From an uncultured Poribacteria bacterium (GTDB taxonomy: Bacteria; Poribacteria; WGA-4E; WGA-3G): DNA of 64,000 nt. This document shows, one piece after another, positions 1-64,000 of this stretch. The position numbers and the translations under genes were made by a program. The stretch is from contig OX639973.1 in NCBI GenBank assembly GCA_951828385.1, positions 3,711,200 through 3,775,199 of the forward strand, in the 5' to 3' direction. The notes beneath the pieces are model-generated. The model was not told the DNA's origin, searched no databases, and saw only the letters and a program-made list of their open reading frames with translations. Every line of letters begins with the position of its first letter. Within the stretch, counting starts at the first letter, position 1.

Positions 1-937
1 CCAAAATCGCATTGAACTGGTGTAGTGCAAGTTTAAGATTCGTTTCGACAGGACAAGTATCGTCTTCAATCCAGTCAAACATCGCTTCCGTCAGACGTGC
101 TTGTGCGAGGTCGTTGTTTTCACGCCATTCATCAGGAGTCGTTTGATGGTTTTCTATTTTTTCTTTCGAAAAGATTTTCCATCCACCGAATTCTTCAAAG
201 CGTATATGACCGCTTGCGCCATAAGCAGCAACACGACAGTGTTTGTAGATGGCATCGTCGTCCATGATGCGTGGAGCGGTAAAACCGGTGTTCCAGAAGC
301 CGTAAACACCGTTTTCAAAAAGCACCTGGCATGATGACGCATCCGGGGCTGGATAGGTGCTGTCAAGTGACGCAATACCGCTGACAGTGCCGAAGACTCG
401 GACAATCGGAGAATCGTTATTCAGAGACATCGCCCAATCAATGATATGTGTCCCTTGGGCAGAGAGGTTCATACCACACGAGAAATCTAAAAACTGAATT
501 TTTCCTAATTTACCACTTTGCACTACCTCCCGACAACTGATAAGCCCGGGGTGCCAGCGGTACTGTTTTCCAACGCCAAATTTTGTAGCCGTTCGCGCTT
601 CCAATTCGCACAGCAAACGCCAATCTTCAACACCACAGGCGATCGGCTTTTCAACGAGGCACGCCGGCACACCCAGTTCTGATACCATTGGCATGAGTTC
701 ACGCCACTGATCCGGCATGGTAATAAGATGAACAAGATCGGGTTTCTCTGTTCGGAGCATCTCCTCAGCATTTGCATAGCCGGTAACCCCGAAAGTCTCA
801 GCAAATTTTTCGCGGCGGGCGGTATCTGACCGGTTCGCACACGCGACTAACTCGCCCCGCGATATGAGTTGATAAGCATTTGCGTGACCGTAGGCTCTAC
901 TGCCACAGCCGATGATCGCACTCCGATATTTTGACAT
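1..937 (-). CDS. Gfo/Idh/MocA family oxidoreductase (C-terminus outside window)
   Basis: Read leftward from an ATG at 937, the frame stays open for 312 codons to the window edge without a stop, so the C-terminus is missing. The N-terminus is a Rossmann nucleotide-binding fold (IIGCGSRAYGHA, residues 8-19), followed by VEKPIA near residues 95-100. EKP is the hallmark of this family and carries its usual catalytic lysine. The second half (GMNLSAQGTHIIDWA, HCRVAAYGASGHIRF) fits the alpha/beta substrate domain. Family members are NAD(P)-dependent dehydrogenases of sugars, inositols or related polyols; the substrate cannot be read from sequence. An AGGAG lies about 14 nt upstream of the ATG, a wide spacing. 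No signal peptide, so cytoplasmic. The gene is transcribed divergently from the LamG gene at 1103. Confidence 0.85.
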   Translation of the reverse strand, partial: MSKYRSAIIGCGSRAYGHANAYQLISRGELVACANRSDTARREKFAETFGVTGYANAEEMLRTEKPDLVHLITMPDQWRELMPMVSELGVPACLVEKPIACGVEDWRLLCELEARTATKFGVGKQYRWHPGLISCREVVQSGKLGKIQFLDFSCGMNLSAQGTHIIDWAMSLNNDSPIVRVFGTVSGIASLDSTYPAPDASSCQVLFENGVYGFWNTGFTAPRIMDDDAIYKHCRVAAYGASGHIRFEEFGGWKIFSKEKIENHQTTPDEWRENNDLAQARLTEAMFDWIEDDTCPVETNLKLALHQFNAIL

Positions 938-1102
938 TTTTTTAATTATGGGCTCCTGGGCTGCCTTCCACATCTAAAGTATACACCATTTTACTTTAAG
1001 GTGCAGGAGAGGTCAAGAGAAAAAATATGTGCAACTTTGGGGCAAATCTGTTAAAATAAAACAGAGCAACGAATAAACAATACTGCAAGGAGGTCAACGG
1101 AT

Positions 1103-1861
1103 ATGATAAGGCTAACTGTTTTAATGCTCCTATTGAGCATTTTTGCTTATTTTGGAATTGTCAGTGCCAGTGCTGACGCGGTAGGAGTCTGGCTGTTTGA
1201 TGAAGGTGCCGGCAAAATCGTTAAAGATGTATCAGGTAACGGACATCATGGCGAAATCGTTGGCGAGGTCGCATGGGCTGATGGAAAATTTGAGAACGCT
1301 CTCGAATTTGACGGGGGTCATGTCCTCGTGCCGCATGCGGATGTCATGAACCTCAGACAGTGGACAATGACCGCATGGATAAAAGTCCCTAAGATCGTCG
1401 ATCCATATCAAATTATTCTTGGTAAAGAGGCGTGGCCGGATCGAAACTATACAATGTGGATTCGTCCTGGCGTGATGACTTTCGGGTTCACGCTCCCCGG
1501 CGGCGCGCAAGACCTACAAGTGGGCAGTAAAGAGGTCACGGATAATCAATGGCACTTTGTCGCCGGTGTGTATGACGAGAAGAACCTGATCCCTTATGTT
1601 GACGGTGAACAATTTAATCCACGGGGTGCTGCTGGTAAACCTGCTACGAACAATGCACCATTCATAATAGGGGCACAGGGACCCGATGGGAAAAATGGAC
1701 CGTTGAGGGGCATCATTGACGAGGTTGCCGTCTACAATACGGCATTAGATGAAGATGAGATCGCTGAAGTCATGGAAGGGCTCTCAAAGCAATTTCAAGC
1801 GGTGGAAGCAGCAGAGAAGTTAGCGGTAACATGGGGACATCTTAAAGAGAGCGGCAAGTAA
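1103..1861 (+). CDS. Secreted LamG/concanavalin-like domain protein
   Basis: A 252-residue protein with a signal peptide (about residues 1-25, hydrophobic core LMLLLSIFAYFGIV, likely cleavage after SASA or ADA). The rest is one LamG/concanavalin A-like jelly roll: WLFDEGAG at the start, then DVSGNGHHGEI, ALEFDGGHVLVP, WTMTAWIKV, WHFVAGVYD and IIDEVAVYNTALDEDEI, which are the consecutive beta-strand signatures of LamG_3-type domains. Such domains bind carbohydrate or surface glycoprotein; no catalytic domain is attached. The start is set by a strong AAGGAGG at about 1087-1093, 9 nt before the ATG. A short C-terminal helix follows. It stands alone between the divergent oxidoreductase and the SprA-like gene, so its partner is unknown. 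Confidence 0.85.
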   Translation: MIRLTVLMLLLSIFAYFGIVSASADAVGVWLFDEGAGKIVKDVSGNGHHGEIVGEVAWADGKFENALEFDGGHVLVPHADVMNLRQWTMTAWIKVPKIVDPYQIILGKEAWPDRNYTMWIRPGVMTFGFTLPGGAQDLQVGSKEVTDNQWHFVAGVYDEKNLIPYVDGEQFNPRGAAGKPATNNAPFIIGAQGPDGKNGPLRGIIDEVAVYNTALDEDEIAEVMEGLSKQFQAVEAAEKLAVTWGHLKESGK

Positions 1862-1895
1862 TACAGTGGCGTTTCAAAATTTATGTAAACATAAA

Positions 1896-1973
1896 GTCCC
1901 AATTTCTCGTTTCTTGTCAAGATTCCGAATCGCGGTTGATACACCGCGCCGACAAAATGCGAGTTAATTGGGA
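1896..1973. repeat. Imperfect inverted repeat before the SprA-like gene
   Basis: GTCCCAATT near 1896 is answered by AATTGGGAC near 1967, with CTCG/CGAG next to the arms and a small CGCGGT/ACCGCG hairpin inside. It overlaps the first codons of the long frame that begins at 1936, which argues that the true start of the SprA-like protein lies further downstream. Confidence 0.45.
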
Positions 1974-4900
1974 CATTTTTAGTAGATTGGACAATTCATA
2001 TCACATTTCGGTTGCGTTCTCAAGGTTAAGGGATTCTTTGGGCGCGTTCACACGCCACAGAAGTTGCCGAAAAATAACGGAACTCGGCACAGGAAACCAA
2101 CAACACATCCTACAAACGAGAATACACGTGCAGAAAAATCCATTATCGAAACTTGCAGTTCACCACTTTTTAAGATGCTCGGGGCTGCTTTCTAAAATTG
2201 CGATCCTCCTTATCATCGTCCTTTCCTCAACGCCTACTGTTGTCGTCAGTCGTATCGCTGAAGAAAACGACGCACCGCAAACAGAAACCACAACACCCAG
2301 TGATCGCGGTACGGTTTCTGATACCGACACACCTGAAACACCTTCGGAAGATGGAAACGATAGAGAGTTCGGGTTGTTCAACCGTAATCCTTTTGATACC
2401 GATCGCGCGCCGAAACGCTTTATCTGGCAAGATGAAAAGGAACACCCTGAAAAAGACGAAGAAAGTAGGCACATCCAACCCTATCTGGACAGTCTCCGCA
2501 GATGGCAAAATCCACCCGAATTGACAGATCTGAGTCAGCTTTATGATTGGAAACCGAAGCCGAAGCGTGACGAAAAAGGTATCGCGCTTCCGATGGATTC
2601 CAATCTTCGGATCACTGGTTTACAATCCGTGACCGTAGAGGCGAACAAGACGCACTATTTCGGTGAAGGTGATCTGAACCGATACGGTGGATACGGTTAC
2701 GGCGGCGGCTACGGCAGTTATTCATCAGGACTTGACTTGGGACTCACTTCATCTTACGGTTACGAAGATTTCGGCTACGGGAGTGGCTTTGGTGGCGGCG
2801 GCTACGGTAGCGGCTATGGCGGGGGCGGATACAGCAGCTACGGAAGTGGTTACGGGAGCGGGTATGGCAGCGGTTTCGGCGGATACGGGAGTCGAGGTGT
2901 CCCGCGTGCGACAGGCTTCAACCTCCGTCAGGTACAACAGTTTGGGCTACACGGTCGCGTTGGACAACGCACACATATCGCCGTGGATTATAGTGCCGGT
3001 GGGAGCGGCTTTGGCGGTGGCGGCTTTGGTGGGGGATACGGTGGCGGCTATGGTGGTGGTGGATACGGTCTTGGCGGTACAAAGGAACAGAAAATTAAAA
3101 TATGGTATGAAGGTAAACCGGAAGACATTATAAAAACGATCTCGTTTGGCGACATCACACTCAATTTGCCGAACACCCGTTTTTTGAACATCAACCGAAA
3201 TCTGTTCGGACTTGAGGGCGTTTTTGAATGGAAAAATACGCGCCTGACCGCTTTCGGTTCTCGCAGCAAAGGGATACGTGAGGTACGTACTTTCCGGGGA
3301 CAATCCCGGCGTGCCGGCAGTGGATACGGCTACGGACCGCCGGGGATCCAAATTCCGGATGCCAACTACGTCAGAAATCGGTACTACTACATTCATAAAG
3401 GTGAAGACGATTTACAACACCCAGATTACCTACCCATCAAACCAGGGAGTGAACAAATCTTCATTGATGATGGCGTTGTAGGCAACAATCAGGGTGGTAA
3501 ACGGACGAGCCAAGGTTACTTTAACCCGCAATTCGCTGGACAGGACTACAACATCGACTACGAGACTGGCGAAATAGAATTTCTCTCTCCGATTTCTGCA
3601 AACTATACTATCGTTGTTGCATACGAATACAGCGGTAGCGGTGGCGGCTCCGTTGGTAATAAAGAGGTCTTTGTTGATGAAAATGGCGACGGCACGATTG
3701 ATGAAGAAGGCGAAGAAATCGGTTACATCGTGCTGAAGGAAAAAGGGTACCGTGGCACCGAGGCGACGCATGTTTACCAACTCGGCAGCCGAAATATCAA
3801 CCCACGCGACTTCCAACTCACTATCCTTCGCCAAGGAGAAAGTGGAACCTTCCAGACGAATGAAGGCACAGTCCCTTACATCGAAATCTTCGGTTTGGAC
3901 CAGAACGGCGACGGCAATGTTGATGCACAGTTCATAGACTACGACAGGGGTATACTGCGTTTCCCGCGGACAAACCCTTTTCAAATCATAGACCCGAGCC
4001 ACCCCTATTACGCCTACCGTGACGCGATAAACAACAATACCATCTACCTCGAAGGTGTCCGGACAGATGCCAAAATCTACACAATCATAGCCGACTATAC
4101 ATACCAATCAGAAACGTATAACGTAGGGTTGTTTGTGATCCCAAACAGCGAGACTGTCCGGTTGAACGGGCAACGCTTGACGCGTGATACGGACTATATG
4201 ATGCTCTATGAAGTCGGTACCCTCCGATTCTTCAGGCAATTGGATGAATTTGATGAAATCATTGTCGAATTTGAAAAGACACCTTTTGGAGGTTCCTCGC
4301 AACAAGCCGTAGCAGGGGTCTGGTTAGAGTACACGCATAAACCGAAACCGAAATCGGAGAAAAAACAGAGCCTTGAAGATAGATTCGATCGCCTCGGTGG
4401 TATCCAATCAACGGATTCGAGTCTGCTCGGTGATGGAACAAGGGATGCGTTTGGTGAGTCATTGTCGGGACGGAGAAGCGGTCTTGGTGGTTTAGGAAGG
4501 AGCAGTTTTGGTGGCGGTTTCGGTAGTGGTTTCGGTGGTGGGTTTGGTGGTGGTTACGGTAGTTACGGCAGCTTGGGCGGCAGGTCTCGGAGAGGTGCAA
4601 GTTATTACGGTGGCTACGGCGGTGGGATGAATTATTTCAACCCACTCTTCCAAAAAGGGTTTATGCTTTCAACAGGCTATATCCTGAATACTGGGCAAAA
4701 ACCGGCAGAAATACCAGATGTGAACGGTGTCCCAAACCGTTTGCAAGCGTTCAACATAAACACGAGCTTCGGAAGAGCATTTAATATTGCAGGCATTTTC
4801 AATCTGTTGCCGTTTATTAACATAAGAAACCTCCAACTTTCGCTCGACTTCAGTGGAGAAGCGGCTTATTCACACAATAACCCGAATAGCATCGGTGTCG

Positions 4901-7900
4901 CACTTATTGATAGCATGGAAGGCGCAAAGGAATCGACCACGGTCCCAACGTTAAAATATAACTGGAAGCAGAGTAGCGTTCCGTATATATCGGAGGATGC
5001 GCCGGTATCTATCGGTGATATTTACAATGTTTTACCGACCAGTGAGAACAGAGCGATTTTTAAAGTGGCTCTTAAAGACAAAAACGAGTCGGAAGCCGTC
5101 GGAAACTATATGCGGAATCGCGATGTACCCGCATCTTCAATTCAACCGCTCTCGCTTTCTACCGAAGAACGCCTCATCATGGAACTCGGCTATGAATTCA
5201 CAGATGTCGTGGCGGAATGGGGCGGCTTCTCAAATGGTATTTCAGCTTCCGGCGTTGACTATTCCGAACGCAGCTTCGTTGAAATCTGGATGCGCGTTCA
5301 AGGCGACGACCAAGTAACCCTACACCTGAATCTTGGGGAAGTGAACGAAGACACGGATGCGGACCAACGATTGGACAGCGAAGACCTTCCTAATACACTA
5401 ACGGACACAAATGGTGATGGTAGTATTGATGCTTTGGATTTGGATCTGGAGAATCTATCAGATGTAGACCGTTACCGCGGGAACGGTGCCCTCGATACCG
5501 GGGAAGACGTAGGATGGGATTACGATGGTTTCCTCGAAAAAACATCTGTCGGTAGTAACAATCAAATTTTGGACAGCGAGGACTTGAACGGCGACGGCGT
5601 GCTGGATAGTGTAGATGCCTATTTTGAAATTTCAATCCCACTGAATGAGATCCCGAATGAATGGATAAAAAGCAAAAATGCTAACGGTTGGATGTTCCTC
5701 AGTATCCCGCTCTCTAAATTCACACCCGCCGGTTCCCGTGTGCCGAGCCTCGTTTTTGTCCAACACTTCCGATTCTGGTTGAGCAAAAACGCGCCCGGTA
5801 GCGCGAAAGGCACGCTGCAGTGGGCATCCATCGAAATTGTTGGAAATAAATGGCAACAAGGGATTATAACGCGCGCAACGGTGCAGCCAACTCCGGAAGC
5901 TGGGCTTACGGGTGAAACACTTTCAACAAGCACAATCGTAGAAGACACAATCGAAAAATTTATCGTCGGTACAAAGGATAACTTCAGCTATGATGCGTAT
6001 CAGAGCGCGTATCTTGATATTGAAGATAATGAACTCTTTAAAAAACTGCATCCCTTCACAGCCACCTCACTCGGTTTCCAAACACAACAGCAACGTGAAC
6101 AGACCCTTAGCCTCGAATATTACCTGTTTCCCGGTTCTTACGGTGTTACCTCCAAGCAGCTGAAAGGCTTAACGCAAAGCGATGGTCAAGATTTCAGCAA
6201 ACATGACACATTGCGCTTTTGGATCTATGGTGACAAAAGCGATACAACTTTCGTTCTGCAACTCGCACCAACCGTCCGCACCGGCTATCGCAGCTCATTT
6301 TATACCTCAGATCCATTTGTTAACCAGACGGAAGAAGAAAATATTAACATTTTCGAGAATCTGACAGATTATTATGAATACACGGTGCCAGTTGACTTTG
6401 AAGGGTGGAAGCTAATCGAAATTGATCTCCGCGACCTGCGCAGAAATGCCTACCCCGATGTAGCTGCCAGCAATCAACTCGTAGAAGGGGTTTCTAACCC
6501 CGATTCCCTAAATGATACACAACCCCCTGACACCGACAGCAATATGCCAGATGGGCATCCCGATGGCTTCACGATCAGAGGCAGAAACAGCGCACGGCTC
6601 TCTATCAAAAATATTGGCGGCATTCTGCTCGGTATCCGCAACGACACAGACCGTGAAATCAGCGGGGATATCTGGGTAAACGAGATTCACCTTGGTGACC
6701 CGCTGGTACGTTCCGGTTGGGCGCGGCGCGGTAATATGTCAATGTCACTCGGCAACATCGTGAAATTGCGGGGCGGTTACGCAAGTCAAGACAAAGACTT
6801 TGAAAGCGGTGCGGGTCAAATTGGCAGACAACGCCTCTCTTCACGCGGGTATAGCACCACAAACAACGACTATAACATCGATGCAGATGTCACCATTTTC
6901 CCGTGGCTGCCGATCCAATACGGTATCCGACAACAAGACACCGAAACCGAGAGTGTGCGTGGCAGTTACAGCAGCTTCCAGAGCGGAAAAAGTGAAATCC
7001 GTAGCCGAGATTTATCTGTCCGATTCAACCGAAATCCGTATCCAAATCTCGGCTTCGCATACAACTATCAAGACTTTTGGAACGAACGTCAAGGCACGCA
7101 AATTAGCCACCTCTATACTGGCAGCTTTCGGTATGAACTCGGATCTAAACTCGGTGTTAACGTGCAGTATCGCCACGAAGATGTGCTTGCTAAACCGGAA
7201 ACGGCAACGGATACCTCTTCAACCTCAACATCCTACTACGGCTACGGCAGAAACAGGGACGAAAAAACCGATAGCGGCACAGTAGCGTTCAACATCAGCC
7301 CAACAAGCATCTTCAGTTTGAATCCAAGTTATGATGTCCGTCGGACGCTTGAGAGACGTGAAGATCAGAACTATAGAACGCCCTTTACCAGTGACGCAAC
7401 AACGGAACCAGGAGATAGTGCATCGGGGTTGGAAACCCCTCCTACACAAGATTTCTCAATCGCTGAACGGGAACATCGGCTTTCCCTGACACCGCGATTG
7501 AATCGAGATCTGCTCGGCATGCGTCCAACCGTGACAAGCCGGATGAGTTTTCGTGAGAATTGGTTCAGAGAACAAAAAAATGCATCCCTTAACGGTAATG
7601 TTAGCCTTGGCATGAACCTCCGCGTCCAAAAGTGGTTCGGCTGGTTTTTGAATCCTGAAAAAACAGATAAGGGGACGGAAGGCAGGAAGGAAGGCGGGAT
7701 GGAAGAAGGGGCTTCCAATCTTCCAGTCTCCCAATCTTCCAATCTTCCATCGGCGACTGGTAACCAACAACCGAAAACTGACGATTCCTCCACAGAAACA
7801 ATTGAGCAGCTGCGAGAAAATGGTATTGACGAGGCGCAGATCCAAGAGTTAGAAGAAGACCGTGGTGATTGGATTGAACGCGATAAAGGTGAGATAGGAA

Positions 7901-8784
7901 ATAGTGTAGGCGCGAGTCCGACTCGCGATATCTCACAAGTAGCTCAAGATGGCATCTTGCATAGAATTCTCAAAAGTTTCACGATTAGCACGAATGCCAA
8001 CTTTACGGCTAACGAATCGTATCGGCAGCTTGCATCTGGGCTATCCGCCTTAGAAATCTGGTCGCTTGCGGATGACGCAACGGAACGGACAAGCTCCCGG
8101 CGCAGTAATCGTTACACGGCCCGCGGTTCGGTAGACCCGTGGCACTGGGCATCCTTGGGCACAACTTTCAGCACGTCCGAAAGTTTTCGGAAAAGTTCAA
8201 GTAGCACGTACACGTCGCACGCGGATTCGTACGAAGCCGACCTAAAACTGAAGGCAAAAGAAACCACCAGTTTTCAACTTCGCTATAGCTTCACGAAGCG
8301 AGACACTGCTGGCAATAACACTACGACCGGTGATAGCACAGCACACACGCCATCACTGAGTTGGCTACACACCTGGGGTAAAGAGACACGGACAGCATTG
8401 GGGATACGCACAACATTCCGAGACCAACAACGGAGCGGCATAGAGGGTAATGCTGTAATCGTTACCCCGAATTTCAGTATCGACTATCGTTATCACACAG
8501 AAAACGGCATACGGATTCCGTTTATCAACAAAAGAATCCCACTTAAGCACGACTTGGATTTGACAAATACGCTCTCTTGGTCGATTCGTAGAGAAAATTT
8601 CGGCCTAAACCGCGAGGAACGCTCCGAACGTTACGAGACGACGCTGCGCGTTGGCTACAAAATCAGCACCCATATCACAGCAAACTTCCACCTCGGTCTC
8701 AGCTACCACCACGACAGAGTCGAAGAAGGCAGAGACTTCCTTTCCGTCGCAAGCGCACTCACCATCCGCGGCGAAATTCAGTAA
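1936..8784 (+). CDS. SprA/Sov-like giant outer-membrane protein (type IX translocon homologue)
   Basis: A frame of 2282 codons. Coordinates give the outer limit: codons 1-60 lie in an inverted repeat, and the real start is probably the GTG at 2128, which leads straight into a signal peptide (core IAILLIIVLSSTPTVVV). Similarity to Bacteroidota SprA (about 2400 aa, a 36-strand barrel that is the type IX secretion pore) is seen as ordered motifs: NLRITGLQSVTVE, LHGRVGQRTHIAVDY, KIKIWYEGKPEDIIK, ISFGDITLNLPNTRF, DYNIDYETGEIEFL, then ALIDSMEGAKESTTVP and YNWKQSSVPYI. The C-terminal half is rich in alternating strand patterns. Unusual are three Gly/Tyr/Ser-rich tracts (about residues 248-321, 354-379, 850-897) and calcium-loop-like DxNGDG motifs (DTNGDGSID, DLNGDGVLD). 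At least four palindromic repeats are translated within it. Family by motif reading only; confident in class, less in exact function. Confidence 0.75.
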   Translation: MIHRADKMRVNWDIFSRLDNSYHISVAFSRLRDSLGAFTRHRSCRKITELGTGNQQHILQTRIHVQKNPLSKLAVHHFLRCSGLLSKIAILLIIVLSSTPTVVVSRIAEENDAPQTETTTPSDRGTVSDTDTPETPSEDGNDREFGLFNRNPFDTDRAPKRFIWQDEKEHPEKDEESRHIQPYLDSLRRWQNPPELTDLSQLYDWKPKPKRDEKGIALPMDSNLRITGLQSVTVEANKTHYFGEGDLNRYGGYGYGGGYGSYSSGLDLGLTSSYGYEDFGYGSGFGGGGYGSGYGGGGYSSYGSGYGSGYGSGFGGYGSRGVPRATGFNLRQVQQFGLHGRVGQRTHIAVDYSAGGSGFGGGGFGGGYGGGYGGGGYGLGGTKEQKIKIWYEGKPEDIIKTISFGDITLNLPNTRFLNINRNLFGLEGVFEWKNTRLTAFGSRSKGIREVRTFRGQSRRAGSGYGYGPPGIQIPDANYVRNRYYYIHKGEDDLQHPDYLPIKPGSEQIFIDDGVVGNNQGGKRTSQGYFNPQFAGQDYNIDYETGEIEFLSPISANYTIVVAYEYSGSGGGSVGNKEVFVDENGDGTIDEEGEEIGYIVLKEKGYRGTEATHVYQLGSRNINPRDFQLTILRQGESGTFQTNEGTVPYIEIFGLDQNGDGNVDAQFIDYDRGILRFPRTNPFQIIDPSHPYYAYRDAINNNTIYLEGVRTDAKIYTIIADYTYQSETYNVGLFVIPNSETVRLNGQRLTRDTDYMMLYEVGTLRFFRQLDEFDEIIVEFEKTPFGGSSQQAVAGVWLEYTHKPKPKSEKKQSLEDRFDRLGGIQSTDSSLLGDGTRDAFGESLSGRRSGLGGLGRSSFGGGFGSGFGGGFGGGYGSYGSLGGRSRRGASYYGGYGGGMNYFNPLFQKGFMLSTGYILNTGQKPAEIPDVNGVPNRLQAFNINTSFGRAFNIAGIFNLLPFINIRNLQLSLDFSGEAAYSHNNPNSIGVALIDSMEGAKESTTVPTLKYNWKQSSVPYISEDAPVSIGDIYNVLPTSENRAIFKVALKDKNESEAVGNYMRNRDVPASSIQPLSLSTEERLIMELGYEFTDVVAEWGGFSNGISASGVDYSERSFVEIWMRVQGDDQVTLHLNLGEVNEDTDADQRLDSEDLPNTLTDTNGDGSIDALDLDLENLSDVDRYRGNGALDTGEDVGWDYDGFLEKTSVGSNNQILDSEDLNGDGVLDSVDAYFEISIPLNEIPNEWIKSKNANGWMFLSIPLSKFTPAGSRVPSLVFVQHFRFWLSKNAPGSAKGTLQWASIEIVGNKWQQGIITRATVQPTPEAGLTGETLSTSTIVEDTIEKFIVGTKDNFSYDAYQSAYLDIEDNELFKKLHPFTATSLGFQTQQQREQTLSLEYYLFPGSYGVTSKQLKGLTQSDGQDFSKHDTLRFWIYGDKSDTTFVLQLAPTVRTGYRSSFYTSDPFVNQTEEENINIFENLTDYYEYTVPVDFEGWKLIEIDLRDLRRNAYPDVAASNQLVEGVSNPDSLNDTQPPDTDSNMPDGHPDGFTIRGRNSARLSIKNIGGILLGIRNDTDREISGDIWVNEIHLGDPLVRSGWARRGNMSMSLGNIVKLRGGYASQDKDFESGAGQIGRQRLSSRGYSTTNNDYNIDADVTIFPWLPIQYGIRQQDTETESVRGSYSSFQSGKSEIRSRDLSVRFNRNPYPNLGFAYNYQDFWNERQGTQISHLYTGSFRYELGSKLGVNVQYRHEDVLAKPETATDTSSTSTSYYGYGRNRDEKTDSGTVAFNISPTSIFSLNPSYDVRRTLERREDQNYRTPFTSDATTEPGDSASGLETPPTQDFSIAEREHRLSLTPRLNRDLLGMRPTVTSRMSFRENWFREQKNASLNGNVSLGMNLRVQKWFGWFLNPEKTDKGTEGRKEGGMEEGASNLPVSQSSNLPSATGNQQPKTDDSSTETIEQLRENGIDEAQIQELEEDRGDWIERDKGEIGNSVGASPTRDISQVAQDGILHRILKSFTISTNANFTANESYRQLASGLSALEIWSLADDATERTSSRRSNRYTARGSVDPWHWASLGTTFSTSESFRKSSSSTYTSHADSYEADLKLKAKETTSFQLRYSFTKRDTAGNNTTTGDSTAHTPSLSWLHTWGKETRTALGIRTTFRDQQRSGIEGNAVIVTPNFSIDYRYHTENGIRIPFINKRIPLKHDLDLTNTLSWSIRRENFGLNREERSERYETTLRVGYKISTHITANFHLGLSYHHDRVEEGRDFLSVASALTIRGEIQ
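6481..6510. repeat. In-frame palindromic element, family A (GGGGTT-n3-AACCCC)
   Basis: GTAGAAGGGG then TTTCTAACCCC: core GGGGTT-TCT-AACCCC, translated as VEGVSNPDS inside the SprA-like protein. It matches the elements at 15333 (same orientation) and 7421 (opposite orientation). Confidence 0.7.
7421..7445. repeat. In-frame palindromic element, family A, reverse orientation
   Basis: Core GGGGTT-GGA-AACCCC followed by TCCTAC: the reverse complement of the family A element (GTAGGA then GGGGTTTCC). It is translated as SGLETPPT in the SprA-like protein. Confidence 0.7.
7681..7778. repeat. Intragenic purine/pyrimidine hairpin repeat inside the SprA-like gene
   Basis: GGAAGG/GGATGGAAG-type purine tract followed by repeated AATCTTCC pyrimidine units, then GGTAACCAACAACCGAAAACTGA. 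The same composition occurs between genes at 14519-14581 and inside the PorU-like gene at 40661-40763. It is translated as a low-complexity insert (EGGMEEGASNLPVSQSSNLP), which looks foreign to a barrel protein. Confidence 0.65.
7906..7930. repeat. In-frame palindromic element, family C (CGCGAGT-CCG-ACTCGCG)
   Basis: GTAGG followed by a perfect 7-bp palindrome CGCGAGT-CCG-ACTCGCG (7911-7927), translated as VGASPTRD. The lipoprotein gene at 37744 carries a related CCGAGT-CTC-ACTCGG. Confidence 0.65.
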
Positions 8785-8894
8785 GCGCGTAGAATGACCA
8801 ATTGAAAAATAACTGTCAGTTTCCATCAGCAGGTTGTTGGTTAAGAGCGGTTCGGGGATCGTGAGTTTTGACATGTTGCCTTTCCTTTCCTATG

Positions 8895-8910
8895 ACAGGT
8901 TTTGACCTGT
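8895..8910. terminator. Small hairpin at the end of the minus-strand operon
   Basis: ACAGGT-TTTG-ACCTGT, a perfect 6-bp stem just past the stop of the phosphatidyltransferase gene. No long T-run follows on the minus strand, so termination is only a possibility. Confidence 0.3.
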
Positions 8911-8920
8911 GGGAACGATG

Positions 8921-9478
8921 TCAATGGCGATCGGGTTGCATCTTTATCGCAGGGGTGCTGAAAAGGAAGGGGAGCCCGCGGAGCAGACAGAAGCCGACGG
9001 CAAGGATGGCAAGTCTCAGACTAGCTGCTTCCAAGTGAGGATTGTTGAAAACTGGCGCGCTGGCAAGGCTTGTAAAAGCGAGCATTTTGGTGATGCCGCT
9101 GATGGCACGACTGATGCGCGAACGCGTCAGCGCGTGCGTCCATCCGTTTGTAGGGTATCCGTGCGTGCGTTGCAAGGCATCGGTGGTAAACCCGCGTGCC
9201 ATGACAACGATTGGCATCCAGACGGGGAGCTGCCCTGTCGTGGTGAAGTATACCCAAAAGGTGTTTTCAATAATTCTGTCAGCGAGGGTGTCCAGGACTT
9301 CACCGAGTTTAGAGGTCTCGCTGCGTTTGCGGGCGATGTAGCCATCAACGGCATCGAGTGCAAAGATGACGGCGATGATGAAAATCAGGGCGATGGATAG
9401 GGCGCGCTGATGTCCAAAGAGGGCAATAACGGCAAAGGTTAAGACTGTGCGAGCGATTGTGATCGTGTTTGCGAGCAT
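8921..9478 (-). CDS. CDP-alcohol phosphatidyltransferase family protein
   Basis: A 185-residue integral membrane protein with the complete family signature D-x2-DG-x2-AR-x8-G-x3-D-x3-D: DAVDGYIARK at about residues 41-50, then GEVLDTLADR. These aspartates bind the metal and CDP moiety. Enzymes of the family move a phosphatidyl or related group from a CDP-linked lipid to an alcohol (PgsA-type glycerophosphate, inositol and others). Hydrophobic helices flank the motif (VLTFAVIALF, ALSIALIFIIAVIFAL, LRLAILAVGFCLL). The gene begins 2 nt after the STT3-like gene stops, so it is the last gene of a tight operon. That link suggests a lipid carrier or acceptor for the same pathway, but the acceptor alcohol is not visible from sequence. 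Confidence 0.85.
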   Translation of the reverse strand: MLANTITIARTVLTFAVIALFGHQRALSIALIFIIAVIFALDAVDGYIARKRSETSKLGEVLDTLADRIIENTFWVYFTTTGQLPVWMPIVVMARGFTTDALQRTHGYPTNGWTHALTRSRISRAISGITKMLAFTSLASAPVFNNPHLEAASLRLAILAVGFCLLRGLPFLFSTPAIKMQPDRH

Positions 9479-9480
9479 GT

Positions 9481-11880
9481 TTATTGCAGTTGTAAATCCT
9501 CGTCTATTTCAGGGAAACCGGTTTTCAGGTATTTTAGATCCGGTTGGATGTCGGGGGTGTAGTGTATTTCCCAAACTTTGACAGGCGTTCCGCCAGTTTT
9601 TTGAGTCTCGTAAACAGACTTAAACGCGTCACTTGGGATGCCTCGTAGAAACAGTCGGATAGCAAAGTTATCCCATGCAACGGGCGGTACATAATAGCCT
9701 CTTTGGAACTTATGAGACTCATCAAAATAAAGAATGATGCCACCCGTTTTTGAACCGTCTTGATTATTGGAGGCTGTGCGCATTTTATTCTCAAAAACGG
9801 TGTAAGGGATATATGTGGCTGTCCCGTTTTGGTGGACGGCTATGGTGAAGTGGAGTGTGTTGTTCTCCGGATGCACATTGACCTGGATGTTCTTGAAAAA
9901 GGGCGTTGCTTTTGCCGGAAATAGGAAGATGTTTCCCTTTTCGCGTATTGGGTCTCGGAGTTCAATGATTTCAAAAGGTTGCTCCCGTTCCGATTGACTT
10001 CCAATAACAGAATAGCTAAGTGCATATCCAACGATATCAACCTCAGTGAGCATTAAGTGGGTTGCCTCATGGGTCTTTAGGAATTGGAGAACTTCTTTCT
10101 CTGACTGTCCACAGAAGAGATATCGGTAATAGAGATGGATCCAATGCTGTATGAAATGGTCTTGATCTATAATCGTTCTGCCCCCGCCAAGGACGTTGAG
10201 TTGGCTACCGTGTATCCAATCCGTTGCTACGACAGCTGTGTTGGGGAGTTCTGCTTTCATCCATTGAAACGTTTCAGCAATGGTGCTGTGTCTGGGTTTG
10301 CTTCTGTGCATACGTGTCGCATGCCGGATATCCTGGGCGTATCCGAATGGAGAAGGGAGCCATACGAGAAGGGCAAGCATTGCGATCGCTGTGCTTGTTT
10401 TCAGGACCGGCTGCGGTATCTGTCCGCTGGGTTTTTCGCGCAGTTTCACGTTACAGAGTTTTGCGCTACAGAATTGTATGAGTTCCGCGGTAAAGAAAGC
10501 GATGACAGGGCTGGTAAAGCAGGTATATCGTATTGCATCTCGTGATAGGGATGTCCAAATCAGAAACCATGAGATGGCGGCAACAAAAGCGAGTTCGTTT
10601 TTCGGATGGAAGTTAAGCCGCCAAGCTATAAGCATTAACGTCATCGCAGTGGCAGCGATTGCAATAAAAAACAGAATATTGTTATTCTGGGCACCCCACA
10701 GTTGGTCTAAGTATTCGCGAAAAAAGGTGGTTAAGGTAAAAAGCGTGAGAGGAATGACAAGCAGGGCACCCTGATTTTTCCACTGGTGCATGGCTGAAAT
10801 CATGAGCCCTATGATGCCCAATACAAAGATATATCCGTAGCGTATCATCCAATAGTGTGAATCTGTGTCTTTGAGTTCGCCAATGGTCCGCATCAGGGCA
10901 TTTTGACTCAACGGCGCGGTCGTATCCGCAAAGGTATCAAGTTGTATCCAAACATATCCGATTGCCAGCACAACGGTTGCCAACGTCAATCCGAGTGCCA
11001 GGGTCCGGGCATGCGGTTGGAGTTTTTCCACTTTTGCGAGGAGAAGTTGTCGGAGTGCGCGGATACCTAAAAGCACGACCGGTGGCACAAGCACAAAAGC
11101 GAAAAGGTGTTCCGCAAAAACGTACCCGTTCCTATAGGCACGGGAGGCGAGATAGAGTGTTGGAACAAAGCAGCACACCCACAGTAGATAGAAACCTAAA
11201 TTGTTTTCGGTTTCAGAAGAGAGAAACCGCCAGAGTTCTACAATGAGAATGACGCTGAGAAACACCCCAAAGCCTTCCCAAGAGAGGCCTCCGAGAAAGA
11301 CAATAAAGCCGCTGGTGAGTGTCCAGATTGCTGCGCATTTGCGTGGCTGTTCACTCTGTAAAGAGGCAAGATAGGTTGTAACCGCGAGGAGACCGAGCAT
11401 CAAACACCAAGCGTCTCTGTCGCTAAACCCAGCAGTGCTTCTGTTGATAGCACCCGGGAGGGTTGCCAAAAGCACACCGACGAGACTTGCGGAGAGCAGC
11501 CCGAAGGCGTGAGCAAGAAAGAGACAGAGCGCGCCGAGTCCGATGCAAAAACAGACAGGCGGCATGTAGAGGACAACATGGTAAAGCGTGACACTTGGAA
11601 AGACAAGTGCCACAGATTTGTGGGTGTATGCAAGGGCATAACTGTAGAGGTTGAGAAGTTGTCCGTTATCTCTACCGAGAGGCAGCCACCGGTGCATATC
11701 GCGGGCGGGTAATGTGCCGTGTTCCGCAATTGTTTGTGCCTGCCAGTAATAGAAATAGGCATCTGTTCCGGTGAACTGTCCTTCTGGTATCGTGCCTACA
11801 CTCTGGATGCGAATCCAGAAGGCAACACATAGAATCGCACAGAGGAGAACCAATTTGAGTAGCGTTGAGTGGTTGAACAT
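9481..11880 (-). CDS. STT3/PglB/AglB-like oligosaccharyltransferase
   Basis: A 799-residue polytopic membrane protein with about a dozen N-terminal helices and a soluble C-terminal domain. Oligosaccharyltransferase (OST) marks are in order: an acidic residue after the first helix (GTD, Asp40), NRSTAGFSDRD with the DxD pair Asp154 and Asp156 as in PglB (NRT..GYYDTD), and a TIGE motif (residues 332-335) that fits the bacterial TIxE signature in external loop 5. The C-terminal WWDYG acceptor-recognition motif is replaced by DWIHG (554-558), but its surroundings (LNVLGGGRTIIDQ) align with the usual context. Known STT3 enzymes transfer a lipid-linked glycan to asparagine in secreted proteins, so an N-glycosylation role is likely though the sequon may differ. 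A GT39/PMT-type mannosyltransferase is the main alternative, but the triple motif favours STT3. It sits between the lipoprotein gene and the phosphatidyltransferase gene with gaps of 12 and 2 nt. Confidence 0.8.
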   Translation of the reverse strand: MFNHSTLLKLVLLCAILCVAFWIRIQSVGTIPEGQFTGTDAYFYYWQAQTIAEHGTLPARDMHRWLPLGRDNGQLLNLYSYALAYTHKSVALVFPSVTLYHVVLYMPPVCFCIGLGALCLFLAHAFGLLSASLVGVLLATLPGAINRSTAGFSDRDAWCLMLGLLAVTTYLASLQSEQPRKCAAIWTLTSGFIVFLGGLSWEGFGVFLSVILIVELWRFLSSETENNLGFYLLWVCCFVPTLYLASRAYRNGYVFAEHLFAFVLVPPVVLLGIRALRQLLLAKVEKLQPHARTLALGLTLATVVLAIGYVWIQLDTFADTTAPLSQNALMRTIGELKDTDSHYWMIRYGYIFVLGIIGLMISAMHQWKNQGALLVIPLTLFTLTTFFREYLDQLWGAQNNNILFFIAIAATAMTLMLIAWRLNFHPKNELAFVAAISWFLIWTSLSRDAIRYTCFTSPVIAFFTAELIQFCSAKLCNVKLREKPSGQIPQPVLKTSTAIAMLALLVWLPSPFGYAQDIRHATRMHRSKPRHSTIAETFQWMKAELPNTAVVATDWIHGSQLNVLGGGRTIIDQDHFIQHWIHLYYRYLFCGQSEKEVLQFLKTHEATHLMLTEVDIVGYALSYSVIGSQSEREQPFEIIELRDPIREKGNIFLFPAKATPFFKNIQVNVHPENNTLHFTIAVHQNGTATYIPYTVFENKMRTASNNQDGSKTGGIILYFDESHKFQRGYYVPPVAWDNFAIRLFLRGIPSDAFKSVYETQKTGGTPVKVWEIHYTPDIQPDLKYLKTGFPEIDEDLQLQ

Positions 11881-11892
11881 TGTCGCGAGAGA

Positions 11893-12486
11893 TCACTCCT
11901 CATCTTCGGTGGGAACGGAATTTTCATCACGAGCATCGGCAGCAGCTCCCTCTGACTTCGATGTTTCTTTTGGTGGGATGACGGCTTTCCCGCCGGGGAG
12001 GCGCCAATCATTTATAATTCGAGTCCCATCTGGCAGCGTTCTGACGTTGTAGTAGCCACTGACCCCCCGGTGATAATAATGTGAAGTGCTGCCAGTGTAC
12101 CTCAATACAGGTGTATCCGCGGGAAACCCCAAGGCTTCATTTCGTTTTTTGGTGTCTTTCAGGGTTTTCAATATCACCTCTGTCGGTGCATAAGGATAAA
12201 GGTAGAGGTCTGCGGAATAATATGCTATTGCCTCATCAACAGTGAGCGGGGTACCGCTACGATGCTTTTGATAATATCTTATGTAGGTGCGGACTTCTGG
12301 AATATCCCCATACTTCTTGATGAGGGGGTTGTGCGGACTCGGATTGTCTGGGTCATCCGTGAGAGGGTTAAAAAGGACAAAAGGTTCTTTCGCGCTTTGG
12401 GCAGGCGTGTTGATGCTTCTCGCGCCGCACCCGGATAGCACGGTGATGAGCACAAAAAATCCGAGTAAAGTGTTCAAAGTTTTCAT
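11893..12486 (-). CDS. Small lipoprotein with a GDIPEV-type domain
   Basis: A 197-residue protein with a lipoprotein signal: hydrophobic core LLGFFVLITV and lipobox LSGC with Cys20 as lipidation site. After it comes KKYGDIPEVRTYIRYYQK and DEAIAYYSADLYLYP, closely echoing RFGDIPEVHTFMEIKRK and DERIAYTKAQYHLWP in the next protein upstream, so the two are diverged paralogues sharing a short helical domain of about 60 residues. The C-terminus is acidic and disordered. No known family is recognised. The gene lies 3 nt after its paralogue and 12 nt before the STT3-like gene, in the same operon, so a role in the surface glycosylation pathway is possible but unproven. Confidence 0.7.
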   Translation of the reverse strand: MKTLNTLLGFFVLITVLSGCGARSINTPAQSAKEPFVLFNPLTDDPDNPSPHNPLIKKYGDIPEVRTYIRYYQKHRSGTPLTVDEAIAYYSADLYLYPYAPTEVILKTLKDTKKRNEALGFPADTPVLRYTGSTSHYYHRGVSGYYNVRTLPDGTRIINDWRLPGGKAVIPPKETSKSEGAAADARDENSVPTEDEE

Positions 12487-12489
12487 CGT

Positions 12490-13143
12490 TCACCTCACAA
12501 TATGAGTGCTTCTTGGATACTGAGTTTCTCTTCTCTCCAAGTAAATCTCAAGCGTTTTCTTCGTTTCCGGATGAGGCCAGAGATGATACTGGGCTTTCGT
12601 ATAAGCGATGCGTTCATCCCAGTTGATCGGTTCCTTCTTGTACATTTTTCGTTTTATCTCCATAAATGTATGAACTTCCGGGATGTCGCCAAACCGTTGA
12701 ATTAACCCTTTCAGTAGCATATCTGCAAGTTCATCTGAATCCATATCCTCGGGTTTTAAGAGTTTTCGTGCAAACGGGCTTCGGGTGAATTTATGCTCGT
12801 GTGCGCCCTCGGTTTGCCACGTCTCGCCCGTTTGTTCCCCAGCTTCGGTTTGCCACTCCGCATTAACAGACTGGGCATCATTTTCAGCCGTAGGTTCTGT
12901 GGAAACCGAGTTTTCTATGATAATCGTTTCGGATTCAAACGCGCCAGTATTTGAGTCCGTTGTCGGTGCGGGGTGCTCATGAGGATGTGGATGCGAATGC
13001 GGATGTGCGTCAACAGTTTGTTGTTCTACACTTGGCGATTTGGGCAAGCTGTCGGTAAATCTCTTATTCTCCCATTCCGTGTAGACAAAAATGCCACAAG
13101 CCAAGGCAACAGCAAGGATAGCCCCTATCATCAATTTTTTCAT
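12490..13143 (-). CDS. Membrane-anchored protein with His-rich stretch and GDIPEV domain
   Basis: The start is the ATG at 13143, 217 residues, because AAAGGAG stands about 10 nt upstream and the longer frame (to 13197) would translate a 17-bp hairpin. An N-terminal helix (LMIGAILAVALACGIFVY) follows a lysine pair, giving a signal anchor or cleaved signal. Next is a His/Pro stretch (HPHSHPHPHEHP) that could bind metal, then an acidic region of low complexity, and finally a domain shared with the downstream lipoprotein (FGDIPEVHTFMEIKRKM, DERIAYTKAQYHLWP). The family is not recognised. It is the first gene of the four-gene operon that ends with the CDP-alcohol phosphatidyltransferase. Confidence 0.65.
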   Translation of the reverse strand: MKKLMIGAILAVALACGIFVYTEWENKRFTDSLPKSPSVEQQTVDAHPHSHPHPHEHPAPTTDSNTGAFESETIIIENSVSTEPTAENDAQSVNAEWQTEAGEQTGETWQTEGAHEHKFTRSPFARKLLKPEDMDSDELADMLLKGLIQRFGDIPEVHTFMEIKRKMYKKEPINWDERIAYTKAQYHLWPHPETKKTLEIYLERRETQYPRSTHIVR

Positions 13144-13161
13144 CTGACTTCTCCTTTGAAG

Positions 13162-13200
13162 AATGTGTTTATGTTTTTGCCAAAAAAACATAAACACATT
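13162..13200. promoter_or_regulatory. Perfect 17-bp hairpin in the leader of the minus-strand operon
   Basis: Arms 13162-13178 and 13184-13200 are exact inverse complements (AATGTGTTTATGTTTTT and its complement) with a 5-nt loop. It ends a few bases before the Shine-Dalgarno sequence of the gene starting at 13143, where a protein-binding operator or RNA structure could regulate the operon. Confidence 0.55.
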
Positions 13201-13222
13201 GGGTGATACACTGTGTCGTTCA

Positions 13223-13320
13223 CTCAGTCAGATTGTATAGGTTGCTATTTTTGTCCAACTCAGAACATAGAATAGAACAAACAGGATGCCACACTTCTAA
13301 TATTAGCAAATCTGACTGAG
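13223..13320. repeat. 98-bp segment bounded by 12-bp inverted repeats
   Basis: CTCAGTCAGATT at 13223-13234 is matched exactly by AATCTGACTGAG at 13309-13320. The inside is AT-rich with no frame. A small non-autonomous element or a pair of regulator sites are both possible. Confidence 0.35.
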
Positions 13321-13340
13321 ATTCTTAGCAAGTGAATCAC

Positions 13341-13730
13341 TTACTCATCTGGGGGTGATGGGTGGTGTGCATTGGCCGCCTCGGCAGCCCGTTTCTCGCT
13401 TGTGCACCAACCACAATCTGGGTAGGTTTCGTTGTCACTGGGACTCGTATCATGCGTATTCGATTCTTGCGCGTGCCCAATGTGCTTCCAGTCCTCGGTG
13501 TAGTGGTCACTCGGGTAAATGTGCTTCGCCCTGGTTTTTGTGAAACTATTACAAAAAAGTAACACAGGAAGACCACCTGACATATATGATTCATGACAAT
13601 CTATATTTGTATGCGTGTAATCAATCCTTAGGTAGTGAGCATCTGTTTTTGTTGCAAGTGAAAATAGCCCGATGAACCCTATAGTAAGGATGCAGGCAAT
13701 TGCAATGATTTGAGACAAAGACTTTTTCAT
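13341..13730 (-). CDS. Small secreted or membrane-anchored protein of unknown function
   Basis: The start is the ATG at 13730 (129 residues) because AAAGGAG lies 9 nt upstream and codons further back have no support. A Lys-rich n-region (MKKSLSQ) and a hydrophobic stretch (IIAIACILTIGFIGLFSLA) form a signal peptide with likely cleavage near TDA. The mature part has a cluster of cysteines and histidines (NIDCHESYM, LLFCNSF, YPDCGWCTSEK), reminiscent of a metal-binding or disulfide-held peptide; no family is recognised. A minus-strand promoter about 250 nt upstream (13988-14016) likely drives it. It precedes the GDIPEV operon but is 197 nt away, so probably a separate unit. Confidence 0.55.
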   Translation of the reverse strand: MKKSLSQIIAIACILTIGFIGLFSLATKTDAHYLRIDYTHTNIDCHESYMSGGLPVLLFCNSFTKTRAKHIYPSDHYTEDWKHIGHAQESNTHDTSPSDNETYPDCGWCTSEKRAAEAANAHHPSPPDE

Positions 13731-13987
13731 TCGATTTTCTCCTTTATTTTCGAATTGCCCTGATACGGATAGGATGGTATTTCGCGTTCCGTGGCAATCC
13801 ACTGTATTCTGTATAAGGTGCTAACCTAAAAGTTGCCAAAACATGGATGTTTTGTGCTACAATTAGTCATAGCCCGATTATGGCAGTGCAGCGTCGCTTG
13901 GTGGTGACGCACCGGCGGCGCATCTCTAAAATTTTTGGAGGCTGCCATTCACAAACACATTTATGACAACAATAGGAGACGTGCATA

Positions 13988-14016
13988 AGAATAGCACGTT
14001 CCAGCGTTATTGTCAA
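13988..14016 (-). promoter_or_regulatory. Sigma-70-type promoter, minus strand
   Basis: On the minus strand, TTGACA (14016-14011), a 17-nt spacer and TATTCT (13993-13988). It points toward the small secreted-protein gene at 13730 with a leader of about 250 nt. Confidence 0.5.
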
Positions 14017-14518
14017 ACGAAAAAAGTTGCATTGCGAGAGACCAGGTTTGTTGGAACAGTCCGCGATGCAACACCAAAAGCCCGCGACGCAATGCTTCGT
14101 GTAAGACGAAGGCATCGAGCAGGCACGAAAGGTCTTTACAGCAGTTAAAGTGGAAACTGTATGGACCTTGTGAAGTAAAACACTTAACGTAGGGGGGGGG
14201 TAAATTTAGCGATGTTAACCGAAAAAACAAGTGGGGCCAGTAGACAGCGCACGCGCAGGTGGCGCACATCTGACATTAACATTTTTGGCACTATGGTGTT
14301 GATAGGTCGGTTCATCCTCTACAATTTCCCGCTGTGAAATGTGAATCATAAAAAGCATAGCGACACTATTTTCAGTTTTGTCATCTTGCTTAGGAATAAT
14401 TGTATCACATATCACAAAAGATGTCAAATTTTTTTAATAACCTCGCCCTTGCGAAAGAAACAGTTGGAAAGAAAAGCGATTTATGATATATTGGTTTTCA
14501 GTAATCAGTCGTCGCTGG

Positions 14519-14581
14519 AATGGAAGAATGGAAGGGAGGAAGGGTGGGGTACTCAATCTTCCATTCTTCCACTCTTCCAAC
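14519..14581. repeat. Purine/pyrimidine hairpin repeat before the GH2 gene
   Basis: GGAATGGAAGAATGGAAGG is followed by TCTTCCATTCTTCCACTC, forming a long imperfect hairpin. The same type of unit is built into the SprA-like gene at 7681-7750. It overlaps the first codons of the longest GH2 frame, so the GH2 start is taken downstream. Confidence 0.6.
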
Positions 14582-14600
14582 CAAGCATGAAAGGAAAAAC

Positions 14601-17342
14601 ATGAAAGGGAACAACACAGACACACCGCGCCCAGAATACCCGCGTCCAGATTTTCAACGCGGGACATCAGAAGGTATCGACTGGATCTGCCTCAATGGCA
14701 CATGGGAATTCGCATTTGATCCGGACAATATCGGCGAAGAAAACCAATGGTATTCATCAGCATCTACTGATGATTCTCCATGGACATTACAAATACAGGT
14801 CCCCTATCCTTGGGAGAGCCTTGCAGCATGGGGGAACGAAGAACAAGCAGACAACGCAAACTACCTGAGTAAAGATGCTTATCTCAATCCCGAAGAGGTT
14901 ACCTGTGGCGGTTTAGACCGCGAAGGCAATTACCGCGGCGAACCCCGACATACAATCGGCTGGTATCGCAAAGTCGTCTCAATCCCTGAAAATTGGGGGG
15001 ACAAACGCGTTATTTTGAATTTTGGCGCTGTTGATTGGGAAGCAACCGTCTGGGTAAATGGCAATCAAATCGGCACACACGAAAACGGATACCTACCCTT
15101 TGAATTTGACATCACAGATGCTCTTACCCCAGGAGAATCTACGGTCATCGTTGTTCGCGCTTATGATGCACAAGATCACGGTGAACAACTTGCAGGTAAA
15201 CAGATCGGTTGGTATGTACGTACCAGCGGTATCTGGCAAACCGTTTATCTCGAACCGAGAAGTGAGACACACATTGCACAGTGTCACATAACGCCTGATA
15301 TTGATAACGCCACGGCTACCTTTGCTGTTAATGTGGGAGGGGTTTGTAACCCCGATACGTTGACCTTACGCTGGCATTGCGATGAACTCAGCGGCTCCGA
15401 GCAGATTTCCAGTCATGAGACCCAATTTATCGTTAATATTCCGCCTGAGCAGCTGCGTTTGTGGGATGTAGATACCCCGAACCTCTACGATGTCACCCTT
15501 GAATTAGTAGCAGAAGGAACGGTTGTTGACAGGATTTTCACCTACTTTGGAATGCGGAAAGTTTCCATTGCCAAAGCCCCAGGTGGCGACTATCAGTATA
15601 TCTACCTTAACAACCGCCCCGTCTATCTCCTCGGTGCGCTCAATCAGTCGTTTACTCCTGAAGGTGTGTATACGTTCCTAACAGACGAAGCGATCCGCAG
15701 GGATGTCGAACGCGCAAAGGAATTTGGCTTCAACTTTCTGCGTCTCCACATCAAAGTCGATGAACCGCGTCTCTACTACTGGGCTGACAAGTTAGGGTTG
15801 CTCTTCATGTGCGACATTCCGAATTTTGGCACCTACACGGAGAAAGCGCAGGCACGGTTTGAACAGACACTCCGTGGAAACATCGCGCGTGATTACAATC
15901 ACCCGTCGATTATCTCTTGGTGCAACTTCAACGAAACTTGGGGACTCGGCGGTAACGAGTTCAAGGAGATGACAGATCGACAGGAATGGGTGCGCGAGAT
16001 GTATCACCTCGCCAAATCGTTAGATACGACCCGCCTGATTGAGGATAACTCACCGTGTCTGTACGACCATGTGGAAACGGACATCAATTCATGGCATTTC
16101 TATATTAATGACTATGACCGCGCGAAGAAACACATCGCGAACGTTGTGGCAGAGACCTATCCGGGCTCAGCGTTCAACTATGCTGGCGGCAACGTCCAGA
16201 GCGATGCGCCACTGATTAATAGCGAGTATGGCGGTATTTCCGCAGGCGCAGGAGATAAAGATATCTCATGGTGTTTTAAATACCTGACGAATGAACTCCG
16301 GCTCCATCCAAAAATCTGTGGTTACATCTACACTGAGTTACAGGACATTGAGTGGGAACACAACGGCTTCATGAACTATGATAGATCGGTAAAGGAGTTT
16401 GGATACGACTATCTGGACATCAACACGCTTGACTTTATCGCCATCGACTATCCGCCTGGAACAACAGTTGCACCGGGTGATGAGATAAAAGCGGATATTT
16501 ACGCGAGCCATTTCTCACACAAAACCATCACCGGTACAACGCTCCACTGGCAACTGGATACGATGTCAGCAACCGGACACGTTACGCGTGGGAACGTCTC
16601 AGGAAACGTTGAGATACCGTTTCCGCAGTATCAAGTGCAACATGTGCATCAACTCGAACTGCGTATCCCGGATGTTCACCCTGCGGTCGGCACGCTTCAT
16701 GTCTGGGTAACAGATCACTCAGGAACCGTCGTTGCTCGTAACTTCATCAATTTCGAGCACTTCGTAGCGTCCACCGCGTCAGTTGAATCGAACGGTTCAG
16801 ATAGTCGGGGCTGGGTAACCCAGCTCCTACATGCGCCTGGAAACGTATCTGAATCCTCTTGGGACGAACCGACAACAAGCGAACAACTTTTCTCTGCAAT
16901 CGGGAGTGGCTATGTCGAATATGAGGTTTCGTTGCCAGATAGTAGGGGCTGGGTTACCCAGCCCCTACAAGATGTTGCAGAGATAGCACTTATCTTTGAA
17001 GCATCCAGTTGCTATGGAGGTGCACGTCAAACGGAGCCAGAGAAATATCCATCTGATGTGACAATCTCAGTTAACGGCGTTGAAATTGATACCATCCGTA
17101 TTCCAGATTGTCCTGCGGATGCCCGCGGTGTGCTCTCGTATATTCACGGCGAACCCGGCATCTACGGCTATCTTCACAATGTCAAGGTAGACCCATCACT
17201 TATTCTAAATGGTAAGGCAGATACATTAACAGTCCGTTATGAAGTGAAAGCGGATGCTGAGGCAAAAGGCGGGTTCACACTCTACGGCGCACGTATGGGA
17301 AGATACCCGACTGGACCGCATCTGCTTATTCAGCAGTTATAA
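14601..17342 (+). CDS. Glycoside hydrolase family 2 (beta-galactosidase/glucuronidase-like)
   Basis: The start at 14601 (913 residues) follows AAAGGA at 8-nt spacing; a longer frame to 14520 would translate a repeat. GH2 architecture is complete: an N-terminal sugar-binding jelly roll (LNGTWEFAFDP, GWYRKVVSIP, AVDWEATVWVNG), an Ig-like domain, then the catalytic TIM barrel with acid/base Glu445 in NFNETWG and nucleophile Glu579 in YTELQD. GH2 enzymes are retaining exo-glycosidases on galactosides, glucuronides or mannosides; the substrate is not determined. No signal peptide is seen, so it probably acts on imported oligosaccharides. The C-terminal part carries three translated palindromic elements (15333, 16803, 16942). 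It precedes a hydroxyacid dehydrogenase gene by about 130 nt. Confidence 0.88.
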   Translation: MKGNNTDTPRPEYPRPDFQRGTSEGIDWICLNGTWEFAFDPDNIGEENQWYSSASTDDSPWTLQIQVPYPWESLAAWGNEEQADNANYLSKDAYLNPEEVTCGGLDREGNYRGEPRHTIGWYRKVVSIPENWGDKRVILNFGAVDWEATVWVNGNQIGTHENGYLPFEFDITDALTPGESTVIVVRAYDAQDHGEQLAGKQIGWYVRTSGIWQTVYLEPRSETHIAQCHITPDIDNATATFAVNVGGVCNPDTLTLRWHCDELSGSEQISSHETQFIVNIPPEQLRLWDVDTPNLYDVTLELVAEGTVVDRIFTYFGMRKVSIAKAPGGDYQYIYLNNRPVYLLGALNQSFTPEGVYTFLTDEAIRRDVERAKEFGFNFLRLHIKVDEPRLYYWADKLGLLFMCDIPNFGTYTEKAQARFEQTLRGNIARDYNHPSIISWCNFNETWGLGGNEFKEMTDRQEWVREMYHLAKSLDTTRLIEDNSPCLYDHVETDINSWHFYINDYDRAKKHIANVVAETYPGSAFNYAGGNVQSDAPLINSEYGGISAGAGDKDISWCFKYLTNELRLHPKICGYIYTELQDIEWEHNGFMNYDRSVKEFGYDYLDINTLDFIAIDYPPGTTVAPGDEIKADIYASHFSHKTITGTTLHWQLDTMSATGHVTRGNVSGNVEIPFPQYQVQHVHQLELRIPDVHPAVGTLHVWVTDHSGTVVARNFINFEHFVASTASVESNGSDSRGWVTQLLHAPGNVSESSWDEPTTSEQLFSAIGSGYVEYEVSLPDSRGWVTQPLQDVAEIALIFEASSCYGGARQTEPEKYPSDVTISVNGVEIDTIRIPDCPADARGVLSYIHGEPGIYGYLHNVKVDPSLILNGKADTLTVRYEVKADAEAKGGFTLYGARMGRYPTGPHLLIQQL
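15333..15356. repeat. In-frame palindromic element, family A
   Basis: GTGGGAGGGGTTTGTAACCC followed by CGAT: core GGGGTT-TGT-AACCCC. It is translated as VGGVCNPD between two strands of the GH2 Ig-like region. Confidence 0.7.
16803..16830. repeat. In-frame palindromic element, family B
   Basis: GGGGCTGGGTAACCCAGCTCC with AG/CT flanks, translated as SRGWVTQLL. It lies 112 nt before the perfect copy at 16942 in the same gene and reading frame. Confidence 0.75.
16942..16968. repeat. In-frame palindromic element, family B (perfect copy)
   Basis: A 27-nt perfect palindrome with 13-nt arms around one T (GTAGGGGCTGGGT and its inverse), equal to nine codons, translated as SRGWVTQPLQ. Related copies are at 16803, 35402, 40072 and 44127. 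Confidence 0.8.
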
Positions 17343-17440
17343 GTTAAGAGGTTAACAGTTATAAGTTAAGAGGGTTCTTGTAACTGTGAAGGGTTTCCAG
17401 CAAACCTCTTAGAACTTACAACATACAACTTATAACCATT
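17343..17440. repeat. Intergenic hairpin with TTATAAG/TTAAGAG-type arms
   Basis: AAGTTAAGAGG and GTTATAAGTTAAGAGG on the left are answered by CCTCTTAGAACTTAC and CAACTTATAACC on the right. The same family occurs before gyrA (29637) and after the metallopeptidase gene (35763). Confidence 0.65.
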
Positions 17441-17473
17441 CTTCTGACAACTCTCACTGTGAGGTAAACTATT

Positions 17474-18583
17474 ATGGCAAGTCCCGAATTTGTATTTACA
17501 CGTCATCCCAATTTGGAGGTTTCGTGGCCCTATGTGCACGAACAGATGGTCCGCCGGTTAGAAGAACTCGGCGTAACCCTTGTGCTCAACACCAACAACC
17601 GCGACCCTATCCACGAACAGGTCGATTTAAGCGAGACTATCGGCATATCCCATTTCGGTGGAAACCTGACGGAAGCATGCATCGCAGCAGCCCCGAAACT
17701 CAAAGTGTTCGGAGCAATGACAGATAATTCCGGGCACGGTATCCCATATCAAGCACTTCAAGCGCGAGGTATCCCTGTCATTGAATCAACGCGAGCCTGG
17801 TCGCAATCTGTGGCTGAGTGTGCCTTCGGTCTCGCACTGTCATCGCTGCGCCGGACAGCACAGTGGCATCTACGGATGGCACAGGGTGAAAAACTCTGGG
17901 ATTGGGAGAACCCGATGTGGGGTTCGCTAAACGCCCGTGAAAGTGGCGCGCCCCTCGATAAACTTCCCGCAGCACATCAGTTCTGTGATGATCCAGATTT
18001 TGTCAACGGTGACCTTGGCACTAAAAACATTGGTGTTATCGGTCTCGGACAGATTGGCGGAAAAATAGCGAAATGGTGTCGGGTTTTTGGAGCAACGGTC
18101 GTCGGTTTCGATCCGTATGTCTCAGAAGAACTCCTTCAAGAATGGGATGTGCAACGTGTTGATATGGACACACTTGCCGATACATCTGATATCGTGTTCG
18201 TAGCAGTCCCGCCGACACCTTCAGCGAAACACCTATTAAACCGCGAACGGATCTACCATCTCCGCAAGGGAAGTTTGGTTGTCATAATTACGCGCGCCTT
18301 CGCTGTTGATATGGATGCACTACGGGAACGGATCGTAAAGGATGAACTTGCAGGGGCATTTGATGTCTACGACATTGAACCAGTACCCATTGATGATGAA
18401 TTGCGGAATCGGGATAACGTTGTCCACACCCCCCATATCGCGGGTAGAACGATAGATGCCAACCTACGGGTGGCGGATATGACTGTGGATGACTTTGTGC
18501 GGGTACTGAAGGGCGAAAAACCCCTTGGTGCCTTGACCCCAAAAGCAGTTGAGGTCCGAACCTCACCGAACCCAAGCCAGTGA
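17474..18583 (+). CDS. D-2-hydroxyacid dehydrogenase family protein
   Basis: A 369-residue cytoplasmic enzyme of the D-isomer 2-hydroxyacid dehydrogenase family. The NAD-binding Rossmann motif is GVIGLGQIGGKIAKW (about residues 192-206). The usual catalytic trio can be placed: Arg in VVIITRAF, Glu in YDIEPVP and His in HTPHIAG. The N-terminal part is the split catalytic domain (LNTNNRDPIHEQ, KVFGAMTDNSGHGIP). These enzymes oxidise or reduce 2-hydroxy/2-oxo acids such as glycerate, phosphoglycerate or formate-like compounds; no substrate-specific motif is recognised. GAGG about 11 nt upstream supports the ATG. A hairpin repeat separates it from the GH2 gene, so co-transcription is uncertain. 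Confidence 0.85.
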   Translation: MASPEFVFTRHPNLEVSWPYVHEQMVRRLEELGVTLVLNTNNRDPIHEQVDLSETIGISHFGGNLTEACIAAAPKLKVFGAMTDNSGHGIPYQALQARGIPVIESTRAWSQSVAECAFGLALSSLRRTAQWHLRMAQGEKLWDWENPMWGSLNARESGAPLDKLPAAHQFCDDPDFVNGDLGTKNIGVIGLGQIGGKIAKWCRVFGATVVGFDPYVSEELLQEWDVQRVDMDTLADTSDIVFVAVPPTPSAKHLLNRERIYHLRKGSLVVIITRAFAVDMDALRERIVKDELAGAFDVYDIEPVPIDDELRNRDNVVHTPHIAGRTIDANLRVADMTVDDFVRVLKGEKPLGALTPKAVEVRTSPNPSQ

Positions 18584-18650
18584 ATAGTTATCAGTTATCA
18601 GTACGATTTTTTCTGAGAAAAAATCTTACTGATTACTGAAAACCAATAAA
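18584..18650. repeat. Intergenic TCAGTTA-type hairpin before hisC
   Basis: GTTATCAGTTATCAGTAC is followed by a perfect 10-bp stem (GATTTTTTCT-G-AGAAAAAATC, 18605-18625) and TTACTGATTACTGAAAACC. It ends at the start codon of hisC and replaces any Shine-Dalgarno sequence. The T-run in the stem could serve as a terminator of the upstream gene. Confidence 0.65.
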
Positions 18651-18652
18651 AA

Positions 18653-19750
18653 ATGTCATCCAAAACACAATATAAAAACCTTATCCGTCCAGACATCGCA
18701 GACATGGCACCTTACACGCCTATTGTGCCGTTTGACGTGTTGAGTCAACGTCTCGGTATCCCTGCTGAGGACATCATTAAACTTGATGCGAATGAGAACC
18801 CATACGGTCCCTCACCGCGTGTATATGAAGCATTGGCGGATGAAACCTATTATCACATATATCCAGACCCCGACAGTTCATCGTTACGTCAGGCATTGAG
18901 CCAATACACAGGTGTTGAGGCAACCCATATCGTTGCTGGTCACGGCGCAGATGAATTGATTGATCTCATAATTAGGTTATTCATCGCCCCTGGCGATACT
19001 GTCATTAACTGCCCTCCAACGTTCGGGATGTACCGTTTTGACACGGAACTTAACGGCGGAAGCATAATTGACATTGAGCGAAAAGAGGACTTTTCTTTAG
19101 ACACTGAGACGGTGGTAGATCTCGCCGCCAACGACAGAAATATCAAACTCGCCTTTATTACAAGTCCAAACAACCCTGATGGTGGTATACTCAACGATGC
19201 ATGCCTTCAACAGCTGCTTCAGCTGCCGTTAATTGTCGTATTGGATGAAGCATATATTGAATTCGCTGGTGGGAGCCGTGCGAATTGGGTCTTGGAACAC
19301 GAGAACTTGATTGTGCTTCGGACCTTCAGCAAGTGGGCAGGATTGGCAGGATTGAGGGTAGGATACGGTATCTTTCCACACTGGATACTCTCACATCTTT
19401 TGAAGATTAAGCAGCCCTACAACGTCAACGTTGCTGGCGCAGCAGCCGCATTGGCTTCGTTGTCGGATGTGTCTCAATTGCAAGAGAATGTGCGGAAGAT
19501 TGTCGCGGAGCGTGGAAGGCTTTATGCGGCGTTGCAGGCGTTTGACTTTTTGGAACCGTATCTAAGCAAGGCGAATTTCATTCTGTCGCGAGTGATTGGA
19601 AGAGATGCAGCGGAACTGAAAGCGACATTAGCTGAACGAGGGATTCTCATCCGATATTTTGATACACCCGGTCTACGTAATCACGTTCGAATCAGTGTTG
19701 GCACACCCTCGCAAACATCTGTCCTCTTAGAAGTCCTATCTACGCTATAG
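18653..19750 (+). CDS. hisC: Histidinol-phosphate aminotransferase
   Basis: A 365-residue fold-type I PLP-dependent aminotransferase with the HisC motif set: KLDANENPYGPSP near the N-terminus, SPNNPDGG, LDEAYIEF, and RTFSKWAGLAGLRVGYG with the Schiff-base lysine at residue 227. HisC converts imidazole acetol phosphate and glutamate to histidinol phosphate in histidine synthesis; close relatives also act on aromatic amino acids, so the name rests on motif similarity. The start codon follows the repeat directly and no Shine-Dalgarno sequence is seen. No other his gene is present, so the gene is not in a his operon. It is convergent with ispH and overlaps its 3' end by 6 nt. Confidence 0.85.
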   Translation: MSSKTQYKNLIRPDIADMAPYTPIVPFDVLSQRLGIPAEDIIKLDANENPYGPSPRVYEALADETYYHIYPDPDSSSLRQALSQYTGVEATHIVAGHGADELIDLIIRLFIAPGDTVINCPPTFGMYRFDTELNGGSIIDIERKEDFSLDTETVVDLAANDRNIKLAFITSPNNPDGGILNDACLQQLLQLPLIVVLDEAYIEFAGGSRANWVLEHENLIVLRTFSKWAGLAGLRVGYGIFPHWILSHLLKIKQPYNVNVAGAAAALASLSDVSQLQENVRKIVAERGRLYAALQAFDFLEPYLSKANFILSRVIGRDAAELKATLAERGILIRYFDTPGLRNHVRISVGTPSQTSVLLEVLSTL

Positions 19751-20986
19751 AAAAGGTTCCAACACTTTATCTACTGAGTGGGTATCGGGAAACCACTTAA
19801 CAATTTTTTGCAACACCTCATCAAGAAGCACATCAGGACAAGAAGCACCAGCAGTCAGAACGATATCGGTAGGTGTTTTCTGTCCTGTTTCGGTTGTCTG
19901 AAAAAGCCAATCTTCTGTCGTCTGGACCTGTTTTGTCTCTAATTCGAGATGCCGAATGCGTTTTGGACTGAGGAGCTCATCTGCATCTCGAATAAAATAA
20001 GTGGGAAGGTGTTGTTGACAGAGTTCCACAAGATGGCTCGTATTAGAAGAATTATAGCCACCGACAACAACAGCGATATCACCGCCGTCGGCAATAAGCG
20101 CAAGTGTTGCATCCTGATTTTCCTTAGTCGCATAACAGAGGGTATCTCTCGTATCAGCAAAGTGTGAAGACATATCGGTTTCACTGTATGTTGCTCTGAT
20201 AGTATCCTGTAATAAATTGGCAATTGCCTCCGTTTCTGTTGCGAGCATCGTTGTCTGGTTGACAACGCCGATGCGCTCCAGATGGACAGTAGGATCGAAA
20301 CCGGGAGAGAATCGGTCTGCGAACTTTTTGAAGAAGAATGCTGAGTCTGCCTCGCCGGAGATAACCTTTGCCAAATCCCGTGCTTCTCCAAGATCCCGAA
20401 CAACAACAACCGGAGCACTCGCTTGCGCGTGCGAAAATGTCGCCCGAGTTTCTTCATGGTAACGCTTTCCGTGGATAACAACGGTGTAATCCTGCTTACC
20501 AATCTCCTCACTCCGTCTCCAAACTTTTTCGACGAACGGACACGTCGTATTATAGGCAGTAAGCGTAACACCACGTGCCTTGAGAGCTTGCTCCACCTCA
20601 AGGGTGGTACCGAAAGCAGGTACGATAACAACATCGTCTGGCATCAGAATGTCAAGAGGGAGGAGTGGTATGCCGGCGGTATCCATTAGGAACTGGACAC
20701 CGCGCTGTCTCAGGTTTTCATTGACGTGTGGGTTATGAATAATTTCAGACAATAAAAAAATACGCTTGTCTGGGTTTTCTGCAAGCGCCTGATAGGCAAT
20801 TTCAATAGCGTTTTCGACCCCATAACAAAAGCCGAAGTGACGCGCTATTTTGAATCGGACAGGTCCAAAGTCCAATAATGTTGGCGCAAGGTCTCGCTTC
20901 CGCACATCAGTGTCACGGCGCGCTTGTTTAACCACAGAGATAATAGGGCTGTGATAGAAGTAAGGCAATTTGAAGGTTCGAGGCAT
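19745..20986 (-). CDS. ispH: 4-hydroxy-3-methylbut-2-enyl diphosphate reductase
   Basis: A 413-residue IspH, last enzyme of the MEP isoprenoid pathway, reducing HMBPP to IPP and DMAPP through a [4Fe-4S] cluster. The three cluster cysteines are in place: Cys54 (FGFCYGVENA), Cys149 (NTTCPFV) and Cys383 (GASCPDV). Other family motifs: SEIIHNPHVNENL, HGKRYHEETRATFSHA and VVGGYNSSNTSHL. It is longer than E. coli IspH (316 aa), like cyanobacterial and plant forms. The ATG at 20986 is chosen because GGGAG stands 6 nt upstream; a TTG 21 nt earlier is also open. It begins 64 nt after rpmH on the same strand and may be its operon partner. Confidence 0.92.
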   Translation of the reverse strand: MPRTFKLPYFYHSPIISVVKQARRDTDVRKRDLAPTLLDFGPVRFKIARHFGFCYGVENAIEIAYQALAENPDKRIFLLSEIIHNPHVNENLRQRGVQFLMDTAGIPLLPLDILMPDDVVIVPAFGTTLEVEQALKARGVTLTAYNTTCPFVEKVWRRSEEIGKQDYTVVIHGKRYHEETRATFSHAQASAPVVVVRDLGEARDLAKVISGEADSAFFFKKFADRFSPGFDPTVHLERIGVVNQTTMLATETEAIANLLQDTIRATYSETDMSSHFADTRDTLCYATKENQDATLALIADGGDIAVVVGGYNSSNTSHLVELCQQHLPTYFIRDADELLSPKRIRHLELETKQVQTTEDWLFQTTETGQKTPTDIVLTAGASCPDVLLDEVLQKIVKWFPDTHSVDKVLEPFL

Positions 20987-21049
20987 GCGCGCTCCCGTCT
21001 GTAGCAAAAGGAGTGGTGGCAGTTCCTATATATCAGTTGTTCAAATTTC

Positions 21050-21184
21050 TTAGGCACTCAGGACTTTTCGTCCTTTGGCACGACGGCGAGCAATAGTTTT
21101 TCTTCCGTGTCGTGTAGACATCCGTTTTCGGAAACCGAGTTTATTTTTCCGTTTCCGCCGATGGGGTTGATATGTGCGCTTCAT
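21050..21184 (-). CDS. rpmH: 50S ribosomal protein L34
   Basis: A 44-residue basic protein starting [18 protein letters not shown] and continuing [13 protein letters not shown], which is L34 end to end with no truncation. The start at 21184 is fixed by AAGGAG 7 nt upstream. It is usually followed by rnpA (RNase P protein) and yidC, but here the next gene on the strand is ispH after only 64 nt. It diverges from dnaA, the classic arrangement at bacterial origins. A matching promoter is at 21285-21313. Confidence 0.97.
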
Positions 21185-21284
21185 GAGTATCTCCTTTTTC
21201 TTTGGAGGCGTTATCTTTTCCCAGTGAGATCATTACAAATTAAGCACTTCAGTTCACCAGAGTGGTATTGTGCTTTGGTTAAAA

Positions 21285-21313
21285 ATGATACGCTATTTTT
21301 CGGCATTTGTCAA
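21285..21313 (-). promoter_or_regulatory. Sigma-70-type promoter for rpmH
   Basis: On the minus strand, TTGACA (21313-21308), a 17-nt spacer and TATCAT (21290-21285), about 100 nt ahead of the rpmH start codon. Confidence 0.7.
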
Positions 21314-21441
21314 ATTTTTTGACATCGGAACTTTTGCTGGTCATTGAAAAAATAACTTGATAAAATTTCGGCTTTAGTCCAAAATATTTTCGGTGGATTT
21401 GTAATAAATTTTAAAATTATCAAAGATATTTGATAAAAATG

Positions 21442-21470
21442 TTGACATTTCTATGAGAAAATGATACGAT
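21442..21470 (+). promoter_or_regulatory. Sigma-70-type promoter for dnaA
   Basis: TTGACA at 21442-21447, a 17-nt spacer and TACGAT at 21465-21470, upstream of dnaA and divergent from the rpmH promoter. Surroundings are AT-rich. The leader would be about 140 nt. Confidence 0.6.
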
Positions 21471-21620
21471 TTTATTTGTCATTACCTCTCGATTAATTAA
21501 CCGGCATAGCTGCATTTTTATTTTATCTTTATTAAGTATCTAAGAAATCATGATGGCTCAGCTTTAAAACTGATATTAAGGCTGAAAACTCTTGTGCCAT
21601 TTAGTCTAGGACACACGCTC

Positions 21621-23012
21621 ATGCGGCACACCCCCAACGAAATCTGGTCAGAAATACTGGACAACCTCAACGACACAGCACAGCAGGATGTTTATCTTCA
21701 CCAAGCAGTCCCGCTTTCACTCACAGCAGATGCCTTGAAGATAGCTGTACCTTCCGCGTACACACGCGCGCGAATTGAAGAGCGTTTCCGAACTGACATC
21801 CAGCGAGTATTAGCAACACTGATCGGCGCGCAATGTGTATTTACTCTCACGATAGATGAATCTGTGGCTCGCGGCAGCGAGGCCCCTAACGCAATTGAAA
21901 GCGAAGAGATTTCTGGTCAAATGGTTAATCAAAACGAAGTATCTGTTAGCGAACCCTCCTCCTCCGTACCGCAAAACCAGACAGGGCTGAACGCAAGATA
22001 CCGGTTTGATACGTTTGTTGTTGATACCCCCAACCGGATCTGTCACGCAACCGCCTTAGCCGTTTCGGAAAATCCTGGGCGCGACTACAATCCCCTCTTT
22101 ATTTATGGCGGTGTGGGATTGGGGAAAACTCACCTCTTGCATGCAATCGGCAATAGGCTCTCAGCAAACCAACCTCACAAAAAAGTTCTGTACGTTACAT
22201 CAGAAACTTTCATGAATGAATACGTCGAATCTATCGTCAACCGTGGATCAGCGCAAGGATTCCGCACAAAATATCGAACAGCAGACATGCTTTTGATTGA
22301 TGACATACAGTTCTTAGAACGCAAGGAGGGGACACAAGAGGAATTCTTTAACACTTTTAACGACCTCCACATGAACTCAAACCAGATAGTCATGACCAGT
22401 GATCGGACACCAAACAACCTTGAAAACCTTGAAGTACGCCTCCGATCCCGATTTCAATCCGGAATGGTAGCCGAGATCGGTATGCCACAGTACGAAATGC
22501 GGATCGCTATCCTCCGGCAAAAGTGTCAGGACCAAGGATTTGAGAATCTCCCTGATGATGTACTCAGTTACATTGCTGAAGTCATCGAAACGAATATCCG
22601 AGAACTGGAAGGTACGCTTGTGCGGTTGGTTACGCAAGCCACAATACTCAAGGAAAATTTGAGTTTGGATTTCGCCCGACAGGTGCTAAGCGATGTGGGT
22701 GCCCCGTCACCAATGCGAGATCGTAAGACTGCCACATCAAAAGGAATACAAATGGTCGTCGCTGACTACTTTGGGATTGAGGTGGCAGACCTCATCTCTA
22801 TGAAACGAACCAAAGAGTTAGTGCAACCGCGTCAAATTGCCATGTATATGTGCAGAGAATTGACACAAATGTCATATTCAAACATTGCCCAAGCATTTAA
22901 TAGGGAAAATCATACGACTGTTATTCACGCTTGCAAACAGATAGAAAATACAATCGGAAAGAGTGATGAGGAACGGCAAACAATTGTGTTCTTACTTGAT
23001 CAATTCCGATAG
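21621..23012 (+). CDS. dnaA: Chromosomal replication initiator DnaA
   Basis: The ATG at 21621 (463 residues) is preferred over the GTG at 21594 because AGGA lies 9 nt upstream. Domain I begins at NEIWSEILDNL. The AAA+ core has Walker A GGVGLGKTHL (about residue 163) and Walker B LLIDDIQFLE (about 223), with a sensor segment VMTSDRTPNNL. The C-terminal DNA-binding helix-turn-helix reads YSNIAQAFNRENHTTVIHAC; E. coli has GGRDHTTV in this stretch, so the Asp that helps read the box is Asn here. It binds the box cluster in the following 320 bp and loads the helicase. It is followed directly by the origin and then recF, without dnaN between. Confidence 0.95.
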   Translation: MRHTPNEIWSEILDNLNDTAQQDVYLHQAVPLSLTADALKIAVPSAYTRARIEERFRTDIQRVLATLIGAQCVFTLTIDESVARGSEAPNAIESEEISGQMVNQNEVSVSEPSSSVPQNQTGLNARYRFDTFVVDTPNRICHATALAVSENPGRDYNPLFIYGGVGLGKTHLLHAIGNRLSANQPHKKVLYVTSETFMNEYVESIVNRGSAQGFRTKYRTADMLLIDDIQFLERKEGTQEEFFNTFNDLHMNSNQIVMTSDRTPNNLENLEVRLRSRFQSGMVAEIGMPQYEMRIAILRQKCQDQGFENLPDDVLSYIAEVIETNIRELEGTLVRLVTQATILKENLSLDFARQVLSDVGAPSPMRDRKTATSKGIQMVVADYFGIEVADLISMKRTKELVQPRQIAMYMCRELTQMSYSNIAQAFNRENHTTVIHACKQIENTIGKSDEERQTIVFLLDQFR

Positions 23013-23077
23013 CCAAATTCAGCGTTTTATCTCGCGTTTTTAAGGCATTTTTTAAACGATATGTCGTACCCTAAACC

Positions 23078-23336
23078 TGTTGATAACCTGTTGATAACTA
23101 TGTTAAAATACTGTTGATAACTTGTGCATAACTTGTGCATAACTCACCTACTATAAGATTTTGTTGATAACTTGTGCATAACTCGCTGATTTATGCACAA
23201 GTTATCAACAGGGTACTTGTCAGTGATAGCAAGCCTTCAGGTGAGTTATCAACTTATCAACAGCCCCTACTACTACTACTAAAGTACTATATAAATTTAT
23301 ATAGTAATTAGTAGTACAATTAGAAGCTGTTGATAA
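23078..23336. other. oriC: Chromosome replication origin with DnaA boxes, DnaA-trio and AT-rich element
   Basis: About twelve DnaA boxes in 260 bp: TGTTGATAA (23078, 23089, 23112, 23162, 23328), TTGTGCATAA (23122, 23133, 23172) and reverse TTATGCACAA/TTATCAACA (23191, 23202) plus TTATCAACT/TTATCAACA (23246, 23254). A 20-nt unit occurs twice in tandem and once inverted (23191-23210). Last comes the ordered set known from B. subtilis: box pair, GCCCC, five CTA repeats (23267-23281; 3'-GAT on the other strand) and an AT-rich 22-bp palindrome (23285-23306). That is the basal unwinding system: boxes, DnaA-trios, unwinding element. The location between dnaA and recF is also typical. Confidence 0.92.
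23285..23306. repeat. AT-rich 22-bp perfect palindrome (unwinding element)
   Basis: TACTATATAAA with its exact inverse, directly after the five DnaA-trios. All bases but two C and two G are A or T, fitting the duplex that DnaA would melt first. Confidence 0.7.
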
Positions 23337-23396
23337 CTGTCAAAAATCATCAGATTTTGCAACCGATTGAACTAAAATATTTACAGCCAAGATAAG

Positions 23397-24704
23397 ATGT
23401 TATTAAACCATATCGTCCTACGAAATTTTCGTAATTATATCAATTGCGAAGTGGACTTCTCTAAGCCCGTTAATTTAATCGTCGGCGGGAACGCACAAGG
23501 AAAAACCAGTTTGCTTGAAGCAATCTATTTTCTTTGCACCGCGGAATCTCATCGTGCGACTCATGATGCCGAATTGATTCGGCATCATGAGTCAGGATTC
23601 TACCTAAAAGGGACATTGAGGAACGGCAGTGATGACGTAACATCTCTTGAAGCGATGAAGAAGGCACGCGGACAGTTTAGATTGAAGAAAAATGGTATTC
23701 TCCAGACAAAACGTTCCGAATGGATTGGTCAATTTAACGCCGTGTTTTTTTCACCAGAGTCACTCACGTTAGTGAAAGGCGGCCCTTCAGAAAGGCGACG
23801 GTTCTTAGATCTCCTTATCTCACAGATTGACAGCGAATACTTAAAAAATTTGCAAAAGTACAATCTGGTTCTCAAACAACGAAATGAGTTGCTAAAGCAG
23901 ATTCGTGCAACGTTCGCAAACGCAAAGCAACTGGATGCTTGGGACCAATTGCTGCTTGTACATGGTACCGCAGTTATCATAAGGCGGTTGGAAATTTTTT
24001 ACCAATTGAAAGACCACGCGATCCAAAACTACCAAAAACTCACTGGTGGTTTAGAAAATCTCGCACTGACGTATCGTTCGGCATCGGTGTCAAACGATAC
24101 GTCAATTGACAATATGGCAGGCAGTATTTCAGAAATCACCGGTCTCAACTCGTTAGCGGAGTCTTCAGACGCACCCCACAAGGCTACCCGTGAAGATGAA
24201 GACAAGATAGCCAAACATTTTGGCATATCATTAAATGCTTCCCGCGAGGCAGATTTACAGAGAGGTACAACCTTAGTCGGCCCGCACCGAGACGATTTCC
24301 TCATTGAATTGGAGAGTGAACCCAACGCGTCTATCATTCACCATCATAGTGAAAGCGATCCACCAGCCCCAGGACCCGCAACCGGAACATTTCGAGAGGT
24401 AGCACGATCTTATGGTTCACAAGGGCAACAACGGACTATCGCCTTAGCACTCAAGTTAGCAGAATTAGAATTGATTCGACACCTAACAGGCAGAGACCCG
24501 ATAGTTTTATTGGATGATGTTACTTCAGAGTTAGATGACAAGCGGGTAGGTCATTTATTAGAGGTGCTCCAAAATTTAAGTGCCCAAACTTTCATCACAG
24601 CTACACATGCTGAACCGCTCGTACATCATCTCAATCAACCGAACGTTTTGACGGTAGAGAATGCACAGATTAGTTACGTTACCGAAACTAATGAGTCTTC
24701 TTAA
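23397..24704 (+). CDS. recF: DNA replication/repair protein RecF
   Basis: A 435-residue SMC-like ATPase. It begins LLNHIVLRNFRNY, has Walker A GNAQGKTSLLEAIYF near residues 32-45, the ABC signature as SYGSQGQQRTIALALKLAEL and Walker B LLDDVTSELDD near the C-terminus. RecF (with RecO/RecR) loads RecA on gapped DNA. It is about 65 residues longer than typical RecF; the extra length lies mainly in a central region (NMAGSISEITGLNSL through DEDKIAKH). A perfect 17-bp DNA palindrome is embedded at 23558-23593. The start codon is the only ATG near the fold's N-terminus; no clear Shine-Dalgarno sequence is seen. It follows the origin without dnaN and precedes dciA by 48 nt. Confidence 0.92.
   Translation: MLLNHIVLRNFRNYINCEVDFSKPVNLIVGGNAQGKTSLLEAIYFLCTAESHRATHDAELIRHHESGFYLKGTLRNGSDDVTSLEAMKKARGQFRLKKNGILQTKRSEWIGQFNAVFFSPESLTLVKGGPSERRRFLDLLISQIDSEYLKNLQKYNLVLKQRNELLKQIRATFANAKQLDAWDQLLLVHGTAVIIRRLEIFYQLKDHAIQNYQKLTGGLENLALTYRSASVSNDTSIDNMAGSISEITGLNSLAESSDAPHKATREDEDKIAKHFGISLNASREADLQRGTTLVGPHRDDFLIELESEPNASIIHHHSESDPPAPGPATGTFREVARSYGSQGQQRTIALALKLAELELIRHLTGRDPIVLLDDVTSELDDKRVGHLLEVLQNLSAQTFITATHAEPLVHHLNQPNVLTVENAQISYVTETNESS
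23558..23593. repeat. Perfect 17-bp palindrome inside recF
   Basis: Arms 23558-23574 and 23577-23593 are exact inverse complements around TG. Translation there (ATHDAELIRHHES) keeps the normal RecF spacing, so it does not look like an insert. Confidence 0.75.
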
Positions 24705-24752
24705 CACACCATTATTGATGTGATTCCTAAGTCACACCAACGAGTATATAAA

Positions 24753-25256
24753 ATGCACAAGACCGAAAACCTACGCGACCTCCTCACTGAACTCGCTCGC
24801 TCCCGCGACTTTGAGCCCAAGATGCTTGAGCAGAAAGTCTTTGTCCTCTGGCGCGAACTTCTCGGAACACCCCTGGGAACCAGAACAGTCCCAGTATCGC
24901 TGTCGGATGGTGTTTTGAAAATCTACACGGAATATCCGCCGTTCATAAGAGAATTATTACTCCTTAAACAGAGGATTATAGCAGACCTGAATGCAGAATT
25001 AGGACAACCTGTTCTTACAGATCTCCGGATAGAGTTACGCCAAGCGCATAAAGCAACATCTCATCACACCAAACGTCCCTCCACCCACCCAAAAATCTCA
25101 AAGCCAACGGCATCAACGCCTCGCCTAAATAATGTTCGTACACCAACCCCCAAAGAATCAGAACAAATTGAGCAAGCAATAGCTGATGTGGCGGATACTG
25201 ATTTAAAAATTTCTTTGCGGCAATTATTCATGACACAAAGCAAAGAAAAGTCTTGA
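24753..25256 (+). CDS. dciA: DUF721/DciA-like helicase-operator protein
   Basis: The start is taken as ATG 24753 (167 residues); a GTG at 24720 is also in frame. The core LRDLLTELARSRDFEPKM, FVLWRELLGTPLGTRTVPVSL, VLKIYTEYPPFIRELLLLK and LTDLRIEL fits DUF721, whose characterised members (DciA) help load the DnaB helicase where DnaC/DnaI is absent. The second half is a disordered, Thr/Pro/Lys-rich linker ending in a short helix (EQAIADVADTDLKISLRQLF). It follows recF by 48 nt, as is common for this family near origins. The stop codon overlaps a TTGACA promoter for the next gene. Confidence 0.8.
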   Translation: MHKTENLRDLLTELARSRDFEPKMLEQKVFVLWRELLGTPLGTRTVPVSLSDGVLKIYTEYPPFIRELLLLKQRIIADLNAELGQPVLTDLRIELRQAHKATSHHTKRPSTHPKISKPTASTPRLNNVRTPTPKESEQIEQAIADVADTDLKISLRQLFMTQSKEKS

Positions 25257-25281
25257 CAAAGTTGTTAAAATAAGGTATCCT
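25253..25281 (+). promoter_or_regulatory. Sigma-70-type promoter now cut off from gyrB
   Basis: TTGACA at 25253-25258, 17-nt spacer, TATCCT at 25276-25281, overlapping the dciA stop codon. Before the IS insertion it would have faced gyrB. A GTTAAAATA/TATTTTAAC palindrome (25264-25289) overlaps the -10 element. Confidence 0.6.
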
Positions 25282-25292
25282 ATTTTAACGCT

Positions 25293-25338
25293 CCGCCGTC
25301 AAATCCCCATGCTTTAGCTTGCGGGATGTAGACGGCGA
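25293..25338. repeat. IS605 left-end hairpin
   Basis: GCCGTC...GACGGC closes an imperfect stem with AAATCCCC and TGCGGGAT on opposite sides and a CTTTAGC loop. TnpA-type transposases bind such hairpins in single-stranded DNA. Confidence 0.65.
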
Positions 25339-25359
25339 AGACCCTGATAGAAAATATAG

Positions 25360-25388
25360 TTGACAATCTAATCATAATGTGGTATAAT
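25360..25388 (+). promoter_or_regulatory. Consensus sigma-70 promoter in the IS element
   Basis: TTGACA (25360-25365), 17-nt spacer, TATAAT (25383-25388): a full match to the consensus, 34 nt before tnpA. It is aimed at tnpA, tnpB and, beyond them, gyrB. Confidence 0.8.
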
Positions 25389-25421
25389 ATACTATACACT
25401 ATAATAGAAAGGTAAGATATT

Positions 25422-25841
25422 ATGCCTCTCAAAATCGCTAACAAAAAGCGTGATTACCGAACAACGCAGAAAACAATCTATAGTTGTCAATATCACGTGA
25501 TTTGGTGTACCAAGTATCGTCGTAAGGTTTTAGACACACAGATACAAGGGCGTCTAAAACAACTCATACGAGAAAAACAAAACGAATATGACTATCAAAT
25601 CAGAGAAGTTGAAACTCAACCTGAACATGTCCATTTACTGATAGAAATACCGCCGACACATTCTGTTGATAAAATCGTTGGCAAAATCAAAGCCTATACC
25701 GCTAAAGTTTTGCGAGAAGAATACCCGTCCCTGAAAAGTCGTTTGCCGTCTTTGTGGACACGTTCAAAATTTGTAAGCTCCTGTGGTGGCGTAACTCTTG
25801 AAATCATAAAAGATTATATTGAAGGTCAAAGCGGACAATGA
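25422..25841 (+). CDS. tnpA: IS200/IS605 transposase TnpA (Y1 HUH)
   Basis: A 139-residue single-strand transposase. It has the HUH metal-binding motif EHVHLLI (His69 and His71) and the nucleophile Tyr132 in KDYIEGQ, the single active-site tyrosine of the Y1 class. YHVIWCTKYRRKVL near the start is a family hallmark. It cuts and joins the single-stranded hairpin ends during peel-and-paste transposition. It starts after AAAGG and overlaps tnpB by 4 nt. Length is that of a complete protein. Confidence 0.95.
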   Translation: MPLKIANKKRDYRTTQKTIYSCQYHVIWCTKYRRKVLDTQIQGRLKQLIREKQNEYDYQIREVETQPEHVHLLIEIPPTHSVDKIVGKIKAYTAKVLREEYPSLKSRLPSLWTRSKFVSSCGGVTLEIIKDYIEGQSGQ

Positions 25842-26950
25842 GAAAAGCACAGAAGTTCAAACTTCAGAATCAATCTAACATCATCAAGATTGGCAATATG
25901 CTTGACGATATGTGGCAGATACACCTGCATATCATGCTTTTGCAGCGTAGGTATTATCGCATGTTCGGTAAAAACCCGTCCGCATCTCGGATAAACAAAC
26001 ATATTGCGAAACTCAAAAAGCGGACAAAACCGCATTGGGCAAACTTGCCGAGTCAAGTTGTGCAAGACGTTGTGTTACGTTATGGCAAATCACAGGACGC
26101 TTTTTTTCAGAACATAGAAGACCGCAAAGCAGGTTTGACGACCCGTAAAGTGGGTAGACCGAAAATCAAACCGCGTCATAAATATAGTTCTATGACGTTC
26201 ACACAAGCGGGCTACACACTTGAAAACAATCGTATCAAAATCAACTGTATAGATACATGGTTCTCCTTCCACAAACACCGTGAAATCAAAGGGACAATCA
26301 AGACGATCACACTCAAACGGGACAGGTGCGGTGATTATTGGCTATGCTTTTCGTGCGAGAATGTTGACGATTCCGAACCGAAACCCAAGACGGGTAAGAG
26401 CGCAGGGTTTGATTACGGAAACAAAACATTCCTTACAAGCGACGAAGGCACTCAGATAGAATCCCCGCAGTTTTTCAAACAATCCCTGAAAACGTTGCGA
26501 TCCCTGAGCAAAGCCCTGAGTCGTAAAGTCAAAGGTTCTAACAACTATTATCGTGCGTGTCGTGCTTTGGCAAGGCACCACAGAAAAGTCACCCGACAAA
26601 GAGAAGATTGGCAATGGAAACTTGCCACCCAACTTTGCACGGAGTTTGATACGCTCTGTTTTGAAACACTGAACCTTGACGGTATGAAACGCCTCTGGGG
26701 ACGCAAAGTTTCTGACCATGCCTTCTACCAATTTCTGCAGATATTGGAACAGAAGTGTGCGAAACATGGGAAAAAACTTGTGAAAATCAGTCAATGGACA
26801 GCAACAACAAAACCGTGCAGTGATTGTGGATACCCTAATCAAGATATCTCTCTTTCTGATAGACAGTGGACATGTCCCGAATGTGGCTCACACCACGATA
26901 GAGACGTAAACGCTGCTATCAATATCAAACGGGCGGGCTTGGCCGCCTAA
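25838..26950 (+). CDS. tnpB: IS605 TnpB RNA-guided nuclease
   Basis: A 370-residue TnpB, the ancestor-type relative of Cas12. It has a RuvC-like nuclease with catalytic Asp192 (SAGFDYGN), Glu276 (CFETLNL) and Asp356 (DRDVNAA), and a zinc ribbon (CSDCGYP ... CPECGSH) placed between the last two. All residues expected for cleavage are present. Characterised TnpB proteins use an omegaRNA from the element's right end to cut donor sites and retain the transposon. It starts inside tnpA (ATGA overlap). Structured DNA follows to 27041. Confidence 0.95.
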   Translation: MRKAQKFKLQNQSNIIKIGNMLDDMWQIHLHIMLLQRRYYRMFGKNPSASRINKHIAKLKKRTKPHWANLPSQVVQDVVLRYGKSQDAFFQNIEDRKAGLTTRKVGRPKIKPRHKYSSMTFTQAGYTLENNRIKINCIDTWFSFHKHREIKGTIKTITLKRDRCGDYWLCFSCENVDDSEPKPKTGKSAGFDYGNKTFLTSDEGTQIESPQFFKQSLKTLRSLSKALSRKVKGSNNYYRACRALARHHRKVTRQREDWQWKLATQLCTEFDTLCFETLNLDGMKRLWGRKVSDHAFYQFLQILEQKCAKHGKKLVKISQWTATTKPCSDCGYPNQDISLSDRQWTCPECGSHHDRDVNAAINIKRAGLAA

Positions 26951-29618
<2,668 letters not shown>

Positions 29619-29636
29619 AGGAGGACATAACTTAAA

Positions 29637-29738
29637 AGTGGTAGGTTATAAGTTAAGAGGTTATAAGAAAGCGCACTAGCGATAAAATTCACTTCTTAAC
29701 TTACCACTTATAACTTAGAACTTATAACTTAAAAAATA
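29637..29738. repeat. Intergenic hairpin with GTTATAAG-type arms before gyrA
   Basis: GGTTATAAGTTAAGAGG and TTATAAG on the left pair with CTTAACTTACC and CACTTATAACTTAGAACT on the right. The tail runs to within a base or two of the gyrA ATG, leaving no Shine-Dalgarno sequence. Confidence 0.65.
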
Positions 29739-29739
29739 T

Positions 29740-32274
29740 ATGGAAAACATCCAAGAACGCAACATAGAAAATGAACTGAAAACGTCGTACCTTACCTACG
29801 CGATGAGTGTCAATACCAATCGCGCGATACCTGATGTACGTGACGGTCTCAAACCCAGCACACGTCGGATTATCTATGCTATGGGAGAGATAAATCTCAC
29901 CGCGAACCGGCCCTACGACAAATGTGCCGCTGTCGTTGGGGAGGTGATGAAGAACTTTCATCCACATGGCGACGGCCCGATTTACGGCACTCTTGTCGGT
30001 ATGGCGCAACCGTTTAATATGCGCTACCTGCTCATAGATGGGCAAGGGAACTTCGGTAGTATCGACGATGATCCGCCTGGCGCGATGCGCTACACGGAAT
30101 GTCGGCTTACCGCGATTGCCGAGGAGATGCTCACTGATATTGAAAAACAGGTTGTTGATTTTCAACCGAATTACAAGGAATCCCTCGAAGAACCGACAGT
30201 CCTTCCGGGTCTTCTCCCGAACTTGCTTGTCAATGGCACGACAGGTATCGGTGTTGGTTACCTCACCCGTATACCACCACATAATCTAAGTGAAGTCATT
30301 GATGCACTGCTCTGCAAACTCTCTGATCCCGATGCTACTTCAGAAGTGCTTATGGAACACATCCTCGGTCCCGATTTCCCAACTGCGGGAATGATCGTAG
30401 GGACGCAGGGCATCAAGGATATGTACGCCACTGGGCGGGGAAGTATGACTGTCCGTGCCAAAGCCGTCATAGAGAGAATTGCTACAGCGGGTAAATCGGA
30501 AACTGAGCAGGAACAGATCATCATAACTGAAATTCCTTATCAGGTAAAGAAAAATCAGTTACTTGAGCGGATGTATCAATTGGTTGTCAACAAAACCATC
30601 ACTGGCATTAGGGATATACGCGATGAGTCAGACAAAGATATCCGCATTGTCATAGAACTCAAGCGTGGTGAAATCGCTCAGGTTATTTTAAATCAGTTGT
30701 ATAAGCATACACAGATGCAAACGAACTTCAGTGCGAGCCTTCTGTGTCTTGTAGATGGGCTCCCGAAAGTTCTAACGCTTGAGGAGATTCTGCGCCACTA
30801 TCTTGAGCATCGACGCGATGTGGTTCGCCGACGGACACAATTTGAACTGGACCGTGCCGAGCGAAGAAATCACATTCTTGAAGGGTATCTCTTAGCACTG
30901 CAAAACCTTGAGGCAATTATAGAACTTGTCCAAACTGCTGAATCCCCGCAAGCCGCGGAGCAAGAACTTCGGGATGCATACCAACTCAGCGAGCAGCAAG
31001 CGAGAGAAATTCTCACGATGACGCTCCGCCAGTTGACAGGTCTTGAGCGCCAGCGTATCCACGATGAATACACGGAAATATTAGATCGTATTGCCGAGTT
31101 TCGCGCGATCCTTGCCAGTGAAACGTTGATAACAGATATAATCCGAACAGAGCTCGGAACTCTCAGGGAAACGTACGGCGATGAGCGACGAACCGAAATT
31201 ACGAGCGAAATCAAAGAATTTGAAGTGGAAGACCTTATCGCTGATGAAGAGATGGTCGTCACGCTATCGCATGCCGGTTACATCAAACGGTTACCTATGG
31301 ATACCTATCGTAAACAGCATCGCGGTGGCGTTGGGATTAAGGGAGCTACAACAAAGGATGGCGACTTTTTGGAGCATATCTTTGTTGCTACTGCGCACCA
31401 AAACATTTTGTTTTTCACAGATTTGGGCAAATGTTATACGTTAAAAGTCCACCAAATTCCTGAAGCGCGTCGCCAATCCGCCGGACGTGCAGTTGTTAAT
31501 CTACTCAAGTTGGCGCAAAACGAGAACATTACCGCTTATGTTACCGTATATCTGAAAGCAGGCAGCCAAGGAGCTGAGGGCACTGATGCCGGCGAGGTTA
31601 CAGCGAATAAATTTGTCTTTATGGCGACACAACAAGGCATTGTCAAAAAGACAGAACTCGCCAGTTTTGAGAACACGTTGTCGAATGGGATTATCGCTGT
31701 TAAACTTGATGATGGTGACAAACTCATTGGCGCGCAAGTAACAGAAGGCACTTCCGATGTCATCCTTGTTACTCACAAAGGTACTGCCATTCGGTTTAAT
31801 GAGAAAGATGTCAGATCCCTTGGGCGCAATACGCGCGGGGTCCGTGGCATAGAACTCGGTGCTGAGGACTTTGTAGCACAAATGGTTATTGTTAACGGCG
31901 AGGGGACTGAAGCGGAAGAAACCGAACAAAAGACTGCTAAGGAAGATGACACCTTGTTGATTGTCACGGAAAACGGGTATGGCAAGCGTACGGCTGTCTC
32001 TGCTTATCGCTCCCAAAAACGCGGTGGGAAAGGTATCATCGCCATCGGAAAGTCAACACGGAACGGTGCAGTTGTCGCTGCAAAACGCGTCGCAGATATT
32101 GATGAACTCGTTCTCATTAGTTCAAATGGGTATGTTACCCGAACAGCTGTCGGCGACATTCGGCGTATCGGACGCAATACCCAAGGGGTGCGCATCATGG
32201 CACTTCAAGCCGACGAGACACTTGTTGATGCCGCTAAAATTGAACTTTCATCTTCTCTGCTTGAAGATGCGTAG
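29740..32274 (+). CDS. gyrA: DNA gyrase subunit A
   Basis: An 844-residue type IIA topoisomerase subunit that cuts and rejoins DNA. The breakage-reunion domain starts YLTYAMSVNTNRAIPDVRDGLKP; the active tyrosine is Tyr118 in AMRYTE. A GyrA-box (QKRGGKG) in the C-terminal pinwheel identifies it as gyrase rather than topoisomerase IV. The quinolone-determining stretch reads HPHGDGPIYG where E. coli has HPHGDSAVYD, so Gly79 and Gly83 stand where Ser83 and Asp87 are expected. It follows gyrB by 121 nt of hairpin repeat, with no visible Shine-Dalgarno sequence. ATG 29740 gives the usual N-terminus. Confidence 0.95.
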   Translation: MENIQERNIENELKTSYLTYAMSVNTNRAIPDVRDGLKPSTRRIIYAMGEINLTANRPYDKCAAVVGEVMKNFHPHGDGPIYGTLVGMAQPFNMRYLLIDGQGNFGSIDDDPPGAMRYTECRLTAIAEEMLTDIEKQVVDFQPNYKESLEEPTVLPGLLPNLLVNGTTGIGVGYLTRIPPHNLSEVIDALLCKLSDPDATSEVLMEHILGPDFPTAGMIVGTQGIKDMYATGRGSMTVRAKAVIERIATAGKSETEQEQIIITEIPYQVKKNQLLERMYQLVVNKTITGIRDIRDESDKDIRIVIELKRGEIAQVILNQLYKHTQMQTNFSASLLCLVDGLPKVLTLEEILRHYLEHRRDVVRRRTQFELDRAERRNHILEGYLLALQNLEAIIELVQTAESPQAAEQELRDAYQLSEQQAREILTMTLRQLTGLERQRIHDEYTEILDRIAEFRAILASETLITDIIRTELGTLRETYGDERRTEITSEIKEFEVEDLIADEEMVVTLSHAGYIKRLPMDTYRKQHRGGVGIKGATTKDGDFLEHIFVATAHQNILFFTDLGKCYTLKVHQIPEARRQSAGRAVVNLLKLAQNENITAYVTVYLKAGSQGAEGTDAGEVTANKFVFMATQQGIVKKTELASFENTLSNGIIAVKLDDGDKLIGAQVTEGTSDVILVTHKGTAIRFNEKDVRSLGRNTRGVRGIELGAEDFVAQMVIVNGEGTEAEETEQKTAKEDDTLLIVTENGYGKRTAVSAYRSQKRGGKGIIAIGKSTRNGAVVAAKRVADIDELVLISSNGYVTRTAVGDIRRIGRNTQGVRIMALQADETLVDAAKIELSSSLLEDA

Positions 32275-32313
32275 GATTTATAGTGGATTGTCACACACGG
32301 AGGAAAGAGGAAA

Positions 32314-33972
32314 ATGAAATATCTTGGTATGCTCACGATTTTTGTCTTTGTTATGGCGAGTTTTGTCTTAGGACGCGGTTTGCACGCCCAAACAGATGTA
32401 CTCGCTGATGAGACACCCGAGTTAGTACCGGTCACCGATGCTAATACGGCGTTAAACGCCGACATGGCACGCGCAGCGGATATCTATGCGAAACTGATGT
32501 GGGCTGCCTATTGCAGAACCGGTGAACGCAACATTCGCAAAAGCAAAGCCGCCTACGATGCGTTAATTGAGGAATTGGAGCTGGACGGTGAATCCATTGA
32601 AGGAAACCAAGTTTTATCTGCCCGCGGTCTCAGTTTCATCTATGCAGAGCGGGCTGCGCTTCGATTTTCAAGATTACAAAATATTAACGGTGCTGAAAAT
32701 GATATCAGGAAAGCCATTGAACTTAACCCTAAAAGTGTAGATGCGAAATGGATCCTTGCCCAAATACTAAAGGAACGGTTCCTTTCTTCAATAGATCAAA
32801 ACGGACGTGGAAACCGGAAGACAAAGGCATTAGAAGAGGAGATGCTTTTAGTCGGGCAGCAGATTATTGAATTAGATCCTGACCACGGTGAAGCACATGA
32901 CTATCTTGGTGGCATCGCTCGCTATCTCGGCAAGATTGATCTGGCAATTACGTCTTACAAAGCACTTACCCGCATTCTCCCCTTTAAAGCCGAATACCAT
33001 TGGCAGCTCGGAAATCTCTATGAAAGTCAAAATCGTCTTGCGGAAGCTTTACAGTCCTATGAAAGGGTCATAACCATCCATCCGGAACAAATAAGTGTGT
33101 GGAATCGCTTGGGGCAACTTTACCTTCAAACCGGGAACAATACGGCAGCAGTACGCTCTTTTCTCACCGTTTTGGAATCAATTGAAAGCGGTACTGTACC
33201 CCCTCCATCTCGGAACAGCAGTTGGACAGAAGTTGAGGCACACAGTGGTATCAGTCTTGCCTATCAGGCACAAGACAATTTTGAAAAAGCTGAACATCAT
33301 ATCACAAGCGCAATTGCCTTATTAGAAAAACGTGCGCTTTCAATACGGAGTGGGAATCGTACCAGCCGCGCGAGAAGTAGGGAACGCATTGAATTGTCTG
33401 TCCGTATCAGAGATGCCCGTTACACACTTGCACAGATTTATCTTAGATTCAACGATGCCCAAAAAGCAGTAGGCACCTTTGAAAAGATTTTAGCTGTTGA
33501 TGACAAGTATGTTCCCGCACTCACAGGTATTGGAATAGCTTACCAAATGCTGGACGATGTGACGCAGGCAGAAAACTATTTGCGTAAGGCGATAGGACTG
33601 ACCTCTCAGGAGGAACTACCGGATGCCTACAATGCATTAGGTTATCTCTATGCAGAGCAGGGCACTAAATTAGATGAAGCCGCAGCACTTGTGCGTCGCG
33701 CACTCAAGAGCGCACCAACATCCGGCGCGTATCTTGATAGTTTGGGACTTATTTATTTTAAGCAGGGAAAATTGGATGCCGCCATAGAAAATTTGGAGCA
33801 GGCAAATCACTACCTACCCGATACACCTGAGATCCTCTTGCATCTCGCTGATGCATACCTTGAAAAAGGCTTCAAAGAGAAGGCGTTGCAGACTTTGGAG
33901 CACGCCGTGCAGATTGAACCGGACAACGTTGAACTTCGTCAGAAACTTGACACCATCAAATCCAGCAGATAG
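32314..33972 (+). CDS. Secreted tetratricopeptide-repeat protein
   Basis: A 552-residue protein with an N-terminal signal (LGMLTIFVFVMASFVLG, likely cleavage near LHAQ). The mature part is nearly all TPR units, for example AENDIRKAIELNPKSVDAKW, ALQSYERVITIHPEQISVW, AENYLRKAIGLTSQEELPDA, AIENLEQANHYLPDTPEIL and ALQTLEHAVQIEPDNVEL. It would act as a scaffold in the periplasm or at the envelope. GGAGGAAAGAGG directly before the ATG is a strong start. It lies 39 nt after gyrA, so read-through transcription is possible. No enzymatic domain is seen; similarity to the TPR protein SprE/PorW of type IX systems cannot be claimed from sequence alone. Confidence 0.85.
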   Translation: MKYLGMLTIFVFVMASFVLGRGLHAQTDVLADETPELVPVTDANTALNADMARAADIYAKLMWAAYCRTGERNIRKSKAAYDALIEELELDGESIEGNQVLSARGLSFIYAERAALRFSRLQNINGAENDIRKAIELNPKSVDAKWILAQILKERFLSSIDQNGRGNRKTKALEEEMLLVGQQIIELDPDHGEAHDYLGGIARYLGKIDLAITSYKALTRILPFKAEYHWQLGNLYESQNRLAEALQSYERVITIHPEQISVWNRLGQLYLQTGNNTAAVRSFLTVLESIESGTVPPPSRNSSWTEVEAHSGISLAYQAQDNFEKAEHHITSAIALLEKRALSIRSGNRTSRARSRERIELSVRIRDARYTLAQIYLRFNDAQKAVGTFEKILAVDDKYVPALTGIGIAYQMLDDVTQAENYLRKAIGLTSQEELPDAYNALGYLYAEQGTKLDEAAALVRRALKSAPTSGAYLDSLGLIYFKQGKLDAAIENLEQANHYLPDTPEILLHLADAYLEKGFKEKALQTLEHAVQIEPDNVELRQKLDTIKSSR

Positions 33973-34020
33973 TTTATGGAAACCATCAGCCGTCAGAGTG
34001 GTTATAGGTGGTCTCAAGCA

Positions 34021-35760
34021 ATGAAAAACATAACGGTGCTTTTCATCCTTATGCTGCTGCTTTTAGGGTCGCCGGGTCAAAGTTCGGCATTCCGCTGTGG
34101 AACACCACAATTGGCAGACACAAACATGCCTTTTCGTCCGTTCTCAGCAACGGACGCGGATCCTGGGGCAAATACGATGCCACCGCATTTGCCGAGCAAC
34201 CTAACTGCACCTGCGCTGCCAGCTGCACCCGCACTGCCAATCGGTACAGAACGGACCTTCTTTGTTCCTGACTTTAGGAGTCTGCAACAATATACCGTCT
34301 CTGCGGCTCTACGGGGTATCGGCAATTTCTGTTATATTTTTGTTGAGGAGGCCGAGTGGAACACACGAGTTACTCCGGAAACAGTGGCATCAATAGTGCG
34401 TGCTTTTGATGTCGCTACACCAGCGAATCCCCAGCAAGGAATTTATCCTACGTTAACGGGGTTCTTCGGAGTACCGCCGGATATTGATGAAAACGGTAGG
34501 ATTATTTTACTGCTACTTAATATTCGAGATGCGAATCATGCTAATCAGTACACGGCAGGCTTTTTCAATCCGGTAGACCAAAGTCGTGGTGTACTTAGGG
34601 CCCCTGGGTTTCGTGGGTTCCCAATTCGTAGTAACGAAGCGGATATATTGTATATTGACACACAACCGCTCAACCCAAATAGTGAAGTCGCGCATAACGT
34701 CATTGCACACGAGTTCCTACATCTCATCCATTGGCGGCACGATCCACACGAAGCAACTTGGGTGGATGAGGGGTGCGCGGGATATGCATCATTTCTCTGT
34801 GGCTATTCTGTGCTGGAGCATGTAGATGCATTTGAAAAAACGCCTTCTGTTTCGCTGATAGCGTGGCCTGAAACGGATGCAGACGCGCTACCCCACTATG
34901 GTGCCGCTTTCCTATGGATGCTCTACCTCCATGAACAGCACGGGGGTACAGAAACACTGACTGAAATTGTCCGGAATCGTGGTACATCGCTCACAGGTGT
35001 TGCAGATGCGCTCGCCTTGAGGGGGATTACACAGAAAGTCTCTGATATCTTTATTCAATGGAAGCTGGCAAACTATCTATCTGATTATCATGCTGTTAGA
35101 CTTTCTCTTTCACCGCGTCGCTGGCACACTTCCTATCCAAGTGGCGCGCAGGAAGGAAAACTCAGTAACTTTTCAGCAGATTATATCGGATTTGAGGATG
35201 CTGGCGGGTTAACGCTCGGTTTTTCAAGTAATTCCGGGGGAACCGGCAGTACTGCTCATGCAATTGAATTTCATAACACTGGTGACATCCATGTGCGGGA
35301 GATAAAGTTGTCCGCTGGCAACTCTGGTTCTGTTGTGTTACCGAATAGTGTTACAGAGGCACTCTTGGTACCGAGTTTACAAACAGAAACGATCAAGACG
35401 GGTAGAGACTGGGTTACCCAGCCCCTACATTATCAATATAGTGCAGCACGGGGTGCACATATCACTTTTATCACGGCTGCCCTTCCGAATCCTGTGCATC
35501 CGAGGTACTGGGACATCCTCGCGCAACCGAGTGAATCTCTCGTTGGGTCAACTCCGACTGTAACGTTGATGCTCTTTGATAGCAAAGTTGAACGACCCTA
35601 TAGGGAAGCACAGGCAATGTCTCGAATCATACAGGATGTGCAGGGCATCCATCTATATCGACTCTCGTTTCTTCTTGAACCGGAGATAGCACCGGAATCT
35701 GTTATATATCAGATTTCGCTTGATTCTCGAATTGTTGACACAGGATCGTTAACCGAGTAA
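34021..35760 (+). CDS. Secreted zinc metallopeptidase-like protein
   Basis: The start is ATG 34021 (579 residues) with AGGTGG upstream; an earlier ATG at 33976 gives a poor n-region. Signal peptide: ITVLFILMLLLLGSPG. The gluzincin-type zinc site is HEFLH (His230, Glu231, His234) followed by WVDEG, which provides the third ligand glutamate. Other parts are YSVLEHVDAF, HYGAAFLWMLYLHEQHGG and an Ig-like C-terminal half. This arrangement resembles M30-like or related large secreted peptidases; the exact family is not certain. The C-terminal half includes a translated palindromic element (GRDWVTQPLHY, 35402-35428). It sits 48 nt after the TPR gene. Confidence 0.75.
   Translation: MKNITVLFILMLLLLGSPGQSSAFRCGTPQLADTNMPFRPFSATDADPGANTMPPHLPSNLTAPALPAAPALPIGTERTFFVPDFRSLQQYTVSAALRGIGNFCYIFVEEAEWNTRVTPETVASIVRAFDVATPANPQQGIYPTLTGFFGVPPDIDENGRIILLLLNIRDANHANQYTAGFFNPVDQSRGVLRAPGFRGFPIRSNEADILYIDTQPLNPNSEVAHNVIAHEFLHLIHWRHDPHEATWVDEGCAGYASFLCGYSVLEHVDAFEKTPSVSLIAWPETDADALPHYGAAFLWMLYLHEQHGGTETLTEIVRNRGTSLTGVADALALRGITQKVSDIFIQWKLANYLSDYHAVRLSLSPRRWHTSYPSGAQEGKLSNFSADYIGFEDAGGLTLGFSSNSGGTGSTAHAIEFHNTGDIHVREIKLSAGNSGSVVLPNSVTEALLVPSLQTETIKTGRDWVTQPLHYQYSAARGAHITFITAALPNPVHPRYWDILAQPSESLVGSTPTVTLMLFDSKVERPYREAQAMSRIIQDVQGIHLYRLSFLLEPEIAPESVIYQISLDSRIVDTGSLTE
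35402..35428. repeat. In-frame palindromic element, family B
   Basis: GTAGAGACTGGGTTACCCAG followed by CCCCTAC, 27 nt, translated as GRDWVTQPLH in the metallopeptidase gene. Same frame and orientation as the copies at 16942 and 40072. Confidence 0.75.
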
Positions 35761-35762
35761 CA

Positions 35763-35905
35763 TATAGAAGTTATAAGTTAAGAGGTGAACAGGTATAAGA
35801 AAGAGGCGTTCGGATTTTCCCAATCCTTCTTAACCTACCGCTTATAACTATTTTTCGGTTTTTATTCCTAAAAAAGTCGGTGGTCACGCGATATGGCGTG
35901 CCACC
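35763..35905. repeat. Hairpin repeat and GGTGG/CCACC stem before the BNR gene
   Basis: AGTTATAAGTTAAGAGG is answered by CTTCTTAACCTACCGC and TTATAAC. Then GGTGG-T-CACGC-GATATG-GCGTG-CCACC (35879-35905) is a 10-bp stem with one bulge. Together they fill the gap of about 190 nt before the next gene. Confidence 0.55.
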
Positions 35906-35949
35906 GCAGAAAATTCGTTTTCTTCTCTTCTTCAAAAAAGGGGTAAAAG

Positions 35950-36912
35950 ATGCAAGCTACACTCTATGCAGGAACTATTGGACAAAGTGTCTGGCACAGT
36001 ACCGACAACGGAGACACATGGCGCAGAGTTAGTAACGGGCTCTTCCCAGAGGCCGATGTTCGCGCGATAGCTGTCAATCCGAGTGACTCAGACACCCTCT
36101 ATGCAGGTACCGAGAACGGTATCTTCCGAACAAACAATGCTGCTGAATCGTGGCATCACCTTCCAAGCCCCATGGATGGACGGGAAGTGTGGTCAATAGC
36201 AATTGATCCGAGGACACCCGACACACTTTATGCCGGAACGTGTCCTTCTGCACTTTTCAAATCTACCGATGGTGGCGATAATTGGAAGCAACTTAACGCG
36301 GACTTGGCGCAAGAATGTGAAGGTATCCCGATTATCCCGCGCGTCACGACCTTTGTGATTGATCCCGAGGATCCCCAAACACTCTATGCCGGGATTGAAA
36401 TTGATGGGATGCGTCTCAGCACTGATGGTGGTGAGACATGGACAGAGCGCAGTGAAGGACTCAGTAGTTTGGACATTCACGGGCTTTGTGTAGTCCCCGG
36501 CTCACCGAAAACTATCATCGCTGCAACGAACAACGATGTTTGTATCACGACGGATATGGGTGAACAGTGGACACCGTTAAATGTCAAAGCACATTATCCA
36601 TGGCCCTACTGCCGCGCAGCGTTTTTCCTCAATGGCGATGCAGGCAGAGTGTTTATCGGTGCAGGGAATGGTCCCCCGGGCGACCAAGGCGGTATCTTTT
36701 CAACTCGCAATGCAGGAGAAACATGGAATCGCGCAGATATCGGCAGAACTGCGAACAGCACAATCTGGACATTTGCCCATAATCCGAAAATTAACGACCT
36801 GCTAATCGCTTGTAGTGTGAGCGGGCAGCTCTATCGCAGCACAGATACTGGCGATTCATGGACTAAACTCTCACACGAATTTGGGGAAGTTCGAGCATTG
36901 GCTGTCGGATAA
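35950..36912 (+). CDS. BNR/sialidase-like repeat protein
   Basis: A 320-residue protein built from about seven BNR/Asp-box-like repeats: HSTDNGDTWRRV, FRTNNAAESWHHL, KSTDGGDNWKQL, STDGGETWTERS, TTDMGEQWTPL, STRNAGETWNRA, RSTDTGDSWTKL, each with a preceding LYAGT strand. Such beta-propellers are found in sialidases and in Ycf48-like assembly factors, but catalytic residues of sialidases are not evident. It has no signal peptide, so it is probably cytoplasmic or non-classical. An AAAGGGG stands close to the ATG. No operon partner: the neighbour downstream is a promoter for a structured RNA. It most likely acts as a binding scaffold. Confidence 0.8.
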   Translation: MQATLYAGTIGQSVWHSTDNGDTWRRVSNGLFPEADVRAIAVNPSDSDTLYAGTENGIFRTNNAAESWHHLPSPMDGREVWSIAIDPRTPDTLYAGTCPSALFKSTDGGDNWKQLNADLAQECEGIPIIPRVTTFVIDPEDPQTLYAGIEIDGMRLSTDGGETWTERSEGLSSLDIHGLCVVPGSPKTIIAATNNDVCITTDMGEQWTPLNVKAHYPWPYCRAAFFLNGDAGRVFIGAGNGPPGDQGGIFSTRNAGETWNRADIGRTANSTIWTFAHNPKINDLLIACSVSGQLYRSTDTGDSWTKLSHEFGEVRALAVG

Positions 36913-36915
36913 GGC

Positions 36916-36945
36916 TTGACTTATTTCTGCAATTTGTGGTATGCT
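36916..36945 (+). promoter_or_regulatory. Sigma-70-type promoter before the structured RNA region
   Basis: TTGACT (36916-36921), an 18-nt spacer and TATGCT (36940-36945). Transcription would begin near 36952, in a region without open frames. Confidence 0.6.
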
Positions 36946-36951
36946 GTTCGT

Positions 36952-37345
36952 AATTCAGCTTCTTAGTTTTCTTGATATATCTATGGAAACGCCATAAAAA
37001 GTAGGTATATCTTCGGGCGAAGCGTCGTGTGAGACGGTATCGCTAAAACCATGATACGGTCTACAAAACCACACGACCCGCACCCCCCGCAACGTCGAAG
37101 CGGTATAGAAAATTGCGACAATTGGCAAAAGAGAAAATAGGCGTTAGCATTTCGGTGCTAACTTTGAGGGTTACTCCACGTAGTGTGTTTCTTTTGCTAC
37201 GTGCAGATTCGCTTATATCTTCTGCTAAACGTAGGCAGATTTTGATTGGATATAGGTAGGCGTAGTGTATGACGATACACGTAACAGGGACCTAAGGAAT
37301 CCCGTAAAAACTTGTATTTACATAGATTTATATAGGTTTTTACTA
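36952..37345 (+). ncRNA. Candidate structured RNA or long 5' leader
   Basis: No gene fits these 400 nt, yet at least eight consecutive inverted repeats are present: GATATATCT/AGGTATATC around ATGG-CCAT (36974-37011), CTTCG-GG-CGAAG (37011-37022), GTCGTGTG/CACACGAC (37024-37077) around AGAC-G-GTATC/GATAC-G-GTCT, GTTAGCA/TGCTAAC (37143-37162), CACGTAG/CTACGTG (37177-37203), TCTGC/GCAGA (37221-37239), TATATC/GATATA, GTGTAT-GACG-ATACAC (37265-37280) and GGGA/TCCC (37287-37303). Boundaries are approximate. It could be a stand-alone RNA or the leader of the lipoprotein gene at 37360. No match to RNase P, tmRNA or SRP RNA core sequences is seen. Confidence 0.5.
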
Positions 37346-37359
37346 ACAGGCACATTTCA

Positions 37360-38133
37360 GTGATACGTTTTTTGACAATTCTGTTTATACCGCTTCTCTG
37401 TGTGGCAATGGTAGGTTGTTTTCCGCCGCCTGACCTTACCACCCCGCCACCGATAAGTGAAGCGAAGCGCATTGTAATCACCCCACTCTACGCTGAGGCA
37501 GGCGCGGCAGAAGAGGTAAGCAAGTTAGGTGGAAGAATTAGCGTAAATCTTGCAACCCGCCTCGAGATCATATTCAAGAATGCAGAGTGGGTTTATGACC
37601 GTTCAAGCAAACTTAAACCTATTGACGACAAACTCACAGAATTGGGGTTAACGTTGGCGCAGGTTTATGAAGACCCGGCTTTGGCAGCGAAACTCGGACA
37701 GGCACTTGAGGCGGATATGGTTATCGTCGGGATGGTTGAAAAGCCGAGTCTCACTCGGCGGGACGATAACCAACATCTCATGAAACAAGGGAGACAAGGC
37801 GGAATTTCCGGTACATCCACTTACATTCGTACCCGTCTGACCGCGATTGGTCGTACCCGCGTTAAAGTCATTGATACAGATTCCAGTGAGATTATTTTTA
37901 ATAGCCGCATCCGGTCATACCTCAAGTACTGGTACGCCTATCAGACCCAGATGAGCGAACAGCAAATCTATAAGACTGATGAGGAGAGACTTGCCGATTT
38001 GGGGAAATATCTCCCGCTCAGGATCGCTTATAGCCTCCATCCAACTGGATTAAAATTGGAACCCGAAGAGCAGATTCTGCTTAAACCGGATATCGAACTA
38101 AAAGGGACCGGCGGTATCGTCGAATTTAATTAG
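37360..38133 (+). CDS. Lipoprotein of unknown function
   Basis: A 257-residue protein starting with GTG at 37360. The signal (FLTILFIPLLCVAMVGC) ends in a lipobox with Cys20. The mature domain reads RIVITPLYAEAGAAEEVSKLGGRISVN early and then VIVGMVEKPS and TRVKVIDTDSSEIIFNSRI, which resembles the CsgG/FlgO-like or LptE-type beta-alpha fold of periplasmic lipoproteins, though this is only a guess. The segment EKPSLTRRDD is encoded by a palindromic element (37744-37758). It follows the structured leader candidate and ends before a strong bidirectional terminator. Confidence 0.65.
   Translation: MIRFLTILFIPLLCVAMVGCFPPPDLTTPPPISEAKRIVITPLYAEAGAAEEVSKLGGRISVNLATRLEIIFKNAEWVYDRSSKLKPIDDKLTELGLTLAQVYEDPALAAKLGQALEADMVIVGMVEKPSLTRRDDNQHLMKQGRQGGISGTSTYIRTRLTAIGRTRVKVIDTDSSEIIFNSRIRSYLKYWYAYQTQMSEQQIYKTDEERLADLGKYLPLRIAYSLHPTGLKLEPEEQILLKPDIELKGTGGIVEFN
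37744..37758. repeat. In-frame palindromic element, family C
   Basis: CCGAGT-CTC-ACTCGG, a perfect 6-bp palindrome, translated in the lipoprotein (PSLTR). It resembles the CGAGT-CCG-ACTCG core at 7911 in the SprA-like gene. Confidence 0.5.
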
Positions 38134-38175
38134 GGTGTATCGGCGCGGTCTGTAACCAAATGAATTATGTCAAAC

Positions 38176-38203
38176 AATAGGCGCGGCTACTCCCGCGCCT
38201 ATT
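38176..38203. terminator. Bidirectional intrinsic terminator
   Basis: AATAGGCGCGG-CTACTC-CCGCGCCTATT: an 11-bp GC-rich stem with AT-rich flanks on both sides, exactly between two convergent genes (stops at 38133 and 38204). Confidence 0.8.
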
Positions 38204-38677
38204 TTATGACGGTGAGAAATTCACGAAATAATTTTCGAGTTGATGCGTGTATGCTTCACCGTACTTCAGAAGATCCTGGGAGACATCGTACAGTTCGGAG
38301 GGCGTGAGCTCTTGATAAGGGTTGATGATGTTTTCATAGTAACTGAGGGCTTTCACGAAAAAATCCAGCGTCTTTTTATCAATCGCGTTGTTTTGGTGGA
38401 GTGTAAGAAAACTGTGATGTTTTTGTTGAGGTGGCGTTTGTCCCTTAAATTCAATGATAACATTGTTGATATCCACGGCGCGTTGGATAATCATGAGGAA
38501 GCAGCTTTTAACATAGGAATGTGTAATTCTGTCCCCGTCAATATACGCTTCTTGACTCGCTGGCAGCCCGTTCTGTAGCTGCTCAAAGCATTCGTTTATA
38601 GATTCCAACTTCGCTTTCACAGGATTGAATCGACGAGATGCTGATTTCTTCGGCGTACTTGTGTTTTTTTTTGCCAT
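38204..38677 (-). CDS. HepT/DUF86-like protein, degenerate and without partner
   Basis: A 157-residue protein with AGAGGAAAAC just before the ATG. After a Lys/Ser-rich N-terminus, IIQRAVDINNVIIEFKGQTPPQ, then LTLHQNNAIDKKTLDFFVKALSYYENI echo the helical HepT/DUF86 toxin-family core. The catalytic R-x4-H(Y) segment of HepT RNases is replaced by YYENIINPY, so nuclease activity is doubtful. No MntA nucleotidyltransferase antitoxin is next to it. It may have taken another role, or the resemblance may be shallow. Convergent with the lipoprotein gene across a terminator. Confidence 0.55.
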   Translation of the reverse strand: MAKKNTSTPKKSASRRFNPVKAKLESINECFEQLQNGLPASQEAYIDGDRITHSYVKSCFLMIIQRAVDINNVIIEFKGQTPPQQKHHSFLTLHQNNAIDKKTLDFFVKALSYYENIINPYQELTPSELYDVSQDLLKYGEAYTHQLENYFVNFSPS

Positions 38678-38858
38678 TTTGTTTTCCTCTTTTCAGTTAA
38701 ATTTTGTTCTTTTGTATGCTATCCTATGCATTTAGACGTTAATACACCTAAAAAGTTGTAATCTGTTTCTTTTTTCTTCAAAACTGTTGCTTCTGCAAAA
38801 ATTATTCTGGATTCACTCCTGCATTCTCTAACACTAAATTAAACAACTTCTCTTAAAC

Positions 38859-38887
38859 TTGGTATAACATTTTAAATATGTTAGAAT
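38859..38887 (+). promoter_or_regulatory. Sigma-70-type promoter for the quinone oxidoreductase
   Basis: TTGGTA (38859-38864), 17-nt spacer, TAGAAT (38882-38887), 43 nt before the start codon. Same -10 as the promoter in front of leuS. Confidence 0.6.
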
Positions 38888-38929
38888 TGAGAGCGTATGA
38901 ATAAACACTCAAAAACAAAAGTGGGGTAA

Positions 38930-39913
38930 ATGGTGAAAGCGATTATCAGAACAGGCGATGGGGGCCCCGAAGTGCTACAATTAGGCGAAGTCCCGGCGCC
39001 CCAACCGACTGAAACACAGCTTGTGGTGGATGTTCATGCCACCGCTTTAAATCGTGCCGACATGATTCAGCGGCGCGGTGGGTATCCACCACCGCCGGGG
39101 GAATCCGAGATACTCGGCTTAGAAATTGCTGGCACCGTTTCAGCGATGGGCAGTGCTGTAGAGGGCGTAACCCAAGGCGATCGCGTTTTTGGACTTGTCG
39201 GTGGTGGCGGTTACGCGAAGCAGGCTGTCATTGATTACCGTATGGCAATGCCGATACCTGACGAGTGGCGTTTTGAGCAAGCTGCCGCGGTGCCTGAGGT
39301 GTTTTTTACAGCAAACGAAAACATCTTCACTTTGGGCGAATTATCGGCTGGCGAAACAATTCTAATTCATGCTGGTGGAAGTGGTGTCGGCAGTGCGGGT
39401 GTTCAAATATCTCACCATGCGGGTGCTAATGTTTTTGTCACTGCGGGAACATCGGAAAAGATTGAAAAATGCAAGGCACTCGGAGCCGTAGAGGGCATCA
39501 ACTACAAAACAACCGATTTTGTTACTGAAATTACACGTTTGACGGATGGACAAGGTGTTGATGTCGTCTTAGATTTTATTGGAGCTCCCTATCTTGAGCG
39601 GAACCTTTCTATACTCAAAACAAAAGGGAGACTCTTACAAGTCGGGTTAATCGGCGGCGCGACGACAGAAATTAATCTCGGTACAGTGATGCGCAATCGT
39701 CTCAAGATCATCGGTTCGGTCATGCGACCACAATCTATTGCGGAAAAAATCGCTATCACACAACGTTTTGTTGAGCGATGGTTACCAGAATTAAAACGGG
39801 GTACACTTCAACCTGTTATTGATACTGTTTTTCCGTTAGCAGAAGCGCGACAAGCGCATGAATATATGGAAGCAAATCGCAATTTCGGTAAAATCCTTCT
39901 GAAAGTCAGATAG
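38930..39913 (+). CDS. NADPH:quinone oxidoreductase (zinc-free MDR, PIG3-like)
   Basis: A 327-residue medium-chain dehydrogenase/reductase. The N-terminus (KAIIRTGDGGPEVLQLGEVP, ALNRADMIQRRGGYPPP) and LGLEIAGTV match the TP53I3/PIG3 quinone oxidoreductase branch. The Rossmann glycines are in HAGGSGVGSAGVQ. Zinc-binding cysteines of the alcohol dehydrogenases are missing, as expected for this branch. These enzymes reduce quinones with NADPH and act in the cytoplasm. It stands alone, with its own promoter, between the HepT-like orphan and the PorU-like gene. Confidence 0.88.
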   Translation: MVKAIIRTGDGGPEVLQLGEVPAPQPTETQLVVDVHATALNRADMIQRRGGYPPPPGESEILGLEIAGTVSAMGSAVEGVTQGDRVFGLVGGGGYAKQAVIDYRMAMPIPDEWRFEQAAAVPEVFFTANENIFTLGELSAGETILIHAGGSGVGSAGVQISHHAGANVFVTAGTSEKIEKCKALGAVEGINYKTTDFVTEITRLTDGQGVDVVLDFIGAPYLERNLSILKTKGRLLQVGLIGGATTEINLGTVMRNRLKIIGSVMRPQSIAEKIAITQRFVERWLPELKRGTLQPVIDTVFPLAEARQAHEYMEANRNFGKILLKVR

Positions 39914-40007
39914 GAAAAAAATGAAGAAACTACCTCTGACAAAACACATATAGTTAATACACAAGATTTTCGCTGTCAAAGTTACGACGTCTGACAACCC
40001 CTAAAAA

Positions 40008-43000
40008 ATGCAATTATTCTCAAAAAACACCAAAGAGAAGAACAAACCGGTGCGCACCAGATTGTGGCTTAGTAGGAACTGGGTAACCCAGTCTCTACGT
40101 TGCCTCCCTGTTCTCTTCCTTTTTTTATCGTCTTTCAGCGTATCTGCGCGTGTCACGCAATCTACATCAGCGGAAGGCATCACGCTTCAGTTCACCTTAC
40201 CTGAACTCACTATCTCTGAAGCAGTCCGAGACAATGTCCGTTATCACGAGGCACATTACGCCGACTGTCACTTCACCACTGAACCCGGTAATCCGAAAAT
40301 TCCTGTCACGCGCCTGATGCTCGGTATACCCGCGACGGCTACAATTGAGGCGGTTGATGTTTCGGCTGCGCCCGCCGAGACCCGCTCTGGTGTGCGTCTT
40401 GTGCCTGTCTCAATTTTCGATGTACAGGAATCCAACTCGCAGCACTCAGCATCGCAACGTTGGGTGGAGCGTGGGAGTGCATATCAGTCAAATACCGGAA
40501 ACCGTTCATATCCGGGACTCCCGCTTGCGCGTGTTGTCAGAGAGGGTTATATTCGCAGTCAACGTGTCATCGCATTGGCGTTATATCCTGTCCAGTATTT
40601 CCCAAAAACTCGACAGTTGCGCCTGTATTCCCGTTTCACAGTGAACATCCGTTTTTCCTATAGTCATCAGTCATCAGTTAACAGTTTTCAGTTAAGAGGT
40701 AGTTTGTCTGAATCAGAGTCCTCTTTAACTAATAACCAACAACCGACAACTAACAACTCTTTGGAATCAGAGGCTTTTGAACGCGCCTTCTCGCATCAAC
40801 TCTTAAATGCGCAGCAAGCCGCTCAGTTTCGGGCACCGCGCCCACCCGTGCCAGCGGCACCGACACTTGTTTCTAACGGCGGCGATGGAAATCCACGCTA
40901 CAAGTTGTTCGTCAGAGAGACTGGTATCTATGCCGTAACAGCAGAATCCCTCGCGCGCGATTCGGGGGTGGAACTCACCGGCATAAACCCAGCAAGGTTT
41001 CGCGTAACGCAAGGAAACACAGATATTCCTATCTACATCACCGGTGCAGAAGACAGACGGTTCGATCCGGGAGATGCTATCTTTTTTCTTGGACATAAGC
41101 CGAAAAATCCGTATAGCCGTTGGAATATCTATTGGCTAACACTTGACGACAGTCGCATCCGTACGCGGGTCCCCCAGCCGGATGCCAGTCCAACGGACCC
41201 AACGGCGACGCAAGTTCCCACTTTTCGCTCTAAGGTGAGTTTTGAAGAGGATTACCTAACAAATAACCTTGAATTTGTCTACAGCGACGATCAACACAAA
41301 TGGTTTGCGGAAAATGATTTCTGGTACTGGGACGGTATCAAGAATGGGGGCGATGCCGCCGAAATGCGTCTTGAATTTCCGTTGTATGATGTCGCAAAAA
41401 GTTTCGATCCGTCACATATCTCCGTTGACTTGCAGGGCGGTACACCGGTTCCACATCAGATTTTAGTCTCCGTCAACGGTGTCCGCATTGAAGTCGCCGC
41501 GTGGGACCAACAAGATACACTCACTGTTGAAAGGTTCTTACGGACTTGGGATATACTCAAGGATAACACGAGAGGCGAGATGAACGTCTTATCTCTCGCA
41601 CGCATTGATGATAATGTTGACGAAGATACCACTCGCTATCCATATCATGTCTATCTGAATCGTTTTTCTGTCGAGTACACCCGTCTCTTCCGCACCGTTG
41701 CAGATGAACTGTGGTTCAGATCGCCTACCGAAGATGATACCTCACGCACGCGGCCGCCAGGCGGACGTAAACTCCAATACAAAATTGAGGCCTTTCGAGA
41801 TCCTGGTATTCATATATTTGAAACAGATGGCACATACCTCACTGCTCGAATGCGGGGTGTTACAATAGAACCAGATATAACACGTACAGAGACATATAAC
41901 GCACTTTTTCAAGTGCTTGATACCCGCAGTACACAGTTTATCGCAGTCTCTGATAGCGCATTGCGGCAGCCGGAACGCATTGAAATCGTCGAATCCACAG
42001 ATTTAGCGACTGCGCCACACGGTGCAGATTATGTGGTTATAACACATCGCAAATACCTTGCTGCAGCAGAGCGGTTAGCCGGATGGCGTGGAACATCTGG
42101 CGGCGGCGGATACCGAACCAAAGTCGTAACAACTGACGATATCTACAACACTTACAGTGATGGTGGTGTCAGCCCAAAAGCGATCAAAGATTTTTTGACG
42201 CACGCGTATCAAGCTTGGACACCCCCCGCACCCACTTACGTTGTCCTCTTTGGCGACGGCACCTACGATTTTCGCGGTGTTGATACCAAAATTCACGCTG
42301 AACCCCCAGAACTTGATGGTTACATTCCGACACACTACATCCGAACCGATTCCTTCGGACGAACCGCGTCAGATCATTGGTATGTTACCGTCTCCGGACA
42401 CGATGAATTCACCGACATGTATATTGGCAGACTCAGCGTTGAAACCGTTAACCAAGCTGAGGCGGTTGTTGATAAAATTTTGGCTTACGAGCAGGCACCA
42501 CCCAATGGGGACTGGCGACGGAAGATTATTTCTGTCGCTGACGATGATGTCAGCAACTCTGGAGATTTTATCTTCAGGAAAAGTCTTGATGAGATAGCGA
42601 AGGACCATACCCGCTTAGGTTACGAAACAGTCGAAATTTTCCTTGAAGATATTACCGACACGGTTGAGGCAAAACCTGATGAGTTTCCAGGGCTCCACCC
42701 GCAACGCGTCGCTAAGGATATGGTCATTGAATCACTTGGAGAGGGGGCTGTGCTCGCACAGTATGCCGGACACGGCGGGAACACTGTCTGGGCGCACGAA
42801 ATCATTTTTGACAATGTATCTGTTGATCAGGTGGAGGAAACTGACAAGATTCCTTTCATGTTAGTCCTGAGTTGTTACAACGGTTATTTTGATAAACCGG
42901 GTGAACCGAGCATGGCAGAAAAGTTGTTGCGCAAAGAAAGAGGCGGAATCATCGGTATGTTGAGTGCGACACGCCTCACTTACGCCAGCGGCAACGATGC

Positions 43001-46000
43001 ACTGAATCGTATCATCTTTGATATGATCTTTAAACGGAATGTGCGACAACTCGGCCCATTAAGTTTTGACTCAAAGGTTGAACTTTTGATGACGGAAGGC
43101 ACCGGACAGATTGATGTGATGATGGAATACACCCTGTTTGGGGATCCAGCCCTACAGATCGCTATCGCGAATGGCGAGATTCAGCCTGCTATTGAAACAA
43201 AAACTGTTGCCCCAGGAGATACACTCCGAATCGCACCCGGATACATTCAGACTGCCACTTACGATGCACTGCGCCGAACGAAACGGTTTGTTAAGGACAC
43301 CAGCTTTAACGGAACCCTTACTGTCAAAGCACTATTTCCAGGTAAGACGGCTGTTTCCCAAGGTGTCGCGGGTCCCGTTGAATACTACACCGGTGATGTG
43401 CCTTTGACAGAAACGGTTGCTGTGAGCAGCGGTGCTTATCCGGCTGTGACTTTCACCGTTCCAAAAAACATTGCCAGTGGAGACGCGCATGTTGAGTACT
43501 ATGCACAAAGCAACACAACTGTCGCAGTCGGTGGCGACGGTTTTACGGTCAATGTCCCCAAGATTCTTGATATCCGCCCCGAATTAGTCGGCGACGACAA
43601 GTTTCGTATCTCTGTTCAGGTTTCTGATGAAAAAGAAGAATCACTCTTAGTGCTCTTGGAGTGGCGCAATTTACAGGCGCGCCAGTGGGAAACAGTGGCG
43701 CTTATTCCGGGAGACCCGCTTGCTACTGAGGGGACGAACAAGGATGGTTGGTGGACAACGCCTGAACCACTAAATGCTCCAACAGACGGTTCCGCCGTCC
43801 GATACGAGATTAAAGTCACGGATTCAGATGGCAATATGACGAAAAGCGATAGACTTGAGTATTATCCCTACGCCTATCCGAATCTCTCCGTTGTACAGGT
43901 AGACAGAGAGGATGTTATTGGGTACAGCTACAATTCCGATAAAAAGCAGTGGTATCTATCGGCGGACGTGCAGGTAGAAGGACCAAAAGTACAGGTCCCT
44001 ATAGAGGTGGTTTTTTTTAGCGGTAATCCGGATGTTGACGAAGATATGCTTGTTGATAGCGATGCCAAACCGATCGGAACTGCTCGAATTAGACCTGAAG
44101 ACTGGATACAGCGCACACCGTTAGCCGTAGGGGAAACCGGGTTACCCAGCCCCTCCGAAGGGGCATCTACATGGAAAGATGTCTATGAACCCGACCCACT
44201 GAATACTTTGCCGATCGCAACTGCAACTTTAAATTTGACAGATCCGTTGCCGCTCGGCACACACGACATATTTGTTTATGTTGATGCGACGAACACTGAA
44301 GCGGATCAGCCCGGTGAAGTCCTTGAAAACGAGGAAGAGGATAATATCGCTTACCGACGGATGTCTGTGAATATGGGTGTGATCGGCACTGCTGCACGTC
44401 AAATTATCAGTTTGGACAGGAATTGTGTTGTCACTGCACCGCCCGGCGTATTTCAGGACGCGGAAACCGTGCTTTCAATTCGTTCTTTGGATAAACAGAG
44501 GTTCGCTACGATAGGAACAAGTTCATCTGATACATCTATCAGTCCTATTACCGATGTGTCTAAACGTGCGCCACTGCCAGGGAAGGTCGCGTATGGTTAC
44601 GAATTGGAAACCCTCAGCAGTCAGAAGCCAGAAGTCGATGGTTTCCAACAACCGACAGACCTTCTTCTTGCTTCCCCTGTGGCAATTGACTTAAACTTTG
44701 ATTTCGGGATTCTGAGTGCCCAGCTCGCCGAAGAATTGTTAGGAAGTTCGGAAGAAGTAACCGATGAATTGGCGGTCGCATCCACGATTGATACCGCAGT
44801 TATCGCTCGCGCACGTGAGATGGGTGTCTATCTGTTTAGCGCAACGCTCGGAAACTGGATAAAACTCCCCTCTCAGCAGCTGACCGATGCTACAGGCGCG
44901 TTACAGAAACGCATACATGTGACAAACGTGAGTGAGGAAAACGTTGGCATCTCTCGGCTCAACGATGTCCGGGTCCAACCCGAAGGCACACGGACTGGCA
45001 GGTACGTCCTCTTTTTTACAGGCCCCCAAACCTATCGACTCTTGCTCGCACCTTCCGGCGATGACTCACGGGACCTTGGGGCGTTGGAAGTTATTTCGCC
45101 AGCAGAGCAGTTGATCAGTTTCAATTTAGATTATCCGAACTGGCGGCACGGTCTCGCCTTTGACATGCAACAAGACTTTGAACAACCTTTGAGGTTTGGC
45201 GATATCTGGGCATTCAATATTATTTCCTTCAATCAACCCTTGGAAGACGCAACGAACGCCAATGATCCCTCGCAACAAGAATTACGCTGGTCCCCATCTG
45301 GATTCAGAGATACCAATCAAGGCAGCGGTGCTATGAATTACATTGAACTTTCACCGGATACGGCGATACCTGAAGACCGGTGGATTGTCTTTTTCCTGAC
45401 AGATACCGAGTTCCAAGTTGAAGGTGAAAGAACGGGGGTCTTGCACTCCCGATCCGATAATATGCCCCTCCGAGGAACCGTCGGACAGCCGTTTTTCTAC
45501 GAACCTTACGGTTTACGTTTTCAACTTACACAAGGGGAAACTCCTTTCGTCCCTGGGGATAGGTTTCGTTTTGAAACCCGACCGATCGGTATCATTCGGG
45601 CAACAACCGACAGGCTGGGACCCATCACGCTCATATACAGCGACGATACTGTGCCACCAGATATCCAACTCACTATTGGTAACCAGCAGCACTTCGTGCC
45701 GGGAGATGCAACAGACCCCGAACCACTTATCGGCGCGACGCTAACCGACGTAAGTGGGATTGATTACCTGACACGACCCTTGCTGTTAGAGTTGGGGAGA
45801 GTCTCCGGAGAGTATGAACGTATCGCACCAGAGGCGTATCAATTGGCGTATCATCCCGGTTCTAACCAACTCGTTTTGACATATCCGTCGCCGGAACTTG
45901 AACCCCGGGAGTACGAACTCCGCTTGACGGCGAGCGATGTACATGGGAATACTGACACAAAACGCACTACATTTCGAGTTCACGACGACTTGCAGCTGCT

Positions 46001-46283
46001 ATCGTTTTTGAACTATCCAAACCCATTTCCGCGTAAAACCACGATCACGTGTGAACTAACGGCACCTGCTGACTCGCTTGATGTGAAAATCTATACGTTG
46101 AGCGGAAGGTTGATTCGGGAACTCTCTATCCCAGCGACACCGGGATTCGTGATGGCGGAATGGGATGGTAGGGATGCCGATGGGGTCGAAGTCGCAAATG
46201 GTGTTTACTACGCCAAACTCAAAATCCAACGTGAAGGTGAAAAAGACATTACCGAGATACTCAAAATGATGAAATTGCGTTAA
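40008..46283 (+). CDS. PorU-like C25 (gingipain-type) peptidase with sorting domain
   Basis: A 2091-residue secreted protein. A long Lys/Arg n-region and the core LPVLFLFLSSFSVSA form the signal peptide. A C25 caspase-like domain holds catalytic His922 (YAGHGG) and Cys956 (LVLSCYNG), spaced like gingipain and PorU. The C-terminus (LNYPNPFPRKTTI, YTLSGRLIREL, EWDGRDADGVEVANGVYYAKL) is an FlgD-like fold of the type IX C-terminal signal class. Bacteroidota PorU is the sortase that removes such signals and attaches cargo; because the PorV-like gene follows, this is the best name, although a secreted gingipain-like peptidase is possible. Three palindromic/repeat elements are translated within it, one in the signal peptide n-region (40072-40098) and one tract at 40661-40763. 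Confidence 0.8.
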   Translation: MQLFSKNTKEKNKPVRTRLWLSRNWVTQSLRCLPVLFLFLSSFSVSARVTQSTSAEGITLQFTLPELTISEAVRDNVRYHEAHYADCHFTTEPGNPKIPVTRLMLGIPATATIEAVDVSAAPAETRSGVRLVPVSIFDVQESNSQHSASQRWVERGSAYQSNTGNRSYPGLPLARVVREGYIRSQRVIALALYPVQYFPKTRQLRLYSRFTVNIRFSYSHQSSVNSFQLRGSLSESESSLTNNQQPTTNNSLESEAFERAFSHQLLNAQQAAQFRAPRPPVPAAPTLVSNGGDGNPRYKLFVRETGIYAVTAESLARDSGVELTGINPARFRVTQGNTDIPIYITGAEDRRFDPGDAIFFLGHKPKNPYSRWNIYWLTLDDSRIRTRVPQPDASPTDPTATQVPTFRSKVSFEEDYLTNNLEFVYSDDQHKWFAENDFWYWDGIKNGGDAAEMRLEFPLYDVAKSFDPSHISVDLQGGTPVPHQILVSVNGVRIEVAAWDQQDTLTVERFLRTWDILKDNTRGEMNVLSLARIDDNVDEDTTRYPYHVYLNRFSVEYTRLFRTVADELWFRSPTEDDTSRTRPPGGRKLQYKIEAFRDPGIHIFETDGTYLTARMRGVTIEPDITRTETYNALFQVLDTRSTQFIAVSDSALRQPERIEIVESTDLATAPHGADYVVITHRKYLAAAERLAGWRGTSGGGGYRTKVVTTDDIYNTYSDGGVSPKAIKDFLTHAYQAWTPPAPTYVVLFGDGTYDFRGVDTKIHAEPPELDGYIPTHYIRTDSFGRTASDHWYVTVSGHDEFTDMYIGRLSVETVNQAEAVVDKILAYEQAPPNGDWRRKIISVADDDVSNSGDFIFRKSLDEIAKDHTRLGYETVEIFLEDITDTVEAKPDEFPGLHPQRVAKDMVIESLGEGAVLAQYAGHGGNTVWAHEIIFDNVSVDQVEETDKIPFMLVLSCYNGYFDKPGEPSMAEKLLRKERGGIIGMLSATRLTYASGNDALNRIIFDMIFKRNVRQLGPLSFDSKVELLMTEGTGQIDVMMEYTLFGDPALQIAIANGEIQPAIETKTVAPGDTLRIAPGYIQTATYDALRRTKRFVKDTSFNGTLTVKALFPGKTAVSQGVAGPVEYYTGDVPLTETVAVSSGAYPAVTFTVPKNIASGDAHVEYYAQSNTTVAVGGDGFTVNVPKILDIRPELVGDDKFRISVQVSDEKEESLLVLLEWRNLQARQWETVALIPGDPLATEGTNKDGWWTTPEPLNAPTDGSAVRYEIKVTDSDGNMTKSDRLEYYPYAYPNLSVVQVDREDVIGYSYNSDKKQWYLSADVQVEGPKVQVPIEVVFFSGNPDVDEDMLVDSDAKPIGTARIRPEDWIQRTPLAVGETGLPSPSEGASTWKDVYEPDPLNTLPIATATLNLTDPLPLGTHDIFVYVDATNTEADQPGEVLENEEEDNIAYRRMSVNMGVIGTAARQIISLDRNCVVTAPPGVFQDAETVLSIRSLDKQRFATIGTSSSDTSISPITDVSKRAPLPGKVAYGYELETLSSQKPEVDGFQQPTDLLLASPVAIDLNFDFGILSAQLAEELLGSSEEVTDELAVASTIDTAVIARAREMGVYLFSATLGNWIKLPSQQLTDATGALQKRIHVTNVSEENVGISRLNDVRVQPEGTRTGRYVLFFTGPQTYRLLLAPSGDDSRDLGALEVISPAEQLISFNLDYPNWRHGLAFDMQQDFEQPLRFGDIWAFNIISFNQPLEDATNANDPSQQELRWSPSGFRDTNQGSGAMNYIELSPDTAIPEDRWIVFFLTDTEFQVEGERTGVLHSRSDNMPLRGTVGQPFFYEPYGLRFQLTQGETPFVPGDRFRFETRPIGIIRATTDRLGPITLIYSDDTVPPDIQLTIGNQQHFVPGDATDPEPLIGATLTDVSGIDYLTRPLLLELGRVSGEYERIAPEAYQLAYHPGSNQLVLTYPSPELEPREYELRLTASDVHGNTDTKRTTFRVHDDLQLLSFLNYPNPFPRKTTITCELTAPADSLDVKIYTLSGRLIRELSIPATPGFVMAEWDGRDADGVEVANGVYYAKLKIQREGEKDITEILKMMKLR
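40072..40098. repeat. In-frame palindromic element in the signal peptide (family B)
   Basis: GTAGGAACTGGGTAACCCAG followed by TCTCTAC, 27 nt, translated as SRNWVTQSLR in the n-region of the PorU-like signal peptide. Confidence 0.75.
40661..40763. repeat. In-frame TCAGTTA/AACTAA-type hairpin inside the PorU-like gene
   Basis: CAGTCATCAGTTAACAG and TTTTCAGTTAAGAGG on the left, CTCTTTAACTAATAACC and CAACAACCGACAACTAAC on the right: the same unit as the intergenic hairpins, here translated as a Ser/Asn/Gln-rich insert (NSFQLRGSLSESESSL). Confidence 0.7.
44127..44160. repeat. In-frame palindromic element, family B variant
   Basis: GTAGGGGAAACCGGGTTACC then CAGCCCCTCC, a diverged copy read in another frame (GETGLPSPSEG). 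It shows that the element is tolerated in more than one frame. Confidence 0.6.
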
Positions 46284-46418
46284 TGGTTGTCAGTTGTCGG
46301 TTATCAGTTTTCAGTTAATCTCTTGTGGCAGAAAAATATGTTATTTCTATCACAACAAACCTCTTAACTGACAACTGAGTACTGGAAACTGAAAACTAAA
46401 AACTGAAAGCCGAGAGTC
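46284..46418. repeat. Intergenic TCAGTT/AACTGA-type hairpin before the PorV-like gene
   Basis: TCAGTTGTCGGTTATCAG and TTTTCAGTTAATCTCTT on the left, AACCTCTTAACTGACAACTG and GGAAACTGAAAACTAAAAAC on the right. It fills the gap and ends a few nt before the start codon. Confidence 0.65.
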
Positions 46419-46420
46419 GA

Positions 46421-47443
46421 ATGCTGAAGGTTTCTATAAAGAAATATATCACACACTTCATTGTGTCTATAATTGCGTTGTCTGTTGGGATCCAATCTCT
46501 GGATGCGAAATATACCGCGGACTTCTTAACGCTTGGTGTCGGTGCTCGCGCCCTTGCTATGGGGGGGGCAGGGACTGCGCTGAGTGACAACGCCTACGCG
46601 GCTTATTGGAATCCTGCGGGATTGGGATACCTCACCCGATACGAAGTCAGTTTCATGCATTCCACGCTCAATGGGCAGGATGCTTACGACTTTGTGAGTT
46701 ATGTCCATCCGCTCAAAAAGCGGGGGGCGATCGGTATCAGTTGGCTACGCGTCGGCGTTGACGATATTCCTATCACCAGTCTACCGATAGTCACGCGTCC
46801 TGTCGGACCTACGAACCGTCCGAAAGTGGTCGGGACTTTCAATAGTACGGATAACGCGTTCCTCCTCGCGTCTGGTTGGACACTCCCTTCTTTCCACGGT
46901 ATTGATCTCCGTCTCGGTAGCACCCTCAAGCTTCTCTACATGAGCGGATATAGGACGACAAACGCCATCGGTGGTGGTGCAGACATCGGTTTCGCTGCGA
47001 TGACAAACCCAGAAAAATCCCATCGCCTGACGCTCGGCCTGCAAGCCAGTGATGTTTTTCGGACAAAGATTTATTGGAACACACCGCCACCGTCAGCAGA
47101 CCTGACATCGCACACCGAGACGATACCGCCGCATCTTAAAATCGGCATCGCAACGACACACACACTCGCCGTTTTCCGTAGCACCCTTATCTTGGCTTTG
47201 GATACCTATATCAGAGACGGCGTTGAGTTGCATGGCGGTGCCGAATGGACGCTTTTTGATCTGCTTTCGATGCGTATCGGCTTTGATGAACGTAAGGGGA
47301 TTGAACGAATCCGACGTTTGACGGCTGGCGTTGGGTTGAACCTTCGATTCGTCACGGGTGCGGGTGCGGGATTAGACTACGCGTTTGCGAACCACCCGGC
47401 ATTAGGCGGCAGCCATCGCATGTCTCTCAGGATTAGGTTTTAA
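46421..47443 (+). CDS. PorV/PorQ-like outer-membrane protein
   Basis: A 340-residue beta-barrel protein. After a signal (FIVSIIALSVGIQSLDA), the N-terminus reads TADFLTLGVGARALAMGGAGTALSDNAYAAYWNPAGLGYL, split here by length: FLTLGVGARALAMGGA then ALSDNAYAAYWNPAG, the hallmark of the PorV/PorQ and UPF0164 families. Alternating strands run to the end (SHRMSLRIRF), with a C-terminal Phe typical of barrels. In Bacteroidota PorV shuttles type IX cargo from the SprA pore to PorU. Position right after a PorU-like gene matches the Bacteroidota porU-porV pair. No Shine-Dalgarno sequence is evident because a repeat precedes it; the ATG start is taken by homology. Confidence 0.8.
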   Translation: MLKVSIKKYITHFIVSIIALSVGIQSLDAKYTADFLTLGVGARALAMGGAGTALSDNAYAAYWNPAGLGYLTRYEVSFMHSTLNGQDAYDFVSYVHPLKKRGAIGISWLRVGVDDIPITSLPIVTRPVGPTNRPKVVGTFNSTDNAFLLASGWTLPSFHGIDLRLGSTLKLLYMSGYRTTNAIGGGADIGFAAMTNPEKSHRLTLGLQASDVFRTKIYWNTPPPSADLTSHTETIPPHLKIGIATTHTLAVFRSTLILALDTYIRDGVELHGGAEWTLFDLLSMRIGFDERKGIERIRRLTAGVGLNLRFVTGAGAGLDYAFANHPALGGSHRMSLRIRF

Positions 47444-47495
47444 ATGGTTTTAAAGATCCCGCATGAGATAGCGTCTATTTTGACAGATTTGTTTA

Positions 47496-50400
47496 CTATT
47501 TTTCGCTTACAGAAGCATTTTTGATCGCTGCCTCCCAATCCCACACAAGGATAGTACCGTCTTGTCCTGTGCTAACAAGCGTTTTCCGATCGGGTGAAAA
47601 TGCTAAGGTTTCTACGGATTGCGTATGTCCATTGAGCGTGGTGATTTTTTCACCTGTTGCCAGATCCCATAACTCGATTCCGCCGTTTATACGTCCCGCA
47701 ACGAGAACAGTATCATCGGGTGAAAACACTAACGACCTGGTTTCACCATAAGGGACCCCTTTAAGGCGAGGCTGCTGGCTGCTACCCAACAAACGGATTT
47801 TTTGTCCGCTTCCGACAGCGAGCGATGCCCCAGTTGAGGAGAACGCCAACGCTCTAATCGGATTCTGATATGTCAGCGTAAAATTATTATGTACCTGCTT
47901 ATCATCCAAATTTTGTCCTGCAAGCAGGGGAGCTAGCGCAGTGCCAGTTTCTGCATCCCACATCTGAACCTTGCCGCCCGCGGTGCCACTGACAAGTTTT
48001 TTCCCATCCGGTGAGAACACCAAAACCGTGACTTCTTCCAGCAGCCGAGTCATCATGAGCCGATCGATCATCGCGTCATCATTTAGCAATTCGCCATGGT
48101 TTTCATGGTTTTGTTCCAAGAGTGAGATAGTAAGCACATCCCCTGTTTCCGTTCGCCATACATGGATTTTACCCGAACCGTGAAAGGCGACCCTTTTTCC
48201 ATCGGGCGAAAAAGTCATATACCCTTCGTCATTAATTCCGCCAACTGTTTTTGTTAAGGTTGCTAATTCACGTCCGGTACGGACATCTGTCAGACGAACC
48301 AGACGATCCGGCTCTCGTGTGGTGACAATCTTACCGTAACCTATATTAAGGAATGTGGCGGATTTTGCCCCAAGGGTAGCGAGTTTCGTTCCATCGGGTG
48401 AAAACGCTGAAGTCAACAAGAAATCCCGAGGACCTACCATTTGTCCCCCGGTTTTTTGTGATGTCTTCAGGTCCCACAAGGTAATTACCCCGTTAAACGC
48501 AACGCTTGCCAGCGTGGTATCGTTCTCAAAAAAGGAAACGGCTTTAACCCACTCCGTATGTTCTGTGAGATGGATCGGTAGCAACGTTCTGGTGGTTGTG
48601 TTCCAGAACCGGATTGTACCATCCATACTTCCACTTGTGAGGGTACGTCCGTCTGGTGAAAACGCTAATGCCGCGATACCCCTTCTATGCTTAGTGAACG
48701 TTGCGAGGTGTGCCCCGGTCGCAGTATCCCATAGCTGGACGGTCTTATCGGAGCTCCCACTTGCGAGCATTTTTCCGTCCGGTGAGAATGCTAACACATT
48801 TGTCGGTCCTGTGTGTTTTTGGAGGATAGCTAATTCGCCGTTGGTGAAAGTATCCCATAATCGCACCGTTTTATCCTTACTTCCACTGGCGAGTTTTGTG
48901 CCATCCGGTGAAAACGCTAAAGCTAATATAGAGTTGGGGGTGCCGTCTATAAACTGCCACCGAATCTCTCCTGCTGGCGGAATCTCCTCATCTGCTGCGG
49001 GTGATAACCGTTCTTGAATTCCGCTGGTATGGGCGCTGAGGGTTGCTAATTTTCCCCCGGTCCTTGTGTTTCCCAGATCGATCTTTCCGTCCTGCCTGCC
49101 AACGGCAAATGTATCCGCTGTAAGCGCGTAAGATAGAGACGAACCTGTTCTCCGCGTTGCCATTTCCTTGATCTTTTTCACATTCCGCTCACCTGTTTCA
49201 ACATCTAACCTGGCAATAGTGTCTTTCCAGTTATTCAAACTGACAACTGTTTTGCTGTCTTCAGAGAAGTGCACTGCTGCGGCAGGCGGAAGCCTCTCGA
49301 TGTGTGAGATTTTCTGGCCGGTGGTTGTCTCCCACAACTGAAGTCCGGGGCCGCTGCCACTCGCAATGAATCGCCCATTTGGTGAAAACGCGATGGATTG
49401 ACATATACCGGGAAACATGTCAATCTCTCTTCCAGTCTCTACATCGTAAAGCCAGATACCGATATTATTTCCGACTGCAAGTTGCGTGCCGTCCGGCGAA
49501 AATTGCAGGTCATTAATTCCACCCTTTCCGAGTCGTGCTTTCGCTGCCTTCGGGAGTTGCCATTTTGTGTAATCATCAATAAGTTCATCGGCGTGTGCTT
49601 CTGCGACGAATGTTTGGGTATCCTTAGGGGGTTGTTCAGATTTGCTGCTTTTGCTTGGTGTGTTAGTGCTTCCTATCTGCGTCCGTACATCGGGTTTTGA
49701 TGGGGCATTCAGCACGACGGGTGCCTCAATAAGTTCAACAGTCATCTCCGATGCGGCATCGAGGCTATAGGGTTGTTGGAAACGTATTGCGTATTGCTGA
49801 TTTCCGAATCCAAGCATTAGTAACACCACAGCAACTGTGGAGGCAGCGATTGCCCAGGGTGCGAAAGGCTTACCACCGGACGGTGCGGCGGGTTTAATAC
49901 GGGCGACCTCTTGCATAATATTCTCTGTGAGGTTCGGCGTGATTTTGAAGTTATCTAAAGCCTCTCTAATCATCGGTTCGTCCTTTTTCATGCGCTGCTG
50001 TGCGCGACGGAGGCGGCTCTTAATAGTGTTTGCGGATACGCCTAAAAACGTGCCGATCTCTGTGCAGGACATTTCGCCAAAATAGTGGAGCGTGATGACA
50101 GTCCGTTCACTCTCTTGTAGTCTGGCGAGCAACTTTTTGACGACATCGCGCTGTGCTTCTGCGGTTGTGCGCTCATTTTCCGCAGCGACGTATCCAGAAT
50201 ACGTGCCTGTTTGGGTATGCTCGTTGTCTGTTTTCTCAATTTCCTCGAGTGGCTGCGTCCACAACCGCTTTTTCCGGAGCCAAGAGCTACAGCGATTTGC
50301 GGCGATGACATAAAGCCAACTATCAAAACGCTGCGGTTCCTTGAGTGTTGGGAGTTTCTTGTATGCTTTGAGGAACGTATCTTGTGTAATCTCTTCAGCA

Positions 50401-50531
50401 ATATGGAAATCCCCGATTTTCCGCCACGCCAACGCGTGCACCTGTTTCTGATATTTTCTCACGAGCACAGAGAAGGCATTATCGTCGCCTTCAAGGACAC
50501 GTTGAATAAGTTGAACATCGTCATTCTTCAT
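47496..50531 (-). CDS. Membrane-tethered ECF sigma factor fused to WD40 propellers (copy 1)
   Basis: A 1011-residue fusion. Residues 1-180 are an ECF sigma factor: sigma-2 (DDNAFSVLVRKYQKQVHALA, EEITQDTFLKAYKKL) and sigma-4 (HYFGEMSCTEIGTFLGVSANTIKSRL) with the usual helix-turn-helix. A transmembrane helix follows (APWAIAASTVAVVLLML, about 226-243). The rest is a linker and about fourteen WD40-type repeats with FSPDG and LWD signatures, which would make two seven-bladed propellers outside the membrane. It may sense a ligand and release or position the sigma domain by proteolysis. GGAGG precedes the ATG. A tandem copy lies upstream on the same strand, 33 nt away. Convergent with the PorV-like gene. 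Confidence 0.9.
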   Translation of the reverse strand: MKNDDVQLIQRVLEGDDNAFSVLVRKYQKQVHALAWRKIGDFHIAEEITQDTFLKAYKKLPTLKEPQRFDSWLYVIAANRCSSWLRKKRLWTQPLEEIEKTDNEHTQTGTYSGYVAAENERTTAEAQRDVVKKLLARLQESERTVITLHYFGEMSCTEIGTFLGVSANTIKSRLRRAQQRMKKDEPMIREALDNFKITPNLTENIMQEVARIKPAAPSGGKPFAPWAIAASTVAVVLLMLGFGNQQYAIRFQQPYSLDAASEMTVELIEAPVVLNAPSKPDVRTQIGSTNTPSKSSKSEQPPKDTQTFVAEAHADELIDDYTKWQLPKAAKARLGKGGINDLQFSPDGTQLAVGNNIGIWLYDVETGREIDMFPGICQSIAFSPNGRFIASGSGPGLQLWETTTGQKISHIERLPPAAAVHFSEDSKTVVSLNNWKDTIARLDVETGERNVKKIKEMATRRTGSSLSYALTADTFAVGRQDGKIDLGNTRTGGKLATLSAHTSGIQERLSPAADEEIPPAGEIRWQFIDGTPNSILALAFSPDGTKLASGSKDKTVRLWDTFTNGELAILQKHTGPTNVLAFSPDGKMLASGSSDKTVQLWDTATGAHLATFTKHRRGIAALAFSPDGRTLTSGSMDGTIRFWNTTTRTLLPIHLTEHTEWVKAVSFFENDTTLASVAFNGVITLWDLKTSQKTGGQMVGPRDFLLTSAFSPDGTKLATLGAKSATFLNIGYGKIVTTREPDRLVRLTDVRTGRELATLTKTVGGINDEGYMTFSPDGKRVAFHGSGKIHVWRTETGDVLTISLLEQNHENHGELLNDDAMIDRLMMTRLLEEVTVLVFSPDGKKLVSGTAGGKVQMWDAETGTALAPLLAGQNLDDKQVHNNFTLTYQNPIRALAFSSTGASLAVGSGQKIRLLGSSQQPRLKGVPYGETRSLVFSPDDTVLVAGRINGGIELWDLATGEKITTLNGHTQSVETLAFSPDRKTLVSTGQDGTILVWDWEAAIKNASVSEK

Positions 50532-50564
50532 GTGTCGCCTCCAAAGTCAAGAAGATATTTCGTT

Positions 50565-53500
50565 TCATTTTTCCACCACAGGCGCACCCTTGATGGCTTC
50601 CTCCCAATCCCAGAGGAGAATCGTGCCATCTTGTCCTGTGCTGACGAGTGTTTTTCCATCGGGTGAAAATACTAACGTCCCTACTATTGTGGTATGCCCA
50701 TTGAGTGTGTTGATTTTTTCCCCTGTTGTCATATCCCATAACTCAATTCCGCCGTTTCTAAGTCCGGCAAGGAGGACGGTGTCATCAGGAGAAAACGCTA
50801 ACGATTGGGTACCGCGTGGTGCATCTTTAAGGGGCGGCTGCTTGCTGCTCCCCAACAAACTGATTTTTTGTTGACTTCCGACAGCGAGCAATGTCCCATT
50901 TGAGGAGAACGCTAACGCTGTAATCGAATCTTTAAGGAGCATGGTGTCGGAAGAATTGTCGGGTGGATCTTGTCCTGCAAGAAAGGGAGCCAGCTCAGTC
51001 CCTGTTTCTGCATCCCACATTTGAACTTTCCCGCCCATGGTTCCACTGACAAGTTTTTTCCCATCCGGTGAGAACATCAAAACCGGGACTTCGTCTAGTA
51101 TTCGAGTCATTATGTGCTGATGGACCGTCGCGTCACTTAGAAAATGGTCTATCGCGTCACTTAGAGATTCAACGAGTGGGATAGTAAGAATATCCCCCCT
51201 TTCTGTATGCCATACATGAATTTCGCCAAAACCGTGGAAGGCTACCGTTTTTCCGTCGGGTGAAAAAGTCATACCTCCTTCGTACTTCATTCCACCAGCA
51301 CCAACTGACTTTGTTAAGGTCGCTAATTCACGTCCTGTACGCACATCCGTCAAACGGACCAGACGATCCGGCTCCCACGTGGGGGCCATCTTACTGGGAC
51401 CTATGTTGAGGAATGTGACGGATTTTGCACCCGTGCTAACGAGTTTTGTGCCATCCGGTGAAAATGCTGAAGCCAATAATAAATCCCAAGGTTCTATCGT
51501 TTGGATCCCGGTTTTTTGTGATGTCTTCAGGTCCCACAAGGTAATTACCCCGTTAAATGCGACGCTTGCGAGTGTGGAACTATCTTTAAAGAAGGACACC
51601 GCTTTCACCCACTCCGTATGTTCTATAATATTGAGGGGTAGCAAATCTCCGGTTTCTGTATTCCAGAACCGAATTGTGCCGTCCATACTTCCACTTGCGA
51701 GGGTACGTCCATCTGGTGAAAATGTGAGTGCTACAATACTGTTGGTATGCCCAGCGAATGTTGCGAGGTGTGCCCCAGTCGCGGTATCCCATAGCTGGAT
51801 GGTCTTATCGGTGCTCCCGCTTGTGAGCATTTTTCCATCCGACGAGAATGCTAACACGTTTGTCCACCCTGTGTGTTTTCGGAGGATAACTAATTCGTTG
51901 TTGGTGGCGGTATCCCATAATCGCACCGTTTTATCTTTACCTCCACTGGCGAGTCGCGTGCCATCCGGTGAAAATGCTAAAGTTAACACATGATGGGGGG
52001 TGCCGTCTACAAACCGCACCCGATTCTCCCCTGGTGGTGGAATCTCCTCATCTGCTGCAAATGGTAACTGTTTCTGAATTCCGGCTGTATGTCCGCTAAG
52101 GGTTGATAATTTTTTGCCGGTCATTGTGTCCCACAACTGAATCTTTCCATTCTGGCCGCCAACGGCAAATTTATCATCTGTGAGTGCGTAGGGTTCCGGG
52201 CTATATCTGCGCGGCATCTTTTCAAAAGACCGATCGTCAATATTTTTCACATTTCTCTGTTTGGTCTCAACGTCTAACTGGCTGATTAATTCCCCCCAGT
52301 TCCCTAAACCGATTAGCGTTTTGCCATCTTCAGAGAAATGTAGTGCTGAGGCAGACGGAGGGGCATCGATAAGTGCCACTTTCTGACCAGTCGCTATTTC
52401 CCATAACTGAAGTCCGAGGGGGCCGCCGCCACTTGCGATGAGTCGTCCGTCAGGCGAAAAAGCGATGGATTGACACACACCCCCGAACATATTAATCTCT
52501 TTTCCTGTTTTTGCATCGTAAAGCCATACACCGATGTTACTTCCGACAGCGATTTGTGTGCCATCTGGTGAGAATTGAAGCGCGTTGATGCCGCCTTTTC
52601 CGAGCCTCGCTTTCGCTTCCTTCGGGAGATGCCATTTTGTATAATCATCGACAAGTTCATCAGCATGTGCTTCTGTGACGAATGCTTGGGCATCCTTAGG
52701 GGGTTGTTCAGATTTGCTGCTTTTGCTCGGTGTGTGAGTGCTTCCTATCTGCGTCCGTATATCTGGTTTTGATGCGCTATTCAGCACGACGGGTGCCTCA
52801 ATAAGTTCAACAGTCATCTCCGATGCGGCATCGAGGCTATAGGGTTGTTGGAAACGTATTGCGTATTGCTGATTTCCGAATCCAAGCATTAGTAACACCA
52901 CTGCAACTGTAGAGGCAGTGATTGTCCACGGTGCGAAAGGCTTGCCACCGGACGGTGCGGCGGGTTTAATGCGAGCGACTTCTTGCATAATATTCTCTGT
53001 GAGGTTCGGCGTGATTTTGAAGTTATCTAAAGCCTCTCTGATCATCGGTTCGTCCTTTTTCATGCGCTGCTGTGCGCGACGGAGGCGGCTCTTAATAGTG
53101 TTTGCGGATACGCCTAAAAATGTGCCGATCTCTGTGCAGGACATTTCACCAAAATAGTGGAGCGTGATGACAGTACGTTCACTCTCTTGTAGTCTGGCGA
53201 GCAACTTTTTGACGACATCGCGCTGTGCTTCTGCGGTTGTGCGCTCGTTTTCCGCAACGACGTATCCAGAATATGTGCTTGTTTGGATATGCTCGTTGTC
53301 TGTCTCCTCAAATTTCTCGAGTGGTTGCGTCCACAACCGCTTTTTCCGGAGCCAAGAGCTACAGCGATTTGCGGCGATGACATAAAGCCAACTGTCGAAA
53401 CGCTGCGGTTCCTTGAGTGTTGGGAGTTTCTTGTATGCTTTGAGGAACGTATCTTGTGTAATCTCCTCAGCAATATGGAAATCCCCGATTTTCCGCCATG

Positions 53501-53603
53501 CCAACGCGTGCACCTGTTTCTGATATTTTCTCACGAGCACAGAGAAGGCGTTATCGTCGCCTTCAAGGACGCGTTGAATAAGTTGAACATCGTCATTTTT
53601 CAT
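50565..53603 (-). CDS. Membrane-tethered ECF sigma factor fused to WD40 propellers (copy 2)
   Basis: A 1012-residue paralogue of the next gene, with the same order: ECF sigma-2 and sigma-4, transmembrane helix (APWTITASTVAVVLLML), then about fourteen WD40 repeats. The sigma half and the membrane helix are nearly identical to copy 1 (differences such as EEIEK versus EKFEE), but the propellers have diverged more, e.g. FTKHRRGIAAL versus FAGHTNSIVAL. Because the sigma part is shared, both copies probably control the same promoters while sensing different ligands. The start follows GGAGG. It is first of the two genes, separated by only 33 nt from copy 1, so they can be co-transcribed. Confidence 0.9.
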   Translation of the reverse strand: MKNDDVQLIQRVLEGDDNAFSVLVRKYQKQVHALAWRKIGDFHIAEEITQDTFLKAYKKLPTLKEPQRFDSWLYVIAANRCSSWLRKKRLWTQPLEKFEETDNEHIQTSTYSGYVVAENERTTAEAQRDVVKKLLARLQESERTVITLHYFGEMSCTEIGTFLGVSANTIKSRLRRAQQRMKKDEPMIREALDNFKITPNLTENIMQEVARIKPAAPSGGKPFAPWTITASTVAVVLLMLGFGNQQYAIRFQQPYSLDAASEMTVELIEAPVVLNSASKPDIRTQIGSTHTPSKSSKSEQPPKDAQAFVTEAHADELVDDYTKWHLPKEAKARLGKGGINALQFSPDGTQIAVGSNIGVWLYDAKTGKEINMFGGVCQSIAFSPDGRLIASGGGPLGLQLWEIATGQKVALIDAPPSASALHFSEDGKTLIGLGNWGELISQLDVETKQRNVKNIDDRSFEKMPRRYSPEPYALTDDKFAVGGQNGKIQLWDTMTGKKLSTLSGHTAGIQKQLPFAADEEIPPPGENRVRFVDGTPHHVLTLAFSPDGTRLASGGKDKTVRLWDTATNNELVILRKHTGWTNVLAFSSDGKMLTSGSTDKTIQLWDTATGAHLATFAGHTNSIVALTFSPDGRTLASGSMDGTIRFWNTETGDLLPLNIIEHTEWVKAVSFFKDSSTLASVAFNGVITLWDLKTSQKTGIQTIEPWDLLLASAFSPDGTKLVSTGAKSVTFLNIGPSKMAPTWEPDRLVRLTDVRTGRELATLTKSVGAGGMKYEGGMTFSPDGKTVAFHGFGEIHVWHTERGDILTIPLVESLSDAIDHFLSDATVHQHIMTRILDEVPVLMFSPDGKKLVSGTMGGKVQMWDAETGTELAPFLAGQDPPDNSSDTMLLKDSITALAFSSNGTLLAVGSQQKISLLGSSKQPPLKDAPRGTQSLAFSPDDTVLLAGLRNGGIELWDMTTGEKINTLNGHTTIVGTLVFSPDGKTLVSTGQDGTILLWDWEEAIKGAPVVEK

Positions 53604-53769
53604 GTGTCGCCTCCAAAAAAGGGTAGTTTCATCATTCTGTTTTCAAATCTGGTGACGCTACTTAGGGATAAAACGGGTGCATAATTCTGCAAAAATAGGT
53701 ATGTTTGGGTGGAAAGTTGATGTTTTCTGGTGAAAAATATAGGACTGAGGCAATACTGCTGATATTTGG

Positions 53770-54318
53770 TTAGGACTTTTGCATAACAAGGTCGCTATAG
53801 GAGACAGCAACTGGATCAGCAGTGCCTAAATGAAGTGTCCTTTTAACATGCTGATGTTCATTTGCTGCTTCGGCTTCCGTTTGCCCTTGAAACACCGTTT
53901 CCAATTCAATGAACTGCCCTAAATCGGCAACTGTATCGAGATGGATACGGGTGTTTTTGAACATCCAGACCTCTCGCTGTTTTTGGACAATCGTTTCAAC
54001 TCCCAAAGCAACGGTTAGCAATGTTTTGAGGGTTGATGGGTCGCTAACCTTACTGAGTTGGTACTGACTATAGCGGGATTCGCTGTGATTTGGACGCTCA
54101 TAGTAGATGAGCCACGCTTCATCTGTCTCATCAATCTCACGCAACTTAAGACGCGGTTTGCAAGTTTCCAATATCGCAGCGTCTTTTACCTGCGTCACAT
54201 AAAAATAGGTATCCGTTTGATGCACAGTTTCACGGTGTGTCGCTTTTAGATCAGCCAACCTCGGATAGAGGCTTTCAAGCGACGGGTAACGCGCTTTGAA
54301 TTCTAAGTTTTTTGCCAT
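53770..54318 (-). CDS. CYTH-domain protein (class IV adenylyl cyclase/ThTPase-like)
   Basis: A 182-residue cytoplasmic protein with CYTH-fold marks: an N-terminal NLEFKARY (the family's ExExK reduced to ExK), YFYV, RLKLREID, YYERP, REVWMF and IHLDTVADLGQFIELET, which gather charged residues in a tunnel for triphosphates and metal. Family members are class IV adenylyl cyclases (CyaB), thiamine triphosphatases or inorganic triphosphatases, and which applies cannot be told. It lies 166 nt past copy 2 of the sigma fusion on the same strand. No Shine-Dalgarno sequence of strength is seen; the ATG sets the first strand correctly. Confidence 0.8.
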   Translation of the reverse strand: MAKNLEFKARYPSLESLYPRLADLKATHRETVHQTDTYFYVTQVKDAAILETCKPRLKLREIDETDEAWLIYYERPNHSESRYSQYQLSKVSDPSTLKTLLTVALGVETIVQKQREVWMFKNTRIHLDTVADLGQFIELETVFQGQTEAEAANEHQHVKRTLHLGTADPVAVSYSDLVMQKS

Positions 54319-54529
54319 ATTTTTAAATATTAGGTTCTTGCTCCGTTTTTTCCTTCGTCAAAAACGGGTTTCCGATCAAGCGGATAGCGATAATTACTTT
54401 CCAGCGTCTTCGAGTTACATGCGCGTAGCAGGCGGCGGAATACCAAAATTTGCTATTATAAAGGGGTGTTGGTTGTTGGAAAGAGACCTCTTAACCATTA
54501 ACCATTAACCATTAACCATTAACCGTGTC
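54319..54529. other. Intergenic stretch with CCATTAA repeats
   Basis: Four tandem heptamers of the form AACCATT lie near 54493-54525, next to a TTGGTTGTTGGAA-rich stretch. They are not telomeric in context. No gene is seen. Confidence 0.5.
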
Positions 54530-55129
54530 TTATTCGATTTCCGCAAAATCTTCATCGGATTGGAAATCATCAACACAGGATCGGTTACAACGCTCGCCGT
54601 TTGTTAACAACCAGCAGGCGCGATGCTTTAATTTAAGAGCACTTGTTATACAGGTACGTAACTGCTCTGGATCAAAGCCGCGTCCTAACAGGTAACTGTA
54701 GCTGCCGGCTCTCATGACCCGTCGCCCTTCGTCGTTATTGCGGACAATCGAGACGATTTTGACATGGGGCTGATACCGCCTGACATATTCAAAGAGCCGA
54801 CCTCTTGAACGGCGAGTGTAGTCGGCAATTACCATCTGATATTTGCCCAACTTCAATAAACCGACGGCTTCCGAGCTTCGTTCTGGAATGTCGCATCCGT
54901 AGCCTTCGGACCGGACGAGATTTCTTACTTTGTCATGTACATCGCCGTCGCGTGAAACGAGCATTATCCCGCCTTCCAATTCAGAGATACCGAAGTCTTC
55001 TTGAATGTCAAGAGGAATGCGTGCTTCTCTTGCTCGCCAGTCCAGGATTCGGCGTGCCCGCCGCATGCGTTCGTTGACCTGATCAAGTCTCTCGTCTAAA
55101 TCTGGGAGTGGTTTAAAAAACTTTTTCAT
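54530..55129 (-). CDS. Receiver-like protein with cysteine-containing tail
   Basis: A 199-residue cytoplasmic protein. The N-terminal part (DLDERLDQVNERMRRARRILDW) is a charged coiled helix. Residues about 55-165 resemble a response-regulator receiver: GGIMLVSRDGDVHDKVRNLV, YQMVIADYTRRSRG, VKIVSIVRNNDEGRRVMRAG. The Asp in VIADY aligns with the phospho-acceptor, but the acidic pair and Lys of a true receiver are not clean, so phosphorylation is doubtful. The tail holds three cysteines (CWLLTNGERCNRSC) suited to a metal or disulfide. No kinase is nearby. AAGGAA stands 9 nt before the ATG. Confidence 0.6.
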   Translation of the reverse strand: MKKFFKPLPDLDERLDQVNERMRRARRILDWRAREARIPLDIQEDFGISELEGGIMLVSRDGDVHDKVRNLVRSEGYGCDIPERSSEAVGLLKLGKYQMVIADYTRRSRGRLFEYVRRYQPHVKIVSIVRNNDEGRRVMRAGSYSYLLGRGFDPEQLRTCITSALKLKHRACWLLTNGERCNRSCVDDFQSDEDFAEIE

Positions 55130-55289
55130 TTCTGTTTTCCTTGCAAACTTTAGGGTGCTAAAAGGTGCTGACTGGAGAATGTTACTCTATTCTACCTTAT
55201 ATGTGTAACAGATATCAACCGATTTTTGTTGCTAAAAACCACTAAATTCTATAAAATGCTCCTAAAACCGCTCTCCGCAACCAAAACCG

Positions 55290-55462
55290 TGGAATAGTTG
55301 TCAGTATTCAGTTCGGTTTTTTTTCAAAAAAAAAAACCTTTCAGTTTTCAGAAAGAGATGGATGGGTTTACCTCACAGTGAGAGTTAACGCTTTGTGGCA
55401 GGTGCTTTTGTTGTAACTGCCACAGCATATCTCTGACTAAAAACCGAAAACCGATAACTGAT
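55290..55462. repeat. Intergenic TCAGTT/AACTGA-type hairpin
   Basis: GTTGTCAGTATTCAGTTCGG with a T-run/A-run stem (about 55318-55342) on the left, and CCGAAAACCGATAACTGATGACTG on the right; also CTCACAGTGAG and GTGGCAGG/CTGCCAC pairs. The right arm overlaps the first ATG of the next frame. Confidence 0.6.
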
Positions 55463-55484
55463 GACTGTAAAAAAGGATAAAACG

Positions 55485-56534
55485 ATGTCTACACCACAAC
55501 TGCCACTCCCAGAACATTTCGATGTTAATCAAGTAGACAAGGTTTGGCGAATCCCGTATCAAGAACGCCAGCAAGAAGCACTCACGTGGGCAGCACAACA
55601 CTCGATACCTCCAGCATCCGAAGACGATTTTCGTACCTGCTTACTTCTTGTCGATGTCCAAAATACATTCTGTATTCCGGGGTATGAACTGTTTGTTGGG
55701 GGTAGGTCGGGAAATGGTGCAGTAGCGGATAATATTCGGCTGTGTCAGTTCATCTATCGGAACCTGCCACAGATTACCAAAATCGCTTGCACACTGGATA
55801 CACACACGGCACTGCAAATATTTCATGAAGTCTTCTGGATTAACGATACTGGTGAGCATCCGTTACCTTTACAGACCCTAATTACACCGGAAGATATAGA
55901 GACAGGCAGATGGCGCGTCAATCCTGCTGTTGTTGGCAGTCTAAATCTACCGAGCCAAGTTCCAGCGTCCAATCCATACGCATGGCTCCAGGCGTACGGC
56001 GAACACTACGTCAAAAGGCTTACCGAAGATGGCAAATATCCGCTCGCAATATGGCCCTACCATGCGATGCTCGGCGGAATTGGACACGCCGTTGTTTCTG
56101 CTGTTGATGAAGCCTGCTTTTTCCATACGATCGCCCGTAAGACCCAGACCCATTACGAAATTAAAGGACAGAATCCGTTGACTGAAAACTATTCTGTTTT
56201 ACGTCCGGAAGTCCTGAACGACACAGATGGGGAACCGATTGCTGAAAAAAACAGTACCTTTCTCCAAATGCTTCTCGGATACGACCGAGTGATTATCGCG
56301 GGACAAGCGAAAAGCCACTGTGTCGCGTGGACTGTCAGCGATCTGCTTGCAGAAATTCAGCAGACCGATAGCGAATTGGCGAAGAAAATCTATCTGGTCG
56401 ATGATCTGACTTCACCCGTTGTCGTACCGGGGATCGTAGACTATACAGAGCCAGCAGACGCTGCTTTTAACAAGGCTGCGGACGCACGGATGAATATAGT
56501 GCAGTCAACAGAACCGATGGCGCAGTGGGGGTAG
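55485..56534 (+). CDS. Isochorismatase-family cysteine hydrolase
   Basis: The start is ATG 55485 (349 residues) with AAGGA 8 nt upstream; an earlier ATG belongs to the repeat. The core is an isochorismatase/nicotinamidase-like Rossmann domain: LLLVDVQNTFCIPG with the catalytic Asp and DTHTALQ, and the nucleophilic Cys in GQAKSHCVAWTVSDLL. The usual catalytic Lys is expected in GGIGHAVVSAVDEA or nearby but is not certain. The protein is longer than typical nicotinamidases (about 200 aa), with an N-terminal and a middle insert. It is cytoplasmic. The stop at 56534 lies 57 nt before the DUF4838 gene, on the same strand. Confidence 0.8.
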   Translation: MSTPQLPLPEHFDVNQVDKVWRIPYQERQQEALTWAAQHSIPPASEDDFRTCLLLVDVQNTFCIPGYELFVGGRSGNGAVADNIRLCQFIYRNLPQITKIACTLDTHTALQIFHEVFWINDTGEHPLPLQTLITPEDIETGRWRVNPAVVGSLNLPSQVPASNPYAWLQAYGEHYVKRLTEDGKYPLAIWPYHAMLGGIGHAVVSAVDEACFFHTIARKTQTHYEIKGQNPLTENYSVLRPEVLNDTDGEPIAEKNSTFLQMLLGYDRVIIAGQAKSHCVAWTVSDLLAEIQQTDSELAKKIYLVDDLTSPVVVPGIVDYTEPADAAFNKAADARMNIVQSTEPMAQWG

Positions 56535-56590
56535 GCAAAAATCGTGAAGTCTGTCAACCAATTTTAGAATCGAATAAAAGAGGAGGTATC

Positions 56591-58294
56591 ATGTCAACTC
56601 AGAAAACACTCACTTTTCACGCTACCAGTGGCGATTTAGCGATCTCGACGATTCAGGAGTGGCATATCACTGTCTCCGATGATGCTACCGATTCCGAGCA
56701 ATACGCCGCAGAAGAGTTCCAAAACTGGTTCAACCAAGCAACGGGGTTGACGTTATCGCTCGTTACCACGCGGAATGATGCCAACGCTGACAGCCGACAG
56801 ATCGCTATTGCCGCATTACCCGCATTAGGTGATGAGGATATCCAGATCACTGTTGAAAGTGGACAGGTTCAGATACACGGGGGGCTACCGCGCGGTGTCC
56901 TCTACGCTGTCCACCAGTTTCTTGAAGAACTCGTCGGTATCCGATTTTTAACCGCTGAGCATACGCATATTCCAGATGCATCTGCGCTAAAAATCCCGTG
57001 CGGACGTTACACCTACTCGCCTCCTTTCTCGTTCCGTTGGAGTTATTACCGAGAGAATTCAGAGAACCCAGCGTTCGCGGCGAAACGGAAAGTCAACACC
57101 GTCACAGACGCAGAAAATCTCGGTGGGAAGACCCAACAGCAGTTAATCAACCATTCATTCCACGCGTTGGTACCTTATAGCACTTATGGCGAGAGCCATC
57201 CGGAGTATTATGCACTCGTGGACGGAAAACGGGATACGAATACCCACGGCGGCGGACCCCAGCTATGCGTGACGAATCCCGAAGTTATTGAAATTGCTGC
57301 GGCATCCGCAATTCAGCAACTCACAGAGCGCCCAGAAGCCACCAATATCAGTGTGAGTCAAGCCGATACAGCCGCATACTGTCGATGCGAAGCCTGTGAG
57401 ACCCTCAACGCAGCAGAAGGCACACCGATGGGGTCGCAGTTAACATTCGTCAATGCTGTCGCGGAACGCATTGAGAAACCACACCCGCACGTCAAAGTCG
57501 GGACACTGGCGTATTGGTATACCCGCAAACCGCCTAAAACGGTAAAACCTCGGCACAATGTACAGATTCAACTCTGTAGTATTGAATGTTGTACCCTGCA
57601 TGCCATTGACAATTCAGATTGCGAACAGAATCAAGCCTTTTGCCAAGATACCAACGAATGGGGAAAAATCTGTGACGACATCTGGATTTGGAACTATAAC
57701 ACCAATTTCCGTTCTTATGATTTACCCTTCCCAAATCTGCGGAGTATTGAGCCGAATGTGCGTTATTTCCTGCACAATAACGCCAAGGGTGTTTTCATGC
57801 AGGCAAACGGCAACGGGTTAACAGGCGAATTTTCGGACCTGCGAAATTACCTGATCTCCCATCTTATCTGGAATCCGTATCTTGATGCTGAAACACTCTT
57901 AAACGAATTTGTGAATCTCCATTACGAGGCGGCAGCACCCCCGATTTTGGAATATATCGCCTTCCTCCACGATAACGCTGATACAAAGGGGCTCCACCCG
58001 CGGTGTTTCCCGACGCCAGAGGATATAGGCTTAGATGCCGAGAGTTCGCAGACCATTTTCGACTATTTCCAGCAGGCATTAGCACTCGCCGATAAACCTG
58101 AGATCCGGGCGCGGGTCGAAAAAGCCTCTATCCCTGCTTACAAAGCGATGCTCGTCGCTGGCGGTGAAATGCAACCCGAAAAGCGACGCACACTAATTGA
58201 CGAATATATCGCGCGCTGCGAACATTATAACATGTCACATGCCGCAGAAACACAAGCCGCAGAAGCCTATTTTGAGGAACTCCGCAGCCAATAA
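56591..58294 (+). CDS. DUF4838 domain protein (GH-like)
   Basis: The start is ATG 56591 (567 residues), with a near-perfect AGAGGAGG 7 nt before; an upstream ATG in frame lacks one. The N-terminal part (DDATDSEQYAAEEFQNWFNQ, GLPRGVLYAVHQFLEELVG) is the beta-N-acetylhexosaminidase or GH67-type domain 2 fold. The main part fits DUF4838 (CRCEACETLN, TFVNAVAERIEKPH, WIWNYNTNF, FMQANGNGLTGEF). DUF4838 proteins are thought to be TIM-barrel glycosidases of bacteria that degrade algal or host glycans, but activity is not established. No signal peptide. It stands in line with the isochorismatase gene upstream and is followed by a hairpin-like leader. Confidence 0.8.
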   Translation: MSTQKTLTFHATSGDLAISTIQEWHITVSDDATDSEQYAAEEFQNWFNQATGLTLSLVTTRNDANADSRQIAIAALPALGDEDIQITVESGQVQIHGGLPRGVLYAVHQFLEELVGIRFLTAEHTHIPDASALKIPCGRYTYSPPFSFRWSYYRENSENPAFAAKRKVNTVTDAENLGGKTQQQLINHSFHALVPYSTYGESHPEYYALVDGKRDTNTHGGGPQLCVTNPEVIEIAAASAIQQLTERPEATNISVSQADTAAYCRCEACETLNAAEGTPMGSQLTFVNAVAERIEKPHPHVKVGTLAYWYTRKPPKTVKPRHNVQIQLCSIECCTLHAIDNSDCEQNQAFCQDTNEWGKICDDIWIWNYNTNFRSYDLPFPNLRSIEPNVRYFLHNNAKGVFMQANGNGLTGEFSDLRNYLISHLIWNPYLDAETLLNEFVNLHYEAAAPPILEYIAFLHDNADTKGLHPRCFPTPEDIGLDAESSQTIFDYFQQALALADKPEIRARVEKASIPAYKAMLVAGGEMQPEKRRTLIDEYIARCEHYNMSHAAETQAAEAYFEELRSQ

Positions 58295-58396
58295 CATTGT
58301 GGAGTAGGTATCAAAAGATGGTTTGTGGTGTACAAGTTTCGCTGAACTGCCACGAGTCTTAACTGGTAACTGGCAACTGACAACTAACAACTAATC
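58295..58396. repeat. AACTG/AACAACTA-type tract before the VWA gene
   Basis: TAACTGGTAACTGGCAACTG and CAACTAACAACTAATC run up to the ATG at 58399; the left part lacks an obvious second arm. The start codon again has no Shine-Dalgarno sequence. Confidence 0.5.
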
Positions 58397-58398
58397 AA

Positions 58399-61146
58399 AT
58401 GTTTGATTTCCGAACGCCACTCTTCTTAATCCTACTCATCGCTATTCCTTTGCTAATCTTTGTGCAACGCCGGACGCACCTCGGTACGACGAAGTGGCGA
58501 AAAAGCGTAACTATCTTGCTGAGAGGTACCGCGCTCCTATGCGCAATCCTCGCCTTAGCCAGTCTCCACCGGACGCACAAAGAACAGCGACTTGCAGTCG
58601 TTTTTCTAATGGACACTTCCGAAAGCGTTCCGCCTGCCCAGCGTGAGGCAGCAGTCAGACAGATCGATGCCGCTGTCGCAAAATTGAGACCTACCGATCA
58701 GTTCGGCATCATCGGTTTTGCCAGTGAAACCTCTGTCCTGACAGAAATTCGACAGAAAGCAGATCAACCCTTGGAAGGCATGTCTACGGTGCTGCTGGAA
58801 GCACTCGCGGAACAGACGATTCAACGAGATGGTACCGATATTCTCACTGCACTTAAGCACGCAATCGCATGGCTGCCAAATGGTTATCATCGGCGGATCG
58901 TGTTGTTAAGCGATGGGGGTCATAACGCGGGTGGGACACGCTTGGAAGACTATCTGCCTTTACTCTCGGCGAGTGATGTCGAAATATCAACACTACCACT
59001 TGACACGCTTAAAGACGCAGTTCGGGTGGTGCAGCTGCAGGCACCTACCGAAGTCCGCAAAGGACAGCGTTTTGAGATGAACGCAGTGATTGAAACCGAT
59101 GGCAGCATTCCAAAGTTAGATGCTATGGTCTATCACAAAGGTGCGCGCATTGATGAATTTGAATGGACATTACAGCGTGGAATACACTCTATCGCTATAA
59201 CTGTACCCCCTGTTTCGGAAGAAGGAAACCATAGATATGAACTGCAGCTGGATGTAACCGATGAAATCCTTGAGAACAATCAAGGATATGCGGTTGTAAA
59301 AGTTCACGGAAACCAACCGCGTATGCTATATGTAGACGAAGATCAGACACAGGAAACTATGCACCTGAAAACCGTCCTTGAGGAGAACGGCTTTGACGTG
59401 GAAGATATAACACCCGCGGAGATGCCGACGGATCTCATTGAACTCCAACGCAGCGATGTTCTAATTCTGAGTAACGTCTCTGCAGAAGTGCTCTCATCCG
59501 AGCAGCTGCAAAGCATCGAAAATTATGTCCGGGACCTCGGGCACGGATTAGTCGTTATCGGCGGTGAACATGCATACGGGCCTGGTGGTTATACCGATAC
59601 GGCGTTAGAGCGCGTACTTCCCGTAAAGATGACACCACGTGAGCAGGAGGACACGGTGGCGATTCTTTTTGTGTTGGACACGTCGGGGAGCATGGCTAAT
59701 TATGTTGACGGACAACGGCGTAAAATAGATCTCGCTATTGCTGGGATCGGTGCCGGTATTGACAATCTTAAAGAGGAGGATGTCGCCGGGGTCATCAGTT
59801 TCAGCGCAAGCAAGGTCAATGATCGCTTTTCGGAGCTCACATCCGATCGTCCTGTGTTACTTCAAGCCGTTGCAAGACTTAAGCCGACAGGTGGGACAAC
59901 GCTGATGATGGAGGCGGTTGACAAAGCATACAAAAGACTTGAAGCAGACGATGCGAAACGGAAGCACATCGTTCTTTTATCGGACGGCAAATCTGATGAT
60001 ACAGAATCCGATTTTCTAAAGTTAGCGGAACGAATTGCCGAAGCACGTATCAGCATCACAGCGATTGCGATCGGCGATGCAAATGCGGAACTTCTCACGC
60101 AGCTTGCAGAGACCAGCGGCGGACATTTTGTCCCCGTTCAAAATCTACAAGAACTGCCGAGGGTACTGACGGAAGCTGTCCGAGAAACGCAGCGTTACAT
60201 CGTTCAAGAACCTTTTCAACCTGTTATTACTGCTCCGAGTGAACCTATTGTTGATGGCATCGGTATCCCACCAACACTTTATGGTTACATTGCCACGACG
60301 GAGAAGGATACCGCGCGGGTTTTTATCCGTTCGCATAAAGATGAACCGGTTCTTTCAGGGTGGAATATCGGGTTAGGGAAAGCGGTCGCGTGGACATCGG
60401 ACGTTAAATCAGCATGGGCAGAAGAATGGATTCCGTGGCAGAATTTCGGGAAATTTTGGGGGCAGGTTGTCAATTGGGTGCTGCCTGCGGCGGACGCAGG
60501 TGCCGACTTTGATCTCACTGTATCGCTCCGCCACGGTGCCGCAGAAGTTAGCATTGATACACAAACGCCTTCACAAGCTGCTTACGAGGTCCGCGTTGCT
60601 GGTCCGAATGGAAGCAGCGAACCGATTGAAATGCAACAGCGGACGTTGAGGCGTTACAACGGCGCATTTCAGGTAGGTAACAGCGGCGCTTACATCGTTA
60701 CTGCGGAGCGTGAGGGTGATGGGCGCAAACGCACTGAGGTTCTGTCGCTCCCCTATCCGGTGGAATACGCCAAATTTGAGGTCAATACCGACCTGCTAAA
60801 AACGCTGGCATCGGAGACTGCTGGCATCTACGAACCCACACCGTCCCAGATAGCAGCACCGGCAGGCACACCCATTGAGCGGCAAGTCCCGCTTGCCCAA
60901 ACACTATTGGTTATTGCCGCCACTCTCTTTGTGTTAGAAATGATCCTCCGACGCTACAGCATAGCAAATAGGCATATCGCCGAGTTTATTGGTAGGTTGC
61001 GCGGAAAATCTGTGGACACCCAAGTCGTCCCGGCACTGGTGGAGCGTGTATCTTCACCCAAAGGTGCTACAGCAGATACGGTCTCTCCACGATCAACAGA
61101 AGCGTCAATGACCCGATTATTAGCCGCTAAGCGACGGGCGCGTTAA
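58399..61146 (+). CDS. Membrane protein with two VWA domains and a GATase1-like domain
   Basis: A 915-residue protein. Two N-terminal helices (LFLILLIAIPLLIFV and ILLRGTALLCAILALASL) tether it. The first VWA domain has MIDAS motif DTSES at Asp72; a GATase1-like region around VLILSNVSAEVLS and LVVIGGEHAYGPGGY follows; the second VWA has DTSGSMANY at Asp427. A C-terminal helix (TLLVIAATLFVLEMIL) gives an anchor at the other end. Family: BatA/BatB-like or 'VWA plus GATase1' proteins of Planctomycetes-type bacteria, which bind metal and partners outside the membrane. The function is unknown. The ATG lies right after a repeat. Confidence 0.85.
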   Translation: MFDFRTPLFLILLIAIPLLIFVQRRTHLGTTKWRKSVTILLRGTALLCAILALASLHRTHKEQRLAVVFLMDTSESVPPAQREAAVRQIDAAVAKLRPTDQFGIIGFASETSVLTEIRQKADQPLEGMSTVLLEALAEQTIQRDGTDILTALKHAIAWLPNGYHRRIVLLSDGGHNAGGTRLEDYLPLLSASDVEISTLPLDTLKDAVRVVQLQAPTEVRKGQRFEMNAVIETDGSIPKLDAMVYHKGARIDEFEWTLQRGIHSIAITVPPVSEEGNHRYELQLDVTDEILENNQGYAVVKVHGNQPRMLYVDEDQTQETMHLKTVLEENGFDVEDITPAEMPTDLIELQRSDVLILSNVSAEVLSSEQLQSIENYVRDLGHGLVVIGGEHAYGPGGYTDTALERVLPVKMTPREQEDTVAILFVLDTSGSMANYVDGQRRKIDLAIAGIGAGIDNLKEEDVAGVISFSASKVNDRFSELTSDRPVLLQAVARLKPTGGTTLMMEAVDKAYKRLEADDAKRKHIVLLSDGKSDDTESDFLKLAERIAEARISITAIAIGDANAELLTQLAETSGGHFVPVQNLQELPRVLTEAVRETQRYIVQEPFQPVITAPSEPIVDGIGIPPTLYGYIATTEKDTARVFIRSHKDEPVLSGWNIGLGKAVAWTSDVKSAWAEEWIPWQNFGKFWGQVVNWVLPAADAGADFDLTVSLRHGAAEVSIDTQTPSQAAYEVRVAGPNGSSEPIEMQQRTLRRYNGAFQVGNSGAYIVTAEREGDGRKRTEVLSLPYPVEYAKFEVNTDLLKTLASETAGIYEPTPSQIAAPAGTPIERQVPLAQTLLVIAATLFVLEMILRRYSIANRHIAEFIGRLRGKSVDTQVVPALVERVSSPKGATADTVSPRSTEASMTRLLAAKRRAR

Positions 61147-61192
61147 TGGTGTAGGTTTCTTCTGGAGAATTGAACGTTTGGATAGAACTGAA

Positions 61193-62032
61193 TCACACTT
61201 GGAATCGGTTTTCAAGACGTGGTATTTGCTTAATGCTCTCTTTTGCCAATTGATAATATTCGGGCAAAATCTCGATGCCGGCGGAATTTCTTAACAACAT
61301 TTGCGCAACCTGACACGTCGTACCAGCACCTGCAAACGGATCAAGCACCCAATCATCTTCTTTTGTAAACAACTTGATAAACCACTCAGGGAGTGCTTTC
61401 GGAAAAACGGCACTATGCTTTCGATTTCCCGTTTCGGTTGATAAGTGCAAAACATTTGTCGGATACGCCATCTTTCGGTCTACCCAATTTGAAACGTTCT
61501 TACCAAACCCGCTGCCAACTTTCGAGGTATCCCGACTCTGATCTATCTTGCTGAGATTTTTCAACCTTTTCTCCGCCCAATCTCCCATCGGCACCATAAC
61601 CTCCTCTTGATACATATTGAATTTTCTGGTTTTATTAAACTGCAAACATCTCTCCCAAGCATCTCTGAAACGGTTCGGCCACTTGCCCGGATAGCAATTT
61701 TTCTTATGCCAGACGAACTCTTCTGTCCACAACCACCCCTGCCTTTTCATAGCAAGTATCAACTCAATGACATAAGTATGCCGTTCCCCGTCAACGGCTT
61801 TCTCTTTGATGTTTAGAATAAATGTACCAGATGGTTTGAGGACCCTTAAAAACTCCTCAGCACGAGGCATGAACCAATCGACATATTCATCAGGACTCGT
61901 TCCGCCATACGTTTTGGATCGGCGGTCCGCATACGGGGGAGAAGTCATGATTAGGTCGAATGAATCGTCATCAAAATTGGTCAGGACCTCTAAGCAATCC
62001 CCAAGATAAAGGTCTGTTTTTATGCCTGTCAT
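61193..62032 (-). CDS. DNA methyltransferase (N4-cytosine/N6-adenine, beta class)
   Basis: ATG 62032 gives 279 residues starting MTGIKTDLYLGDCLEVL, the normal start of such enzymes; a GTG at 62119 would add 29 residues encoded by a repeat. The catalytic motif IV is TSPPY (in LIMTSPPYADR) and comes before the SAM-binding motif I DPFAGAGTT, so it is beta class. Other family segments are FILNIKEKAVDGERH, FVWHKKNCYPGKWPNRFRD and LPEWFIKLFTKEDDWVLDP. It methylates exocyclic amino groups of A or C in a short target. No restriction enzyme is adjacent, so it may be an orphan. It lies on the same strand as PhoX-like upstream and converges with the VWA gene. Confidence 0.88.
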   Translation of the reverse strand: MTGIKTDLYLGDCLEVLTNFDDDSFDLIMTSPPYADRRSKTYGGTSPDEYVDWFMPRAEEFLRVLKPSGTFILNIKEKAVDGERHTYVIELILAMKRQGWLWTEEFVWHKKNCYPGKWPNRFRDAWERCLQFNKTRKFNMYQEEVMVPMGDWAEKRLKNLSKIDQSRDTSKVGSGFGKNVSNWVDRKMAYPTNVLHLSTETGNRKHSAVFPKALPEWFIKLFTKEDDWVLDPFAGAGTTCQVAQMLLRNSAGIEILPEYYQLAKESIKQIPRLENRFQV

Positions 62033-62135
62033 CCAATGATCTGCCTTTAATTGTCGTTCGTTAGATAACGAAACCCAACGCCTCAAACGCTGTTGGTGTG
62101 AGAAGGTGTTGGGTTTCACTTGTATTTGGAAGGTT

Positions 62136-63635
62136 TTAAGCAGCGGAAACTTGATTGTTAGGTTTCTGCCATAGTGTCTCAGATCGCTGCCGAATCTGGT
62201 GCCAAGGCCCGGTGATCGCCAGTGTAATCCCAGGACTTTGGATATTCACAAAGAGCGTCGTGCCATCGGGTGAGAACGTCGCGCCTGCGAGTTCGGATAG
62301 ATTACCGGCGTTCCGCGCGAACCGGTAGAGGTTTCCTTCGGGAGTTACGCCGATAAGGAACTCTTCGTTGGGACCGTCTTCGCAGATAATCAGATCGCCC
62401 CACGGTGTGAGCGTCAGGTTATCTGCGTTTTCCATGAGATTACTGTCGTTCGGTTCAATGAAGAGTTCAATAGTCCCCGGTTCTTGTGCTTCGCGGCTTG
62501 TGCCTTCGTAAGCACTCGGGATATATCTCCAGATTTGTCCTTTGTATGCGATACCGCCATTCGTGCAGGCAATATAGAACTCTCCGTTCCCTTGGTTGTC
62601 GCCGTACCATATCCCTTCACCGCGTGCGAACTTCGCTGCATCTTTACCTTCAGCCCCCTGTTTGCGGAGATCATCCAAGGGCGATTCCACGTTCTCAATA
62701 TCTACCCATTCAACCGCAAGTGTTTCTCCGACGGGTATCGGGTTATACGTCCACCAGAAGTACTTTTGGTTTCGACTTCGCCAGTTTTGGGTATCGGCAC
62801 TCTTGAGGTCCCGGATTTTCAGTGCTTGCAGCTTACCCCCTGCAGCGAGTTCGCCCGGCTTCTCAGGAATAAACCGGTAAATTAAACTATCACCCCTGTC
62901 TTCCGTTTGATAGACGATGCCAGTTCTCGGGTCAACAGCGACAGCCTCATGATTGAAACGCCCCATCGCTTTCAACGGGATAGGTTCGGCTAATCCTATT
63001 TCCGCAGAAGCAGGCACCTCAAAATTATACCCGTGATCTGCTTCATAGGTATTTTCTTTTTCAGATTTCTGCATAGTCTCTTCACAGGTTATCCACGTAT
63101 TCCAAGGGGTCAGTCCACCGGCACAATTTCGGATCGTCCCTGTCAGACTTAGGAAGTGTTTCTCCAGCGTCTTCGTGCGCGTATCATAAACGAGTGTCGT
63201 CGTCCCACCGAGGCACGGTAGTTCGCCTGATCCAGCGTCATAAAATTTGTCAATAGCCGCGCTTTCAATTTTTTCGTTGTTCCATCCAAAGGGTCCGACG
63301 GTTTTGGCGGTAGCGACTAATTCGTGATTTCGGACGAGGATAGTTTTGCCGTTGGGCCCCGGGAAAGCCGCCATACCGTCGTGTCCGCCTGGCACCCAAA
63401 GCCCATCGTCCATCTGTTCGCCTGTTCTCGAAAAAGCGTGGGCGGTAAATCCTTCAGGGAGGTCCAGGAGACGGTTCGCGCTCGGCACGAATTGGAATGG
63501 CGGTTCAGGTCTAAAGCCCGGCACTTTTTGAATCAGGGTACGGCTACACCCTAAAAATCCGAGGCTGACTGCTGCAGCTGTAGTCGCGAGCGCGCCGGTA
63601 CGTAGAAACTGCCGTCGAGATAATTTATTCTTCAT
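62136..63635 (-). CDS. PhoX-like (DUF839) Tat-exported protein
   Basis: A 499-residue protein with a twin-arginine signal (SRRQFLRTGALATTAA) and a nearby GCS that could be a lipobox (LGFLGC, Cys30). The mature part matches the PhoX/DUF839 family: LLDLPEGFTAHAFSR, VRNHELV, GGTTTLVYDTRTKTL, TWITCEETMQ, GRFNHEAVAVDPRTG, YQTEDRGDSLIYRF, FATSPDGTTLF-like repeats. Characterised PhoX enzymes are calcium/iron phosphatases; the motifs point to a phosphatase or a related propeller, the substrate is not known. GAGGAA stands before the ATG. A promoter at 63729-63757 drives it. It would fold in the cytoplasm before export. Confidence 0.85.
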   Translation of the reverse strand: MKNKLSRRQFLRTGALATTAAAVSLGFLGCSRTLIQKVPGFRPEPPFQFVPSANRLLDLPEGFTAHAFSRTGEQMDDGLWVPGGHDGMAAFPGPNGKTILVRNHELVATAKTVGPFGWNNEKIESAAIDKFYDAGSGELPCLGGTTTLVYDTRTKTLEKHFLSLTGTIRNCAGGLTPWNTWITCEETMQKSEKENTYEADHGYNFEVPASAEIGLAEPIPLKAMGRFNHEAVAVDPRTGIVYQTEDRGDSLIYRFIPEKPGELAAGGKLQALKIRDLKSADTQNWRSRNQKYFWWTYNPIPVGETLAVEWVDIENVESPLDDLRKQGAEGKDAAKFARGEGIWYGDNQGNGEFYIACTNGGIAYKGQIWRYIPSAYEGTSREAQEPGTIELFIEPNDSNLMENADNLTLTPWGDLIICEDGPNEEFLIGVTPEGNLYRFARNAGNLSELAGATFSPDGTTLFVNIQSPGITLAITGPWHQIRQRSETLWQKPNNQVSAA

Positions 63636-63728
63636 AGAGTTCCTCGTTGAGCAGACGTTAAAGAGGTCATTGGAATTTTTATGTTGCAGACGGAATACTT
63701 TTTTTCACATGTAAAGTATAGCGTTAAT

Positions 63729-63757
63729 ATTTTACAATATTTTTAAGATTTTTTCAA
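63729..63757 (-). promoter_or_regulatory. Sigma-70-type promoter for the PhoX-like gene
   Basis: On the minus strand, TTGAAA (63757-63752), a 17-nt spacer and TAAAAT (63734-63729), in an AT-rich divergent region. Confidence 0.55.
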
Positions 63758-63787
63758 AAGTTTATTGCAAACTGACAACAGGTAATC

Positions 63788-63816
63788 TTGACAATTGGTC
63801 AGGTTTGTGTTAGAAT
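63788..63816 (+). promoter_or_regulatory. Sigma-70-type promoter for leuS
   Basis: TTGACA (63788-63793), 17-nt spacer, TAGAAT (63811-63816), 49 nt before the leuS start. The leader is too short for a T-box. Confidence 0.7.
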
Positions 63817-63865
63817 TCATACATGTAAGTTAATAGACAGGGATGCAAAAGGAGAAGAACGAGAA

Positions 63866-64000
63866 ATGGAGAACCATCCGTACGCCCCGGCGGAAATAGA
63901 ACCCTATTGGCAAGCCGAGTGGCAAAAAAAAGAAGCATTTAAAGTTCCAAACGATATTGAAATACTGAAAACCAAGCCGAAATTCTATGTACTTGGCATG
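63866..64000 (+). CDS. leuS: Leucine-tRNA ligase, N-terminal fragment (runs off window)
   Basis: The frame opens at ATG 63866 after AAAAGGAGAAG and stays open to the window end (45 codons). It begins NHPYAPAEIEPYWQAEWQ and later KPKFYVLGM, the standard N-terminus of class I leucyl-tRNA synthetases (IEKKWQ and KYYVLDMFPYPSG in others). The HIGH motif should come just past the edge. Leucine charging of tRNA, cytoplasmic. Only the start is visible, so integrity is not known. Confidence 0.85.
   Translation, partial: MENHPYAPAEIEPYWQAEWQKKEAFKVPNDIEILKTKPKFYVLGM

Follow-up and report, generated by a model that had tools for sequence, protein, structure and literature searches.

The intergenic region between dnaA and recF in this Poribacteria genome is very probably the chromosomal replication origin (oriC), with a working basal unwinding system (BUS) in its left arm. 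This identification follows from the position of the site between dnaA and recF with dciA and gyrBA behind it, from its uniqueness in the genome and from its conservation across the phylum. An origin with a BUS was expected at this place; the new part is a candidate second DnaA-trio array that faces the BUS, together with an apparently recoded recognition between DnaA and its boxes. A literature search, with most subscription journals outside its reach, returned no paper on Poribacteria origins, on facing BUSs or on covariation between Asp433 and the box. We tentatively combine the new elements in one reading, to which we give somewhat less than an even chance: a symmetric origin with facing BUSs, in which each strand would carry a DnaA oligomer and DnaA would assign the second helicase without DnaD, and a stepwise recoding of the boxes, beginning with Asn for Asp433 and A for C at position 6 and followed by Arg for Thr435 and TTATTAACA/TTATTATCA boxes.

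Organization of the dnaA-recF region

Poribacteria are bacteria of the sponge-symbiont type. The window (the whole stretch of 64,000 nt that was analysed) corresponds to positions 3,711,200 to 3,775,199 of a single-contig genome of 6,656,312 bp, and its DnaA shares 95% identity with Candidatus Poribacteria sequences. The gene order is dnaA (21594-23012, + strand; Pfam Bac_DnaA, 3.5e-65, and Bac_DnaA_C, 1.1e-28; aligned to 8btg), the oriC region, recF (23397-24704, +; Pfam SMC_N, 1.2e-21; traced by tblastn in relatives), dciA (24720-25256, +; a helicase loader of the DciA/DUF721 family; Pfam DciA, 8.6e-14), an IS200/IS605 element, gyrB (27042-29618, +) and gyrA (29740-32274, +). The gap between dnaA and recF measures 384 nt, and dnaN does not lie between them.

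The gap contains 11 exact DnaA boxes, TTATCAACA or TTATGCACA, which differ from the canonical TTATCCACA. Seven form a left-pointing array on the - strand (23078, 23089, 23112, 23123, 23134, 23162 and 23173; array 23078-23181) that we also observed in relatives, and four of its six neighbouring box pairs keep an 11-nt step. Two boxes point right (23191 and 23202, +; 23191-23210), and the others start at 23254 (+) and 23328 (-). With one weaker box, TTATCAACT at 23246 (+), the total at 23078-23336 is 12, as the original prediction of about twelve had it. The same prediction described a box unit of 20 nt occurring twice direct and once inverted, and all three copies of this two-box unit could be located: the direct ones at 23111-23131 and 23162-23181, and the inverted one at 23191-23211, which is 100% complementary over 21 nt. 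Only 3 further exact matches are found in the remaining 63.6 kb of the window. An 800-kb sample of the same genome contained 32 exact boxes, which amounts to an expectation of 0.015 in 384 bp, and nowhere in that sample did two of them fall within 260 nt. The cluster thus stands far above background beside replication genes, as is characteristic of an oriC. In addition, the double-trio motif CTACTACTACTA..TTAGTA occurs a single time in the 6.66-Mb genome, at this site, and the origin layout is conserved in most readable loci of the phylum.

Two further features of the cluster were observed. Within each species, the ~11 boxes share the same two central bases (CA, CC or GC; window and origins L002-L029), a pattern resembling concerted evolution. 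Between the box cluster and the BUS lies a box-free spacer of the TCAATGG..CAAGGGTTTAAGCGAG type (23211-23245), which looks conserved to class level and may be a site for a bending, regulatory or other origin protein.

The left arm is a BUS

The left arm consists of a right-pointing pair of boxes, TTATCAACT and TTATCAACA, overlapping by 1 nt (23246-23262, +; boxes at 23246 and 23254), a GC-rich linker, GCCC (23263-23266, +), and five CTA repeats on the + strand, which correspond to five perfect 3'-GAT-5' DnaA-trios on the - strand (23267-23281). It is followed by an AT-rich palindrome (23282-23309, 93%), the presumed unwinding element. The box pair, the five trios and the palindrome lie as originally predicted; of the predicted GCCCC, the linker accounts for GCCC, and the fifth C already belongs to the first CTA, as its first base. 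A BUS has been defined as a box followed within <=16 bp by >=3 NAN trios (PMC8287927), and the left arm, with its 4-nt linker and five trios, conforms to this rule. A run of at least five trios arises by chance with p=0.009 when the 65 nt between the inner facing boxes are shuffled. The box pair, CCCC and CTA trios are kept across the phylum, and the middle T of the left trios is invariant in 28 relatives while the outer bases change. A BUS was to be expected here, since the survey of Pelliciari et al. 2021 (PMC8287927) predicted BUS sequences in 85% of the bacterial origins it covered (1755 of 2070).

Asn208 of the window DnaA corresponds to the trio reader Asn187 of B. subtilis and is Asn in 29/29 DnaAs; at the positions of the single-stranded-DNA-binding residues I190 and I193 of B. 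subtilis, V211 is found in 28/29 (I in one) and I214 in 29/29. The assignment of the left arm as a BUS is well supported. This arm resembles the B. subtilis BUS (incC, DnaA boxes 6/7 and DnaA-trios): both have a box pair followed by a short linker rich in GC, five 3'-GAT-5' trios and an AT-rich stretch, and the DnaA of both carries the trio-reading Asn (PMC10721633). The Poribacteria origin differs in adding a conserved inverted box with degenerate facing trios, in the downstream gene (recF, not dnaN), in its TTATCAACA/TTATGCACA boxes and in the lack of a DnaD-family match. The proposed equality with the B. subtilis system therefore held for the order of the left arm, which is exact, and for the conserved Asn208, but it left out the facing second array and the altered DnaA/box recognition.

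A candidate second trio array faces the BUS

Box 23328 begins an inverted second array that was absent from the original prediction. The box (TTATCAACA on the - strand, 23328-23336) faces the left BUS and is followed by the linker AAGC (23324-23327; 3-4 nt in relatives) and by a degenerate trio array on the + strand, AAT TAG TAG TAC AAT TAG (23306-23323). Read on the other strand from the box, the arm is TTATCAACA-GCTT-CTA-ATT-GTA-CTA-CTA-ATT. It thus comprises an exact box, a 4-nt linker and six NAN trios with a middle A in all six (+ strand), in agreement with the BUS rule, and it faces the left BUS across the AT palindrome. Both arms accordingly fit the rule by which the published BUS set was predicted (PMC8287927); the program used there keeps a single best BUS per origin, and we saw no facing pair mentioned in the main text of that paper.

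We counted a facing pair where each side carried >=4 trios. In the genus of the window and its neighbours, 20 of 28 informative loci had such a pair, the boxes lying 60-68 nt apart, and so did 2 more loci of the phylum; none was found in 52 loci of other phyla or in the 800-kb sample of the window's genome. In shuffled 65-nt sequences, a right run of at least six trios occurred with p=0.012, and both runs together with p=1e-4. The 18 columns of the right array underwent 2.4 changes per site on the DnaA tree, compared to 5.2 at third codon positions of dnaA (p<5e-5), and the sequence is therefore constrained. At the outermost right trio, the middle base changes from A to C only; A and C are the bases accepted by the trio pocket, which needs an amino group (PMC10721633). 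Judging from these sequence patterns, the right array is a candidate DnaA loading site, with a nearly even chance of being one.

The main alternative is that the BUS is one-sided, the right sequence serving for the entry of helicase, SSB or DciA or binding a different protein, and the right box being simply an additional DnaA box. We regard this as a serious alternative, with close to an even probability of its own. A one-sided BUS is the published norm (PMC8287927), and the right array is degenerate and of modest significance when taken alone (per-species p ~0.1, marginal in AT-rich DNA). Moreover, a parsimony phase test on all 18 right-arm columns was not significant (p=0.17), since the flanks TTAG and TAG do not vary in any phase. 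Several relatives keep the right array after decay of the right box (L011, L012, L018, L027 and most of genus g4), and a clear right array is missing in several deeper lineages (L181, L183, L185 and L186). On the other hand, the middle A of the right array persists although the outer bases vary: within trios 3-5, the variable ones, it changed 1, 2 and 1 times, whereas the remaining bases changed 0-8 times. Facing pairs likewise keep a fixed register of 3-4 nt to the box. Furthermore, distant relatives whose sequences cannot be aligned carry mirrored arrays of other make-up, (CTT)4 in L173, (CTA)3 in L179 and (CTA)4 in L184, which argues for the trio format and against pairing between the arms.

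Such pairing, in which a hairpin or cruciform would conserve the right arm through its complementarity to the left, appears very unlikely. The two arms do form an inverted repeat (23254-23282 and 23308-23336, 83% complementary), and those of L184 are mirrored nearly perfectly. However, the right array is free at its outer positions while the left hardly changes, and the right CTT array of L173 is not complementary to its left CTA array; no covariation was seen, and we rejected pairing of the arms. A recF promoter over the right arm was also considered and discarded, no promoter-like match being found there on the + strand.

Facing BUSs were also searched for in other phyla with the exact pattern TTATCCACA N2-6 CTACTA. 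Matches were near chance (11/299 Bacillota-side genomes, 0/16 and 1/68), so that the survey says little about the frequency of facing BUSs elsewhere. In one of the Bacillota-side matches, L199, a BUS is faced by an inverted box, TTGTCCACA, and facing arrangements may thus exist outside Poribacteria.

Proposed opening and helicase loading

All binding and opening steps described next are inferred, and the part played by the second array most of all. DnaA would fill the box cluster and, from the right-pointing pair at 23246/23254, reach past GCCC to the minus strand, where it would bind the 3'-GAT-5' trios in single-stranded form; from there it would melt the AT-rich palindrome, as in the B. subtilis BUS. 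On the opposite side, the inverted box at 23328 and the degenerate trios may seat a second DnaA oligomer, this one on the plus strand. The two strands of the bubble would in that case each present a DnaA end, at which DciA/DnaB could be loaded to serve one fork. Starting from these ends and travelling 5' to 3', the two helicases would diverge.

Helicase loading by DnaA is taken to begin where the oligomer ends on the strand to which it is bound, and in Bacillota the second strand is proposed to be served by DnaD on the DRE (PMC10201434). The papers on the BUS and the DRE pose as a question how the second strand receives a helicase without DnaD (PMC10201434, PMC10721633). No member of the DnaD/DnaB family (DnaB_2, PF07261) was detected in 21 genomes (the window's own and 20 relatives), with the B. 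subtilis control detected; dciA lies two genes downstream of dnaA and is present in a single copy in the genome. The right array resembles the DRE, located opposite the trios (PMC10201434), in that both are specific to one strand and both are proposed to supply the second strand with a loader. The DRE needs DnaD, which was not found here, whereas the Poribacteria element forms an array of its own to the side of the first and would be readable by DnaA itself. The conserved facing array is thus a direct and testable candidate for second-strand helicase loading without DnaD.

Position relative to the GC skew

GC skew was computed from 83 sampled 20-kb blocks, with ~83 kb between samples. The cumulative minimum fell at 3.672 Mb, ~62 kb from oriC at 3.734 Mb at this sample spacing and with weak amplitude; it is the nearest large-scale skew sample to the left of the site. 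The best origin-terminus fit placed the origin at 3.68 Mb, and the blocks within 1 Mb differed between the two sides (p=0.005). The skew is weak genome-wide, with a best two-arm fit of z 2.5, below the permutation 95% limit of 3.3, and there is no sharp switch within the window. The skew minimum, named in the original prediction as a check, thus lies ~60 kb from the site in the sampled data, on a skew that is weak and not sharp. DnaA boxes regulate dnaA in other bacteria too, and together with the weak skew this could speak for a dnaA/recF regulatory region with DnaA autoregulation instead of an active origin, which we consider scarcely credible given the box density, the BUS layout, the uniqueness of the site, its position at the sampled skew minimum and the lack of a promoter-like + strand match over the right arm.

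Covariation between DnaA and its boxes

Asp433 of E. coli DnaA has been described as highly conserved in all bacterial classes and as a contact to bases of the box (PMC8235120). The corresponding residue of the window DnaA, which takes part in box recognition, is Asn439. We compared residue and box in the window and in dnaA loci L002-L029 and L153-L186. Among 54 Poribacteria loci with >=3 boxes, A at box position 6 made up on average 0.6% of boxes in loci with Asp (n=19) and 69% in loci with Asn (n=35); the contact of Asp433 is assigned in PMC8235120 to box position 7, and the covariation here concerns position 6. The contrast is present even between sister species: L014 has Asn and A at position 6 in 8/10 boxes, whereas L017 has Asp and C in 10/10. 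L026 carries Asn, yet has C at position 6 in all boxes except one, which suggests that Asn is permissive at this position. A further change was observed in genus g4, a sister genus, in which Thr435 is replaced by Arg (NHRT): TTATTAACA occurs in 9/9 loci with Arg and in 0/28 with Thr, and the g4 species with Arg435 use TTATTATCA boxes as well. Nearly all pairings of residue and box agree; with only 2-4 independent switches, a sign test cannot reach 0.05. From these comparisons, the code by which DnaA reads its boxes appears to have changed visibly together with its target sites.

Lineage-specific boxes of Epsilonproteobacteria (PMC5043019) and Thermotoga maritima (PMC10316083) likewise depart from TTATCCACA, along with changes in the DNA-reading helix. 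In contrast to these, the switch in Poribacteria can be traced within one family and is tied to the positions of Asp433 and Thr435. Poribacteria provide a natural series of DnaA/DnaA-box pairs in graded steps, useful for work on initiator specificity, where the box changes along with a residue that has been called highly conserved (PMC8235120).

We also observed a second DnaA-like gene in order-level relatives (G013-G023; L187-L191). It encodes a protein of ~396 aa, 37-40% identical, that misses the N-terminal domain and has His or Ser at the Asp433 position, and few or no DnaA boxes surround it. Two other features lie near the origin of the window: the IS200/IS605 element (tnpA and tnpB, 25422-26950), an insertion a few kb away that separates dciA from gyrB, and a perfect 17-nt inverted repeat with a 2-nt loop within recF (23558-23593).
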